A DNA stretch of 64,000 nt from Auricularia sp. M13 (taxonomy: Eukaryota > Basidiomycota > Agaricomycetes > Auriculariales > Auriculariaceae). This document shows, in pieces, positions 1-64,000 of this stretch. A model generated the notes under the pieces. The model did not search any database. It saw nothing but the letters and a program-made list of their open reading frames with translations, and was not told the origin of the DNA. Position numbers and translations under genes: made by a program. The first letter of the stretch is position 1, and each line of letters opens with the position of its first letter. The stretch lies in assembly GCA_037042915.1 (NCBI GenBank), contig CM073203.1, forward strand, positions 372,001 through 436,000, read 5' to 3'.

Positions 1-792
1 GATCGTCGTCCTGGATGCCCGTCTGACGCTTCAAAAAGTCTGATTCGACGGGTCCCAGGACGAGCTTTGCGGGATCCAGAGGAGGGACTACGCTCAGCGA
101 CGCTTCGTGGGCTTTTGTTGTCATGGAAGGAGGATTGTCGAGTGCTGCCAGCTAACAGACGGCCAGGCCTCTTTAAAGCAAAGTTGGAATGTAGAACGTG
201 GCTACACGTCTTTGTCGCCACAAGCATAGCCTGGCGGTCGAAGCATTCAAGGTAGCACGACCATGGTCAGCAGACTGATGAATCGAGCTCGTAATCCTGG
301 GGGAGTGGAAAGCTGGTGGCAAGTCCCAAACAGCAAACATCTAGTCATGGGCACCAGAGGGACCGAGCTGAGCAGACCGCAGTAGACACATTTGCCGGCT
401 CGTCGATGAGTAAGCCTGCGCTCATAAGCGTCGAAGTTCTCCTCGAAGTCATTCTGGGCGCTAGCAGGTCCAGTGTTCGCGGTCCACGGAGACGAAAGAA
501 GAACACGGAGCCGGGCGTGCGGATCAGCTGCCTTTCGAAAGCAACAAGGGCTGCAGCTTGATCAGACTGGAAAGAAATATCATACGGTTTGAAGCAAAGT
601 GTGCGCAACTGCAGGGATCGTAAGAGGTCATCAAGGGAAAAAGGCTGAACAAAGAGCGGACCTGGGCCGGCCCCGACCGACAATTCGGTTTCCGATTCAC
701 AAAACGCCCGAGCAGCAAAAAATTTCGAAATGGAGGAGCGCCGGAAGGAAAAATGCCTGGGCAGGAAAACGACTGGCTTTTGAGGTCAAAAG
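1..792. other. No gene seen
   Basis: Only short overlapping frames on both strands, none resembling a known family. It may hold the upstream region of the USO1 gene or the end of a gene outside the window, but nothing supports either. Confidence 0.5.
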
Positions 793-886
793 TGCCTCCT
801 GGCTGGATTGAACAACCGACCTCACCATCGCTGTCGGAGTGTGAAACCTATACGAGTGGCGCGCTCTTCCACTGAGCTAAGAAGGC
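793..886 (-). tRNA. tRNA-Thr (anticodon CGU) with a 22-nt intron
   Basis: Read on the minus strand from 886 to 793 the sequence folds as a full cloverleaf. The 7-bp acceptor stem pairs GCCTTCT with AGGAGGC, followed by an A discriminator. The D stem is GCTC/GAGC, the anticodon stem CGCCA/TGGTG (one G-T wobble), and the T stem GGTTG/CAGCC around the loop TTCAATC. The anticodon CGT is at 854-852. An intron of 22 nt (850-829) sits one base 3' of the anticodon, the canonical position for eukaryotic nuclear tRNA introns, and must be removed to close the anticodon loop. The mature tRNA is 72 nt before CCA addition. It lies 138 bp upstream of USO1 on the opposite strand. Confidence 0.9.
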
Positions 887-1024
887 CTTACCAAGTGCTG
901 GGTGTTGAGCAGATATTATCCCAAGTCATCCAGAGAGAGAATGATGATGTCGGCTCGTGTGCTGGTTCAACGACGCGATCGCCAGCCAACTCCGCGTGCA
1001 GCCAGCTTTCTCTAGTCGCGACGG

Positions 1025-4000
1025 ATGGAGTTCTTCTCGCAAACGTACACGGCCATTCGCGGGCCAGCGGCGGCGCCGCAGCTGCCAGAGGAAACGATCA
1101 CGAAGCTCGCCGACCGTCTGGCCCAGGCGCCGTCCATCGCCGACCGCCGGGCGTCGGTACTGGCGTTGAAGGGCCTGGCACGCGACATGGCCGACCAGGT
1201 GGCAGCCATGGCGTTGCCGGCGCTGCTGGCTGCGCTGCCCGATGCCAGCGTGGACGGCGACCTGGGCAAGGCGCTTCTCGAAACGCTGCTGCTGCTATGC
1301 GACACCGAGGCCGCCTCAGGGCGCGACTCGAGCCAGCGGCACGCAGACGCCATCCTAGCCGACGGCAACGCCATACAAACCATATTCAGCCTGCTCGCCG
1401 ATACCACGTACTATACGCGTTTCGCTGCGTTGCAACTGCTCTCGGCCCTGCTCATCCACAGGAGGCAGGCAGTACAGACCCACTTTCTACGGACAAGCGA
1501 CGCGGCGACCGTAATCAACGTCTTGGACGACAGGCGCGAGGTTATTCGCAACGGTACGGTCGGCTCGTTCGTTGCATATTCGTCGCTCATCATGCGCAGA
1601 GGCGCTCTCCGTCATCCAGGCTCTCATCGCACAGAATGCCGATATCCAGAAGATATTCGCATTCGGAGGAGCATTCGAAAAGCTTATTGGAATAATCACC
1701 CAAGAGGGCGGCATCGAGGGCAGCGTCGTGGTCGGCGAATGCCTCACATGCATGGATAGCCTGCTTCGTTTCAACGTCTCCAACCTGGTACGTTCAATTC
1801 ATCATTCTCTGCGGTTTTATGTCCTGAACCATTGCAGAACTATTTCCGCGAGATCGGTCTCGCAGCGACGTTATGTCCCCTCTTCCTATTCCCAGCCAAC
1901 CTCCCACCCAACGCGCAAGCTCCTCAAGAGTTTGCACTCCAGTTCTGGGATGCGCAGAAAGCAGCAAGTGCGCAGCTTGTTCTGGGTATCATTGGCATGC
2001 TTGCGGGAAGCAAAGGGCACACCGTAAGTAATGCATACTCTGTATGCGAAACAACCTTGTCGCTCATGCAGCCCTATGTAGGGAGGAGACTCATCCATGG
2101 TTCGCTTTCTCGTCGAGCTTGCATTGGCATCCAACGCCCCGGCTGCGCTGAAGCTCCAGGTGCGCCCACTGCGTCGTGAAGCCGGCGGTCGTGTACTAAA
2201 GTCGCAGGATTGCAGGCGCTTCAATTCCTCCCTCATCACTCACCTCCACTCGACCTAGTCATTACACCCTATGTCCCCGTGCCCGAGACGAATGGCGAGG
2301 AATGGGACCGCCTGGAAGCTCGGCTGGCGCTAGATGTTTTGGTAGACGTCGCCGTAAACGGCGAGTACAGCGGCACGATGTACGGTCCCTTGGACGCCGT
2401 GTCTCTTGGGCTGCGCGGGGCGGCAGTCCAAGTCTTTGAGGTGGGCCCATTGAGTCTCCTCGTGGAAACGTTTGTTTATATACGCCGGACTCGCAGAATT
2501 ACGTGCGCCCGGACGAGGTCAAGCTGCGTCTGCTCAAGAACCTCGACCCGAATGCAGGTGCACATTCGAAGCTACTCACCGTCGCTAATTTTGTCTGACC
2601 GCACGCCAGCTCCCGGCGCCGTGACGACGCTGCTGAGCGGACTGGTGGTGCTCCCGACTTCGCCCATCACGCGCCACTCGGCCGCGCGCCTGCACATATC
2701 ATGCTTACTGTTCGCCTCGCTCGTGCGCAATTCATCAGCAGCTAAAAACATCGCGCGCGGCATCGTGCCCTCCGCCCTGCCCACATCAGCCGTCGCAGCA
2801 CCCGGCGACACGTCCGCGTTCTTCATCCCGGCAGATGGGGGTGCGCAGCCTGCACCGGGCCCGACGTCGCCACGGGACGACGACGACCCGCCGCCGACGC
2901 TGCTGCAGACGCTCTCGGAGCACCTCGCGCTGGCGCTGCTCGCGCGCTCGCGGGCGGAGCAGGACGGCGCGCTGAGGGAGGCGCGCGAGTGGGATCGGTG
3001 TGTCGTCGGCATTCTGAGTTTGCTCAGCCAGTGGTTGTGGGACGACCCGCGCGCGGTGCGCGAGGTCTTGGAGGCGGGCAGTCTGAGTACCGTGAGCCCA
3101 AATGTCTATCTGTCTAATGGCGTGACTGACGCGTCGACGCGCAGCTTGTGGAGCCGATTGGCCAGGAGGAGGTCGACGCCGCGGTGCAGGGGCTCTGCGC
3201 GTTCGTGCTCGGCATACTGTACGAGTTCGATCGCGAGCACTGCGAGATACCAAGGTACGCGTCTGAACGCCCGTATCGCATCGCAGGTGTCCGTCTTCAT
3301 CGCTGGCTGACGCCTGGCCTCGCATTCACGCAGAACCGTCATCTACCCGCTCATCGTCCGGCTAGGCGCCGACACGTTGGCCGCGCGGATGTCGCGTCTC
3401 CGCGAGGACGAGCGGTTCCGGTCTGCTGCGCCCGAGGGCTCTGTGACGCCGTACCCGCGGCTGCTCGCGGAGGCGGCAGACGAGGGCGAGATGTGGTTCG
3501 CCTGGGAGTTTGTGGAGTTTTGGAAGAGCAATTACTGTGCGTCCGACACGCGCATCGCCTACGTCGGCTCACCGCGCACCGCAAACAGACGCAATACAGC
3601 GTGGCGTGCACGCGGATCCCAACGCGGCGCGCGCGGCAGACCGTGAGTACTAGATGATTGGGTGACGGTGGCGGCGAGGGCTGACGCGTTCGTCGCGCTA
3701 GCTGCGAATCCCGAGTCGGCCACGCTTATCGCGTCCCTCCGGGAGGTCATCCAGCGCCAGGCAGACGACATGGACGCCCTGCGGAAAGCTAGCCGGGCGC
3801 AGAAGGAGGAGGTACGGGTTCCTTGTTATGCGCTTCTTCGCGTCCCTGGCCTGACATGGCAACCGCAAGCGGGAAGCCCTTCTCGAGAAGGTTCGGGGGT
3901 TGGAGGATGCTGTTCGGGCGCACGAGGACGAGGTGTGTTTGCCTGTGCGTCTCGCAGATGCATGTCCAGCCTAATCTGCTCGCAGACGTCCGCACTCCAT

Positions 4001-4316
4001 AAGAAGGTCGAGGCGCTTGAGGAGGCCGCCCGGTCCCACGATGAAGAGGCGAGCTTGACTGCATTTGCCGAAAACCGCCTGTGCTAACCTTATTGTCCTT
4101 GCTCAGCGCGATGCCTTACAGGCACAGGTGGCGAATCTTGCTCAAGAGCTCGACGCGGCACAGGAGCGCAAGCGCGAGCAGGAGAAGGAGCACGAAGATC
4201 TCCTTGTCTTCCTTGAGGAGCTGAGCGCTAAGCGCAAGCGAGACAAGGAAGCATTGCGCGCAGCCGGCCACGAAGTCTCTGAAGATGAGGAGGACGGTGA
4301 CGACAGTGAGGAGTAA
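1025..4316 (+). CDS. USO1: Vesicle tethering factor USO1/p115
   Basis: Golgi-associated tether for ER-derived COPII vesicles. Assembled from 14 exons: 1025-1553, 1600-1787, 1838-2023, 2082-2159, 2216-2440, 2497-2557, 2610-3091, 3145-3254, 3334-3536, 3589-3642, 3702-3811, 3870-3932, 3986-4048, 4107-4316, giving 853 aa. Residues 1 to about 670 form the armadillo-like p115 head (for example TYYTRFAALQLLSALL and REVIRNEALSVIQAL, both family-typical). The last 120 residues are coiled coil (QAQVANLAQELDAAQ) ending in an acidic tail, SEDEEDGDDSEE, as in p115. All junctions keep frame. The last intron (4049-4106) starts with GC instead of GT. The start is the first Met before the conserved head. The protein is somewhat shorter than animal p115, mainly in the coiled coil. 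Confidence 0.93.
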
Positions 4317-5783
4317 ACGTGACAGCTGCATTTACGGGGACTTGCTTTCATCATTCTCGTTCGTTCACGCCGTTGGCAGTATGGATGAATCGTAGAGACG
4401 ATCCGCTCGATTTTAGTATTGCATTGAGAGCGAGGCGTCCACCTCGAGTCTGGGTCTGCTGGTCAACCTGTCGCGCTGTAGCTGATAGCTTGGAAGCTGC
4501 TCGTCCTGAAGATCATCGGCGGAACTGCCGACATCGCAACGCTCCACGAGCTCTTGCCGGTCACCAACAACTCCAAGATGAACGGGAATGTACCGTTCGG
4601 TGGATTCAGTCAACTATGCAAGGGTCGCCCTTGGTATCGGACGTGTATCTGTACGTGATTTTCCTCCAGTTTGGTGTGATTTTACGCTAACCAATGAGGC
4701 CAGAACTTGTCAATCGACGAGATCGACTTGTCATATCTCACCAGCCAGTCTAACAGCCCTTGCGCCAACGCCATGGTGATGTGTGACGATGCTGCAGTGA
4801 AGGAACGCAAAACAACTCATGCTTGTTATTGCAACATAAATCCGATGACTGCGCTGACTTTGACACCAGGGGGGCTCATCACAATGCATTCTTTATCGAT
4901 ACACTCCTCTCAATGGATCTCACTTGTCGCAGTGCACTCTTCGAGCCTCACGTTCTCCATGGCGTGCTTGACGACTGTCGTCATCCTGCAAGCATTGAGA
5001 TGAAAGGTTCTCCTTCTTGCACAAATCAATGACGTTCCAGGAAATAAGGCGAGATCGTTGATCAGGGCGGCTTGAGCACTGCTCGCGCAAACATGACGTC
5101 CTCGGCGTACTAGACAAGGCATCGGCAGGACGGTTCACATGACGAACAATCGTGTGCGACAAAGGACCGGCCATCCGTCCCGAGCGAGCTCTCTGCATTC
5201 AGTGGGACTGCGATTGCTCTTCGCGCCCGACTTGGGTATTGCTGGCGGCTGGGGCCTGGGGCTTGACTGATTTCTCGTTTATCGAAGCACCGGAGCGCCT
5301 GCTTACTTGGACGAGACGCGGTGTGCAGCAGGTGGCAAGAGATAGGAGCTTCGTCCCGCACGCCCGACCTTGTCTCCGCGCCTTTGTGCGCGCCAAGCCG
5401 CCCCATGAGCAACCGGCGTCGCCGCATGGAGTGCTCGGCATGGCTCGCCTTCTATTACGATACCCCACTGGACCATCCTGCAGGCTGAGACTTGCAAAGG
5501 GGCAGGAGATCTAATCGACAGCGAGAACACGCTTGCCACGCGAGGCCAGATATCCCTATCTCTGGCGCGGACCGGCTCGAGTTCATATGCTTTCTACCAA
5601 TCCAACGCGCGCTCGTCTCGGCGAGCGCAGCCGGGGCCGCGGAATTGAATCGATTCCAACAAGGAAGCTCGGAGTACGTTTCAGCACGTGACCCGACTTT
5701 CTCCGTTATAAAACGCAGCCATTTCCGGCTGAGCGTTCACTACCACCCATCACTTTCGGCATCCGTTCAGTAAGCGATCGACA
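4317..5783. other. No confident gene; promoter region at right end
   Basis: Frames are short and unrecognised. About 4490-4660 (+) has a short stretch of protein-like sequence (LLVLKIIGGTADIATLHELL) without a start, partner exon or known family. The right end holds a CACGTG motif at 5685-5690 and a TATA box, serving the next gene. Confidence 0.4.
5707..5713 (+). promoter_or_regulatory. TATA box (TATAAAA)
   Basis: TATAAAA lies about 75 bp before the ATG of the small Cys-rich gene at 5784, with a CACGTG palindrome 17 bp further upstream (5685-5690). The distance suits a 5' UTR of roughly 45 nt. Confidence 0.55.
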
Positions 5784-6192
5784 ATGTGCTGCAGAGTATG
5801 GTGCGTCCTTCCTATACGATCGTCTCGTCGTATCTCATGTCCGCAGGGAGGGTAATAAGTATCCCGAGTGTGGCGTATGTTGTGGACTGCTGCCGTCTCT
5901 GCCATATCTCATCGCTGCCAGCATTTTTATCACACCCGCCCTGAGCCTCTCAGCATTGTCGACTGCCAGAATCCCGCCTGTACGCACAGCTCGAGGCATC
6001 CTCCGAACTGCCGCAATTGCTTCAATCACCTGAAGGTGCGTACCTATTATCGAATGAGCGTTTGCCACATCACTTCGATAGCTAATCCCTGAGCAGCACT
6101 GGGAATCCGACATCAACAAGACCCTGTATCGCCGAACTGGCCCATGCCCCAACTGCAGGCGCGCACAAGCAGCAGCGGGCGGCAGCGGTTGA
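5784..6192 (+). CDS. Small Cys-rich protein, MC-W family, copy A (unknown function)
   Basis: Four exons, 5784-5800, 5847-5874, 5922-6035 and 6097-6192, encode 84 aa. The protein begins MCCRVW, continues with ...YPECGHFYHT..., then VDCQNPACTHSSRHPPNC and RNC, and ends GPCPNCRRAQ. Nine Cys besides the initial pair's neighbourhood and three His are spaced in CxxxxC, CGH and CPxC patterns, suggesting metal binding, although this is inference. There is no signal peptide or membrane segment. A paralog with the same first two introns lies at 10481-10866 on the same strand. I recall similar short unknown proteins as common in Agaricomycetes; no role is known to me. The first coding exon is only 17 nt. 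All phases match, and the paralogy strongly supports the model. Confidence 0.8.
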
Positions 6193-7335
6193 ACTTCACG
6201 GCACAACATGATCGACCTGAACCGTTTCTCGCCGTGGCCCGTCTTTCACGGCTTGCATCCCCCATATCGCTGCTGTGCGGCCTATCGCTTTCACGCTCTC
6301 GCGCACCTGTATTGCCACGACGCATGACCTTTAATACATCCCCAATTCCTAATGTCACCTAACCCTCCAGGTTGGCCTCGACTCTGCAAGCTCCTTGTCA
6401 GACCACACAAATACTGTGAATCAGAGGGCGATCTGGCGAAGATGAAGCGCTGTTGGCCATAGCCTCGGCATTCCAAGGCAAAGGAGGGCGCGCCCTCGAA
6501 ATTGTTTGTCTCTCTTAGCCGCAAACATTCCGTTGTCGTACACGCGGAGAACGCGTTCCACCCGTCAGATCCGACCAGGCAGGAGGCCAGCGGTAGCGGT
6601 TGCAGGCAGCTTAGATTCGTAATTATAGGCCTAGGCACGAGGTCACTGCGATTCCTAGAGTTCCTACGCCACCGTGTCACTCGATCCACGACATGAGGGT
6701 CTGCCGGCTTCTCATCATACGAGAGGAAGGCGAAGCATCCCATTACCGGCGACCAGGGCCATGGGATCATGACACACATTACTTCTTTGTCGCACAGATC
6801 CCAGCGGTTGGCAGCGAGCGGGGCCCAATGATCTCATATTGCGACTAGATTCGCGTTCGACAGTATCGATCGTCAAGCATGATTCTGGGCGGGTAATGCC
6901 CGGGACGAGCGGTCGGCTGACCACCGCACAGAAGGTGGTTCTGAGAGCCTGCGCGTCGCAGGCAGCTATCCCGATGGGTCATGTGGGCTGAGAATTAAGC
7001 CTTTCTCGCTCATCGTTCCACCTCTATCGGGTGTGAGCGGGCCCAGATCGAGCATTGACGTATGCGAGGACGTTGAGCTGTCAGACCAGTCCGCGGACAT
7101 ATCGCCTCCAATGAGACACAGCGCCACGTCGCGAGGGCAGCCTTGACGCTGGCGGCCGACAGAATGGGCGTTGGTCAAAGCATTCCTGGGGTTGGAACAC
7201 AGACGGAGACAGCGCCAATTTACGAACGCGTTGAGTGAGAATTACCGAAGAAGGAACGCACAGCCAGTACATTACTGGTCGAAAAGAGGCGGCGAGCAAC
7301 AATGCAACAGGTTCGAAGCGGACAGAAGCATCTCT
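6193..7335. other. No gene seen
   Basis: Contains a 162-codon minus-strand frame (6291-6779) and smaller ones, none with recognisable domains or supporting splice structure. Nothing else noted. Confidence 0.45.
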
Positions 7336-9026
7336 TTAGCGGGTCTTCCTATCCTCGCCCGAATCGCGGACGATTTCGCTGCTGAATTCGAATAGGCCGG
7401 TTTGGCGGAGACGGTCCGGCAGGACATTCCCGAGGGCGGTCGCAGGGGTGAGTAGTCCTCCGGGCGAAGCAAGAGGCCCCAGCTTGTCTGGAGCGTTGAA
7501 GAGCAGGCTCAAAGCGGACTCGGCGGCCATGACTGTTCGGATAAGAGGGCATACGCGCATCAGCCTGCTGCAAAATTGAGCTTATTCCGGTAACACAACG
7601 CACCGCTGGTTAGGAAGTACCCAGGATCACCTTTACCCCGCAATGTGGTACGGGCAAACGTGCGTTTGTCGCCGGCAAGGTACGTGACATTCGTCACGTT
7701 GAGACGCCCAGAATTCAGAACTCTGCGTGATGCAGAATGAGAAAAAAGAAAACTGGGAACAAGCAATCGAACTTTTCAGACGGCCCCGTTCCCGGAGGAG
7801 TCATCTTCCTCACAACCCAGCGGACCTGTGTTCGTAGTCTGAGAGGAAAATATTGCGAAAAAAAAAAGGAGGGGACAATACCGGTGGTACGAAGGCGAGG
7901 AGGAAACTGAACGTCATGATTGTGATGCTCTTGACGAGCGCGGAGAACAGGTTCGATGAAGTCAAAAATTCTTCGTATTTGAAGTCGTTGCCATAGTGGT
8001 GAAAGCCCCTGGCGGGAAATAGGCCCGCCTGCTGAAGTTGGAAAAGACCCCAGCTCCTGTGAACGATAGCACGATTCGTCCGGGACATGACAAAGAAACT
8101 GCCCCAACGATGAGGCATGTGGTGCACTCTGTGAAGTGGCAAAGGAGGCGCGTTGCTGTCCTTTCCTTTCACTGAACCAAGTTAATTCAGCACTGGGTCG
8201 CGAAGAACTCAATAAGCTCTGATACATACCGGGACTGAGAGAATATGCCGCGAAGCCCGCACGCAGAATGTGCTTGGGAACCTCGGAGAAGGACATGCTC
8301 ATCGTCTCCAATGTGCCCCCACTAGGACTGAGAGCAACGTCGTAGCCAGTAGTCGATTCAGAAGCACCAGGCCATGGAATACGCTGGGATTCGCAGTGCT
8401 GTTGGAGGGCGGACACCGAAAGGAATGCTATGATGTCTGAGGGGAGCGAGTCAAAGCCGCACGAGGGAATGATGATGGCGCCGGTTTTGCTCGCAAGTAA
8501 ATCAACCCTGGAAGAGTGCCTCAGTGCCACAGCCAAAATACCACGAATTAACGACGAACTCGCCGAGGATGCTGCGAATCCAAAACGTTTCGCCTGGGAA
8601 ATATCAGCGCCTTGATTGGGCAATGCTAGGACCAAATTCACCTGTAATATCGACATAGTGGACACCATGTCTCGCACAAGCTCTAGGAAAGGAGGGGGGC
8701 GTGAGTGCGAGAGTCTGAAATGGCCGCGTCACCGACTTTATGACCGGCGTTCCCAACCGATAGAACGGACCAGCGGTATTGATGACTACCTTGGTACGCG
8801 CAATAACCTCGTCCAGTTGAGGCGCATTGGTCACATCGAGCTCAACGAGGGTCACATCGTCGTGCGAGAGGCCGAGAGAGGACAGTAGAGCATCGCCCTT
8901 CGCTTTGCTGCGTGCACTGACGCCCAGAGTAAAGCTTGCGCGCTCCGGATGTGCTGCGAGGTACTTGGCAATGAGCTTCCCGGTGTAGCCGGTAGCGCCG
9001 AGCACGAGTACATCGAGCGAAGACAT
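7336..9026 (-). CDS. Saccharopine dehydrogenase-like oxidoreductase (SCCPDH family)
   Basis: NAD(P)-binding membrane-associated oxidoreductase of the SCCPDH/trans-acting enoyl reductase type; the substrate is unknown. Eight exons on the minus strand: 9026-8737, 8682-8642, 8593-8560, 8507-8230, 8171-7882, 7825-7773, 7722-7604, 7532-7336; 433 aa. The N-terminus is a Rossmann fold (VLVLGATGYTGKLIAKYL). Family blocks follow in order: GTPVIKACARHGVHYVDITG, ETFWIRSIL, KTGAIIIPSCGFDSLPSD, a hydrophobic segment near residue 305 (ITIMTFSFLLAFVP), GKGDPGYFLTS and the C-terminal GLLTPATALGNVL. The correct frame needs donors AA|GTCGGT and GA|GTTCGT for introns 1 and 3. Intron 1 (54 nt) has no stop in frame, so retention would add 18 residues. 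An upstream in-frame ATG at 9047 is possible. Confidence 0.9.
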
Positions 9027-10480
9027 GACGAAACAAGGAGCGTGCAAAACCGGTTGTTCCCGCGCTTAGGTCACCTAAGCGCCTGTCTCCGGCGGAGGTT
9101 TCGCCATACAGCGCCTCTGACAGTATGCCCTCATCTGAGTCTTTCGTATGTCTCGAATATAACGCTCAGGAAAAAAAGAACAGTACACTTCAGACGGAGA
9201 AGGGGGCTTACACAATCTCGCCGACTCAAATCTCATCACTTGTGCCAGCTTGTATGAATTTACGTGTTGACGGAATATCCCGCTTTCAAATCGGTCACTG
9301 CTTGCCAGCGTTCCCACGGGGGGACATCAAGGCAAATACGAACACCGTAACCACATGCTGGTCGGTCTGCTCATACCGGCATTCAGAACGGTATTCACAT
9401 GCTTTCGGGCCTGTGCAAACACTGAGCGCCTGTTTAGTGTCCAATCCTGTTCCGACTAGTCTTCCGCGCCCCTATCAGCGTCATACGACGCGAAGGCAGT
9501 TCAGACTGTTGCTCGTCCTGCCATTGGCCGGAGACGCAACGCATGAGACCTTGAGGCCTGCTGCTCGTTTTTCCATTGATATTCCGTGCTTTACGTCCTG
9601 ATTCCAGGGTCTGGGCACCCGCTTTTTGACCTTGAACTGCTGTCTCCGCGCAGTGATTTCGTCTGTCAGCTGCGGCAATGTTACCTGCACATGGTCTGGC
9701 TCTCTGCCCAAGGCTTCCGGGCATGTGTCGCAACCGTCGTTTGATTAGTTGTGCGTCTGACGCGCTTGCAGATGTGCAGGCTCACTGCTTCAGTCCCTGG
9801 CCCTCAATCCGCGTTTCGCAGATGTCCGGCATCCGCAAGACAACGAGATCGTCGCCCTTCCTGGCCCGCGTCGTGTTGTCGCCGCACTCACGGCCCAGGC
9901 GAATAGACGCGCAACGTTTCACCCTTTTCCGGCTGCACGCCTGCCGTTTCAACTTGTTGTGAGCTGTGAGGCCTGTGAGGGGCGGAACCGGAGTGCATGG
10001 CGGATCAATTCTCTGCCTGACAGAGCGAAGACCAGGTGCTGCTAAGTTTGAACTCTTGTTTGTTGAAGCATGCGCCACCGAGACGCTCTGTTTGAACCTG
10101 CCAATTTACTTTATTCGCGAATTCAGTCGGGGTGGGGAATCGAAGGGCTAGTCCTCATGGAGCCAAGCGGCACCATGTGTCAAAGGCTTATAACGTGCCT
10201 CCGGTCCCCCACCTCGTGGCGATGTTACCATTTGTTATCTGATTTAGTGATTATGCTATAAGAATTGTCTAGCCCATTCTTTGTTGGTGCAGCGGTAGAT
10301 CCGCGCACCGTGTGTCGCATCATCCATGTCCTCGGAGAGCGCGTGCGGAAATCGACAAACGCCCGACCGCGGGGTACCTATATAAGCAATGTTGTTCTGG
10401 ATGTCAGTCCGTGGCTAATCGACTACTCCCTTCCATCCCTCTCTTCCTACCTTCTCCCTGTATAGTACGTTGTGGAGACG
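9027..10480. other. No gene seen; promoter region for both neighbours
   Basis: This region lies between two divergent genes. Frames are short and unrecognised. A TATA box is present at the right end. Confidence 0.45.
10379..10386 (+). promoter_or_regulatory. TATA box (TATATAAG)
   Basis: TATATAAG lies about 95 bp before the ATG at 10481, followed by a pyrimidine-rich stretch (10425-10460) typical of fungal transcription start regions. Copy A of the same gene family also has a TATA box. Confidence 0.5.
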
Positions 10481-10866
10481 ATGTGCTCGAGCGTCTGGTG
10501 AGCCGGGAATGGACCATAGCTCATGTCACGCGACTCATGCGGCTTAGGGACGGAACGCGGCATAGCTGTGGAGTACGGCGGGCTTCCTGAAGCGACGCCA
10601 ACCAGACATTAACGCTCTCCTCACAGCACATGGCCGACCCCAGTGGTCGCCCAGCAAAAATCGACTGCGGGTCGTCGAAATGCATTCACAGCATTCTGCA
10701 CGACCCGCGATGTCTGGACGAGCGTTGCAAACGGGTGCGGCAACCCCTGCCTGCCGTAGTGTGGCCTGACATTGACAACGCGGTGCAGCCCGTCAAGGAG
10801 GAGATTCGGAACAAAACGACAGTGTTAAAGACACTGTGTCCGCGATGCGCTGCCGGCCGTCGCTGA
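10481..10866 (+). CDS. Small Cys-rich protein, MC-W family, copy B (unknown function)
   Basis: Three exons, 10481-10497, 10548-10572 and 10627-10866, encode 93 aa. It begins MCSSVW, then ...HSCGH..., IDCGSSKCIHSILHDPRC, LDERC, and ends TLCPRCAAGRR. It aligns with copy A at 5784-6192 at the MCxxVW start, the CGH turn, the DCxxxxCxHS block and the terminal CPxC. The first exon is 17 nt in both, and introns 1 and 2 fall at the same codons and phases. Copy B lacks the third intron of copy A and has a longer, charged linker before the final CPRC. No signal peptide is seen. Paired Cys and His suggest a small metal-binding protein (inference). Function unknown. Confidence 0.8.
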
Positions 10867-11650
10867 AATGAGAATTGAGACTCGTTGCTTGTACTCGACG
10901 TGTCAAACGTTTGTAACAAGTAAAAAGCTTGAGCATCAGTCATATATAGATGAATCTATAGCCGTATTCCCCGGCTTACCACTCCATTCGCGTGCGAGGG
11001 CGATGAGGCTTCATAGCGGGTGCCAGCTCATGACGAGCATTTGATGGAGCGGCCCGAACTGTGCGCGTATGATTCTGGCGCCTCCATGAATCTCCCAAAG
11101 AGGGTCTAGGGAACGTCGTTCGACATTCAGTAGAACCAGCTGAACGCCGCTAATTAGTACGGTATAAGCACGCCGTGGCTTAGTGCGGTATAAGCCTCAT
11201 TGTGACCGCCCCGTTGAGCATCGATGGCCCCAAATCTGCGTCAATCTGAGCTATTAACGAAAGCAAGACATCACCTCGTCACTGTGGGGATTACTCAAGC
11301 TGTGAGGCTGAACAACATGCTCATGATTCGGACGGTCCGCAAGATGCTTACAGTACCAGGACATGCGTTCAGGAACGAGCCGGCAAGACCATGTGGTGCT
11401 GCAGGGCGATTGCAAGTTGAAGTGATTGAAAGCAGTCGTCGTGGTTGGCGTCTAAGCAAGGCACGGTTGCGGGAATCACCGCAGACGGACCAACGCTTCG
11501 TTGATACGAGCAAATATCCTGTATTCATCGCGCCTGAATCCATGAAGTCACATGGTAGGGAAAACAATCCGGTAATCTGAAGCGTAAATCCCAAACAAAG
11601 ACAGCGTGCATTGCTTCGACCAGCATGTGGGGACGCGATTGCCTGAGGGG
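10867..11650. other. No gene seen
   Basis: One plus-strand frame of 118 codons (11224-11580) has no recognisable content. The rest is intergenic. Confidence 0.45.
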
Positions 11651-14194
11651 CTAGCTCTCCCACTCATATCCTTCCTGCGCCCATTCCGGCATTTCCGTCT
11701 CGAAGCTCCACTCTGATGTCGAGTACTTCTTCGCGTGGAGGAAGATGTAGAGCTTCTCCGGCGCGGGATCGGGGTGCAGCGGCATATAGCACTCGGGGCA
11801 GTACAGAGTCTGCCGACCGTCAGGCCCTACGTGCACGGCCGGGACGAAGGGCGCTGTGTCGTCCTCAGGGCTTTTGTCCTGACCGGGCTTGATGGACAAC
11901 GCCGTTTTCGCGCGGAAAATGACATCGCGCCAGCGGCTCCAATCCTCGCCCTCATCTTTCATATTCCTGAGGCGCGAGATTATTCCAACAGCCTCCCGCG
12001 TGAGGGGGACGGGCGATGCGGTGCCTATATCATCACCAGTCTCGCGGGGTAATGCCTTCGCCGCCTTGGTCGCGAGGTTCGGCTGGGGGCTTGTCGACGA
12101 GGCACTGCTGGCTAACGCCGCTACGGGCAGACCGCGGGTCAGATGGTCACCAGGAGAAGGCGCCTGCGCGGAGACCTCTGTAGACGCGGAGATGGGCGCC
12201 TGGGGCGTTGCCGGAGTGATGCTGGAGCCATAGGGCGCAGTGAGGAACTCCTGCGATGCGCTGCTGGAGGCCGCGCGTTCGGCAACGAACGGCGCGCCAC
12301 CGAGAATTTCAGCGTCTATCCCGGTGTCTGGAGTAAGGCCTCCTCCAGCAACCATGGACGCAGGCGGATTTGTGTTTCGCATGCCTGAGATGAGATTCAT
12401 CGCCTCAGCTGACAGAGATACTGGGGCGAGAACGCCCATGTCCTGCACAATTTGCGGCGTGAACGGTCCTGGAACTGAAACAGTGTTCGTTTGATCTCGG
12501 CTTTCAGTTGTTTGTGTCTCTGCTGAGTCGAATGACAGTCCGCCGCGGCCCAACGAAGGTCCCTACACGTACCATGTCAGACAACAAAGTCCAGCCAACG
12601 TCATCAGCGCCTGCATGCTGCGACACATCACAAAAAGCACACGCACCCACACCTTGGTGTCCGAGTAGACAGGGTCATTAGCAATCGGATGGCCGAGATA
12701 CTGCAAGTGCACTCTGATCTGATGGGCTGTCGGTGCAAGTTTAGCCACACGATGAATTTTACGGCGCAGCGACGTTCGCAGACTGACATCGCCCAGTAAT
12801 AGGTTGGCCTAACAGGGACGCGATCAGAAGTGCGAGGGTCGCAGGCGTAGGTAGCCTAACGAACTCACAGTGCAGCACACTAGAGTCCGTCTTCGCGTCG
12901 TAAAATAAGCGCTTGAAGATCGTCTTCGCGGGCTAACAAATTGCAGGGTTAGCCAGGCTCGTAGGGCCGCGCTGATGAAACGATCCATGTCCACTGGCCT
13001 CGGCCTCTCACCTTTCCCTCAGGATGCACGATATTGAGACCCATCTGGCGATCGACTGTCAGCATAGGCTGATCGCAGACGACCTCGTCTCTAAAATGCC
13101 AGGGGCAGGTTAGCCGGCCTATGCATTGATGGGAGGAAGGAGAAACCGTACTCCGGGAAACAGCCTTTGCAACGAGCGATGTATTCTTTCTTGATCGCTT
13201 TGTTGACAAACTCGTCGCTGAGAATCCTTGCTCGGGCAGGGCTTGTAGCGATGATCATAAGCCCAGACGTGAGCCTGTCTAGACGGTTAACGGCTGTCGA
13301 TACCTGCTTGAGCATGTCGATAGACTGAAGCCTAGAACTCACTGTGAGGTTTCGCGATGCCGAGCTCATTACGCAGAATTTCAACAAGGCTATGCTTAAA
13401 GTATCGTCCGGTAGCATGCACGGGCTAGATAGGCCTTCCGCGTAAGCAAGGGAAGACGAGAGGGTTGGTGACCATACGATGCTGCCCGGTTTGTCCACGA
13501 CAATAAATTCCTTTTCTTCATCAACGTGCAATATTCGCACTGGGGTCGAGGTGACTGGAGGCTCGTGCCTATGAACGATGTTTCTGCGTTGAGAACGGCA
13601 CATTACTGGCAGGCACACGAGCATAGTTGAGGCGCGCGCACTCAATGCGATCTCCGTTTCTCACAATCGTATCTGCCTTTGCAGGTTTGCCGTTTATGGT
13701 CGTCACTCCCGCTTCCAGGGCATATCGCTTTGGTAGCTGGATCAGGAGTCGGGTCCCTTGCGCGGGCGGCAAGCACGGCGCACGTAGTATTCAACGCTGC
13801 GGTCCCGGAACTCGCTCGAGATGAGCTCGAGCATCTCGCGGCCGAGCCAGCGCTCTTTGGCCATGGTTCGATAGGGGTGCCAGTACGGCTTTACTTTCTT
13901 CAGCCCAGGGCGTTGTTGAATGAGCGCAAATGGCGCGGGCGCGGGCGTGCGTTCCTGCGCCGGCGCGATTTCTAATTCAGAATCCTCGCGCGACGTGGCA
14001 TCTACGCGCCCGTGCAAAGGCGGCGGCTCCGCGCTCTCTGATTGCGCGGACGCGGTGTCGGGCATTGTCGCGGTGCGAGTCAAAAGCTGCTTGTCGGAGC
14101 TCGGACATGGCGCATCCCCAAACAGATCTGCAAAACCCGCGTCTCGCGGCGTCCCTGGTAATTGCTTGCACAAGCGTCGACTTCGAACAGTCAT
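11651..14194 (-). CDS. RluA-family RNA pseudouridine synthase (Rib2/Pus9-like)
   Basis: Converts uridine to pseudouridine in tRNA; related to yeast Pus8/Rib2 and Pus9, which modify position 32. Ten exons: 14194-13784, 13727-13642, 13583-13478, 13424-13343, 13293-13152, 13090-13012, 12932-12869, 12808-12788, 12726-12647, 12562-11651; 660 aa. Residues about 100-170 are an S4-like region ([20 protein letters not shown]), followed by the catalytic core with [24 protein letters not shown] (catalytic Asp in RLDR) and [17 protein letters not shown]. The last 300 residues are a low-complexity linker, then a conserved fungal tail ([32 protein letters not shown]) with a CxxC pair. No deaminase domain like that of yeast Rib2 is present. 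The start is uncertain: a later Met (MPDTASAQ) is also plausible. The intron 1 acceptor is an unusual AAAG. Confidence 0.92.
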
Positions 14195-14561
14195 GGCTCA
14201 TGTCCCTCGCAATTGCATGACAGGCGGGACGTGCAGTTGTCAATGGCAATCCTCGGCAACCATTCAAGCATCAGAAAGTTTGACAACGAACTCAATCTCC
14301 CCGCCGTCGTGCGGTACGGCGCCGGCTGCAGAGAGGGGGTAGACAGGAGCCGCGAGTCCAGAGAGGGTCGGTGTATGGCAAACACGGCAAACAAAAGTTA
14401 CATGATGGATCAGACACGAGCTGTCGTCGCTCCTGCAGCTGCCACGCCGAACATGTTCAATACGCAAACAAGCAGGGCCAAAATAATTCGCACTGACAGA
14501 CGCCGCCGCGCCCACGGAAGGCATGCAATGTATCGAGGCCTTTACATGCGGAAGAGCACAG
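14195..14561. other. Intergenic, no gene seen
   Basis: A 367-bp spacer between two minus-strand genes, expected to hold the CWC15 3' UTR and the pseudouridine synthase promoter. No clear motif noted. Confidence 0.5.
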
Positions 14562-15651
14562 TCACTGCGGGGACGGATGGTCAACAACACGTATGACGCC
14601 GATCAGCATACGACACACCTTGATGAACTTGGCCATAAATTTCCTGGCAGGACAAGATAAGCACCGCGAAGCTCTGTTGTCGGGTGGCGAGAATGACGCA
14701 CTTGTGAAACTCCGTGCGCAACAGATCGTTGACGAACTGCCCAGATGGCTTGTCGTTGTTGACCGCTTGGTTCTTGAATATTAGGTCTGCGCGAGGAAAC
14801 AAAGTTGTTAAGCGGGAGGCCGCGCGGAGCAGACGTTCCATCCGCACGTACCGTCGTCCCACCGCCGCTTGACAGCGAATGTGCCGGGCGCGTTGGTGGA
14901 TAAACTGGGCGTTGCTTGGCCTAGGGCCGCCGCGAGGTTCAAGAGTGGATTGGCTGTAGCAATTTCAGCTTCCCGATCTGCTTGTGTCTTTGCGTTTGAT
15001 TCTGCGTCCTGCGTGGAAAAAAAAGGGAAAACAGAGTCAGCGCCCCGTCCGCAATTTGCAACAAGGACCCTACCTGGCGCGCCTTCTCTTCCGCACGCTC
15101 GCGCTTAATTTTCTCAAGTTCGCGCAAGAGCTCTGCTGTGTCGTCTTCCTCGTCACTGCTGTCGTCGTCGTCGTCGCTGCACAGGCGTGAAAATGCATAC
15201 GATGGCCGAGCCTCCATACTCACTCGTCGTCGTTGGCGCCATTCGACTTGGCCTTGTCCGCAGCGTCGTCTTCGTCGTCATCATCCTTGTCAAGGTCGAG
15301 CGCCTCTTCCAGAACTTTCCGACGCTTGTTGGCCTCGTCGTCGCCTGCTGGTCCATCCTCGATGGAAAGCGCGGGCTTGCCCTCAGCCTTGCGCTTGCGG
15401 TCACGTGCGGCCGCCTCGGCAATGAGCAGCTCAGCGCGCAGGTCACGCTTAGCGACGTCCGAAGCACTCGTTTGGCCCGGTTGCCTGAGTTAGATCATAA
15501 TTCAGCCATAAATCGACAACCCTTCGATAAAGGCGCACCGAAACTTGAGCTTCGTCTGCTGCGCCATGTCGCGCGAAGAGTACTGGCGCGAGCCGGCCGC
15601 GCGCTCGCGACCCTGCGCTGGGTCCCATGTCGGCCTGTGCGCTGTGGACAT
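14562..15651 (-). CDS. CWC15: Spliceosomal protein CWC15 (Cwf15)
   Basis: Core component of the Prp19-associated active spliceosome. Exons: 15651-15539, 15484-15224, 15176-15074, 15008-14852, 14786-14702, 14643-14619 and a final exon that is just the TGA at 14564-14562; 248 aa. Hallmarks in order: the N-terminal HRPTWDPAQGR, SRQYSSRDMAQQTKLKFR, KRDLRAELLIAEAAA, KRRKVLEEALDLDKDDDDED, a long acidic stretch with ELEKIKRERAEEKARQ, and the C-terminal VKRRWDDDLIFKNQA, FVNDLLRTEFHKKFMAKFIK. If the last 54-nt intron (14618-14565) is retained, the frame stays open and ends at the same TGA with 18 extra residues; the spliced form matches the usual family ending better. Confidence 0.94.
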
Positions 15652-16681
15652 ACTGTGTGAACGTTCGTCAAGGTCGAACCCGTCCGGCGTTCGCTGCGGC
15701 TGCCACCGGCAGATGGAACCAAAGCCACGTGGTCGGAGAAAGGACACCTCCTCCGAATCTTGAATCCCTCACTTTGTTCTTCAGGGAATTAGCGATTACA
15801 TATTCAGTGACAGGCCAGTGATTTATTTGCTTAATTTATCTTCAACACGTTCGTTCTCATAAAAATTCCGGAGAATACTTAGTCTCGGGGAGTTCTGAAT
15901 GCGCTTATGCTCATTCAACGCACGCGGAGACTGCGAGTGAGTCCGATATCACGGTTGACGTCCCTATGGGCTGTAAACTTCTCGTAATGCCAGCAACATA
16001 AGCAGGAACGTGGGTAAGACCTTGTGCGGAACCAGCTGGTCTATCTGCAGATCGTCAACTCAGAGTCCCTCGAGCACCGACGGAGTTGACACTTGGCTGT
16101 TCTGTCTTCTGGAAAGTCAACTGGAAATACTGTGAAAATGAATACCAGAGCGATTGCGGATCTCCCGAAGATCTTCGCCCCCTTAGATCTCGCCCTCCTC
16201 GGACTCGGACTCGATCGCGACGGTGTAGGAACGAATCCCCGTGAGAATCTTCGTCATGATCAGCACACCTTCGTCAGAAGTTGTATAATACGAGAGGTGC
16301 AGAGATGGTATCACCTCAGTCAGAATATCTGCGAGTTTCAGCACGGTTTTCGTCACTTTTTAAACGGTACACAATTCGTTGCAGCGTGAGGAGTGCGTCT
16401 CGGGATGTTGATGAAGTGTATAGCCACGGTCGCGTCGGCGGTCAAGTCCTCTGGTGGCTGGTTGTGTGCAAAACTCGTCTCGATCGGAATATGGCCCGTC
16501 CGCGATCGCCTCGGACATTTCAGCTCGAACCAGGATGATATTTCAAGACCACCCAAGAGGTGTATCCGCCGGTGTGCTCTGCTTTGGATGTATAAATTGC
16601 GTAGCCGTCACACGTTTGGAGCAGCAGATCACGCACCACTCTCTCCTGGGCCTCATCCCCCGACTTCTCCCAGCTTCAGCA
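15652..16681. other. Divergent promoter region, no gene seen
   Basis: Separates CWC15 (leftward) and the glutaredoxin-like gene (rightward). No recognisable coding exon. A TATA box is near the right end. Confidence 0.5.
16591..16597 (+). promoter_or_regulatory. TATA box (TATAAAT)
   Basis: TATAAAT sits about 88 bp before the ATG at 16682. Confidence 0.45.
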
Positions 16682-17732
16682 ATGCTTCCCACCCAGCGCC
16701 ACATGGCCATCGCTCACGCATTCGGCCCCAAGATGATATTTGACTCAAGGATGGCATCTGCTCGCTTCGACCGTCCCATTCCGTCGCGGTACAAATCCCA
16801 CATTGTCCAGGAGTCGCCGCTCCTGCGCACGTATTTCTCGCGGCGTACGTACACGGCCTATCAGGCGCGCCGCGTCGCCCTCTACGCGCTCGGGGCCGTA
16901 TTTATCATTGCGACGCTGCTCCTAACGCACGCATACTTCGCCACCCCGCACGTCCCGACGTACACGCCCCTCGACCGCGCGGCGCTCGAATCGCTCATGC
17001 GCCCGATGCACACCGGCAACACCAACATGCCCCAGAACATCCGGCCTATCCAGCGGCGCACCATGCCGCAAAGCACAGCGAACGGCGAACATAAGCGCTC
17101 GGACTTCCAGTTTGCCACGCCCGCAGAGGAGCTGGGAGCGTTGATTGGGTTCATGGCTGCATTCGCGAGCAACTCCCTCCCGGCGAACGTCGACCCTATG
17201 CAGCCCCTGAACCCCGACCTCGTTCTCGGATTTGACCCCCGCGAGGAGAGCATGCGCGAGGAGGTGCAGGAGGCCGTGCGCGATGCATGGAGGATGAACC
17301 CAGTGGTCGTTTTGTCTGAGGTGCGCTTTTTTCTCGCCCGTCAGCTGAATTTTCAGTTTGTTCACCATTGCGATGCACAGTTGAAAACTGGCAATCCGCC
17401 TGAGTCGCGTGAAGTGAAGGACGTCATTCAGCAGTTGAACCTATACCCGGATCCGACCATTTTCGAAGTCGACCAACGTGGTGAGTACAGGCTCCTACAC
17501 CAGGTTTTCGCTGTACTCACCAACGTCTTCAGCTGACGCCGCTGTCGTGCGGCCGCTGCTGGAGCGCCTCACTGGCACAAATCAATTCCCCGTGGCAATA
17601 ATCGGTGGTGTCCCCATCCGGTCGATGGACGCGTTCCGCGCCTTGGTGAAATCTGGCGGGCTCAATGAGCTGGTCACTGCTTCTGGTGCCAAGATAGATG
17701 GCAAGCGCAAGAAGCAGGGGCGGAAGCATTAG
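16682..17732 (+). CDS. Membrane-anchored, Cys-less glutaredoxin-fold protein
   Basis: Three exons, 16682-17320, 17381-17480, 17533-17732, encode 312 aa. A single membrane segment near residues 62-83 (ALGAVFIIATLLLTHAYFA) is preceded by basic residues, suggesting a type II anchor in the secretory pathway, as in Grx6/Grx7 of yeast. The C-terminal 110 residues follow the glutaredoxin fold: NPVVVLSELKTGNPPESREV (where the CPYS active site would be), TIFEVDQR, LTGTNQFPVAIIGGVPIRS (retaining the cis-Pro region and GG) and FRALVKSGGL. No Cys is present at the active site, so thiol-disulfide exchange of the usual kind is unlikely. I place it with a basidiomycete family of catalytically altered glutaredoxin-like proteins; the role is unknown. 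Confidence 0.82.
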
Positions 17733-17819
17733 TTGAGTATCAAGCAAATACGAAACTCATCATGTACTGTACCATCTATGTAATAAATGCAAACGCATAT
17801 GTGCAAGTTGAAGTCGAAA

Positions 17820-18629
17820 TCAGCTGCTCGATTCTTGCCGGCGGTGCACAAGCGCAGTGGTGAGAGTACGATATCGCTTCCATAGAGTCGGAATGACAAA
17901 CCCCCCGGGCACACAGGAAGTAGCGCAAGTACCGCGATACTTGTAGGCCAGTGGCAGTTGCGTACAAGTTGCCACAGCTTCCCTGGCGACGTCGTTGCAT
18001 ATCCCGATTCCGAGGGCATCCACCGTCTGCGAGGCTGAGACTCGTGGAGCTTCAGATACGCGTGCGCGGTTTACAAGAGGATTTGGGACTGTGTTCACGG
18101 AAAGAGGACCCGGCATGAGGGCTTGGACGACAGCAGCCGCGCAGATACTGCCGATGAGCTGCCGAGGACATCGTGAACGCGCTGCTAATGCGACAGTCCT
18201 GCGCTTACCTGCGCAGTGACATAGAGAATATATCGGAACGGTGTAATGTCACCGATAAGGAGGAGGGACGTCGAAATATTTGGGTTGAATAGAGCGCCCG
18301 ATACGCGAAAGAAAAGCCATGCTGCGACGAGTAGGGCGAGACCAAAACCAGCTGAGATGTACATGAAGTCAGCTGTGTTCGAGGCTCCGGCTGAGGAGTC
18401 GAGCTGTTTCCACTGAGTAAGCGGTGATCCATGGCTCAATATCAATGAGGAGACTGACAATGGTGTTGAGGTAGGTCACTGATTGCGCGGTACCGAGGCT
18501 TAGTATGAGGAATACGCTGCATCAAGAAAACGTCAATTCAAGCTCTCAATGAGGTCAAGCATACCATGTTCCCAGGAGCTCGAAGGCTGCTGCTGTCAGA
18601 TCGACCTTCCAGTCGCGGAGCAAGAGCAT
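17820..18629 (-). pseudogene. Aquaporin/MIP-like gene remnant, C-terminal half missing
   Basis: Four exons can be joined in frame: 18629-18565, 18516-18480, 18412-18209 and 18158 onward. The N-terminal half follows the aquaporin plan: RDWKVDLTAAAFELLG (TM1), FMYISAGFGLALLVAAWLFF (TM2), then SGALFNPNIST where the first NPA box should be, FRYILYVTAQLIGSICAAAV (TM3) and LMPGPLSVNT. The first box is NPN, not NPA. After VNRAR the frame runs to a stop at 17820 without any second NPA box or the last three membrane segments, and no later exon restoring them was found. An intact channel therefore cannot be built. I call it a decayed copy; a shortened expressed product cannot be excluded. Confidence 0.6.
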
Positions 18630-19239
18630 GGTCTTCGTTGGTTTGTTGGCGACGACGACGTACTGGGAATGGGAGAGAGACACGGAGGATCCAGCAGTCT
18701 GTCCCTTCGATGCGCAGGGGCAGAGCCAGGGCGATGATGACGTCGAACTTGTACCTACGCGAAAGCCAGAGCCTATTTGACGGTGCAGGCACAAGGAGAC
18801 TCAGAGCATACAGGAGCAGACAGAATGCGGCCCAGCAAGAGCAAATAGCAAGCGGTAGTGTTTCCATTGTAAAGGTGGTTAAGACAACTAGCTCAGAGCC
18901 TCCTTGCGTCCAACGGCATGACACGGCGAGGCTGAACAGGCCGAACGCGCAAGCAGCAGACCTGTTGCAATGTGCAGAAGACCCCTTCCCTTGCATTGAT
19001 GGAGTATGAATATGGTCAAGGCGCCGCTTGGGCGCCGCATACTGTTGTGGGCCAAGGCAAGGGAGCGTTTGAGCACGAAGATCGGAGTTTCGGAAGCTTT
19101 GACATGAAGCATTCGAGAACAAATGCCCCTTCATAGACACTAAAGACATGCTCACACCGTGCAATAACGAAGGATAACGGGATCTGAAAATAAATTTAGT
19201 TGAGGATCTGTGAATCATGTCGTTCTCAGCTCGCACCAA
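18630..19239. other. No gene seen
   Basis: A 233-codon minus-strand frame spans 18538-19239, overlapping the aquaporin start in another frame, but its composition and lack of known motifs give no support for coding. Confidence 0.4.
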
Positions 19240-20997
19240 TCATGATCTGACCGCCTCCACTGCAGCAGACAGCGCGATGCGACAGTAATCCAACACTGTG
19301 TCGGCATGCTCTAAACCAATACTCATGCGCACGCTAGCAACTTCCACGCCGTGCTCTGCGACCCAGTCAAGCTCCCAATAGTGAGCAATGATGGTGTACG
19401 GGCATGCGAGCGTGAAGTTCGTCCCGATACTCGGCCCTTTGTAACACGGAAGAGCGTCAAAATACGCACGGGCTGCACGCTCGTCGTTGAACGTGATGTT
19501 AAGCAGTCCTCCGAAGCCACCGCCCGGCCTGCGGGCGATGTCGTATAGCTCTCGCCTCTCCCACTTGGGGTAATAGACATGCTTCAGCACTCGATCGGGC
19601 CCGCACTGTGCATGCAGAAAGTCGGCGACGGCTTCCGCATTCTTGCTCATGACGCGGGAGCGGTGCACAAAATCGCGAGAGTTGAGCTCCAGTTGTATCG
19701 CGTCTTCATGCCAATATAAGTCTTCAAACGACTCTTTTAGTTGATCGCGCAGGCCAGTATAGTGTCGTCCGTTTGGATTAAGAACCAAGCTGAAGGAGGT
19801 TAGATTCAAATGGCCGGATTTCTTGCAACTAGATGCACGATACCTTCCGCCCAGCACGTTCTGAGCGCCGCTGAACGCCTTGGTCAGGCTGCTGATCACG
19901 ATGTCGGCGTACGGCAGCACGTCTACGTTGGTAAAGTTCCCGACCGTCTCGTCGATGACCATGATGAAATCGAATCGATTCGCCAGCGCGCGGAGGCGAG
20001 GCAGGTCGACGGACCTCAATAGCGGGTTGCATGGAGACTCGCAAAAGAGGGCAAGCACTGGGAGGACTGTCGCATTTTCTACGGAAAGAAGACTCTCCAA
20101 AGCTTCTAGGTCTTTGTCGTCTCCCGCTCCAAAGAGATGGTGCCCAGATCCCCAATTCTTCAGAACCTGGAACGTATCGACATATCCGAATCTGCAACGT
20201 TCGTTAGGGTGCATGCGCACAGTCCCGTCAGATTTGATGAATCACTCACCCGAAACAGATGCACCTTCCTTCGGGACGCGTTGAGAGTACGAGCTGATGT
20301 GCAGACCAGATTGCAGACATTCCAGATGGATAGAGAAACACGTCATCGAGCGCAACAGCCTTCAGAGTCCCTTCAGCTGCGTCGCTTTTCATAGCAGCCG
20401 CTATGCGCTCGCGCGTGACCCTCTTGGCACGCTGACCAGCCACATTCAATGCCGCAAAATCGGGTGCAGAGCCGGAATGCTGAGCGAGACAGACATCCGC
20501 CATCCGTGGAGAAACGCCAAAACCAGTGAGCATCCAGAAGGTCCTGGCGCGCGACGCGACCTCTTCAGGATAAAAGACGGCGTGCAAGTGGATATCTGTC
20601 GAGGAGGCCGAGGACAAGCGCCCGAGTTCGATTGGGACGACCCGGATGGGCGAGCTCAGCGGACTCGCTGTATCACGAGCACAGAAGGCGCGGAAAGCTG
20701 CTGCGATGTTTGCGCTCGTAAAGATAAGACGGCGCTCGCCAGGCTGGGCGGCATGTTCTTCCAGCAAGGTCGAAAGCTGGCGCGGGTGGTCAACTTTGCA
20801 CTGAAGCTTACGAACGCCAGCAGCAATACCTCTTTCACCGACGAATGAAAAACAAACCGCGGATAGCCCGCGCGCACGAGAGAAAGGATGTAGCCCTCTT
20901 TCTCTTTGTAGTCGACATTGTCTTGCCATGTCGGCAAGGAAAACAAGAGATTATGGAGAGAGCCAGTAGGGATCATTTCGCCCAGCTTAACGGACAT
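19240..20997 (-). CDS. Cystathionine gamma-synthase-like PLP enzyme, copy A (full length)
   Basis: Trans-sulfuration enzyme making cystathionine from cysteine and an activated homoserine, of the long fungal Str2 type. Four exons: 20997-20830, 20776-20250, 20191-19844, 19789-19240; 530 aa. Residues about 1-200 are the fungal N-terminal extension. The Cys/Met-metabolism PLP domain follows: [55 protein letters not shown] (Asp contacting the PLP nitrogen), ISSLTKAFSGAQNVLGG with the Lys that binds [23 protein letters not shown] and the C-terminal KGPSIGTNFTLACPYTIIAH and SIGLEH. Introns all keep phase. It lies directly downstream of a related tandem copy (21271-22958) on the same strand. The start matches that of copy B. 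Confidence 0.92.
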
Positions 20998-21270
20998 GGC
21001 TGATAAGATGCAAGACCAGGCTCGCAGTCATGAGGCGCAGGCGGGTTTTATGGATGTACGGGACCTGTGCCGCCGGATGTCAAAGAACTGGCATGCGGGG
21101 CGCGCAACATGGGAATAGCGCGATTAGGTATCCAGCGACCGTAGAGAGCAGCAAGCAGTCCCGCAAGTTCTCAGGCAGACTGAAGCCCGAAGAGGCGTTA
21201 TACGCATAGCTATACTGTATGACTCTGGATAGTGCAGCAGAGGATCGTCAAGGCAAGAGGATGTCTTCGG

Positions 21271-22958
21271 TCAGGTTCCGAATGACAGCTGATTCCCTAC
21301 CTCGGACCAACCGGCCCGAATTAGCCACATCCTGCATGGCGTCCTTTGGGCCAGCTGAACACGAATGTGTATGAATCGTCGGGCGGCGGCCTCGGTGTGG
21401 AATGTGATGCTCAGCAGGCCGCCGAAGCCGGGCTCGCACTGCTCGAGAGGTGAGACTCGGCGCACGGCGTCGAAGAGCTCGCGGGTCTCCCATTTGGGGT
21501 AGTAGACGTGCTTGAGAGGGCTGGTTGCGTCGGTGTAAGAGAGGAGGAAGGACGCGAGCTGCTCGGCGTTTCGGTTGATGATGTGTGCGCGATGGGCGAA
21601 GTCGCGCGAGTTCAGCTCCATCTGGATCGCGTCTGCGTGCCAGTAGAGGTCTTCGAACGTATCCTGCAGTGAGGCGCGTAGGACATCGTAATGCCGTCCG
21701 TCGGGGTTAAGAATCAGACTTCATGATAATCAGGACTCGCACAGCATGTCTAGCAGTTTTAAAGTGGACCTTATTACTTACCTTCCACCCATGACATTCT
21801 GCGCGCCACTGAACACCTTCGTGAGGCTGCTCATCAAGATATCCGCATACGGCAATACATCGACGTTGGTAAAGTTCCCGATCGTCTCGTCGATGACCAG
21901 CAAGCAGTCGAATTGGTCCGCAAGTGCGCGCAAACGCGAGACGTCGACGGAGCGGAGCAAAGGGTTGGAGGGCGTTTCGCAAAACAGAGCGAGGACTGGC
22001 TCGCTCGCGAGGACGTTCTCCAAGGCAGCCAAGTCGTGCTGATCACCGGTGCCGACGAAGTGACAACCCGGTCCCCACTTTGTGAGGACTTTGATGGTAT
22101 CGGTGTATCCGAAGCTGCAAAAGTTTGTGAGTCAGAGGAGGTTGTTCAATCGATCGTTTTCAATGTACATGCCCGAAGCAGACGCTTTTGAGGCGTTGTC
22201 GTTGCGGGATAGCGAGTGCAGCCTGATGGGCACTCCAGATTGCCGCCATTCCGGATGGGAAGAGAAACACATCATGAGGAGCGACGGGCATGGTGCCAAT
22301 TTGGGGTGCAGCGCGAGTTGTACGTGCTGGAGGCGGGTCGCTCTTCACCACTGCAGCCAGTCGCTCCCGGAGAACCTGTTTCGCAAGCTGCGCAGCAGAT
22401 GGGTCAGGGATGGCATCGTTGCCGCTGTATTCACCAGCGCCAAATCGTAACGCCTCCAGGCGGGCAATGACGAAATCCGCAAGTCTGCTCGACATGCCCC
22501 AGCCAGCGTGCTGCCAGAATTCTTTGGCGCGCGGGAGGACCTCCCCGGGAAAGAAGACAATCCACAGGCTTATGTCGGAGGGAGACGGTGCAGGGCCAAG
22601 GTCGAGGGGGACTATCCGAATATTTTCCCCGTCTGACGGCAGTGATGAGCAGAAATCCTTCAAAGCAACTGCGATTCTCTCGCTTGAAAAGGGCAAGCAG
22701 CGCTCTCCTGGCCGGCCTTCGCGCGCTTCCATAATGGCAGACATCTGTGAGAAGAGGTCAACTACTCGTGCGCTGTAGCGTGGGGTGCGGCAGCACCTTT
22801 TTTATCGACGCGTGGATGATAAACCGCGGATATCCCGTCCGCAAGAGGTCCAGGACGCGTTTTTCGCCCTCCTGATACGCGACGTTGTCTTGCCATTCTG
22901 GCAGAGACACCGAGAGGCTGTGGTGCGAGCCAGCGGGGATGGGCTCGCCCAAGGACAT
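21271..22958 (-). CDS. Cystathionine gamma-synthase-like, copy B (C-terminally truncated)
   Basis: Tandem paralog of copy A with the same four-exon plan: 22958-22797, 22744-22173, 22114-21782, 21718-21271; 504 aa as read. It retains the N-terminal extension, [67 protein letters not shown] with the PLP Lys, and [12 protein letters not shown]. After [19 protein letters not shown] the similarity stops: the conserved end present in copy A (KGPSxGTNFTLACPYT... through SxGLE, roughly 75 residues) is missing and replaced by about 30 unrelated residues before TGA. Intron 2 (22172-22115) needs a GC donor, GG|GCATGT; the GT nearby gives the wrong frame. Either a pseudogene or a gene encoding an altered, possibly inactive protein. 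Shares a 319-bp divergent region with the YAR1-like gene. Confidence 0.78.
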
Positions 22959-23277
22959 CGCGAGCCTGAGGGAGAAAAAAGGCGGGGTGTTGAATGTCCG
23001 GACCGCGCCTTTTGTGCTTGTCGTTGTCAAATGCGTGGTGGAGAGCCGGCTTGTCAGATATAGCGCACACGTTGCGCTACGACGCGCCGAGAACCAGTTT
23101 GGGAGCCGCCAAGTCTCCAACGCGCTCATGAGGCTAGCACTCGTATGGAACGCCGCCCTGGTGATCTCCAGCAGAAAACATGAAGAACGCGTAGTGGAAT
23201 GCTAGGCATTCTGTGAGGCATGCCTGCCAGAGGTCAAGAGCAGCGATCGGACATCGCCGCGCCACTTGCTCCCAGCC
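22959..23277. other. Divergent intergenic region
   Basis: A 319-bp region between the synthase copy B and the YAR1-like gene, expected to hold both promoters. No clear TATA box noted. Confidence 0.45.
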
Positions 23278-23874
23278 ATGAGCACACCGAGCGCAGACGA
23301 CCTCGAGAACGTGCTGGACGCGTGCCGCTACGGCGAGCTGGACGAGGTCCAGGGCTTCCTCGCCAAGTTCGGCGCGCAGCCGCTCGCCGAGACGCGCGAC
23401 GCGAACGGCAACACCGCGCTGCACATGGCCGCCGCCAACGGGCACACAGGCGCGTCCCCGTCCCAGCCGTCTCCCCACACCCCGATCCAACTTGAACTGA
23501 CCGGTGCGCGCGAATTTTAAGATATCCTAGACCTGCTGCTGGGCAGCGTGCCCGCCGCGCTGCTGGGCGCGGCGAACAACGCGGGCAGCACGCCGCTGCA
23601 CTGGGCCGCGCTGAACGCGCAGCTGGGCGCGGCGCAGAAGCTCGTCGGCGCGGGCGGCGCGGCGCTCATCGACGCGCAGAACAAGGCGGGCCGCACGCCG
23701 CTCGCCGAGGCCGAGCTCGCCGGCTGGGACGAGGGCGCGAGATGGCTTGTCGACCAGATGGACCTCGAGGAGGCGCCTGCGCCCCAGGATACCGAGGAGA
23801 CTGTGCCGTCGGAGGATGTCGGTGCGCCGGACGAGCACGGTCCTGTCGAGGGCGCGCCGAAGGCTTCGACATGA
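23278..23874 (+). CDS. Ankyrin-repeat protein, Yar1-like (Rps3 chaperone family)
   Basis: Two exons, 23278-23449 and 23522-23874, encode 174 aa. Two or three ankyrin repeats are visible: NGNTALHMAAANGHTDILDL and NAGSTPLHWAALNAQLGAAQ, then NKAGRTPLAEAELAGWDEGA. The order, the length (yeast Yar1 is 200 aa) and the exact block TALHMAAANGH match Yar1, which accompanies ribosomal protein Rps3 to the nucleus and guides its assembly into 40S subunits. The tail is acidic (TEETVPSEDVGAPDEH). The single intron begins GC (ACACAG|GCGCGT) and ends TTTTAAG; only this choice yields GHTDILDLLLG in frame. Function is assigned by similarity. Confidence 0.83.
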
Positions 23875-24223
23875 CAATTTGGATACTTTTGCTTTCCGCG
23901 TCAAGACCTCGCGACCGTGGATCTAATCGATTTTCTTCATGGGCTTCACTGAAAAGTACACTACACTCATATCTGTCCAAGTTGTATCCATATTGCGCTC
24001 CAGCAATGCTTAGACACCGTTTTCTCACACCCCACCGATAGCTTCGCCCGGGCCTCCAACGTGCGACCCCGCCCGAGAGTTCACAACAGATCGCAAACGA
24101 ATGTGTGGATATAATCGCAGCACTATGCACTGCAATATACAACAACAATAACCTCCAGGCTCCAGCGTGCACGTCCTCACGCGCAAATAAGTATTTTCCA
24201 CTCCAAGCTCCAAGCTCCAAGCT
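23875..24223. other. Convergent 3' intergenic region
   Basis: Lies between the 3' ends of the YAR1-like and RNase T2 genes. It is A/T-richer than its flanks, as expected for 3' UTRs. Repeats of CCAAGCTCCAAGCTTCAAG type occur at 24201-24226. Confidence 0.5.
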
Positions 24224-25569
24224 TCAAGCCTCGCTGCCCGGCGCGCGCAAGAGATATCGAATGCCGGTCTCGGGGCACGTCGCGCCGAACGTCGTGTTGA
24301 GGTGCTTGAGCACGCCGAGCTGCGGCGCGCCGAACGAGTGCGAGTAGTACCACACCTCGTTGAGCTGGCCGTCCGCGCCGCAGCCGACGTGCGGCGTCGC
24401 GCCCGTCGCGGCCTCCAGCGCGCCCAGCACCGCGCGCAGGGTGTAGGTCGTGCTGTTGGACGGGACGATGCCGTGCGCCGCGAGGAAGGTGTAGGTGGGA
24501 TACTGCCGCCATAAGGATTCAATATTGTGGGCAGGGCAGGAAATTGGGAAAGTGAGGACGCGCGCGCGCACCTGTTTGTACGCCTGCACGACCGTGTCGA
24601 AGAAGTTGATCACTTCTTCGTGCTGTTTGTAGTTGCTGTAGCACTTGGTGTCGAACGTCGAGAAGCAGGTCGCGTGCTTGGAGACTGGGTGCCGCATACG
24701 ATACGTGAGTACACTGTTGCGTGTGGAAAGCCCATTGGAACGTACATTCGTGCGCCCAGAATTCGGGGTTCGGCTGGCCCTGCGCGACCCAGAACGTGTT
24801 CATGTACTTCAGAAGGTCGTACCTGCCGAACTGAAGCGCGTTTTCGTCAGTTATGTGTTCGACAGCGCCAGCGGATAGACCGTCCACTCTTCACTCACGC
24901 TCTTGATGACCTCGTCGAGCTTGACTCCCTGTACAATCGGCACGGTGACGTTGTTCAGCACCGGCGGGCTGAGCAGAACAGTCAACGGGCGCGGGGTCGC
25001 GTCGAAGTTATGCTTACTCGGGTTTCGGGTCGTACTGCCTGCTGAAGTCGCAATACTGCTCATAGGTGCCTATCAGAGCCAGTTAGCTCCTCTTTGCGCG
25101 CGCGAAAACACGAAGGAGATGGCGCACCATCGCAGTTATCCGGCCACAATCCTACGTAAGATTGAACATAAACCAACGCGAATTAGAATATTAATGACTT
25201 CAACGCATTATTGACGCACCATGGATAGTCCACGACTTCTTAGGCAGCTTCTGGCCCTGCGCCTCCAGGCCCGTGTACGTGTCCCAGAACTACAGCGTGA
25301 AGCACCACTGGCAGTCAGAATGCGCGTAGATACACGGGAAGAGGGATGGGCGTCGGTACCTGCGTCTGGAGCACGAGCCCCTGGGTCGGCACGCAGCACG
25401 TGTTGACCGCCGTCGTGTTCTCGCAGCTGAACGTGTACGCCGGCGCGCTGAGCAGGCACTGCGCGAGATGCGGGCTCGTCGGGCCCAGCACCGGCGAGCC
25501 TGAGAGTATGCTGGGACTTGGAGAGGCTGCGACGGCGATGAAGACGGAGGCTGGCAGAAGGAAGCGCAT
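24224..25569 (-). CDS. Secreted ribonuclease T2
   Basis: Extracellular or vacuolar endoribonuclease cutting RNA through 2',3'-cyclic phosphates. Eight exons: 25569-25360, 25289-25220, 25151-25128, 25069-25018, 24968-24899, 24830-24746, 24684-24572, 24502-24224; 300 aa. A signal peptide (MRFLLPASVFIAVAAS) is followed by the family's Cys-rich start (FSCENTTAVNTCCVPT). Both active-site blocks are present: CAS I, KSWTIHGLWPDNCDG, and CAS II, FWAHEFSKHATCFSTF. The catalytic His residues and the Glu and Lys of HExxKH are all there. The C-terminus continues with YPTYTFLAAHGIVP and VGCGADGQLNEVWYY. Several junctions split conserved blocks, for instance the Gly of IHG|LWP, which makes the model robust. 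All phases agree. Confidence 0.94.
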
Positions 25570-27263
25570 TTTGGGTCGGCGAGCTCAGTGAATGGTGAAG
25601 GAAAGGAGCGCGTGCAGGTGTCGATGGAGGTGTCACGGCTCCAGTCACGGTGATGCTCATGGACTCGGACTCGGAGATGTGGCTGAGCCAGCTGATACCG
25701 ATACCGATGCGCGCCATGTGCGACGATAGCGAAAAATAGCTATGCATCTATGCATCGGCATATCATCTTGTGAGCTTGAGCAATGATACGAGAGGGTTGA
25801 CTTGGAGCGAGTCGAGCGTGTACTTAGGTACTGGAAGCGGACAGAAGTCACGGGACGAAGATCGGATTGGCGGAGCGCCCTGAAGGATTCGCGCACCATC
25901 AGCAGCACATAAAGACTCAGACCCCCACGTCGACGGTGCCACTCCCACTCGGGAAGCCCATGTCATGGAAGGTCTCGCCGCCAGACTGAGACGGACTCCT
26001 CCCGCGAGCGACAGCGCTGGACAGCTGCCCGCGCCAGTGCATGACATAGCCAGCGACAGCGACGTCTACCCCCTCGCATGTCCACGCGTTGACAGGGCAG
26101 GTCAGGAAGACGAGTCGTACCCAGGCGTGAGATCCCGTGGGAGCAGATGTGAGTTCTCCGAGTCGTGAATCCGAAGTGCGCACGTGACCCGCGCCAATCA
26201 ATTTCGCGTGCAGCACCAACTCCGACCAGCAAGCTCGCACACCCAAGGGTCAGCCCTATGGGAGCAGAGCCGTCTCCTTATCACCCAAGCCATCCTCATG
26301 AGCCGACCGAAGTCAGGACTCCTCCGAAACGCCCCCGCTCGTACGCTGCCTCTCTGCACTTCGCAGCGCCCGGCAAGCGCGTCTCGGCGCGCATCGACGA
26401 CATCCTGCGCGATATACCGCCGCCGCCTCCCGGGCCGTACCAGTCGCGCCAGACGTACCGCTGCCTCGGCGGCTGCGGCGGCACCTGGAAGCAGCGCAGC
26501 AGGCGCGAGAGCCACTGGGCGACGTACCCCGACTGCGAGGCGGGCCATGTTGAGGCTATTAAGGGGACGTATATGATCATTGACTATAATATTACGCTGC
26601 GGCTAAGGAGGAAGGGAGAGCTCCTGGCGAAAGTTCGTGCCAATGATGGAGGACGACTTTGTTGAGTTGCCGTGGCTGGATTTCAAGGTGCTCCGATCAA
26701 TCCTTTCGTTGATGATGTATACGTAGTTGTGAGAATGTGCTTGTGTATGCTGTCTTGTAGCGCTGCTTCAATGCAGGAGCGCTAGCAAAACCAGCCCTGG
26801 CGTTGGTTTACATCCTCAATCTTCCTGTCCCCGGTCCCTCAGAGGTTCTGAAGCCGCCTTGACCTGTCCTCGCATAGAAAAGACGGTTTTCTCAACGCAG
26901 GACCGTGGACTCTCCTGGCACAAAGATAGCCACCTCCGATGTGCCAGCTCATCGCGATAGCCTGGATCGATATAAGGTCGAGTTCGGGAATGCCCTGCAA
27001 GCTCGGTTTCAGACGCGGGAAAGGCGGATTGCATGCACGACGAGCTCGGCTGCCGGGTTTACGAATGCACGGGTACCTGAGACTTTGCATTGCAGTGTCT
27101 TCCGGTGCAAAAGGCTAAGCAGTGCGCATAAGTATAGGTACGTCACAGCCTCGGCAACTCTCCGATACAGCCTCGGCCACTGCAAGTGAGTCCCGTCCGC
27201 GCAAGTGCCAGGTACTTATAGCGGCGCAGGCAGCTCCCACAGCAACCCCCTACTGTACTTGCG
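25570..27263. other. Largely non-coding; one weak gene candidate inside
   Basis: A long spacer between RNase T2 (leftward) and the penta-EF-hand gene (rightward). Apart from the weak candidate at 26165-26665 nothing coding was recognised. Confidence 0.4.
26165..26665 (+). CDS. Weak candidate: small basic unknown protein
   Basis: An uninterrupted frame of 166 codons with GC-rich codon use resembling nearby real genes over about 26290-26560. The C-terminal part has closely spaced Cys and His (YRCLGGCGGTWKQRSRRESH, then YPDCEAGH) that could form a small zinc site, preceded by a proline run. No family is recognised, the N-terminal part looks random, and there is no intron evidence. It may be part of a gene with unrecognised exons, or chance. 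Confidence 0.22.
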   Translation: MNPKCARDPRQSISRAAPTPTSKLAHPRVSPMGAEPSPYHPSHPHEPTEVRTPPKRPRSYAASLHFAAPGKRVSARIDDILRDIPPPPPGPYQSRQTYRCLGGCGGTWKQRSRRESHWATYPDCEAGHVEAIKGTYMIIDYNITLRLRRKGELLAKVRANDGGRLC

Positions 27264-28518
27264 ATGAGTTACGGATACAACCCCCAGGTACGCCTGATCT
27301 GAGATCTGACTCTGACTCTGCAGCTGGGAAGCTGACCGAGTCCCGCCCACCCTTGCGCATCGGCATCCACGCACATCGGCTTCGCGTCGTCCCTGGCTCT
27401 CTTCACCATGCACACCTTCCACGCGACGCTGCCCTTATCAACAACGACGATAGCAATACGGCCGCGCGCCGCCGCCGGGCCACCAGGCGGGCGGGTTCGC
27501 TGCGCCGCCGCCCGCGGGGCCGCCGCCGGGCGCAGACCCCCAGTACGTGACGGCGCGGGATGGAGTGATGGTTGGGAGCTGAGAACTCGTGTGTCTGTAG
27601 GCTCTGGCAGTGGTTCAAGGCCGTCGATACCGACGGCAGCAACCATATTTCGGCGAGCGAGCTCCAGCAGGCGCTTGTGAATGGAGACTGGTCGCGTGCG
27701 TCATTTCTTCCCGCGCATACAAGCAAGTACTGGAATTGATGCTGAATTCCTACGCAGCATTCGATCTTGTGCGTTTGTTTTTGCGGTTGTGCCGCCTGTG
27801 TCTCACACGCCGGACAGGACACCGTCAAGCTGCTCATGACCATCTTCGACGTCGACCGCAGCGGCACCGTGACGTTCAACGAGTTCTCCGGACTGTGGAA
27901 GTACATCAAGGACTGGCAGAAGTGCGTTTGCGTTCGCGTTACAGTTTCCTCCTCTCCTTCCGAGTTCAGCGGCTAACGAACCGGTCCCGCTTCGTACAGC
28001 GTGTTCCGCCATTTCGACAGGGTGCGCTTCAACCTGGACGCACTGTAGCGAGACCGCTCACGCTTTGCATACTGGCAGGACGGCAGCGGCTCGATCGACG
28101 GCGGCGAGCTGGCCGCGGCGCTGAGCCAGTTCGGGTTCAACCTGTCGCCGCAGACGCTGCAGCTCGTCGAGCGCAAGTACGGTGAGTCGCGCATCCACCC
28201 GCGTTATCCTCCATGTTTATCTGCTACGTTCTCACGCGGTGAGATATCAAAGCGACGGCGCCGACGCCGGGCGGGTACGGCCCGCCGCCTGGCATCACCT
28301 TCGACCGGTGCGTCCTCAGCCCCCCTGCCTCCTCCCTCCTTGAATTCTGAGACTAACGCGCACTGTGTGTTGGTTTTGGGGTGCACTGTAGTTTTGTGCG
28401 CTGCTGCGTCGTCATCAAGCAGCTCACGGAGAGCTTCCAGCGCCTCGACACGCAGCGGTCGGGATGGATCCAGATCAACTACGACCAGTTCATGCAGACC
28501 GTCCTTGCGGCGCCTTAA
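27264..28518 (+). CDS. Penta-EF-hand calcium-binding protein (ALG-2/Pef1 type)
   Basis: Cytosolic Ca2+ sensor that binds partners on membranes. Nine exons: 27264-27287, 27454-27542, 27601-27695, 27758-27768, 27818-27921, 28000-28021, 28079-28181, 28253-28307, 28392-28518; 209 aa. The N-terminus is Gly/Pro/Tyr-rich (MSYGYNPQQYGRAPPPGHQA), as in peflin/ALG-2. EF-hand loops read DTDGSNHISASE, DVDRSGTVTFNE and DRDGSGSIDGGE, all with good Ca ligands, followed by two weaker hands; the end, SGWIQINYDQFMQTVLAAP, is family-typical. Exon 4 is only 11 nt, and joins DWS to DTVKLLM as DWSPFDLDTVKLLM. The first intron is the longest (166 nt). Every junction preserves frame and family sequence. Confidence 0.94.
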
Positions 28519-29018
28519 GACACCCCCGCACACCGAATGTTCCGTTTCGACGACTACGACTCTTTGTACTGCTGTTGTGTGTTCCCACTGAAATAGTAAA
28601 GACTTGTACTGTAACAGCGCCTGTCACAGTTCTTCCATAAATGAAACTTCTGTTGGTGTATCTTTCGTAGAGTTCAATGGTCTGACTTTCGGGGCAACTC
28701 GCTGAGAAGCTGGAGCAGCTCGTCGTCCCAATCTTCGGCTGTCACTATTTTTGGTTATTATTTCCATTGCAGGATGTGCTTCAGCTTGCCACCAACATGT
28801 GTTATTTCCAAGCGGCTTCGAGAAACGCAAGATACGCACGGCATCTTTACACACGGAGGTCTTGCGAATCTCACATGAGGAGACCTCACGATGAATGCTG
28901 ACAGTTCCTGCGAGCCCCGGTCGACGAAAAGCTTCGCTATTCGAACTTAAATCATATCAAATATGGCCGAGAGTTGCGATCGGTTGCATTTCTCCATTTC
29001 TTTCGATAGGAAGGGCCT
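28519..29018. other. Intergenic, no gene seen
   Basis: Contains the 3' UTR of the penta-EF-hand gene and the promoter of the BRE4-like gene. No motif stands out. Confidence 0.5.
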
Positions 29019-32000
29019 ATGCTGGGCATTCCGGCATGGCGCGTCGCACGTGCGCGCGGGATTGAAACTCCGCCTGTCGTGTCTCTCATTACGTCGCCCG
29101 CAAGCATGGCGCATCCCGGGATGGTGCGGTCGCTGTCGTCGCGGTCGATCCCGCATAGCGACAGGTCGAGCAGGATCAGCCGGCTGAGCGAGCGGCGCGG
29201 CGACGAGCAGCCATGGACGCTGTTCGAGCAGGTCATGCAGAACGAGGTCGCGCGCAAGCCGAGCAGGGCGTCGCTGTCGATGTCGGCGTCGCTCTCGCTG
29301 CCCGCGCACATGTCCGCGTCGTCGTCCGCGGCGTCCAACATCACCGAGGAGCCCGACGAGCTGCCGCCGCGCCCGCGCGCGCCGCCGCCGCCGCCCCCGG
29401 AAGCGCGCGTGTCGCCGGCGTCGGCGTACAGCGCGTTCCCGACGCTCTCGACGCTGCAGCGCAACGTGCTCAAATGCGCCATCGCGTATTTCGTCGGCTC
29501 GCTGTTCACGTTCGTGCCCGCGCTCGCCCGGCTCATCGGCGGAAAGGAGGGGCCCTCGCTCCAGGGGCACCTCGTCGCCACCGTGTGCGTCGCCCGGCGC
29601 CTATTAGCTTCGTTGCGCTGACCGGCTCCGCAGGAGCGTGTACTTCAACCCTGCGGTGCGTCCGCTCCCCGCTGGTGACGGTGACGGTGACGGTGACGTC
29701 GATGCTTGATATCATGTAGAAAACGGTCGGCGCGATGATGGAAGCCGACTTCTTCTGCATGGCCGGCCTCGTCTTTGCCGCCTTCGTCTGCCTCGGGTCC
29801 ATGTCCACCTTCTGGCCGCTCGAGCTCTCGCCCGGCTGGGAGTGGCTCGCCGATTTCCTCGTCCTCACCTGGATCGCCGGCGCGTTCGTGTTCATCTCGT
29901 GGTCGAAGGTGTGGATGGAGAAGCCGTCGTATAACACAGGCGAGTCTTCGCGGAGATTATCTTTCACGGTTTCTCATATCATCCTTTCTACAGCTTGCAG
30001 CATGATTTCCATCATCATCTTCATTGTGTGAGTATTTCTGTAACTTGCTCCATGTGCAGCTCATCCGCGACAGCGTCGTCAAGGAGGGCGGCGTCGGTGT
30101 TCTACTCCAGATCGCTTTTCATGTAGCACTGGGCGCATCGATCTCCAACATTATCTGCCTCGTCTTGTGGCCGCAATCCGCCACTCACCAACTTCAGTGA
30201 GAATTACTTTCAAATCGTGTCGAGCTGTCCTAATCACATTTTCCTTTCCCAGAGCAAACATAACAAAGACGCTCGACTCGTTCTCCACGATCCTCGCCAT
30301 CCTAACAGACTCCTTCCTGCTGCGCGAGGGCTCGCAGCCGCGCGCGCACCTCTCGCGCGCGGTCGAGGCGCACCAGGCGTCCTTCACGACGCTCAAGAAG
30401 AACCTCGCGGAGGCGAAGACGGAGTGGCTCGCGGACTCGCGCATGCGCGACGCGGGCGGCATGTACGACGACGCCGTCGACGCGCTCAACCGCCTCGCGC
30501 AGCATCTGGGAGGTCTGAGGAGCGGCATCACCCAGCAGAGCGAGCTGACGAGGAGCGCGGAGGAACGCGGGGACGAGGCGGCCAAGGAGCTTGCGGCGGA
30601 TTTTGCGGAGCTTGTGGACGATTTGGACGGCCCGCTTAGTGCGCTGTCGGTGCGTTATTCCGCGTTACTCTGAAAGTTGGGAGAAACGAGGCTGATGCCT
30701 GCTGCGATTCTGCAGAACGCGTGCGTGCAGGCGCTGAAGCAGATGGAGGGCGCGTTCCGCCGGCGGCCGGAGGCGAGCGGCTCGACGGCGGCCGAGTTCG
30801 AGGCGGCGAACCAGCTGCTGGACCGCGCGCTCTTCACGTTCGACTCGACGTCGAACCAGGCCATCCTGCGCATCTACCGCCGCTCGACCATGGCCGAGGA
30901 GCACGACGTCCGGGAGACCGCGCCGGCCGAGGAGAGCCTGTTCCTCGTGTACTGGTTCGTGTTCACGTTCCAGGAGTTTGCGAGGGAGATCGTCACGCTC
31001 GGGCATGTCATGCGCCGCATCCGCGCAAGGGAGGAGGCGCTGGCGCGGCAGACGGGCTGGCCGCTGTTGAGGTGGTTGAGGTCGCCGGAGTTTGGCATCC
31101 CGTTGGGCGTGGCGAATGGACGGCCGGGGCTGCGCAGGCGGATTTGTGCGTTTTGTTTCTGTTATTGGGCGACTGACGCTGACTGCAGTGTCTAGCAATG
31201 CACGCGGCGAACCTGGGCCCGGGCAACCCGCGCGGCGCCGCGGCGGTGTTCCCGCGCGTGAAGCCGCACGCGCCCAACACGGCGCAGACGCCGCCGCGCG
31301 AGAGCCTGTCGTTCTGGAACCGCGTGAAGCGCACGATATGGACCGTCGCGTCGCGCGTGCGCGAGCCCGATATGAAATACGCGTTCAAGACGGGCATCGC
31401 GCTCGCCATTTTGGCCGCGCCTGCTTTCTACGACCCGACAAGACCGTTTTTCGTCAAGTATAAGGGCGAGTGGGCCCTCATCTCGGTGTGTGGCGAACAC
31501 TGGGTGTGAAGTATGGATTGGAGGTCCTGACTTATGTGCAGTTTTTCGTTGTTATGACCCCCACCATTGGTGGCGTACGTCGTGTCGTTTTCGTATGTGA
31601 ATTTGCATCTAATCTTCGCACAGACGAACTTCCTTTCCCTCCATCGTGTGCTTGGAACGCTGTGAGTCTCATGCTCCTTGTTCAACATCTCACTGAGCTA
31701 TGTTTTGCATGCAGTATTGGAGCTGCCACGGCAGCAGCAGTTTACTCTTTATTCTCCACGCAGCCTGTCATCCTTGCTATCTTCGGGTTCCTCTGGGCCC
31801 TCCCGTGTTTCTACGTGATCGTGGGCATGCCGACGTACGCGACCTCGGGGCGCTTCGTGCTGCTGACCTACAACCTCACGTGTCTATTCTGCTACAACAT
31901 GCGCGAGGAGGGCATCACCGCGCCGTCCATCGCGCTGCAGCGCTCGGCCGCGGTCATTGCCGGCGTGCTCTGGGCGGCGTTCGTCAGCCGGTTCTGGTGG

Positions 32001-33205
32001 CCCACGGAGGCGCGGCGCGAGCTGACGAAGAAGCTGAGCGAGTGCGTACTGCGTCCTTCGCGTGGTCTGGCGCTCAGCTGACTTGGCTTGCTTTGTTAAT
32101 CTTCATCTCACACTCTCTGGGCGTGGGTCCCTCGTTTCAGGTTCTGCCTTGAGATGGGTTGGCTGTATACTCGCCTCGTCGCGTCGTACTCCGCTTCTGA
32201 GGATGCGATCGCCAACGTGGGACAGCGGCCGCGCTTGGCACACGACAACTACGACTCGCGCCGCTCGCTTCTGCCGCTCACGCGCGACGGCCATGTCGAG
32301 CTCAGCCATTCCATCGGCGATTTCATGGCGATGTGCGTAGGGTGCACCCCCGTGTTTCCATCGACCCCAAGGGGCAACTGGACGTTAAAGCTGACTGGCG
32401 GGCGACAGGGAGCTGTACCTGCAGATCAAGCTGATCCAGATGCAGGTGCTGCTGAACCAGGCGCAGAACGAGCCGCGTCTCAAGGGGCCGTTCCCCGTCG
32501 CGCTGTATCGGTCCATCTTGACCAGCCTGCAGAAGATACTGGATAAGCTGCATAGCATGCGCTGCGTCACGCTTCGGGAGGAATGGTGCGTCCCCCCTCC
32601 CCACGGTCTCGCCGCCCTTCTGTGCGTCATGGGGGGCTCGTCATTGACGGTCTGTGCTCTTTGTTACTGCCAGGTTTACGGTACGATTTTTCCCGTAAAG
32701 GCAGAACTGCGTGAGATTGGGACCCTTACTCTTGACATTCAGAGCGTGAGGCGGGACTTCATTGTTCCCGTGAATAAGGAACGAAAGCAAATGTGGGCTC
32801 ATTCTTCGGGGGCGTAAAATACGGCGCTTATCCTGCTCGCAGGGTGGGGAACATCATCCTGTACTTCTCCACGCTCTCGTCTGCCTTCCGGACGAAGGCT
32901 CCGCTTCCTCCCTACCTTCCCGCTGCGGAAGCGGCGCGACAGCAGCTCGTACGCATTTTCGTATTTTCCCGTCGTCAGTACTCATTGCTGATGCGCTTTC
33001 GGAATGCCAGGTTGCGAGGATGCGCGACCTGCCTGTGGTGCGGAACCGCCAAGTCTCGGGCTCACGTCAGCTTTTATACTTCGCGTACGCTTTGACGATG
33101 CAAGGCGTGACGCATGAATTGGACTATCTCGGCTGCCAGTTGCAGGACGCCTTTGGCGTCATCGGCCATACCAGACAAGAATTTGATGCTCTTTTTATAC
33201 CCTAG
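29019..33205 (+). CDS. BRE4/DUF2421-type multispanning membrane protein (ER transporter-like)
   Basis: Related to yeast Bre4 and to aromatic-acid exporter/fusaric-acid-resistance proteins (ER transporter 6TM N-terminal plus DUF2421). Seventeen exons: 29019-29584, 29634-29655, 29720-29939, 29994-30025, 30060-30196, 30253-30649, 30716-31145, 31196-31485, 31542-31574, 31624-31661, 31715-32041, 32141-32332, 32409-32585, 32674-32680, 32743-32792, 32843-32948, 33011-33205; 1072 aa. Ser-rich N-tail, then one membrane block (ADFFCMAGLVFAAFVCLGSM, ACSMISIIIFIVLI, VALGASISNIICLVLWP), a soluble helical region, a second membrane block (YAFKTGIALAILAAPAFY, PVILAIFGFLWALPCFYVIV) and a cytosolic C-terminal helical domain. 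Intron 3 (29940-29993) has a GC donor; exon 14 is 7 nt. Transport substrate unknown. Confidence 0.9.
29674..29697 (+). repeat. Four tandem GGTGAC hexamers in an intron
   Basis: Four perfect head-to-tail copies of GGTGAC lie inside intron 2 of the BRE4-like gene. Each contains a GT that resembles a splice donor. Confidence 0.85.
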
Positions 33206-33351
33206 ACTCAATACATCGGACGTACTTGACATCAGGCGCAGCAACAAACAGCCTCATCGCGTTCATACTATCACTGTGCGGGGGTCGTCGTGGTCGGCCT
33301 GGAAGTGAACGTCCGTCAGCCATGAAGAGTCCCCCGTCAGACCCAATTTGC

Positions 33352-33852
33352 TCACTTGACGAAGATGTCGAGCTGGAAGTAGAGATTATGCTTCTGGCAC
33401 GCATAATTCTTGAACGCGGCCCTCGTCAAGAAGCCTTGCCCGCGGGCGAAGGTCGGCGGGATGCCCTGGAAGTAGTTGCCCTCGGCGGCGCGGACCAGAC
33501 CGTAGTCCATGTAGCCACACATCCGCCCGAAGTTGATCTATCAAATAGGTCAATGCCACGGGCGCGAGTCCGGCTATCCGTGACGCACAGTCGTGGTGAC
33601 CCTGATGACGAACTCCAAGTCTCCGCTATGGTCGAGTTGCGAGGGGTGCGTCGCTTCCCGCTTGCCGTTGTGCTCGAGCCACGCCAAGAAGGCGTTGAAT
33701 TGAGCCTCCCAGCGCGTCCAGATCGGCCGGTGGGCCTGTACTTCTGCGCAACACAACGCCTGCTTCCCCGGCGATTCTGGCGTGGGGGCGGCTGGAATTT
33801 GCTGTGCGGGAGGCTGCGCCGCAGATTGGAACGAAGCGTGTGGGTTGTACAT
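33352..33852 (-). CDS. Unknown small protein
   Basis: Two exons, 33852-33601 and 33537-33352, encode 145 aa. The start reads MYNPHASFQSAAQPPAQQIP (Pro/Gln-rich), followed by a helical part (RWEAQFNAFLAWLEHNGKRE); the second exon has GYMDYGLVRAAEGNYFQGIP and ends NLYFQLDIFVK. I do not recognise the family. Support comes from the clean intron (GG|GTCACC to TTGATAG), a single frame that stays open over both exons, protein-like composition, and a convergent position next to the BRE4-like gene end (146 bp). No signal peptide or membrane segment. Confidence 0.62.
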
Positions 33853-35641
33853 CCTGCAGCACGTTTGACGAGCGACTGTTCATCTCTCACGCAGTCTCGC
33901 TTATATTCGATGCTCACTAATACCCATCTGGCCCCTCTTTCTTGAGACTGCATACAGCAAGGTAGAGGACATGCAACCCATCTTGGCCGGTGTGCTGGCG
34001 GCCGGCTCAGCTATGGAGTGGCACGACCTTTGCCACAGGAGCTTTCGGCGGGATCTCGATCCGAATGGATCCCAGTCTGGTCATCGAAGCCTTGCCACAG
34101 CATGCCGACGCTGTCACATGAGATAAAGTTTATCTTGCGCGCAGCCGTAGAAGCTGTGGTCAAGAGAAACAGGGCAACTTCCACCCAATCAGTGTGTACT
34201 GTTGCCACAAGGAGATCCCCGGCCCGCAACCGTCAGCTAGCCTCGAGGAAGTTTTTCATTTGGATAATCTCAGTGGCAAGATTACCTGACGCCCACTCCG
34301 TGCTTTCCGCGGCACGTGCATCGAGCAAGGCGAGATTTGCAAGCAACCGGGCGCAGTACAATAACCTGACGAAGGCCTCCTATCACGATATCAGAGAATG
34401 CACCCCCAAGTCCCCAAATGATAGGGTATAGGGTATGGAAACCTATATTCTGACTACCAATAGCTTCGTAATAGCATGATTTGCACGTGTCGCGCTGAGT
34501 TCGCGCAGTAAAATGAAAAATAAACTGGACAAGCATATACAATCTTCGTGCGCTTGGCTTAATTTCCTTTGGGATATGGTAAGATGGAAAAATTAGTGCC
34601 GATCTTACTTCCCGAGGCTTGTTGGAATGCTCACAATGCAATGTGAGTGTAAGCGCCGAGTCACGTGCTTGGAGGTCACGTGCTTGAGAGGCACACAGCT
34701 GACGCATGTGCAGGCTGGCACTTGTCAACAAATAAGAATCACGATAAGGTGTCGGGGACTTCGCGCCGTGCGCCTGGCTAGCAAGGGGTGGCATCCCGCT
34801 CAGTGGCGCACGGGCGTCGGGCAGAGAACCCTCCCGGCTGGCCGTCCTCTGTTTCCTGCTGAGAAAATTAGTGCAGCATCTTACAGAACTCCTTATTGAC
34901 CTCTCACCGCGTATGTTGCATGAGGAAAGAAAGAAGATACTGCCAGTTTCCAGGTCTATACTAGTCCTTGATTTTCTTGACACATCCACACCTCGGTCCT
35001 CTGATCTGACCTCCTCGCTGTGATCCTATGTTCATTATGAAACATCAAACCATCAGCCTTAGCATGCACAGCCGATTTATCTGACTGTCCTTTCGGAGTC
35101 CGGACATTTCTTCAAATGGAAGGCCCCAGGGCGGTAAGACGATGCCACCGGGACGCTCGGGACGCGATTCAGATCTCGAGCTGAGCGCTCACTGGCAGCG
35201 CTCAGTCTCAAAGATGAGACAGAATTATGTCATTGCTTTCCATTCAAGGAGTTTGTGATCATAACTGCCAGACCAAGTACACCTATTTCCGTAGGAGGAT
35301 CTGCGATTTTCAGACAATCGCTATCCTGTTAGGGAATTGCTGCCGAGAGATTTCTCGGGAATCGGGAGAGGTTCTTCTATCAACTGACGGTCTTCCAATG
35401 TCTTCCCTTCAAGTCTGTGATATCCCTAGAAATATTGAGGACTCCGCATTAGGAAGACTGCCGCAGCATTCGCAGGCTGTTCAGATGCGCAATGCCGTGC
35501 AAGGCGTGGTTGATAACTTGATCGGAGTAGCTTAGATCGATCCGACAACGGGGATGATGGCCGTTGCATGGTGCCTCCTGAAAGCAAACCAGATTACTGC
35601 GCGGTCTATATCTAAGCTCCGTTCTTCTACTTCTTCCCACT
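33853..35641. other. Long non-coding spacer upstream of the MAP kinase
   Basis: A 1.8-kb stretch with no recognised exon. It is A/T-richer than its neighbours and contains a duplicated CACGTG element at 34661-34685. A 235-codon minus-strand frame (34282-34989) has no recognisable content. Confidence 0.45.
34661..34685. promoter_or_regulatory. Direct repeat of TCACGTGCTT (two CACGTG boxes)
   Basis: TCACGTGCTT occurs at 34661-34670 and again at 34676-34685, spaced 15 bp start to start. CACGTG is the core site of bHLH factors such as Cbf1. It is about 960 bp upstream of the MAP kinase ATG, so a promoter role is only suggested. Confidence 0.4.
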
Positions 35642-37347
<1,706 letters not shown>

Positions 37348-37499
37348 GCGAAGGTCCCTTGTATACCCTGGAACCATGAGCACATTCCCAGTTGCGAGGC
37401 GTGCATAACATTATACACACGACTCGGTGTCACATATGTATACGGTTGGAGCGTACGAAATTTCAATCTGTGCGGACGGATGACTCGGAAACATCGTTG

Positions 37500-39005
37500 T
37501 CAGCGCGGTCCAGACAGGCTGAAGCCCTTCGCCGCGAGATGCACCAGGAAGATCGCAGTCTCGCCGAGGATGGCGAGGCGACCATCTCCTGCAAACACAA
37601 GGTTTGCAGAGACGGTATTGATGAAAAACTTTCCAAGCAGTGTGCCTTCGGAATTCCAGACCTTTGAGACTGTCAACCTACGCCGCCGTCACACAAATGA
37701 GTACACGCACCTGCACGCCGTCACCGCATCCCGCATAGACATTGCCGTCGCGGTCCAGTTGGATGCCGTCCGCGACTCCAGTGTCGACAAATGCGAACAC
37801 GCGCCTATTCAAAAACGCGTTCGAGCGCGGGTCCACATCAAACTCGTAGATTGTTGCAGGAAGAGTTCCATTGTTACCCAAGAAACCACCCGTCGTTCCG
37901 GTATCGGTGCTATTTGTGCGAAGTCAGTGCGGGTGAGGTGTGAAAGCACGAAAAGGAAGCCCACATGAATGCCTTCTTACCGCTCGCGTCGAAAGCTATA
38001 CCATTGGGGCGCACAAATCCGTCGGCCACGACGCGCACTGCACTTGTTACAGGGTCGAAGCGGTAGACCTGGTTCGGCATCGCGGGTACCGGCCTGAAGT
38101 GGTTCAGGAAGCCGTACCTGTCCCGCATCGTTGAGCTCGTGTGCAATGTATTCATACAATAGCAAGACCCGGCGATGAAGGACGTACGTGACATCCGTGA
38201 AGAAGAATTTGCCATTCGTAGGGTGCACTTTAACGTCGTTCAGCGAGTTGAACTGCCGCCCGAAAAAGTTATCCAGCAGGACAGTGGTGTTGTGCGGCGC
38301 GGGGATATCGACCAGTGTCACCGATGGTGGCAGGTCACCACGTCCAGAGTTTACCAGAAGCAGCTTGCCGTCGATAGGACCAGTGGCCCCGTTCGTCATC
38401 TGAACTGTGTCCGGCAGATCTAGCTACAGGACACGTTAACCTCACAAACGAAGACCACAATGCTGATGGGCACCCCTACCTTAGTGACTGTAACATTCAC
38501 GGACTCGCCTCCGCTGGCCGCAAGCGCGGCTTCCGCCTCGCGCAGACTGATTTTTGCGATCTGGTTATTGTGGTCGATATCGCTGAAGCCCAAATCGCCA
38601 CCGTCGTTGCTTGCGAAGAACAGCTCGTCCGTCGCGGCGTTGAAAACGGGCGCCTCGTGGGCAAACGCAAAGCCGGGATTGGACGCAACGACTGCAATGC
38701 TAGCCTTCGGGCCGAGGAGAGCAAGGAAGCCGTCGTCGAAGACTTGGAAGAAAGGCGCCGTCGTGTTGGTTGGGTTGAATATCGCAAACGGCTCGGTGCG
38801 GAAGGGACCATCTGCACCTAGCGCGGCGAAGGAGGATGGTGGAACGCGCTGCGACAGCCGTCAGTAGGGTGGACGACGGGTCTTTGATATCAGAGCTGTG
38901 ACGCACAACCACCTGCTTGGGAAGACTCGAATGCTGGTCATTGGTCGCACGGGCGCAGGGAGAGAGCAGCAACGCAATGGTCGGACTGAAGATTATTGCT
39001 AACAT
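37500..39005 (-). CDS. Secreted SMP-30/gluconolactonase-like (lactonohydrolase-type) protein
   Basis: Six-bladed beta-propeller hydrolase of the SMP-30/gluconolactonase/LRE family, probably acting on lactones outside the cell. Six exons: 39005-38913, 38848-38480, 38423-38188, 38117-37965, 37909-37711, 37661-37500; 403 aa. A signal peptide is clear (MLAIIFSPTIALLLSPCARA). Family motifs: FAFAHEAPVFNAATDELFFA (Glu ligand region), TNGATGPIDGKLLL, NDVKVHPTNGKFFFTD (metal-ligand Asn and Asp region), FVRPNGIAFDASGKKAFITD and ADGIQLDRDGNVYAGCGDGV (Asp ligand). The first intron donor is at CAG|GTGGTT; read-through there gives a wrong frame. It ends 152 bp from the convergent MAP kinase gene. The exact substrate cannot be told. 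Confidence 0.9.
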
Positions 39006-39703
39006 GGTTGTTGCGTGGTGTCAGTGCGGACCATAGTTCCTTGAAGTATGCGAGTTCATGACGTTCCGCGATTTAAGGCAGGATCAGGTGACGAAAAGTG
39101 GAATGCGAAGGAGGCCGCGCCCTTCTCGAGTTCAACGGCCCGGGGAGCACTCGACGGGCGTTGTTGTCGACCAGGACTTCTACTGCATTACCAATGCATT
39201 CTACGCTCAGTGACGTTCGGCATCCCAGATAGAATAGAGGGAACGAGCGAGTATCAAGACGCGACGAGTCTGTCGAGACCAACAGCTGGAGGATGTGTCG
39301 TGGAAAGTAGGGAGCCAGTAAATAGCAAAAGCACGCGAGAAGTCCCGTTCAACAGGGCGCGACATGAGCCATGAGCAGCGCGCAAGGCCAGAAACAGGCT
39401 TATAACAGGGTCACAATCTGGCCTAGAAATTTGGAGCTCTTGAGATGCAGGGCAAATACCGGGCGCATAACTTGGCGGCGTGTGAAACTCCGTCGTAACT
39501 TCAACCTAAACGTCACGCACACAAGCGTATATTGAGCGAACTTATGATGGCACACAAGTTTTACAAGGCATGGAAAAATCGTAACTAGATGCGGTTTAAA
39601 TTATGAGATGACATACAGTACTGTAGGGGGCCAGACTCATGTGGCATACACTATAAGGCATGGGTACCACATTGGCCCAAAGGACCGAACAACGTGAACT
39701 TTG
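39006..39703. other. Intergenic, no gene seen
   Basis: Contains the promoter side of the lactonase-like gene and a stretch before the kinase fragment. No recognised exon. Confidence 0.5.
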
Positions 39704-40773
39704 TTAGACTGTATCAGATGAGGCGAAGTGCGTCACGGAGGATGCTTGCAGTGACCCCATACGCTCCTTCATGCTGTACCCCACAAAAAAGTTTACGTCC
39801 CTCGGACGGCCAGTATCAAATGGCATGTCCAGAATCTTTTGGTCGGCCGTTAGGATGAAGTGAAGGATCATGCGGCTGAATGCAACATGAGCATGATTGA
39901 CCTCCACCATGTTAAGTCGCTCGTAGTAATGCCAGGGGATAGACAGGTAGCAAGCCATGTTTTCGAATAGATCATCGATTGGGGAAATATCGGGGTGGAA
40001 AAGTCCATGAAAGTGACCACGATGTTCGAGGAAAACAGAGCGCCTGTCGGCCGCCGTATCAGAAATGATTTGACGGAGCATGTCGTCGCAGAACTGGGTC
40101 AAGTAGTCGATATCTCTCTCGTCTGGCGCCTCGGTTGGATTCAAAGGGCGCGCGCGTGCCACAACCCACAGAAAGGCCCAGAATAAGGATTCTAGGTCGT
40201 GACGAGGCCGGTGGAAGGGTCGGGACGTAAGTACTCGAGGCGTGATGCGCTCAGTCTCGATAGCCAGAACTGCGTTGAAGTTGGGCATGAAAGCTTTGTC
40301 GTTCTTCAAGGAGGCAAGTTGGAGGTTCAAGCAGCCCTGGACCAGCTTTTCGATCTCGGTGAGAGCAGGAACGAGTTTTCGCATGGCCATCCCAGTCTCA
40401 TATCGCATGCCCTGGTAGTCTGAAAGTTCGACTGACATGAACATTGGTGCGCCCTGACTCAAGAAGATAAGTACGGGGAAGTACTGCTAAAAACAGGGCG
40501 TACCGTCTGTATGCGACCCAGGTGAAGGCTGTCTGAGAACACCGGCTCCCCGATGGTGTGACGCAATTCAGTCGACAGGGCGCAAAACTGTGGCTCGTCG
40601 TAGACACTTGGAGCAGCGCCATCATCATCGAAAACCCGGCCGGCGTATTCTTCGACGCCGTCTTGCCTGTGCCCACATGTGGACCTGTTCCTGCAGCTTG
40701 CCCGGGCAACGTGGAACCGGTCGGAAAGCTGATGAGGCTGGCCAGTCGAGTCCTGAGCGAGCTGATAAGGCAT
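39704..40773 (-). CDS. FunK1-type protein kinase fragment (C-lobe only)
   Basis: Two exons, 40773-40504 and 40453-39704, give 339 aa. The second exon carries the C-terminal signature of fungal-specific FunK1 kinases: TGAPMFMSVELSDYQG, then PRHDLESLFWAFLWVVA, where an RHDLES(L/F)W block is the family hallmark. No ATP-binding loop, no catalytic HRD-like or DFG-like segment and no N-lobe were found in exon 1 or within the next 450 bp upstream. Exon 1 (VEEYAGRVFDDDGAAPSVYD, LRHTIGEPVFSDS) resembles no kinase block I know. It is either a truncated relic whose frame has stayed open or a kinase-derived protein without catalysis. Confidence 0.55.
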
Positions 40774-41240
40774 GACTATGGAAGGGTACGGAGGTCGGTC
40801 AAGTGCCGGCTGCGCTTGCTCTTATGTATCGCGAGCAGGGTGAGCGGTGATGAACGAAGGTAAGATGCGGAGTACCAACCACGCGCGCCTAATGACTCCA
40901 ATCATCCGACCGTCACCAAGCCGTGGTCGTCCAACGAGCCAACAAAATATTAAATACTGTATAGCATATCCGCGCAACTACAGTATATGTTTATTCCAAG
41001 CAGGCATCTTCTCGCAGAGTCACGTGATCTGAGCACCCTTCACGGCGGTCATGTGACCGATAGCAATCATAGTCACCGTGAGGGATAATAATGTCTCAGT
41101 GCCATTACTGAGTATTAGTGACAGAAATCAGAAGTATTGCAGGCTCCGGTAGCAGCTGCCAATGTTTGCGCCGGACATACAAAATGGTATCAGCGAGGAA
41201 TGTGGGATGGAGAGCCTGAGGATGGCTTGGCCAATGTATC
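40774..41240. other. No gene seen
   Basis: A/T-rich spacer with two palindromic motifs close together, TCACGTGA (41021-41028) and GTCATGTGAC (41048-41057). No kinase N-lobe exon was found here. Confidence 0.45.
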
Positions 41241-41473
41241 ATTCCGGGCGTGAGCATCGTTGTGGTCGATGACAGCACCAGCGAGGTGCTCGGTTAATGT
41301 TGCTATGGCCAGACAACGCGAGGCGAGCCGAACGAGACCGTCGACCACGATGCAAAGGAGCGCGCGGCGCGCGAGGCGGGCAACTTGGGAGCGTACACCA
41401 GCGCCAGCATGCAGCGCTGGGTTGACATCCTCGTGCCGCCCGGAACACAAGCCCGGATTGAGTATGTTCACCA
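41241..41473 (+). pseudogene. GNAT acetyltransferase relic (internal fragment with stop)
   Basis: In one plus-strand frame the sequence reads SIVVVDDSTSEVLG, a TAA stop (41295-41297), CCYGQ, GEPNETVDHDAKERAAREAG, LGAYTSASMQRWVDILVPPG. This parallels the intact gene at the right edge of the window (SIVAADDSTGEVLGWCCYGQ, GEPKETVDHDAKE, LGAYSGANMQRWIDILMPPG). The stop replaces the Trp of GWCCYGQ. Both ends are missing: similarity starts in mid-domain and stops abruptly near 41473, before the acetyl-CoA binding motif. It cannot encode a working enzyme. Confidence 0.85.
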
Positions 41474-41775
41474 GACGAACGGCTGCTTGTCCTCGACGAG
41501 ATCGACAAGCTCCCGTGCGGCGAGAGCTGCTCGAGCTTCGAGACGGAGTAGCGGTCGTCCATGCGCGCGGCAGCGGCGTCCCTCAGGTTCTCGAAGATCT
41601 CAGCCGCCTTGCGCTCGGGGAAGCTGGTGTAGGAGTGGACATTACTGCCAACGACGGAGATAACAGGGACGTTGTGATGCTTCTCTGCGCTCCGGCGGAG
41701 GGAAGGGAGGAGGAAGGAAGGAAGGCGATGGCGAGGAGGATGGAGACGGCGTTGACGGTGATCGTACTGTAACCT
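41474..41775 (-). pseudogene. Short-chain dehydrogenase relic with frameshifts
   Basis: On the minus strand pieces of a short-chain dehydrogenase/reductase appear in order but in different frames: TITVNAVSILLAIAFLP, then LRRSAEKHHNVPVISVVGSN, FPERKAAEIFENLRDAAAAR, and the catalytic YxxxK as DDRYSVSKL, then after another shift RELVDLVEDKQP. The Rossmann nucleotide-binding part and the C-terminus are absent. At least two frame changes with no plausible intron between them mark it as a pseudogene fragment. It abuts the acetyltransferase relic head to head. Confidence 0.72.
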
Positions 41776-42098
41776 CGTCCTCGCTCGAGTTATCAGCTCA
41801 TTATGACTATCGAGCCCCGTTCCGATTAAATGGTCCATTTATTCCCTATATCGGCCAGCCCGAGAAGATTTGGGACATTGTGACATTGTAGATAGCAGCA
41901 AAAAGGTTCAGCGAGGCAAACGCGCCCGCAGAAAGCATAGGATGCCACAGTGACAAAAGAATGTAAGAGCCACAAAAAGGTGCGTGATGAGTATATGAAG
42001 GTCCATGCGTATCGTAACTTTGCAAATCAAAAAGAAAAAATCAAGTGGTCCATGACATCCACATCCACAACCGCCGACGAAGGGTCCGAGCGCCCTGC
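41776..42098. other. Short spacer, no gene seen
   Basis: A 323-bp A/T-rich spacer, expected to hold the 3' UTR of the copper radical oxidase gene (stop at 42099 on the minus strand). Confidence 0.5.
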
Positions 42099-44723
42099 TC
42101 AGCGACGGTACGGGTCGTAGTACTGCCCGCCGCCGCTGCTCTCGTACGCGTGGTGTCCGCCGCCGCTGGGAGTCATTGCGCCGGGCGGGGGCGCCGCGGC
42201 GTACTGCTGCTCGTAATTGCGCGTCTGCTGGAACGGCAGGTTCATGTCGGACCCGGCCGCGGAGTACGGCGTGCCATAGCCGCTGTACGAGCTCTGCAGG
42301 CCGTGCGTTGCAACAGGCGGGCCCGTGAAGCCGGCGGGCGGTACCGCGCCACCCGCGAAGCCCTCATTGTGCGAGTCGAACGGCGCGCCGCCGATCGTGC
42401 GGTGCTCTGCAGCGCGTCTCCGGCGGCAGATGAAGAAGATGAGCCCGCCGAGGAGCGCGGCGGCCGCAATGCCGCCAGCGACGGCGGCAACGAGGATGCC
42501 CGGCGAGAAGGACTTGGACGGCTTGCCGTTGTTGTCCGGCTCGCCGTCGCCGTCCTTGTCCTGGTCTTTCAGCGCCTCGCTCAGCTTGGGCGGGGGCAGC
42601 ACGGCCTGCGCGTTGCGGCTCTGCTCGCCGATCTGCCCGTTGCCGACGTTGATGTGCTTGCCAATGCTCGGCACGCCGTTCGTCACGACGTACATGACCG
42701 CGGGCCCGGGCGTGAAGAGGTTCGGGTTCGGCGGCAGCTGCGACACGTGCAGCGTGATGTCGCCGTTATCTTCAACAGTGTACGTGTTGTTGAGCTGCAG
42801 GTAGCGCTGTCCCATGTTCATGCCGTGCGTCGTGAAGCCCGAGCGGATGAGCACGACCTTCGTCTTCTGAGCGGCGCTGTTCGCGGCGCCGGGATACGAG
42901 CCGTTCTTCAGCTTGATGTCAAAGTACTCGCCGCCGTAGGTCAGCGAGTCCGTCGGGAGATTCGTGGGCTCCGGGCGCTGCTTGCCCCAGTACGGCGGGT
43001 ACCAGATCTCGGCCGTGTACTCGGCGGGGTAGACGACATTGTACCCAACCGAATTGCCCACATCGGCATTGGGGTTGCTACCCGCGACAAAGACAGATCC
43101 GTCAGCTGCCGATCCCGCAGTCCATCAGTATGATCGTCCCAAACGTTAACTATAAATAAAGCAAACTCACGCAGCAGCAACGCGCTCGAGTGGTACATGC
43201 GCGGGATGGTCGATGCCTGCAGGCCGGCATCGCTCCAGCGCTGGCCCTTGGGTTTGTCGGGGAAGTAAAGCGCGGGCTTAAGCACCTCGTTCGTCGCGAG
43301 TGTAAGACCAAATGGCAGGTCGGCAGTGACAGGGTAGTCCGGCGTGCGAGTGGTGTAACCCGCGGTTCCGTTCGCAGCACCGTTGATCATTAGCAGCGAG
43401 GCGTCGGGCAGGATGATGAACTGGCCCATGGAGCGGCCGACGATCATCTGGTCATCCTCCTCGTACGCAACGGGCGAGCCGTCCTCAGGCTCGGGCGTGA
43501 GGCGTTGGCAGTCCGAAGATGCGGGGAACTCCCAGCTGTTGCAGTTGGGACCGCCGTAGCCACCCCACTGGTAATCCGTGTACGCGTTGGAGCCACCGCA
43601 GAACAGGATGGTCGGGTTGTAGTTGTTTTCCGGCGTGAGCGGCAACATGGCAACACCGCCCGAGGCAGGATAGACACGAACGACACCGTTGGGCATGTCC
43701 GGCAGATCTGTCTCCTGCAGCGTGTCGGTGTCGATGACAACGGTGGAGATGTTGGCCTGCATGAGCATCTTGCCGGATTTAAGCAGGAACGCGTGGGCGT
43801 AGGTGTTGAGACCGCCGGCCTTGACGAGGAACGGGCTGACCTGGGGCTCGTAGCCCTCGCGGCGCGGGTAGAACTCGAGCGTGTTCTCTGCCTGGGCGTT
43901 CTGAGTAATGGGATCGCTGGGATTAGGGCCGGGGCGGTTAATGTAGCCGCCGTTGACCATGCCGCCAATGATGAAGATCTCGCCAGTGCCGAGCGCCTCC
44001 GCGGTGGAGTACCACCGCCTGCGCATCATGGAGAGCACGCGCGGGTCGTCGTACCAGAGACAGTTGCCAGTGAACGAGTCGACGTCTCCGGTGCAGGGCG
44101 TGATGATGCGCAGAGCGTTGCGGCCGTCCATGTCCTGGTAGGTGGGGTCGAGCCCTTCTCCATGGTAGTCGACCGGGCCGGGCGAGACGGGATTATTGCC
44201 GCCCAGGGCAACCCAGGAGCCGTTGGGCAGGTGGAAGCCGGACGCGCAGAACGAGTTGGACACGACGTCGACGACGGTCGCCTTGTTGGTTGCGATGTCC
44301 CTGCAGTGGCGCTCAATCTTCCGACGGGTAACGTCAGCATACGGGCGCTAACACACCATACGGAGCCCCATGCGGGATGGCCATTAATTTGGGCGGCGTT
44401 GGCCTGAGCCTTGTCTGCACCGCACAGTCAGATCGAGTGCTGGTTGACGGCGGTAATACGGACCTAGAATATAAACCTTCTCGTCGTTACCGAGGAACAT
44501 CTAAGGCACATTCAGCACGCGCACGCGAACCAGGAATCGTTGAGGGCACCCACCATCATAGCAGAAACTAAACAAGCAGGCATGAGTACGGGGACTCACG
44601 TCAGGTCAAAGACGCCCAGGCAGACTCACCCAGCGTGTTGCCAACAGTCTTGAAGGAGCCTGGGGCCTGAGCGCGAGCCATCGAGGCCGCGAGAGCGAGC
44701 GCAAGCGTCGCCCTTGTTATCAT
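42099..44723 (-). CDS. Copper radical oxidase (glyoxal oxidase-like) with C-terminal membrane anchor
   Basis: Galactose/glyoxal oxidase family enzyme (AA5-like) making H2O2 from aldehydes or alcohols. Six exons: 44723-44630, 44567-44554, 44500-44464, 44414-44357, 44300-43171, 43105-42099; 779 aa. A signal peptide (MITRATLALALAASMARA) precedes the propeller. Residues matching the radical-copper site are all visible: Cys in NSFCASGFHLP and Tyr in RRWYSTAEAL (thioether pair), Tyr-His in PRMYHSSALLLPDG, and His in GFTTHGMNMGQRYL. After the catalytic part come a short acidic linker, one membrane helix (GILVAAVAGGIAAAALLGGLIFF) cut by basic CRRRR, and a 110-residue cytosolic Gly/Tyr/Gln-rich tail. 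So it is displayed on the cell surface, not freely secreted. Exon 2 is 14 nt. Divergent from the dienelactone hydrolase gene. Confidence 0.94.
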
Positions 44724-44963
44724 ACTGCTGCGGGCCAGGCGGGATAAAGAACACAAATCGACGGCCGGCTACGAACGCGGTGGCAGCAGGCCAAGGGAAG
44801 ATCGTCGGGCTTTGTATTGCCAGGCCTCGGCTGTGCCGCCGGCCGGAGCCAGAGCGGAGTGCCGGACGTAAATCACTGCCACAGACCCTGGCGCTAAGTA
44901 AACTTGTCGCAGCCGGTGCAGCTGCTGCGGGCTTGCCTTGCCGTTATCATTCAGTGATACACG

Positions 44964-46402
44964 ATGCTGTGCGAAAACTGCACGCAGGTGAGGCCCTTAG
45001 CGCGTCGAGGCGGCCCGGACAGCGACTAACGCGCATATTGCACAGGGCTTCAAGCTCGACGGGACGCCCCAGGGCCAGTTTCTCCAGGATTTCAATGCAT
45101 ACTTGCACCCTGCGTCGCCCGACGGCCTGCCCACGTCCACGGCCATCGTCGTGCTGACCGACATCTTTGGGCTCGCGCTCAATAATCCCAAGATTCTTGC
45201 GGACGAGTACTCGAAGGCGCTGGGCGTCGACGTCTGGGTGCCAGATCTGTTCAACGGTGCGCGCCGTTCGCACGCAAAATTGCGCATCTAATTGTCCAAT
45301 TTGATTATCAGGCAACCCGCCTGTCACGGTCGACGAGCTCGAGCCGTACGTGCCCGTCGTGCCCAACACCAAGCAGCCGCTCAGCAAGAAGCTCAAGTTC
45401 TACGCCATCTTCCTCACTCGGATCCCCCGTCTGTATGCTGCGCGTCCTGCCGTAGCCGACAAGCGTATACACGCCTTCCTTGACAAGCTCAAGAAGGAGC
45501 GCAATTATGCCCGCGTTGGCGCCGTGGGCTTCTGCTACGGCGGCGGCGCTTGCATTCGCTTTGCCGCGACCGACAAGGTCCAGAGTGTTGTGATCGCCCA
45601 TCCCGGCACCAACGTCACCTTGGCCGACATCACTAAGATAAAGGTACGTTACTTACCTGCTTGCATGCGGTCCCGTACTGACGTGTCTAGGTTCCCAATT
45701 CCTGGATCTGTGCTGAAGGTGGGTCGAAAACATCGCAAACGTCGCCGCTATCCTTAGTTCTGACGCCCATCAGAGGACTTCTCGTTCAGCCCAGCCCAGC
45801 GCAAGGCCGCAGAAGAGCAACTTGCCGCGCGCAAAGGGAAGAAGAACTTTGTGCCGTACGAGTTCCGTGACTATGAAGGTGCGGCGCGCCCAACCTATTC
45901 TCGTGAGCAACGCGCTAACCTGCAAACAGGAACCACACACGGCTTCGCGGCGCGCCCCGCGCTGCAGCACCCAAAGGTGAAAGTCGCCTTTGAAGCGGCC
46001 TTCGAGCAGACCGTCAACTGGTTCCGCAAGACCATCGTGAACCCGCCGCCGGAGCCAGAAGCCGTGGCGACGACGACGGAGAACCCAGCGCCGACCGCGC
46101 TCGTTGCCGCCCATCTCGAAAAGGAGAAGAGCGAGGCGCCCGTCGCCGACAAAAAGGAAGAGCCCAAGCCCGCGCCTGCCCCCGCTGCTGCTCCTGCCGC
46201 CGGAGAAGCGTCGACTGCTGCTGCGCCTGCCACGGTGATCGGCGCCGTGGGCGGAGGCGCCGCGCACCCGACCGCGGACGGACATGCCGCGCATGATGCG
46301 GGTGCCGGCGCCGGCGCAGGTGCCAGTGCGGGAGCGGACGCCGGGGCCGGAGCCGGCGGCGATGCTGGTGCTGCTGCCGCTGGCGATGCTGGTGGCGAGT
46401 GA
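44964..46402 (+). CDS. Dienelactone hydrolase family protein with Ala/Gly-rich tail
   Basis: Alpha/beta-hydrolase of the dienelactone hydrolase family. Six exons: 44964-44987, 45046-45256, 45312-45643, 45691-45718, 45774-45878, 45930-46402; 390 aa. Family landmarks: VVLTDIFGLALNN, DVWVPDLFNGNPP, the nucleophile Cys in VGAVGFCYGGG, WICAEEDFSF and the catalytic His in GTTHGFAARP. The catalytic domain ends near residue 265. The rest is unusual: a Glu/Pro/Ala linker, then AGAGAGAGASAGADAGAGAG, low complexity probably unstructured. Begins 240 bp from the copper radical oxidase start on the other strand, so the two may share control. Typical family proteins are about 250 aa; the tail is extra. Confidence 0.9.
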
Positions 46403-48167
46403 GGCACCTCGCTCGCGTTCTTCGTGGAAAGTTCTGTCAAAGTTCGGGAGAGGCACTATGTTGTCTGGGTATTTGGTATTAAGGATCACTCAGGCTATCC
46501 TGAATCTGCATCATGTTTCGGTCGGTCGAGAAACCTCATAGATCAACTTGTTATGTTTCGAGAGGCGCGCGGGCAACCGCTGGAGTCGAACAGCCTTTGA
46601 GGAATCCTAGGAGCAAAACGTCCAGTCGTCGCGGGAACTTCACGTCGCCAGTCAAACATGTCCACGTCGCATCCTCGTGACATGGGAACCAAGCCACACT
46701 GGTGACAGGGCTCGCATCTCTCGAGTTGCTGCGTTATGATCAGCCAGTTCCTCCCGATTCGTCGTCGGAATATCAGACTCAGACACAAGTGAGAAGCGCA
46801 ACGACCCCGCGAGACGGAGAATCAACCCAGGATACCTAGCTCAGCAGTGTCGCAAAAGCGATCCCGCTGTTGAGGAGCCCAAGCCCGGCAAGATTCATAG
46901 AAATCACTGGCCACAAGGTGAGACCTGCAGCTGATACCAGAAGAGGACGAACGGAGACCGCGTGAGACCTGCGAGAGCAAGCTTTCTAAAATCTGATGCC
47001 GGGCCGTGGACGCACTCCTCAGTGAAGGAGGGATGCGGCAATAAAGACTCGAAAACCCCAGCGAATCACCTGGCCATTGGCCACTGAGATGCGCGCCGAA
47101 TTGCCAGTCGCCATCGGTACGGAATTCCGAGGAGAACGCCTCGCGATAAGGTGACTCCTATAAATAGACGCGATGGCTGCTGGAGGGAAAGCGGGAAAGA
47201 GAACGACATGTCCATCGCGCCGGGGGGCATGACTTTATATGGAGGACGTCTGCCAATTCGTTGGGGTAAACCTCCCATAGGAGAAGACTCCATTGGGGTG
47301 CGCCGACGAGTCCGAGGAAGAAACTCTGTCGTCCGCTCGACGCTGATACTTCGTTGACGTCATCATACGTTCAATTTGTGCCAGGAGGAATGTCGAATGC
47401 GACAGACGAAGGACTTTCATTCGTCAAGGTCTACCCCAACGGATTGGAGGGCAGAAGTTTGACAATAAAAGCAGGACCACCGGCGCGGACGCGTCGTTGC
47501 CCTCTTTTCCCCCTCTTCTCGCCATCCACTGGCAGAAAGGCTTGCTCTCCGCGGACACCGCCATCGACAACCTCAGTCTATCAAACTTCACTTGCTCTAG
47601 CAGGATGTTCGCGATGCATTCTCCTCGGCACCGATTGCGACTCTCCGGACATCTACTATGTAGTAGAGACATTCCGGCGCCGATTCTCTTATACCCCGAG
47701 TCGCCAGCCCGTTCACCTGGCTTGAATTTTCAGCGTGTTTTTTCCTGGGCTATTTCCTGACGAATTTTGCATGCTGCGCCTGCCAGTCTGCTATTTCTCA
47801 GCGTTCTCTCGGTTATTCGTCATGCATGCGTTTATTTCTGGACGGCGAATAAACGCAGCAATCCGGAACATGCGAGCAACGCAAATGAAAGTGCAATTTC
47901 CAGCTTCAATTCTCAAGATCTGAAGCCTTGTGTCCGAGTTGTACGGACGTCGGAACTCACACCGAAAACATTTGCACATGTTTGCCCGAGGTTGAGTCTC
48001 GCCGGTAACTGGACTTGAATTCACGGTCATTTGTCGTGCATCGCTAACAATGATGCCAACACGCACTATTATCTGTCTAGCCTGTGTTGTGATGGAGTCA
48101 AGGGCATGGTTTGTTCTTCGAAATTCTCTGTTCAAAGTCCGCCCGAACGAAGCCGTTCATTGCCGCC
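46403..48167. other. Long non-coding spacer
   Basis: A 1.77-kb stretch with only short frames on both strands and no recognised exon, ending at the promoter of the F-BAR gene. Confidence 0.45.
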
Positions 48168-51100
48168 ATGTCCGCCCGCCGACAGTCATCGTCGACATCG
48201 CTCACGGCGCGATATGGGCAGCAGACCGAGGCCGAGCTTGCGCAGCGGCAGCACGAGTACTGCAATGCTTTCTGGGGCGTGAACGACGAGGGCGTGGAGC
48301 GGCTGCTCATGCGCATGCGCGATGCGGCGCGCACGACCGACGAGCTCCGGTCATTTTGGAAAGAACGGTGCGCATTATGCATGGGCGTATGTGCTGCAAC
48401 TGAATTTGAGCAGTGCTGCTATCGAGGAGGACTATGCAAAACGGCTGGCGTCGCTGGGCAAGCGTCAGATCGCCGTGAACGAGACTGGGTGCGTATTACG
48501 GTTACGGTGTGTCGCCAACACGAAGCTGAGGCACTTGCAGAGAGCTGGCAGTGTCGTTCTCTACCCTGGTCGCCGAGACTGCGCAACAAGGCAGCACGCA
48601 CCTGGAACTGTCGTCAACCATCCGGCGCGTGCTGGAGGCTCAGACCGCCGAATTCGTGGCGCGGCAAACGCAGCATCGCAAGACGGTCCAGGCGCACATC
48701 GAAAAGCAGTTCAAGGCGAAGCAGACGCAGCGCAGCATGGTCGACAAGGCGCGTGACAAGTACGAGCAGAATTGCATCGTCATCAACTCGTACACCGCCC
48801 AGTCCACGCTCGTCCAGGGCCGCGAGTACGACAAGCTGCAGCTCAAGCTCGACCGCGCGCGCCAGAGCATCGCAAATAACGAGCAAGAGTACCAGACGCT
48901 CACCCGTGCGCTGCACGATACCTGCGCCAAGTGGGAGAAGGAGTGGAAGCAGTTCTGCGACCAGTGCCAGGATTTGGAGGAAGAGCGCATCGACTTTACA
49001 AAGAACAATCTCTGGGCCTTTGCCAACGCCGTCTCCACGGCGTGTGTTGCCGACGATGAGGTACTTGCATTCGCAACTTTGACTTGACGTCGCTCACGTT
49101 CAATTACACAGAGTTGCGAACACCTGCGAATTGCGCTCGAGGGCGTCGACACGCCCGTTGAACAGGAGACGTTCATCCGTGGAATGCTCGAGGCAGCCAA
49201 GAGAAACGGTATCGAGCTGTGCGAAATTGCCGACCCGCCGCCCATCGTCAACTACAAGGCGGAGGGTGATGCTGCCGTCCCCCAGCAGACAAAACGCATA
49301 GCGTGCTATGCTCGATCATCGGCACGGCCGCCCCAGCCAATGTACCCGCCAGAAGACGAGGGTCCACCGGTCAATCAGGCCGGCATAGGCGCCGGTGGCG
49401 GCCAGGCTGCAGCAGCCGGCCAAGAGCAACGCACGTCGCGTAGCCGCGCCAATTCACGAGCCCGGAGCGCGCTCATGGAGGCTTCGGCTGTCAGCGAGGC
49501 TCTCCGCAATGGCGCGCCATCGTCCGTTTCCCATGCTGCCGGTATACAGTCTGGCGGTGGATCGACGCCTTCGTCGGGCCCGCCGCCGCAGCTTCCGCCG
49601 ATTGCGCCTTCTGCACCGCTAACAGGCCCGGGCACGGTTGGAGACGCGGCGGACCCGCTCGCCAGGACGCTCGAGAACCTGCGCTCGGCTGCGTCGAACC
49701 CTCGACGGTCCAGCGTCCATGTGGGCTCGTCGCAACAGCAAGAGGCCGTACGCTCGCCCAGCCGCCAGAGCCGGCGCGGTACCGTCGAGTCGTCGTCTCG
49801 CGGCGGTGCTGGCCTGGGTATCGACTACTCGGCCGCGGCGAACGCCATCGTCGGCTCGCACCCGTCTTCGCGGCCGTCGTCGCCGGCTCCCACGGCCAAC
49901 TTCATGAAGCCGCCGAACGTGCGCGCGAGCCCGGTGCCCGTCGAGGAGGTGCTGGGGTCGTACCAGCAGCATTTCCCCGGCGAGCATGCACACCGCCGCG
50001 CGCTGTCGCGCCAAGGCTCGGTGTCACGGCAGTCCACTGCAGGTGCCGAGATTGAAAACCGCGGGCGGCCCGTCAGCAGGGAGGGCCACGCGGGCATTGG
50101 AGCGAATGGACGCGGGGGTAGCTTGTCGCCTGCTCCGCCAGCTGTGCGCCGTATGAGCGTGCATCAGCAAGGTCCGCCTCAGCAGCAGCAACGGGCGCCC
50201 AGTCCGATGCGGGCCCCGTCCCAACAGCAGCAGCAGCGCGCGCCGAGCCCGATGCGCGCACCACAGCAGCAGCGCAGTCCCAGCCCGATGCACCCGCAGT
50301 TGAGCGGCTCGTCTCGCGCCCCGCTGGGTATTTCGCTCGATCCCCAGGGACGCGTGACGGAGGATGCCATGGCGGAGAGGTATGCGGCTCAGCGCACAGG
50401 CAGCTATCATCAACAGCAGGGATCATACCCGACTGCTGGCCAACCGTATGGTGCGGGCTACGGCCAACCAGTTGGATATACGGCTGCCACTCCTGTACCA
50501 TCAGGATACTCTGCGACGCCCGCCCCGTCTGCATACTCATCTGCGACGCCGGCGCCTTCGGGGTATTCGTCTGCGGGAAGCGCCACCACATCGTTCGCGC
50601 AGGCGTCGCAGTCGCCCGGGTATAACCAACAGGCGTACCGCGGGCCGCCGACGCAGCCACCGCCAGTGGGCATGCCGCCTCCTACGCCAGCGCAGTTCTA
50701 CCAGCAGCAATACCAGCAGCAGCAGCAGCAGCAGCAGCAGCCGCGGCAGTCGAACGGCTATCCGTCAGCTGCGAGCGCGCAGAACGGATGGCAGAGCCCG
50801 CCGCAGCACCAGCAGCAGGCGAGCGGGTACCAGCAGCAGGCGCCCCCACCGGTGAACGGATATGCTACCCCCGGTCCAGGTCCGTCGTCGTCGCAGCCCT
50901 CGGGATCGTTCCAGGGACTGCCCTCGCAGACACCGGCACCTCAGCAGCAGCGCGAGCCGTCGCCCACCCCCGCACCTGCTGTGCCGCCGACCGGCCAATA
51001 CTTGGAAGACGGCAAAGGCGTGCTGTTCTACGTCAAGGCGCTGTACGACTACACCGCGACGATCGACGAGGAGTTTGACTTCCAGGCGAACGACGTGATC

Positions 51101-51211
51101 GCCGTGACCGAGACGCCAGAGGACGGGTGGTGGTCCGGCTACCTGCTCGACGATGCGCGGCGCGTGCCCGGGCGGCACGTCTTCCCCAGCAACTTCGTCT
51201 GCTTGTTCTGA
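48168..51211 (+). CDS. F-BAR/SH3 cytokinesis protein (Cdc15/Imp2/Hof1 type)
   Basis: Membrane-bending scaffold that organises the contractile ring and septum. Four exons: 48168-48367, 48414-48488, 48541-49060, 49112-51211; 964 aa. F-BAR domain roughly residues 25-310, recognisable by RSFWKERAAIEEDYAKRLAS and the helical SMVDKARDKYEQNC, WEKEWKQFCDQCQDLEEERI. A long disordered middle follows with Ser/Pro/Gln runs, including QQQYQQQQQQQQQPRQ and repeats of RAPSPMRAPSQQQQQ. The C-terminal SH3 domain (about residues 905-964) reads VKALYDYTATIDEEFDFQAN, DGWWSGYL, GRHVFPSNFVCLF. Exon 4 is 2.1 kb without an intron. A small in-frame intron near 49266-49334 cannot be excluded. It is closest in layout to Cdc15/Imp2. 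Confidence 0.92.
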
Positions 51212-51374
51212 GACTCAGTATGTGTTTTTGCCTAGCCCTTTCTGCCCTCTTGCTTGCTTGCATCTCATCTGTGTTCAAAATGTTGTACATGCGGAATACG
51301 GACGGCCAACCTTTTCAAAACTTTACCTCGCCGCGATTCTCCTGTTTACAAGAACATCTAAGTTACGGCTGCAG

Positions 51375-52057
51375 TTACAATTGCGCGATACGCTGCGCCA
51401 TCCTGTCTTTGACGGTCTGGTACGCGTTCATGAGCGTCTGCTCGTTGATGACGATTTCGGACGTGTCCGCCTTTGGCCGCGACACGCGAGAAGCGATCGT
51501 GGTCGCGTCCGTCTCGACAATGATGCTGAATACCGCTGTAAGCATACTGTTGCAAGAGAATTCTAGCAAAAAGCGCACCCGTCGTCGATGGTCTCGTCCA
51601 GGCAGAGCAGGGCAAGGTCGAGACTATCCATGAGCGCGCGCCGTTCGACCTGGCCACGCAGCAGCAGCGAGAGCGCGTCTGAGTACGCGTTAAGCGCGAC
51701 GCTCAGCATGAGCTCGTTCTCGGCGGGCGGCGCGAGCACGTAGAATATGAGGTCGAGCGAATGCTTGTAGACGGCCAGCAGGCCGTCGTATAGGATAATA
51801 TCGCCGCCAGGCTTCTTCGTCTTTTCCCATAGCGATTTCTCGTATGCGCGCTGCTCTTTGAGCGTCGCCAGCGGCTTCGCGTCCACGAATTGCTGCGGCG
51901 AGTGCTTGGGCTTGTAATATTTCGCCAGAACCCGGTTGCCGTCCGTGTCGAGCGCGACAAACGCCAGAACGGAGTACAGGGACAGATTAGACTGTGGTGC
52001 AATTGCAGCCAGTATTTAGTCATTGCAGGACAAAACCATCTGAGAAGAGCTCACCAT
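51375..52057 (-). CDS. RET3: Coatomer subunit zeta (COPI)
   Basis: Small subunit of the COPI coat for Golgi-to-ER traffic. Exons 52057-52055, 51991-51579 and 51525-51375; 188 aa. It reads M|SNLSLYSVLAFVALDTDGNR, VLAKYYKP, then DIILYDGLLAVYKHSLDLIF, NELMLSVALNAYSDALSLLL, LCLDETIDDGIIVETDATTI and ends IAQL. Sequence and length match zeta-COP. The first coding exon is only the ATG: the next bases are GTGAGC, and the acceptor CCACAG joins to SNLSLYSV, giving the conserved start. Alternative ATGs downstream lack this block. Lies 163 bp from the convergent F-BAR gene. Confidence 0.93.
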
Positions 52058-53717
52058 GGCGCGCGGACGTGGACGAAACGAGATGCTCGGCCAAATCCGA
52101 CTCGCGCTTCCTCCTCAGCCTCCTCACAACTCAGTCTATGATTTTTTTTCTGACGCCAGTCCTGATTCAGATGCCTAGCAGGCCTTCATACGCCGGAGTG
52201 GAGTCTTCTCATCGCCTTTTCGGCTGCGTATCCGCATCAACACTGGTCTTAGCCGCCCTCCTCTGTGTCGAACAAAGCTATTGGTTGTCTCGCTCCCCGG
52301 CCATGTAGATGACGCTGGAGAAAGGCTACTGCGCATGCATGGCTCAAATTGAGACAGCTGTTAGTCCGCATAACAGACGGAGATGGCTTGTTACTGCAGC
52401 TACTGCAACGCGGGTTTGCTGTCGGTGCCTGGACAACGGCTGTTTGGAGGTTGCGGAATTGTGTTCTGCCCAGTGACAATAGCCCTTGTCATGTTGTCTG
52501 TGGATAGACAGGTGAACTTGCTCTCTAGGTTGCAGATCTTCAGCTTGCTCGGCGTGCGGTATGACGTCCGTGGCTCCCATCGTTCTCAGCCTTCCTTGTT
52601 CGAGGCTTTGACATTGCCTCCCTGCATGACGAACGTTGCTACTGTTTGCGTTTGATAATCGTCGATTGCTTCACTCGCGTCTAATCCTTTGTTGACGATG
52701 ACTCCAACCAACGAACTCCCCTCATCGCACCCTAAGTACCCCGTTCTTGGGACCGCTCATCCCTTTGCAATCGTCTCCGGTCGGACTGGAGCTGCTGATG
52801 CAATGGCTGATAGATCAACCTATGGGACCTCCTGTGTTTTCTTCCCAATTCCCGGGATCTTGTACAAACTGGGTGGTCGGCCATGTCGGTGCCCCTCAGC
52901 TGCATGGCTATCTCGGATCCTCATGATTATCTGCAGCATTTGCACAGGCGCAGGCATCTCCCTATAGCTATGACGCTCCTTTTTTCGCCAGCCGCCCGTG
53001 CTGGATGCTCAGCCTGGCGCGCGCTTGCTCGGACTCTGACCGCAGGCGGGCACCGCTCCGGCCAGTTTTTGAGATTTTGTTCGGCAAATTATTCACCGCG
53101 CGCGTATTTTGTTTCACGGACCGTGCGCAGATCCAACATGCAGCATGTGCCTGCGCACGGAGTCCGTGTGCGCCGCCTCTCTCGGTGGACTGTTGGACGG
53201 TCAAACAGCCACCGCGAACACCGACAGCATTAGGCACCGAATCGGGCAGCTTTATTGCCATTGTACCCTTTGTACCGTTAGCAGGGCCGCTCGTGGTGAT
53301 GGGCCAGCGGCAGCCTATTCCCATAACTTCTTGCATGCCAGATTAGCATCGTTTACCGGGCGCGTTAACACTCTCGCCGGCGTGCGCAGGCTGTGCCAGT
53401 GTACCTTCTCAGGGAACAAACCATCTCAGTCCTACTGAGCTCTGGGCTCTGCTCCTGCCTTCCAAACTGAGGGAATTAAGGTGCTTGTTACTCAGTGTGG
53501 GATATCAAGGAAGCGAAGTTATGTACACAGGAGAACAAGCAACTTCTGCGGCGCTGCGGGCTAGCGAGCGGAAAAATGGGGCCTACAAATTGGTGGGTCG
53601 CGACGAGTCGTGAATAAGTAATTTACCGGGCAGCTAATTGATACAGCGCGAGAGTCCGGGGCATTTTTGTCTGCATTAAGGGAGATGATGGCGTTTTCGG
53701 TTCTGATAAGTAGTTGA
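52058..53717. other. Long non-coding spacer
   Basis: 1.66 kb without a recognised exon. Frames are short, and none carries a domain. Confidence 0.45.
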
Positions 53718-54818
53718 TTAATCATGAGAGGCGTGCCGCAAGCGGGAGTAGGTGAGCTGTGAACAGCCAGATCTGGGGGACCCTCTCAGCCTCAGGGTTA
53801 TGACTGGATGGAGACCATATGGGGGACTCACGTTAAAGTAGAGATAGGTCTTAGCGTCGTACTTCTCCGCGCCGCACGATGTCCAATTGCGGCTCGCCAC
53901 CCAGGTGCCGAGCCCGAGGAACAAGGCACGGGGGAGCGGGGAGAGTCCCCAGATCGTGCCGAGCGCAAGCGACCAACCGAGGAGCATCAGGCTGGTGAAG
54001 CAGCGCGAGAAGCGCGGGAACGCGATTGGGAATGTCACGCGGCCCTGTGCCGCGTCGCCCTCGATGTCCGGGAAGTCCTGCATCGTGATAGTGAAGACGA
54101 TCACTGACGCGGAAAGGGAAACGGAGAGCCGCGCGATGCTGTCCAACGCTCCGCTTGCACCTGCAAGGATGTCAGTTTAGCCACGCAACAGTGATGGGAT
54201 GGGAGGGGCATACTCATGATTGCTGTGGCACCGATTTCAAAGCACGTATACCCGATAGAGTTGCAGAGATTCTTCGTAAACCAGTGCTTGGAGAGGTCCA
54301 GCTCGTTGTGCGCGAGCGTGGCGGCAGAGAGCGCGAGACTCGCCCCGAGGACAGTGTTACCGTGGGCCGCGGAGTGGAGTGTGCACCACGCGAGCATGAT
54401 CCAGCGGAGAACCGTCGCGTGCTGTAGGGACATCCGCCCGGAGGGGATAGGCCGCCAGGGCCGATTTGCGGCGTCCTCCTCAACGGCGATGTACTGATTG
54501 GAGATGGTGAACTGTAGCAGGTGGCACCATATCCAGAAAACTGCTTTGAGGAAGGCCGCGGGGGAATGAACAGGCGCAGCGACCGCGGCAAAAATCATCT
54601 AAATGTGAAGGACAGCTGAGAATCCCTGGCCTATCCGGCAATGTCAGGCAGATACTCACGACTGGGATGAGGAGGGCTTCATGGTCGCGGTAGGTGAAGA
54701 GGATGAGAGTGTGAACAAAATTGCGTATAGACGCGAAGAGTTGAGCGACGGGAGACTTGGGCACACGCGGCAGTTGCCACTGCATGGGGTGACGAAGGTG
54801 GAAGGTAGAGCGGAGCAT
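53718..54818 (-). CDS. UbiA-family membrane prenyltransferase
   Basis: Integral-membrane enzyme transferring or cyclising prenyl chains. Four exons: 54818-54660, 54598-54214, 54160-53832, 53756-53718; 303 aa. The first Asp-rich site is NQYIAVEEDAANRPWRPIPS (fungal version of NDxxDxxxD) and the second is DFPDIEGDAAQGRVTFP. Several hydrophobic helices lie between and after them. Variants of this type occur in fungal meroterpenoid and terpenoid pathways, but no polyketide synthase, P450 or terpene synthase is nearby, so pathway assignment is not possible. The last exon (12 codons, LTYSRLRHASHD) is least certain; reading through its intron also stays open. Confidence 0.86.
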
Positions 54819-56236
54819 GTTGTAGTACTAGAGGGTGGAGGGTAACTTTTGGGTGAGTGAAATACAAGTGAGGATGCACCGGCGCGAATCCCCCTGCGTT
54901 TTATAGGCTCGTACGTGTACCAGGTTATTAATATGGAGTTAGTAGTGCTACGCATATCGCAACACGGCCTGCTGTATTTGCCGCCTAGTGGGCATACACT
55001 GATTAGCCTCGGTGACGCACTGCCAGTGACTCACCAACTTGCGGACTCGACGTGCGTTTCACCTGCTTTTTCACCGCACTCTCGAACCGCGGAATAGCGG
55101 TCATCGGCGAGTATCGGATTTGAATGTTAGCGCCCGTTTAAGCAGATTCGCGTCCTGTCAAACTCGTCGGGCACCAAATCCCCGTCCCACGCGACGTCAA
55201 TACACTCCGCGAGGCGTTTTCTGCCAACGATAAACTTCCAGAGAGTGAGATTGCAGTAATTGGGTATTGCTCATGGTGCTCAGCGGTCCGTAGCGTGCGG
55301 CAGCGCCTGACGGCCGAGTCAACAAGTTTCACGCACAATAATCATCTCTAAACAGATATTTCATGATACAGTGCGTGAACGAGGCGCTAAAACCAGCGCC
55401 GGATAAAAGCCCGTTCACTGCCGGTGGACTCAAGTTGCCGACACGTGGCTGTAAAGTTCCTCAGGCGCGCGTCAAGTATCTGCGTCGTCGCCTCCGATTG
55501 ACTATGACTTCCGCGCGAGTGAATACACTTCGCATCATGCGCGAATTGAGATCCGTCCACGTGACTCCGCACGACGCGGCAAACAGACTTTAGAGCGTGC
55601 GTACATATGTTTGAAGTTGGCATGCAAGCGGCTGTACAGGTCGGAACTACCTGGCGGCGATGGCAGATTCAGAAGACTCCGCGTGGAATCGATGTAACCC
55701 CCTCCCTTCTCTCTCCTTTTTCGCCTCCTTGGTAACATTTCAGATCTGGCTGAAGGCTATCCGGATACATCAAAAAAATATAGATACACCGTTTTACTCA
55801 GCCTCCAGAACGGATTTATGGGCACCAATCAGTGAGCGATAGGTTCAATCAAAGCAGGAAGGAACTGGAAATACAGATGCTGTGTATATCACTAACATGT
55901 CTACTAATGGGTTACACGCCAGCACACACAGAACTGCTGGTTCACAGCGGCGACATCTTGTAAGCACAATCATTTCAAAGCATAATACCCTGGATATGCT
56001 GACAGGACTAGCGGAATGCTGCATCGAAAAGGAGGACCAAAAGGGCGATGCGTGGCTCCGAAATTACTGGCAGTTGAGCTGTAAGGCACCGAGCAGAACT
56101 AGCACAACGCAAGATCGGCAAAAATACGCCTCATGCTGCTGATATCAACGCTATATGTTCCCAAGCACGACTTCCAAGCGTCGTAGGCGGCTCAGGACGG
56201 GAAGTATGCTCCTAAAAGGCCGGGCTGTATCCACCG
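54819..56236. other. Non-coding spacer
   Basis: 1.4 kb with only short frames and no recognised exon, A/T-richer than its flanks. Confidence 0.45.
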
Positions 56237-57171
56237 CTAAGCGCCAAGCTCCTGCTCGCCAACATCCAGGTGCACTGTGATGCGACGGAGTTGCTGACGA
56301 GCCGCCAAAGCTCGGTCCAGCGTCTGCCATTCTGGATATGCTAATTCCGCAACGATATCGGCACCTGGCCGAAAGGAGTCAAAGCGCAAGTGCAGATGTT
56401 CTTCCAGTCGCGAGAAAAGGGCCTGGTCATCCCACTCGAATAAAGCCGCGAGACTGTGCACGACATCGTAGGCTATCACGGGTGATGACATGTTGAAGTC
56501 GATGCTGATAGTGCGCAACGCGGGGAAGGCTGATAGAATCCCTAAAAGCTGCCGACCAACCTTGTCCGTGTCGTACTCAAACGACGCAGTCGGAGAACGC
56601 GGGTTGACACGATGTCAGAGGGCCAAAATCAGATCCTTCAAAGAAAACATTCGCATACAACTCTTTGAGGGCAGAGAATGCAAGCATGTCTTCCGCAAAT
56701 CGAGTTGGTCGGACATATTCGACGTCGACGAGATGGAAGACTCGTAGGTTATGAAGCGCTGTCCTCCCAGTACCAAGAGCTACCAGACCTCGCAAAGCAG
56801 TTGTGCCCTGGATCGTGATCTGCTGTAGCGTACTCAAGTTGCATTCGAACATAAGCTCGGGCCATCGAGAGCCAGACCAAACTCCCCAGTGCATGATGCG
56901 CAAATGGGTCACAAGAGATATGAGCCTCGGTGTATCCTCCAAGAATTGGAGCATCATATCGTTTCGCACTTGAAAGACCGCGGCATCGTGTGTACTGCCG
57001 CATAACTTGTATGGTGTGGAACAAGTTGTAGTGGCTCGGGTAGCGCCAGGTCCTGCAGGTCTTGCATGTGAGCGCGCAGACGGAAAGGTCACTACGGCGG
57101 TTATAAGCAACCCAGTCGACGATGCGCTCAATAATCTCGGCCGGGAAGGACGCTGCAACAGCGGGGGGCAT
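56237..57171 (-). pseudogene. F-box protein gene with two frame disruptions
   Basis: Three consecutive frames read as one F-box/leucine-rich protein on the minus strand. The start is FPAEIIERIVDWVAYNRRSD and CALTCKTCRTWRYPSHYNLF (F-box). Next, in another frame, RNDMMLQFLEDTPRLISLVT and ALRGLVALGTGRTALHNLRV. A third frame gives FEYDTDKVGRQLLGILSAFP through VEQELGA-like end at 56237. No GT/GC-AG intron of workable size joins the first to the second (near 57000) or the second to the third (near 56590); each needs a one-base shift. Both could be sequencing errors, but two in one gene suggests decay. F-box proteins of this type are a large, fast-turnover family in Agaricomycetes. Confidence 0.65.
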
Positions 57172-57248
57172 TGCACTGTGCAGGGCTGCGATGCAACAGG
57201 CGACCGGCTAAAGCACAAGCAGCACGGCCGCCGGCGCTTCCCGTACTT

Positions 57249-59380
57249 ATGCCTACCACTCGCACCGTCTATGTCGCGCTGCCGCATACCACTTCGGCTG
57301 GCTCAATCACGCGAAATTTTGCCCATGGAGGGCACATTACAGTCACGTCGTTGGAACCACTACAATACACATACGCCTTTGGCCGTACCACCTTCACAAT
57401 CGTCTGCGCACTCGTTCGTCATTGAGGCTCACTGCACTGCAGCCAAGGCTAATTAGATTGTAGCTAGCCGCGCTGGGCGGCCTCACATTTGGATACGACC
57501 AGGGAGTGATAGCCAACGTACTCGTCATGCCGGATTTCGTTGCGAGGTTCCCTGCCACACCCGCCCAAGTCGGCTGGATGACCGCCATACTCGAGCTGGG
57601 GGCACTCTTCGGCGCATTGTCTGCCAGCGTCGCGGCTGACCGACTTTCGCGGCGGTGGGCTATAGTACTGGCATCTATAATATTCTGCCTTGGCTCTAGC
57701 ATCCAAGCAACAGCTTGGTCATTCGACGCGCTCACGTTCGGGCGCGCGGTGGGCGGCATCGGTATCGGCGCACTCAGCATGCTCGCGCCGCTCTACATCA
57801 CCGAAATATCCGCGCCGGACGTGCGTGGACGGCTGTTGGCGCTTGAGCAACTCGCCATATGCACCGGCGTTGTGCTCGGCTTCTGGGCGGGCTATTTTAC
57901 GCGCTCCCTGGGCGGTTCTCTCGCATGGCGGCTCCCCCTGGCCCTGCAGGTTATCCCCGGCATCGTGCTCGGCGTTGGCGTCCTCGCACTTCCTCCGAGC
58001 CCGCGCTTTCTCGTGCTCTGCTCCGACATTACGGGAGCGCGACAATCGCTCGCCAAGTTACGCAGTCTCGAGCCCAACGACGCCCTTATCGAACTCGAGC
58101 TGCTGGAAATTCAAGTGGACGTCGCCCTTTCCCATGGTGCATCGTGGTCGTCGTTATGGCGTAGGTACAAGAAGAGGACACATGTAGGCGCTGGCGTCGG
58201 CTTTTTCCAGCGTGCGTACAACCTGTCAGCGATCTGCGCGTCGCGTCTGAACATGTGGATGTAGAATGGACGGGGATCAACGCGCTGCTCTACTACGGAC
58301 CGACCCTGATGGCTAAACTGGGCTTCGAGGCGACCCTCGTTGGCGCTGGTGGCATTGGCATCGTGCAGGTCCTAGCTGTGGCCCCCGCGCTGGCGCTCAT
58401 CGACTTGATCGGTGCGTAATCTGATCAACTGTGCGGCACACAGCTCAAACCGGCGCTCACAGGTCGGCGCCCCCTGCTAATTTGCGAGTGGGCGCACACA
58501 ACCGATTCAGTTTAGTCATGCTGACGCACATGTGTACAGACGGCGCCGCTGCTATGGCGGTTATGCACTGCGGTGTAGCGGCTCTCGTGAGTGCATAACC
58601 GATGTTTGCGGCAATACGCCGTTGTTGACGCGGAGCGCAGACTTGGAACTATGCCGCGCATTGGGACGCGCATCCAGCCGCGGGCATGGGAGCCGTAGCG
58701 TGCGTCTAAATCCGTGTATCCGTTCTTCGCTAACGACATGCACCGCGCAGGCTGTTGTATCTCTTCACGCTCGCGTACGGTGTCTCGTTCGGTCCAGTCA
58801 CCTGGGTCCTGCCTGCGGAAGTCTTCCCCGCCAGCATTCGCAGTCGTGGTGTAGCGCTGAGCACGGCTAGCACGTGGTTCAATAATTGTGGGATTTTCTT
58901 ATTCCGCGCGTATTCCGGCCTACCTGACCCTGCTTCGTGTAGTCCTCGTCGGTCTGATAACGCCAGTGTTGCTCGAATCCTCTGCAGCGTATGTGCCCCC
59001 TCTCTTCACACCGCGTCTGCTGAATGCGTCTTGCGTAGCGCTACATACGCGCTCTTCTCCATATCCTGCATTATCGGCTCGTTATGGGCGTCGCGCTACG
59101 TGCCCGAAACGCGCGGCCTTGCGCTGGAAGAGGTGGACCGCGCCTTTGGACACGGTGATCACGGCGCTTCCGAGGAATGGAGTGGGGAGGCAGAAGAACG
59201 GCGAAAGGTACGATGCGCCTGCTTATATTTTATCACACCCGTATCGAATGCAGACTCACTATCGGCCAGGTAGAGGAACGGCTAGGGCTGGTGCGGCTGG
59301 TGCATCATCTTGCAGGCGATTCGGACGAGGATGGCGGCATGGGCATCGGCGGCTATCATGATACCTCCTCTGGCATATAA
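57249..59380 (+). CDS. MFS sugar transporter (hexose transporter-like)
   Basis: Proton-coupled sugar uptake across the plasma membrane, 12 helices. Ten exons: 57249-57413, 57464-58211, 58265-58411, 58463-58483, 58540-58586, 58641-58699, 58751-58887, 58943-58988, 59039-59207, 59270-59380; 549 aa. Motifs: LAALGGLTFGYDQGVIANVL, GRAVGGIGIGALSMLAPLYI, PPSPRFLVL (PESPR-like), QWTGINALLYYGPTL, GRRPLL, WVLPAEVFPASIRSRG and VPETRGLALEEVD. The intron after exon 4 uses a GC donor (ATTT|GCGAGT, acceptor TGTACAG); with it TM7-8 reads LLIYGAAAMAVMHCGVAAL, and without it the frame breaks. Exon 4 is 21 nt. The N-terminal exon is the least certain part. Next to a GMC oxidoreductase on the same strand. Confidence 0.88.
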
Positions 59381-60138
59381 CGCCACCATATGGACTTCTT
59401 TTGGTTTAAAGTACTGTACATTATTTTACTATGGGAACTGACTACGCACAAGCTCTTCCAGTCAGAGTCTAATGCAGCAAGGCAACTGTCCCCGCGCATC
59501 CAGGCTTTTCGACAACGTTCACTCCACCCTGCAGACTCTCCCTGCTGTCCGAACTTCGAGGAACGTATCAATCACTCCCGTCGCATCAGTAACGCCGAGA
59601 ACATGCCCAAGTCCAATGAAGAATTTCGGTGCATCTGTGGAACTAAGTAGCAACGACAGTCGACAGATATCCGGGTTTTCTCGAAAGCTCGGGGTGAGTC
59701 GGGATCGCACGTGGTGTGAGGTCGTGCTCGTGGGGACGTCGCGGACGGGTGCGCTTTGCTTTGCAAACGTGCAAGAAGACACATCGTGTGCGGTTCCCTG
59801 ATTCGGCACGACCATTGTCTTGGCATTGCGTATGGTGTCCGAGGTTCGTGTGCTACGAACTGCCGCAATAATAGCGAGGAAACGCACGGGCCCGGGTACT
59901 TACCCCATGGGGTCCCACGTGGAAGGCGCGACTCGAGACTCCGCCGGCGCGCGTCCATAAACGGACATCACTCGGTTCTTTTCCGCAGAAACGCACTCTT
60001 CGCTGTCGTCCTCATGCGATCTCATGACTCCGGAGTCTAGCGGGTCTGCCAGCACGCGCACGTGGGGAGAAACTGTCTGGAAGTGCTTAAATTCCTCTGG
60101 CTGCAATCTGCGCGGCACGTTTGGATCACTGGCTCGCC
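59381..60138. other. Intergenic, no gene seen
   Basis: Promoter region of the GMC oxidoreductase. A 122-codon minus-strand frame (59519-59887) includes a hydrophobic stretch but no known domain. Confidence 0.45.
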
Positions 60139-62654
60139 ATGGCTCGCATAGTTGGTACCTTCGCCCAGCTGCTTGCGCTTTCGGCCGTCGTGTTTGGGTA
60201 TGCGAACGTGCTGTCGGACCTCCGGTCGCGCGAGATCACGGCACGACAGGCGAGGTCGTCGTACGACTACATCGTCGTCGGCGGTGGACAGTGAGCTCTT
60301 TTTACAGCTATGAAGTACGAAATAAGCTAACACTGACGTCTTCCAGGGCAGGTGTTGTCATTGCAAGCCGTTTGTCCGAGGACCCGTCCAAGAACGTCTT
60401 GGTCGTCGAGTATGGTTACTTCGACACCAACCCCGCCCAACTCGAGCCGTCGTCCGCAACGATGTATGCCCAGCGCAACCTGTACAACCTCACCGCTGTC
60501 GTACAGCCTGGCCTGAACAACGCGCAAAACTCGACTGTGTACGCCGCGGCCGTCGTTGGCGGTGGTTCGACCATCAACGGCATGATGCTTGACCGTGCTG
60601 CCCCCGAGGATTATGACAACTGGGCCAAGTTGAACAACTCGGGCTGGTCATTTTCTGACTTGCTGCCGTACTTCAAGAAGGTGCGTCGGTCCTGCATCCC
60701 ACAGGGTCCAGCCAAATTTGACAGTTCTGTATAGGCAATGCAGCTCACGCCTCCGCGCTCAGACGTCGCCCAGGATTTCAATATCACGTATGACCTTTCT
60801 GCGTATGGGACGAACAGCCCCATCCAATTGAGCTACCCGACGTACCAGTATCCTGGCACGAGTACGCCTTTGTACACGATTTTGGCGGACCTCAGCTGAC
60901 GTGCTCGTCAGAGATCCAATACCAGGGTATGGTCCAAGCTGGCGTCGCTCCGCAGCGCGAAGGAGGTCTCAATGGTTATGGTCTCTTCTGGTATCCTGGT
61001 GCACTGGACCCGGTGAACGTCAAGCGTTCGTATGCTGTCAACGGCTACTATCAACCTGTGTCTTCTCGCGCCAATCTCGAGATTCTGACCGGATACCGTG
61101 TTAACGAGGTGCAATTTGATTCGGGCAAGAGGGCCACCGGTGTCAGCATCCAGCAGCGCGGCACGCCCGACGGTCAAAACGTCAAGGTCATCAGCGCCAA
61201 CTCGGAGATCGTCCTCACTGCTGGGTACCTGCACACGCCGCAAATATTGCAGCGCAGCGGAGTCGGCCCGGCAGCGCTCCTCCAGCGCGCCAACATCCCC
61301 GTCGTAGTTGACCTGCCCGGTGTCGGTTCGAACTTCCAAGACCATGCGTCTGCGTCCGCGAGCTTTAGATGTAGGCTGCTTCACATCATAGCTCGGACCT
61401 GTTTCTGATATTCCTCAGTCTCGACGGACGTATCTCCCAACCCAACGTCGTTGTATACCAACACAACCTTCCAGCAATGGGCTGACCAGCTGTGGCAGAC
61501 GAACAGGACTGGTGGGTTATTTCTGCGCGCGATGCAGATAGCGTTGCTCATAGCGCTCGGCAGGTCCTCGATCCATGGGTGTTGGCAACGTCGGCGCTTG
61601 GATTCCGTTGTCGGTATTGACCTCGGACTACCAGAGCATCCTCAGCCAGATCCAGGCGCAGAGCCCAGCTCAGTACCTTCCCAGCGCATATACATCCACT
61701 CTTGTGGCAGGATTCCAAGCCCAGCGCGACTTGCTTGTCGCTTCCTACGGCAGCCTTACCGCTGGCGTCATTGAGCTGCCTTTCTCCGGCTCTGGTAGCT
61801 CCTCACTCTCTCTCGAGCACCCGCTGTCGCGCGGCATAATCCAACTGAATCCCTCGAATAAGTACGCCGAGCCGGTCGTCGACTATAACACCTTCGTCAA
61901 TCCTGTCGACGCGCTCATCGTGGCCAAGAGCTTCCAGTTCGTGCGCAAGTGGATGAACACGACGGCCATGCGGCAGCTGTCGCCCGTCGAGCAGGCGCCA
62001 GGCACCTCGCTCACGACCGACGCGCAGCTCATCAACGCTGCGCGGACAGGCACGCGCGCAAGCACGGCTCACGGCTGCTGCACGGCGCCAATGCAGCCGC
62101 AGTCGCTCGGCGGCGTCGTCGGCCCCGACCTTCTCGTCTACGGCGTTTCCGGCCTCTCCGTCGGCGACATCTCCATCATCCCGCTCATCCCCGCCGCGCA
62201 CACCTGCGCAACCGTCTACGCCATTGCTGAGAAAGTATACCAATATCATCCTAAATTTCTTTGGTTAGCATCATGCTGACTGTCTCGTGCAGGCCGCAGA
62301 CCTTATCAAGGCACGCGCTGGCTCCAACCCGCCTGGGTCGTCGACGACGACCGCCAGCTCGAGCACCTCGAGCAGCACTTCCAGCGCGACGCGTACGACG
62401 ACCACCAGCACCACATCGACCACCACGAGCACAGCTCCTCAGCCCACTCAGACTAAGTATGGGCAATGTGGAGGCATCGGCTACACGTGAGCTGGGAATT
62501 ATTTAATTCAAGGAGCTGCGCGTTGACAGATACCTGCAGCGGCCCGACGCTCTGCCAGAGTGGAACGACCTGCGTTAAACAAAATGACTACGTACGTCAG
62601 CGCGCTCACAGTTGTTATTCTCTGACAAGGCTGCAGTACTCGCAATGTCTATAA
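60139..62654 (+). CDS. Secreted GMC oxidoreductase with C-terminal CBM1
   Basis: FAD-dependent alcohol or sugar oxidase/dehydrogenase (AA3-like) tethered to a cellulose-binding module. Nine exons: 60139-60290, 60347-60680, 60735-60861, 60912-61370, 61419-61511, 61564-62234, 62293-62486, 62540-62591, 62637-62654; 699 aa. Signal peptide MARIVGTFAQLLALSAVVFG; FAD motif YIVVGGGQAGVVIASRL; GGSTINGM; GYLHTPQILQRSGVGP; C-terminal GGVVGPDLLVYGVSGLSVGD with active-site His candidates in STAHGCC and PAAHTCAT. A Ser/Thr linker (STTTASSSTSSSTSSATR) leads to the CBM1: KYGQCGGIGYTGPTLCQSGT, TCVKQNDYYSQCL with all four Cys. No heme domain is present, unlike cellobiose dehydrogenase. Exon 9 carries the last six codons including stop. 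Substrate unknown. Confidence 0.92.
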
Positions 62655-63343
62655 ACGGCCTAAGGAGTGCCTTTCTCCTGAAACTGTGGAGCGGAATTGT
62701 GACTGTGGGTTTCCAGAGACCGCATCTACAGGCATACATACATCATCCTATTTCGTACACGAAATCAAACGCGCATGTTTTACTCCTCACACTTGCGGCG
62801 CGTAGTGCCGCTGCATGCTGTGTGTGCAAGACGATTGGGGTCCCCGCGAGGACGGCGCGTCCTCGTGCCGCGTCGTGAATACCAAGAGCAGGGTTTGGAG
62901 TGCGTCCGCGGGCAGCTGCCAACCGAATCAATTCAGTGCTTCTTGGGAACAGCCCTACACGTAGGCTTTCCAGTGCCGTTTAGACAGCGGAGCGCGATAC
63001 AGTCTCTTGCGCTGCTAATTCGCCGACGAGACTGATTGTTTCGTGGCCAACATGCCTTGCCGTGGCTATTTCCAGGCCGAATACCCGCTCCCCGAAGATG
63101 GCATGGGTGAAGGCAGAACGAATGCTTCCTGGCGGCCATGCAATAAAAATTGAGCTGGCAAGCCCAGGCTACGAACCAAGACTCATGCCGCCCGCATATG
63201 CACCTAAGGCCGGTGTGCAGTTGGATATTAATCCGCTTGAAGCTAACGATTGCAAGTGAAGAGAAGTCGATGTTGAATTCGGGATGGTGACAGAGTGAGA
63301 GCGAAGTGCCAAACCAAAGGCCAAATTTCTCCTCGAACTCCCG
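62655..63343. other. Intergenic, no gene seen
   Basis: Holds the 3' end of the GMC gene and the 3' end of the converging acetyltransferase. No recognised exon. Confidence 0.5.
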
Positions 63344-64000
63344 TCACTGCGTCTGGGGGAGCCTCTTCATGTACCTGAAGACGTAGTGCCCCCATTTTCC
63401 GTTCTCCTGCGAAAGTTCCTCCGGCGGAGGGACGGTCGTAAACTCGTCGAGGTCAAGGTCGAGCTCGCCGGCGACCTCGAAACCATGCTTGGAGAAGAGA
63501 GGGTAGGCAGCCTCGGACGCATGCACCCAGACATACAGCCTGTCCTTGTCGGCGCGCTCTGTGAGATGGCGCACGAGCGCTGAGCCAACGCCGCTGCCAT
63601 GGTGGGCCGGCGCGACGGCGATGGACATGACATACATGACCCGCTTGCCAGGCGGCATGAGGATATCGATCCAGCGCTGCATGTTGGCGCCGGAGTATGC
63701 GCCCAGGTCCTTAGCCTCACGGCCCTCACGCTCCTTCGCGTCGTGGTCAACGGTCTCCTTCGGCTCGCCGCGCAGGGCCTGGCCATAGCAACACCAGCCA
63801 AGCACTTCGCCAGTGCTGTCATCCGCTGCCACAATGCTCACGCCCGGGTCGGCGCGAGCGACCCAACCCGGCAATAGCTCGTGCATCGTCGCCTCGTGGT
63901 CATACCCGTTCGTCACAGCTCTGAGCTGCGAGTTGCGGTCTTTCTTGAACGCGTCGTTCCCGAGGCGCGCCATTGCTGGTACATCTTCCACTGTTGCTGT
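63344..64000 (-). CDS. GNAT-family N-acetyltransferase (5' end beyond window)
   Basis: Uninterrupted frame from the right edge to TGA/TAA at 63344, at least 215 aa. The frame runs past 64000 (TATVEDVPAMARLGNDAF), so the true start is probably outside. The GNAT core is visible: SIVAADDSTGEVLGWCCYGQ (beta strands 2-3), YVMSIAVAPAHHGSGVGSAL with the acetyl-CoA loop (consensus Q/RxxGxG/A, here HHGSGVGSAL), LYVWVHASEAAYPLFSKHGF and the end KWGHYVFRYMKRLP. The substrate cannot be told; fungal members of this type are often assigned only as small-molecule acetyltransferases. A broken fragment of a close relative sits at 41241-41473. No intron in the visible part. Confidence 0.85.
   Translation of the reverse strand, partial: TATVEDVPAMARLGNDAFKKDRNSQLRAVTNGYDHEATMHELLPGWVARADPGVSIVAADDSTGEVLGWCCYGQALRGEPKETVDHDAKEREGREAKDLGAYSGANMQRWIDILMPPGKRVMYVMSIAVAPAHHGSGVGSALVRHLTERADKDRLYVWVHASEAAYPLFSKHGFEVAGELDLDLDEFTTVPPPEELSQENGKWGHYVFRYMKRLPQTQ

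Follow-up and report, generated by a model that had tools for sequence, protein, structure and literature searches.

Two small Cys/His-rich proteins of Auricularia sp. M13 are part of a large family of genes, apparently without a name, most of whose modelled members have a 17-nt first coding exon

The window, a stretch of 64,000 nucleotides of contig CM073203.1 of Auricularia sp. M13 (positions 372,001 to 436,000, forward strand), carries two genes for small Cys/His-rich proteins, here called A and B. Their features, in window coordinates, are the following.

5707-5714, plus strand: TATA box of gene A in the sequence, 77 nt before the ATG
5784-6192, plus strand: gene A, four exons in a translated splice model, Cys/His-rich protein of 84 residues
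5784-5800, 5847-5874, 5922-6035 and 6097-6192, plus strand: exons of gene A, 17, 28, 114 and 96 nt
5784-5800, plus strand: first coding exon of gene A, 17 nt with a phase 2 junction, a length and phase found in eight of nine intron-bearing models of the family
10379-10386, plus strand: TATA box of gene B in the sequence, 102 nt before the ATG
10481-10866, plus strand: gene B, four exons and 75 residues in the preferred model
10481-10497, 10548-10572, 10627-10734 and 10789-10866, plus strand: exons of gene B in the preferred model
10481-10497, plus strand: first coding exon of gene B in the splice model, 17 nt with a phase 2 junction
10735-10788, plus strand: probable third intron of gene B, 54 nt and stop-free, at the position of intron 3 of gene A

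The two genes are separated by 4288 nt on the plus strand, in agreement with an earlier note on this DNA, which had placed them about 4.3 kb apart on one strand and had given each a TATA box, found here at 5707 and 10379. In its splice model gene A is interrupted by three GT...AG introns of 46, 47 and 61 nt at phases 2, 0 and 0. In gene B the first exon of 17 nt and the second of 25 nt are followed by introns of 50 and 54 nt, and the first two introns have the same phases, 2 and 0, in both genes, as had been claimed. The common blocks MCxxVW, CGH, DCx4C, H-x3-C and CPxC are all present in A and B, and the 17-nt first coding exon is seen in both translated splice models. The proposal that A and B are paralogues with a common microexon structure is supported. 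With regard to protein size, the 84 residues proposed for A stand, while B probably has 75 residues and not 93. The gene between A and B, on the minus strand, encodes a saccharopine-dehydrogenase-type NADP-binding domain (Pfam E 1.3e-13) and is unrelated to the family. Further along the window, a Cys/Met-metabolism PLP enzyme (Pfam PF01053, E 5.4e-20) is encoded on the minus strand at 19243-20241, and a region at 21781-22131, also on the minus strand, looks by eye like a second copy of it.

The view that B had lost a third intron, or that A had gained one, is probably wrong. The segment 10735-10788 of B begins with GTGCGG, has a CTGAC starting 23 nt from its end and finishes with CAG. A total of 45 models of B were scored, one without any removal and 44 with the removal of a GT...AG segment of at least 40 nt, none leaving an internal stop, against two profiles from which B was excluded. 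Removal of 10735-10788 ranks first of the 45 in both cases, with 56.4 bits vs 46.0 without the intron in the profile of A, L021 and L023, and 61.6 vs 50.9 in the profile of nine relatives. With this intron included, A, B, L021 and L023 share one intron position, and by a hand count in the translations the final CxxC comes 16 residues after the junction in each of them. Since this removal scores best and both the intron place and the spacing match the three relatives, the 75-residue model of B is preferred over the 93-residue one, and B probably keeps a third intron. Intron loss in B was accordingly rejected on the profile scores of the 45 models, in favour of an intron of 54 nt that is still present.

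Relatives were sought by tblastn in the genome of origin (14 contigs, 52.1 Mb), with A and B and then with the new members as queries, and were found on contigs 1, 2, 3, 4, 5, 6, 7, 9 and 11. The family occupies about 28 places in this genome, 10 of them known from similarity matches alone, and divergent members may be missed in this count since tblastn scores the best candidates only. The first 13 places are those of A, B, C and their partners in a second assembly copy (six), of L016, L020, L021, L022, L023 and L049 (six) and of L052. The further ones are five places of the L051 type, three of which were read, a pair on contigs 5 and 7, four places of the L050 type and four with an open frame of 112 residues. 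Within the last ten, one L050 copy was read, its place resting on similarity without a gene model. Ten different proteins were modelled, namely A, B, C, L016, L020, L021, L022, L023, L049 and L051. One of the members lies on the same contig beyond the window.

C11:367.8-368.3 kb, minus strand: member C, at a distance of about 9.5 kb from A and of 3.7 kb from the window

The C-like L052 (C4:3099700-3100200, match at 3,099.9 kb) was read in part, without exon 1, and inspection by eye suggests a possible additional internal microexon of 12 nt, placed after CGH and before the core exon. A and B are not an isolated pair, and homologues beyond the pair are plentiful within this genome, which was the scope of the check. 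The pairwise score of A with L016, on contig 9, is 127 and exceeds the 109 of A with B; similarly, B scores 135 with L021 and 127 with L023, both above its score with A. In a tree of the family one of seven inner branches is well supported, that of the group of L020, L022 and C, and most subgroups are joined weakly. Outside this genome no relatives were found in genome_contigs (query B exon 3) or in viral_contigs and plasmids (query C), prokaryote, virus and plasmid collections that are little informative for this question. By their sequences, A and B are two members of a large family that apparently has no name.

All ten modelled proteins present the pattern M-C-x(10-11)-C-x-H-x(6-13)-C-x4-C-x2-S-x2-H followed by a distal CxxC, a fit that is descriptive, as the pattern was derived from the same ten proteins. 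In the alignment the residues M1, C2, C14, H16, C30, C35, S38, H41, C70 and C73 (numbering of A) are invariant in all ten, an invariance that is partly circular because the family pattern guided the choice of several splice models, and G15 and C45 of A are kept in at least 90% of the proteins. Some models involve weak donors, GTCAGC and GTCAGT in L021 and GTGTGA and GTCAGC in L023. The 17-nt phase 2 first exon is found in A, B, C, L016, L020, L021, L022 and L023; the exceptions are L049, with a first exon of 12 nt, and L051, which is intronless. The N-terminus of L051 reads MCQNAFASTRSACGH in one piece, with the MC-x10-C-x-H spacing also found in B, L021 and L023 after splicing, the spacing being x11 in A and the other five. 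On account of this agreement L051 appears to act as a natural cDNA-like record supporting introns 1 and 2, and it may be regarded as the nearest thing to RNA evidence for the spliced N-terminus.

The relationship was further examined with profiles and shuffled sequences. A profile of the six proteins other than A, B, L021 and L023 gives 42.6 bits to A and 40.1 to the 75-residue B, scores reached by none of 1000 composition-matched shuffles, the best of which attained 8.1 and 9.4 bits, respectively. The same profile gives 26.5 bits to L021 and 33.1 to L023, and held-out profiles of the other nine proteins give 32.7 bits to L016, 54.0 to L049 and 29.4 to L051, again with none of 1000 shuffles as high in each case. 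Profiles of single sequences or small groups are weaker, seven of 40 comparisons being equalled by at least one of 200 shuffles: with the L016 profile, 12 of 200 shuffles scored as high as L021, 9 as high as L023, one each as high as C, L022 and L020, and 106 as high as L051, and with the L051 profile 28 of 200 scored as high as L016. Matches inside single reading frames were also obtained by tblastn, for example between residues 7-79 of A and L016 (E 4.2e-5) and between residues 21-51 of C and contig 4 (E 5.3e-6); these matches and the held-out profiles support the family independently of the pattern-guided splice sites. A chance chaining of exons was rejected on the shuffle controls. The MCxxVW start motif was discarded as a family marker. 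Its DNA pattern has 51 matches in the genome vs 28 for the reversed pattern, five of which are accounted for among the 51 by A, B, the second copies of these two and L021. A pattern scan of ten loci at other matches (L001-L008, L010 and L011) revealed no family core, and the motif is therefore not diagnostic by itself.

A second, inverted copy of the window's surroundings is found near 2.03-2.16 Mb of this contig, with an identity of about 88-99% depending on the piece, and a comparison of window positions 1-56485 with C11:2.03-2.10 Mb indicates that most of the window is included. A sample at 300-310 kb still matches. Samples at 200 and 500 kb have no match to the compared pieces of the inverted copy, and neither do samples at 600 kb, whose expected partner was compared in part, and 800 kb, whose partner lies outside the compared pieces. 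The inverted copy is either a segmental duplication or an uncollapsed haplotype. Between the two copies there are two exonic differences in A, none in B and two in C, all four at third codon positions; those of A are synonymous by hand reading, and C and its partner C' translate identically. The introns differ in one column in A, one in B and 17 in C, 19 in total. In A taken alone the exons are not less changed than the introns (2 differences in 255 nt vs 1 in 154). Because the four exonic differences are all at third positions, as against 19 intronic columns, purifying selection on A, B and C is hinted at by these small numbers.

The family proteins have 75-115 residues with 8-12 scattered Cys (7-14%), an odd number in some members (nine in A, L023 and L049). 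In the first 30 residues of the ten proteins no stretch of 10 exceeds a mean Kyte-Doolittle hydropathy of 1.13, and A and B are negative; this low hydropathy, a simple measure, suggests that A and B have no obvious signal peptide. In Pfam no match reaches its cut-off for the ten members, the best E being 0.015, and four sub-threshold matches (E up to 1) comprise two zinc ribbons, a Nab2-type zinc finger and SR1P. NCBIfam gave nothing at E up to 10 for A, the 93-residue B and C. Among PDB sequences a four-member profile, which included the 93-residue B, found no significant match (best E 0.096), and a ten-member profile no match at E up to 10. An AlphaFold prediction of exon 3 of B alone was poor (mean pLDDT 65, pTM 0.29), its query having lacked the first 14 residues and included 18 now taken for intron, and it was not used. 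Uncharacterised hypothetical proteins of similar look presumably exist in other Agaricomycetes and mushrooms, and the sequences themselves are likely to be already in databases as hypothetical proteins. In a keyword search of the literature, within the excerpts available, no publication was recognised as describing this family, and the available part of the text of PMC12730594 contains none of the terms sought.

Certain members of the family lie on DNA that recurs elsewhere in the genome. A query of 451 bases around L051 matches five places on contigs 2, 6 and 7 at 99-100%, with 97-100% at the protein level, and a 521-base L050 query matches four places at 99-100%. Another match has an open frame of 112 residues (33% to L051, with E from 4e-6 to 6e-6) and is present on each of the four contigs that carry L050.

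C7:1949318, C7:3497060, C6:763457, C2:187598 and C2:1603642: L051-type places (L051, L053, L054 and L055)
C1:3389637/3429123, C4:2630152/2590771, C9:861428/901052 and C7:80721/116534: at each of the four places, the two coordinates of an L050-type copy and a 112-residue frame, from similarity matches

The next 2500 bases beside L051 are common in full to four of the five places at 98-100%, and at the fifth bases 1-444 and 1864-2120 stand side by side, with about 1.4 kb inside absent. The dispersed repeat in which L051 sits thus spans 2.9 kb or more and is present at five places. The L050-type copy and the 112-residue frame are separated by 39.5 kb on contig 1, 39.4 on contig 4, 39.6 on contig 9 and 35.8 on contig 7, with a constant relative orientation. 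This constancy of spacing and orientation at four places is most simply read, from the match coordinates, as a unit of about 40 kb that carries two family genes and is probably present four times. Two further places, C5:869510 and C7:223257, have identical scores. Family genes are present on near-identical dispersed DNA copies, and the copied DNA would represent mobile elements that spread family members. Ten reading frames in the 2.5 kb beside L051 presented no Pfam match above the cut-off and no transposase. KDZ transposases are linked to the agaricomycete and basidiomycete lineage, and this genome has 149 matches to the KDZ transposase PF18758 among the best 150 of 163 candidates scored, with none in 14 control genomes. 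By their coordinates none of the 149 matches listed lies inside the L051 units or the units of about 40 kb, and among these matches no co-location with KDZ transposons as possible carriers is seen.

The family resembles several known systems in part. The RING pattern is C-x2-C-x(9-39)-C-x(1-3)-H-x(2-3)-C-x2-C-x(4-48)-C-x2-C, and the N-terminal C-G-H and C-terminal C-P-x-C of the family recall C3-x-H4 and C7-P-x-C8 of RING and treble-clef folds, A having in addition H41-x3-C45-x2-C48. However, A and B have no opening C-x2-C, the Cys after C-x-H is 6-13 residues away in the family (13 in A, 12 in B) instead of 2-3, and H41-x3-C45-x2-C48 comes after C-x5-H and not C-x(1-3)-H. None of the ten members has a Pfam RING match, and membership of A and B among RING fingers was rejected on the pattern. 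Residues 43-73 of L022 weakly match Zn_ribbon_20 (PF23551, E 0.015), with 15.8 bits against a cut-off of 27 and in one of ten members. Metallothioneins have a very high Cys density with CxC/CxxC arrays, to which 8-12 scattered Cys in 75-115 residues do not correspond. In the parts of the publications available, the Haloferax micro-proteins, such as HVO_0758, are likewise very small, with Cys pairs and zinc binding, but they are archaeal and have two C(P)XCG motifs, and the likeness is noted without a claim of homology (PMC10716476, PMC6562870).

The conservation of Cys and His across the ten aligned proteins fits metal binding. In our preferred reading, to which we give a probability of roughly 55%, A and B are functional and come from a multigene family whose products are small zinc-binding adaptors inside the cell, some of the members being carried by mobile DNA. 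Such small intracellular zinc-held folds are suggested by the N-termini of A and B, which are not hydrophobic, by the moderate Cys content and by the fixed C-x-H, C-x4-C, H and CxxC. Spaced C-x-H and CxxC pairs at 7-14% Cys suit structural zinc sites, and the zinc ribbons and the zinc finger among the weak Pfam matches point the same way. Zn2+ would be held by the N-terminal Cys with C-x-H, by the central C-x4-C-x2-S-x2-H with the Cys that follows, and by the C-terminal CxxC. The protein would fold around Zn2+, probably with two or more sites, and the folded protein may act as a small adaptor that binds a protein or nucleic acid. Zinc as the ligand, the intracellular location and the adaptor role are what we infer from these features, and the mobility of the copied DNA is inferred as well.

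The small size, high Cys content and multigene organisation in a fungus would also suit secreted, disulfide-bonded effectors or other small secreted proteins, a reading that is made improbable by the M-C start and by N-termini that in A and B are not hydrophobic (by simple hydropathy neither presents the signal peptide expected of an effector), by the conserved C-x-H and CxxC pairs and by the odd Cys counts of A, L023 and L049. A metallothionein-like metal buffer, which would equally be small and Cys-rich, seems very improbable given the Cys content of 7-14%, the lack of CxC arrays and the conservation of His and Ser at fixed places. That the genes are pseudogenes, or strings of exons pieced together by eye in non-coding sequence, is a concern raised by sequence-only models with tiny exons that depend on the choice of splice sites; it is hardly credible in view of the shuffle controls, the third-position differences between assembly copies, the same N-terminal spacing in intronless L051 and the tblastn matches inside single reading frames.

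An unlikely, though serious, alternative to the zinc-binding adaptor family is an accessory family encoded primarily by large basidiomycete elements, whose products would bind element DNA or counter silencing, with A, B and C as older immobile descendants. It would account for the near-identical L051 repeats at five places, the L050-type copies at four, the 112-residue frame at a distance of 35.8-39.6 kb and in constant orientation from each, and the pair of identical scores on contigs 5 and 7. However, high-identity protein matches of A and B are restricted to their own two places each, and intron-rich genes with a conserved exon structure resemble host genes. Moreover, no Pfam match above the cut-off and no transposase appear in the ten frames beside L051, no listed KDZ match falls inside the units, and carriage could be passive, no element ends having been found. 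As a more specific and tentative possibility, a recently amplified mobile element of about 40 kb, in four copies, would carry two family genes far apart and a smaller element family would carry a further one. On this view small proteins of the family would be a hallmark of undescribed large basidiomycete elements, with A, B and C as domesticated host genes keeping an ancient 17-nt microexon. In the portions of the Starship literature available, Starships are likewise large units in several copies, with possible cargo of unrelated genes, but they are described from Pezizomycotina, whereas the units here come from a basidiomycete and are known by match coordinates.

Three aspects seem to be new, namely a microexon that is conserved although the family is divergent, the corrected model of B and the association with dispersed DNA of recent copying. 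Since the conserved M-C start is encoded in the first exon of 17 nt, automated annotation is expected to truncate or miss these genes, and the frequency of the family among mushrooms and related fungi would be revealed by a splice-aware profile. If the association with recently copied DNA is true, the family would also provide a handle on large mobile elements in Basidiomycota.
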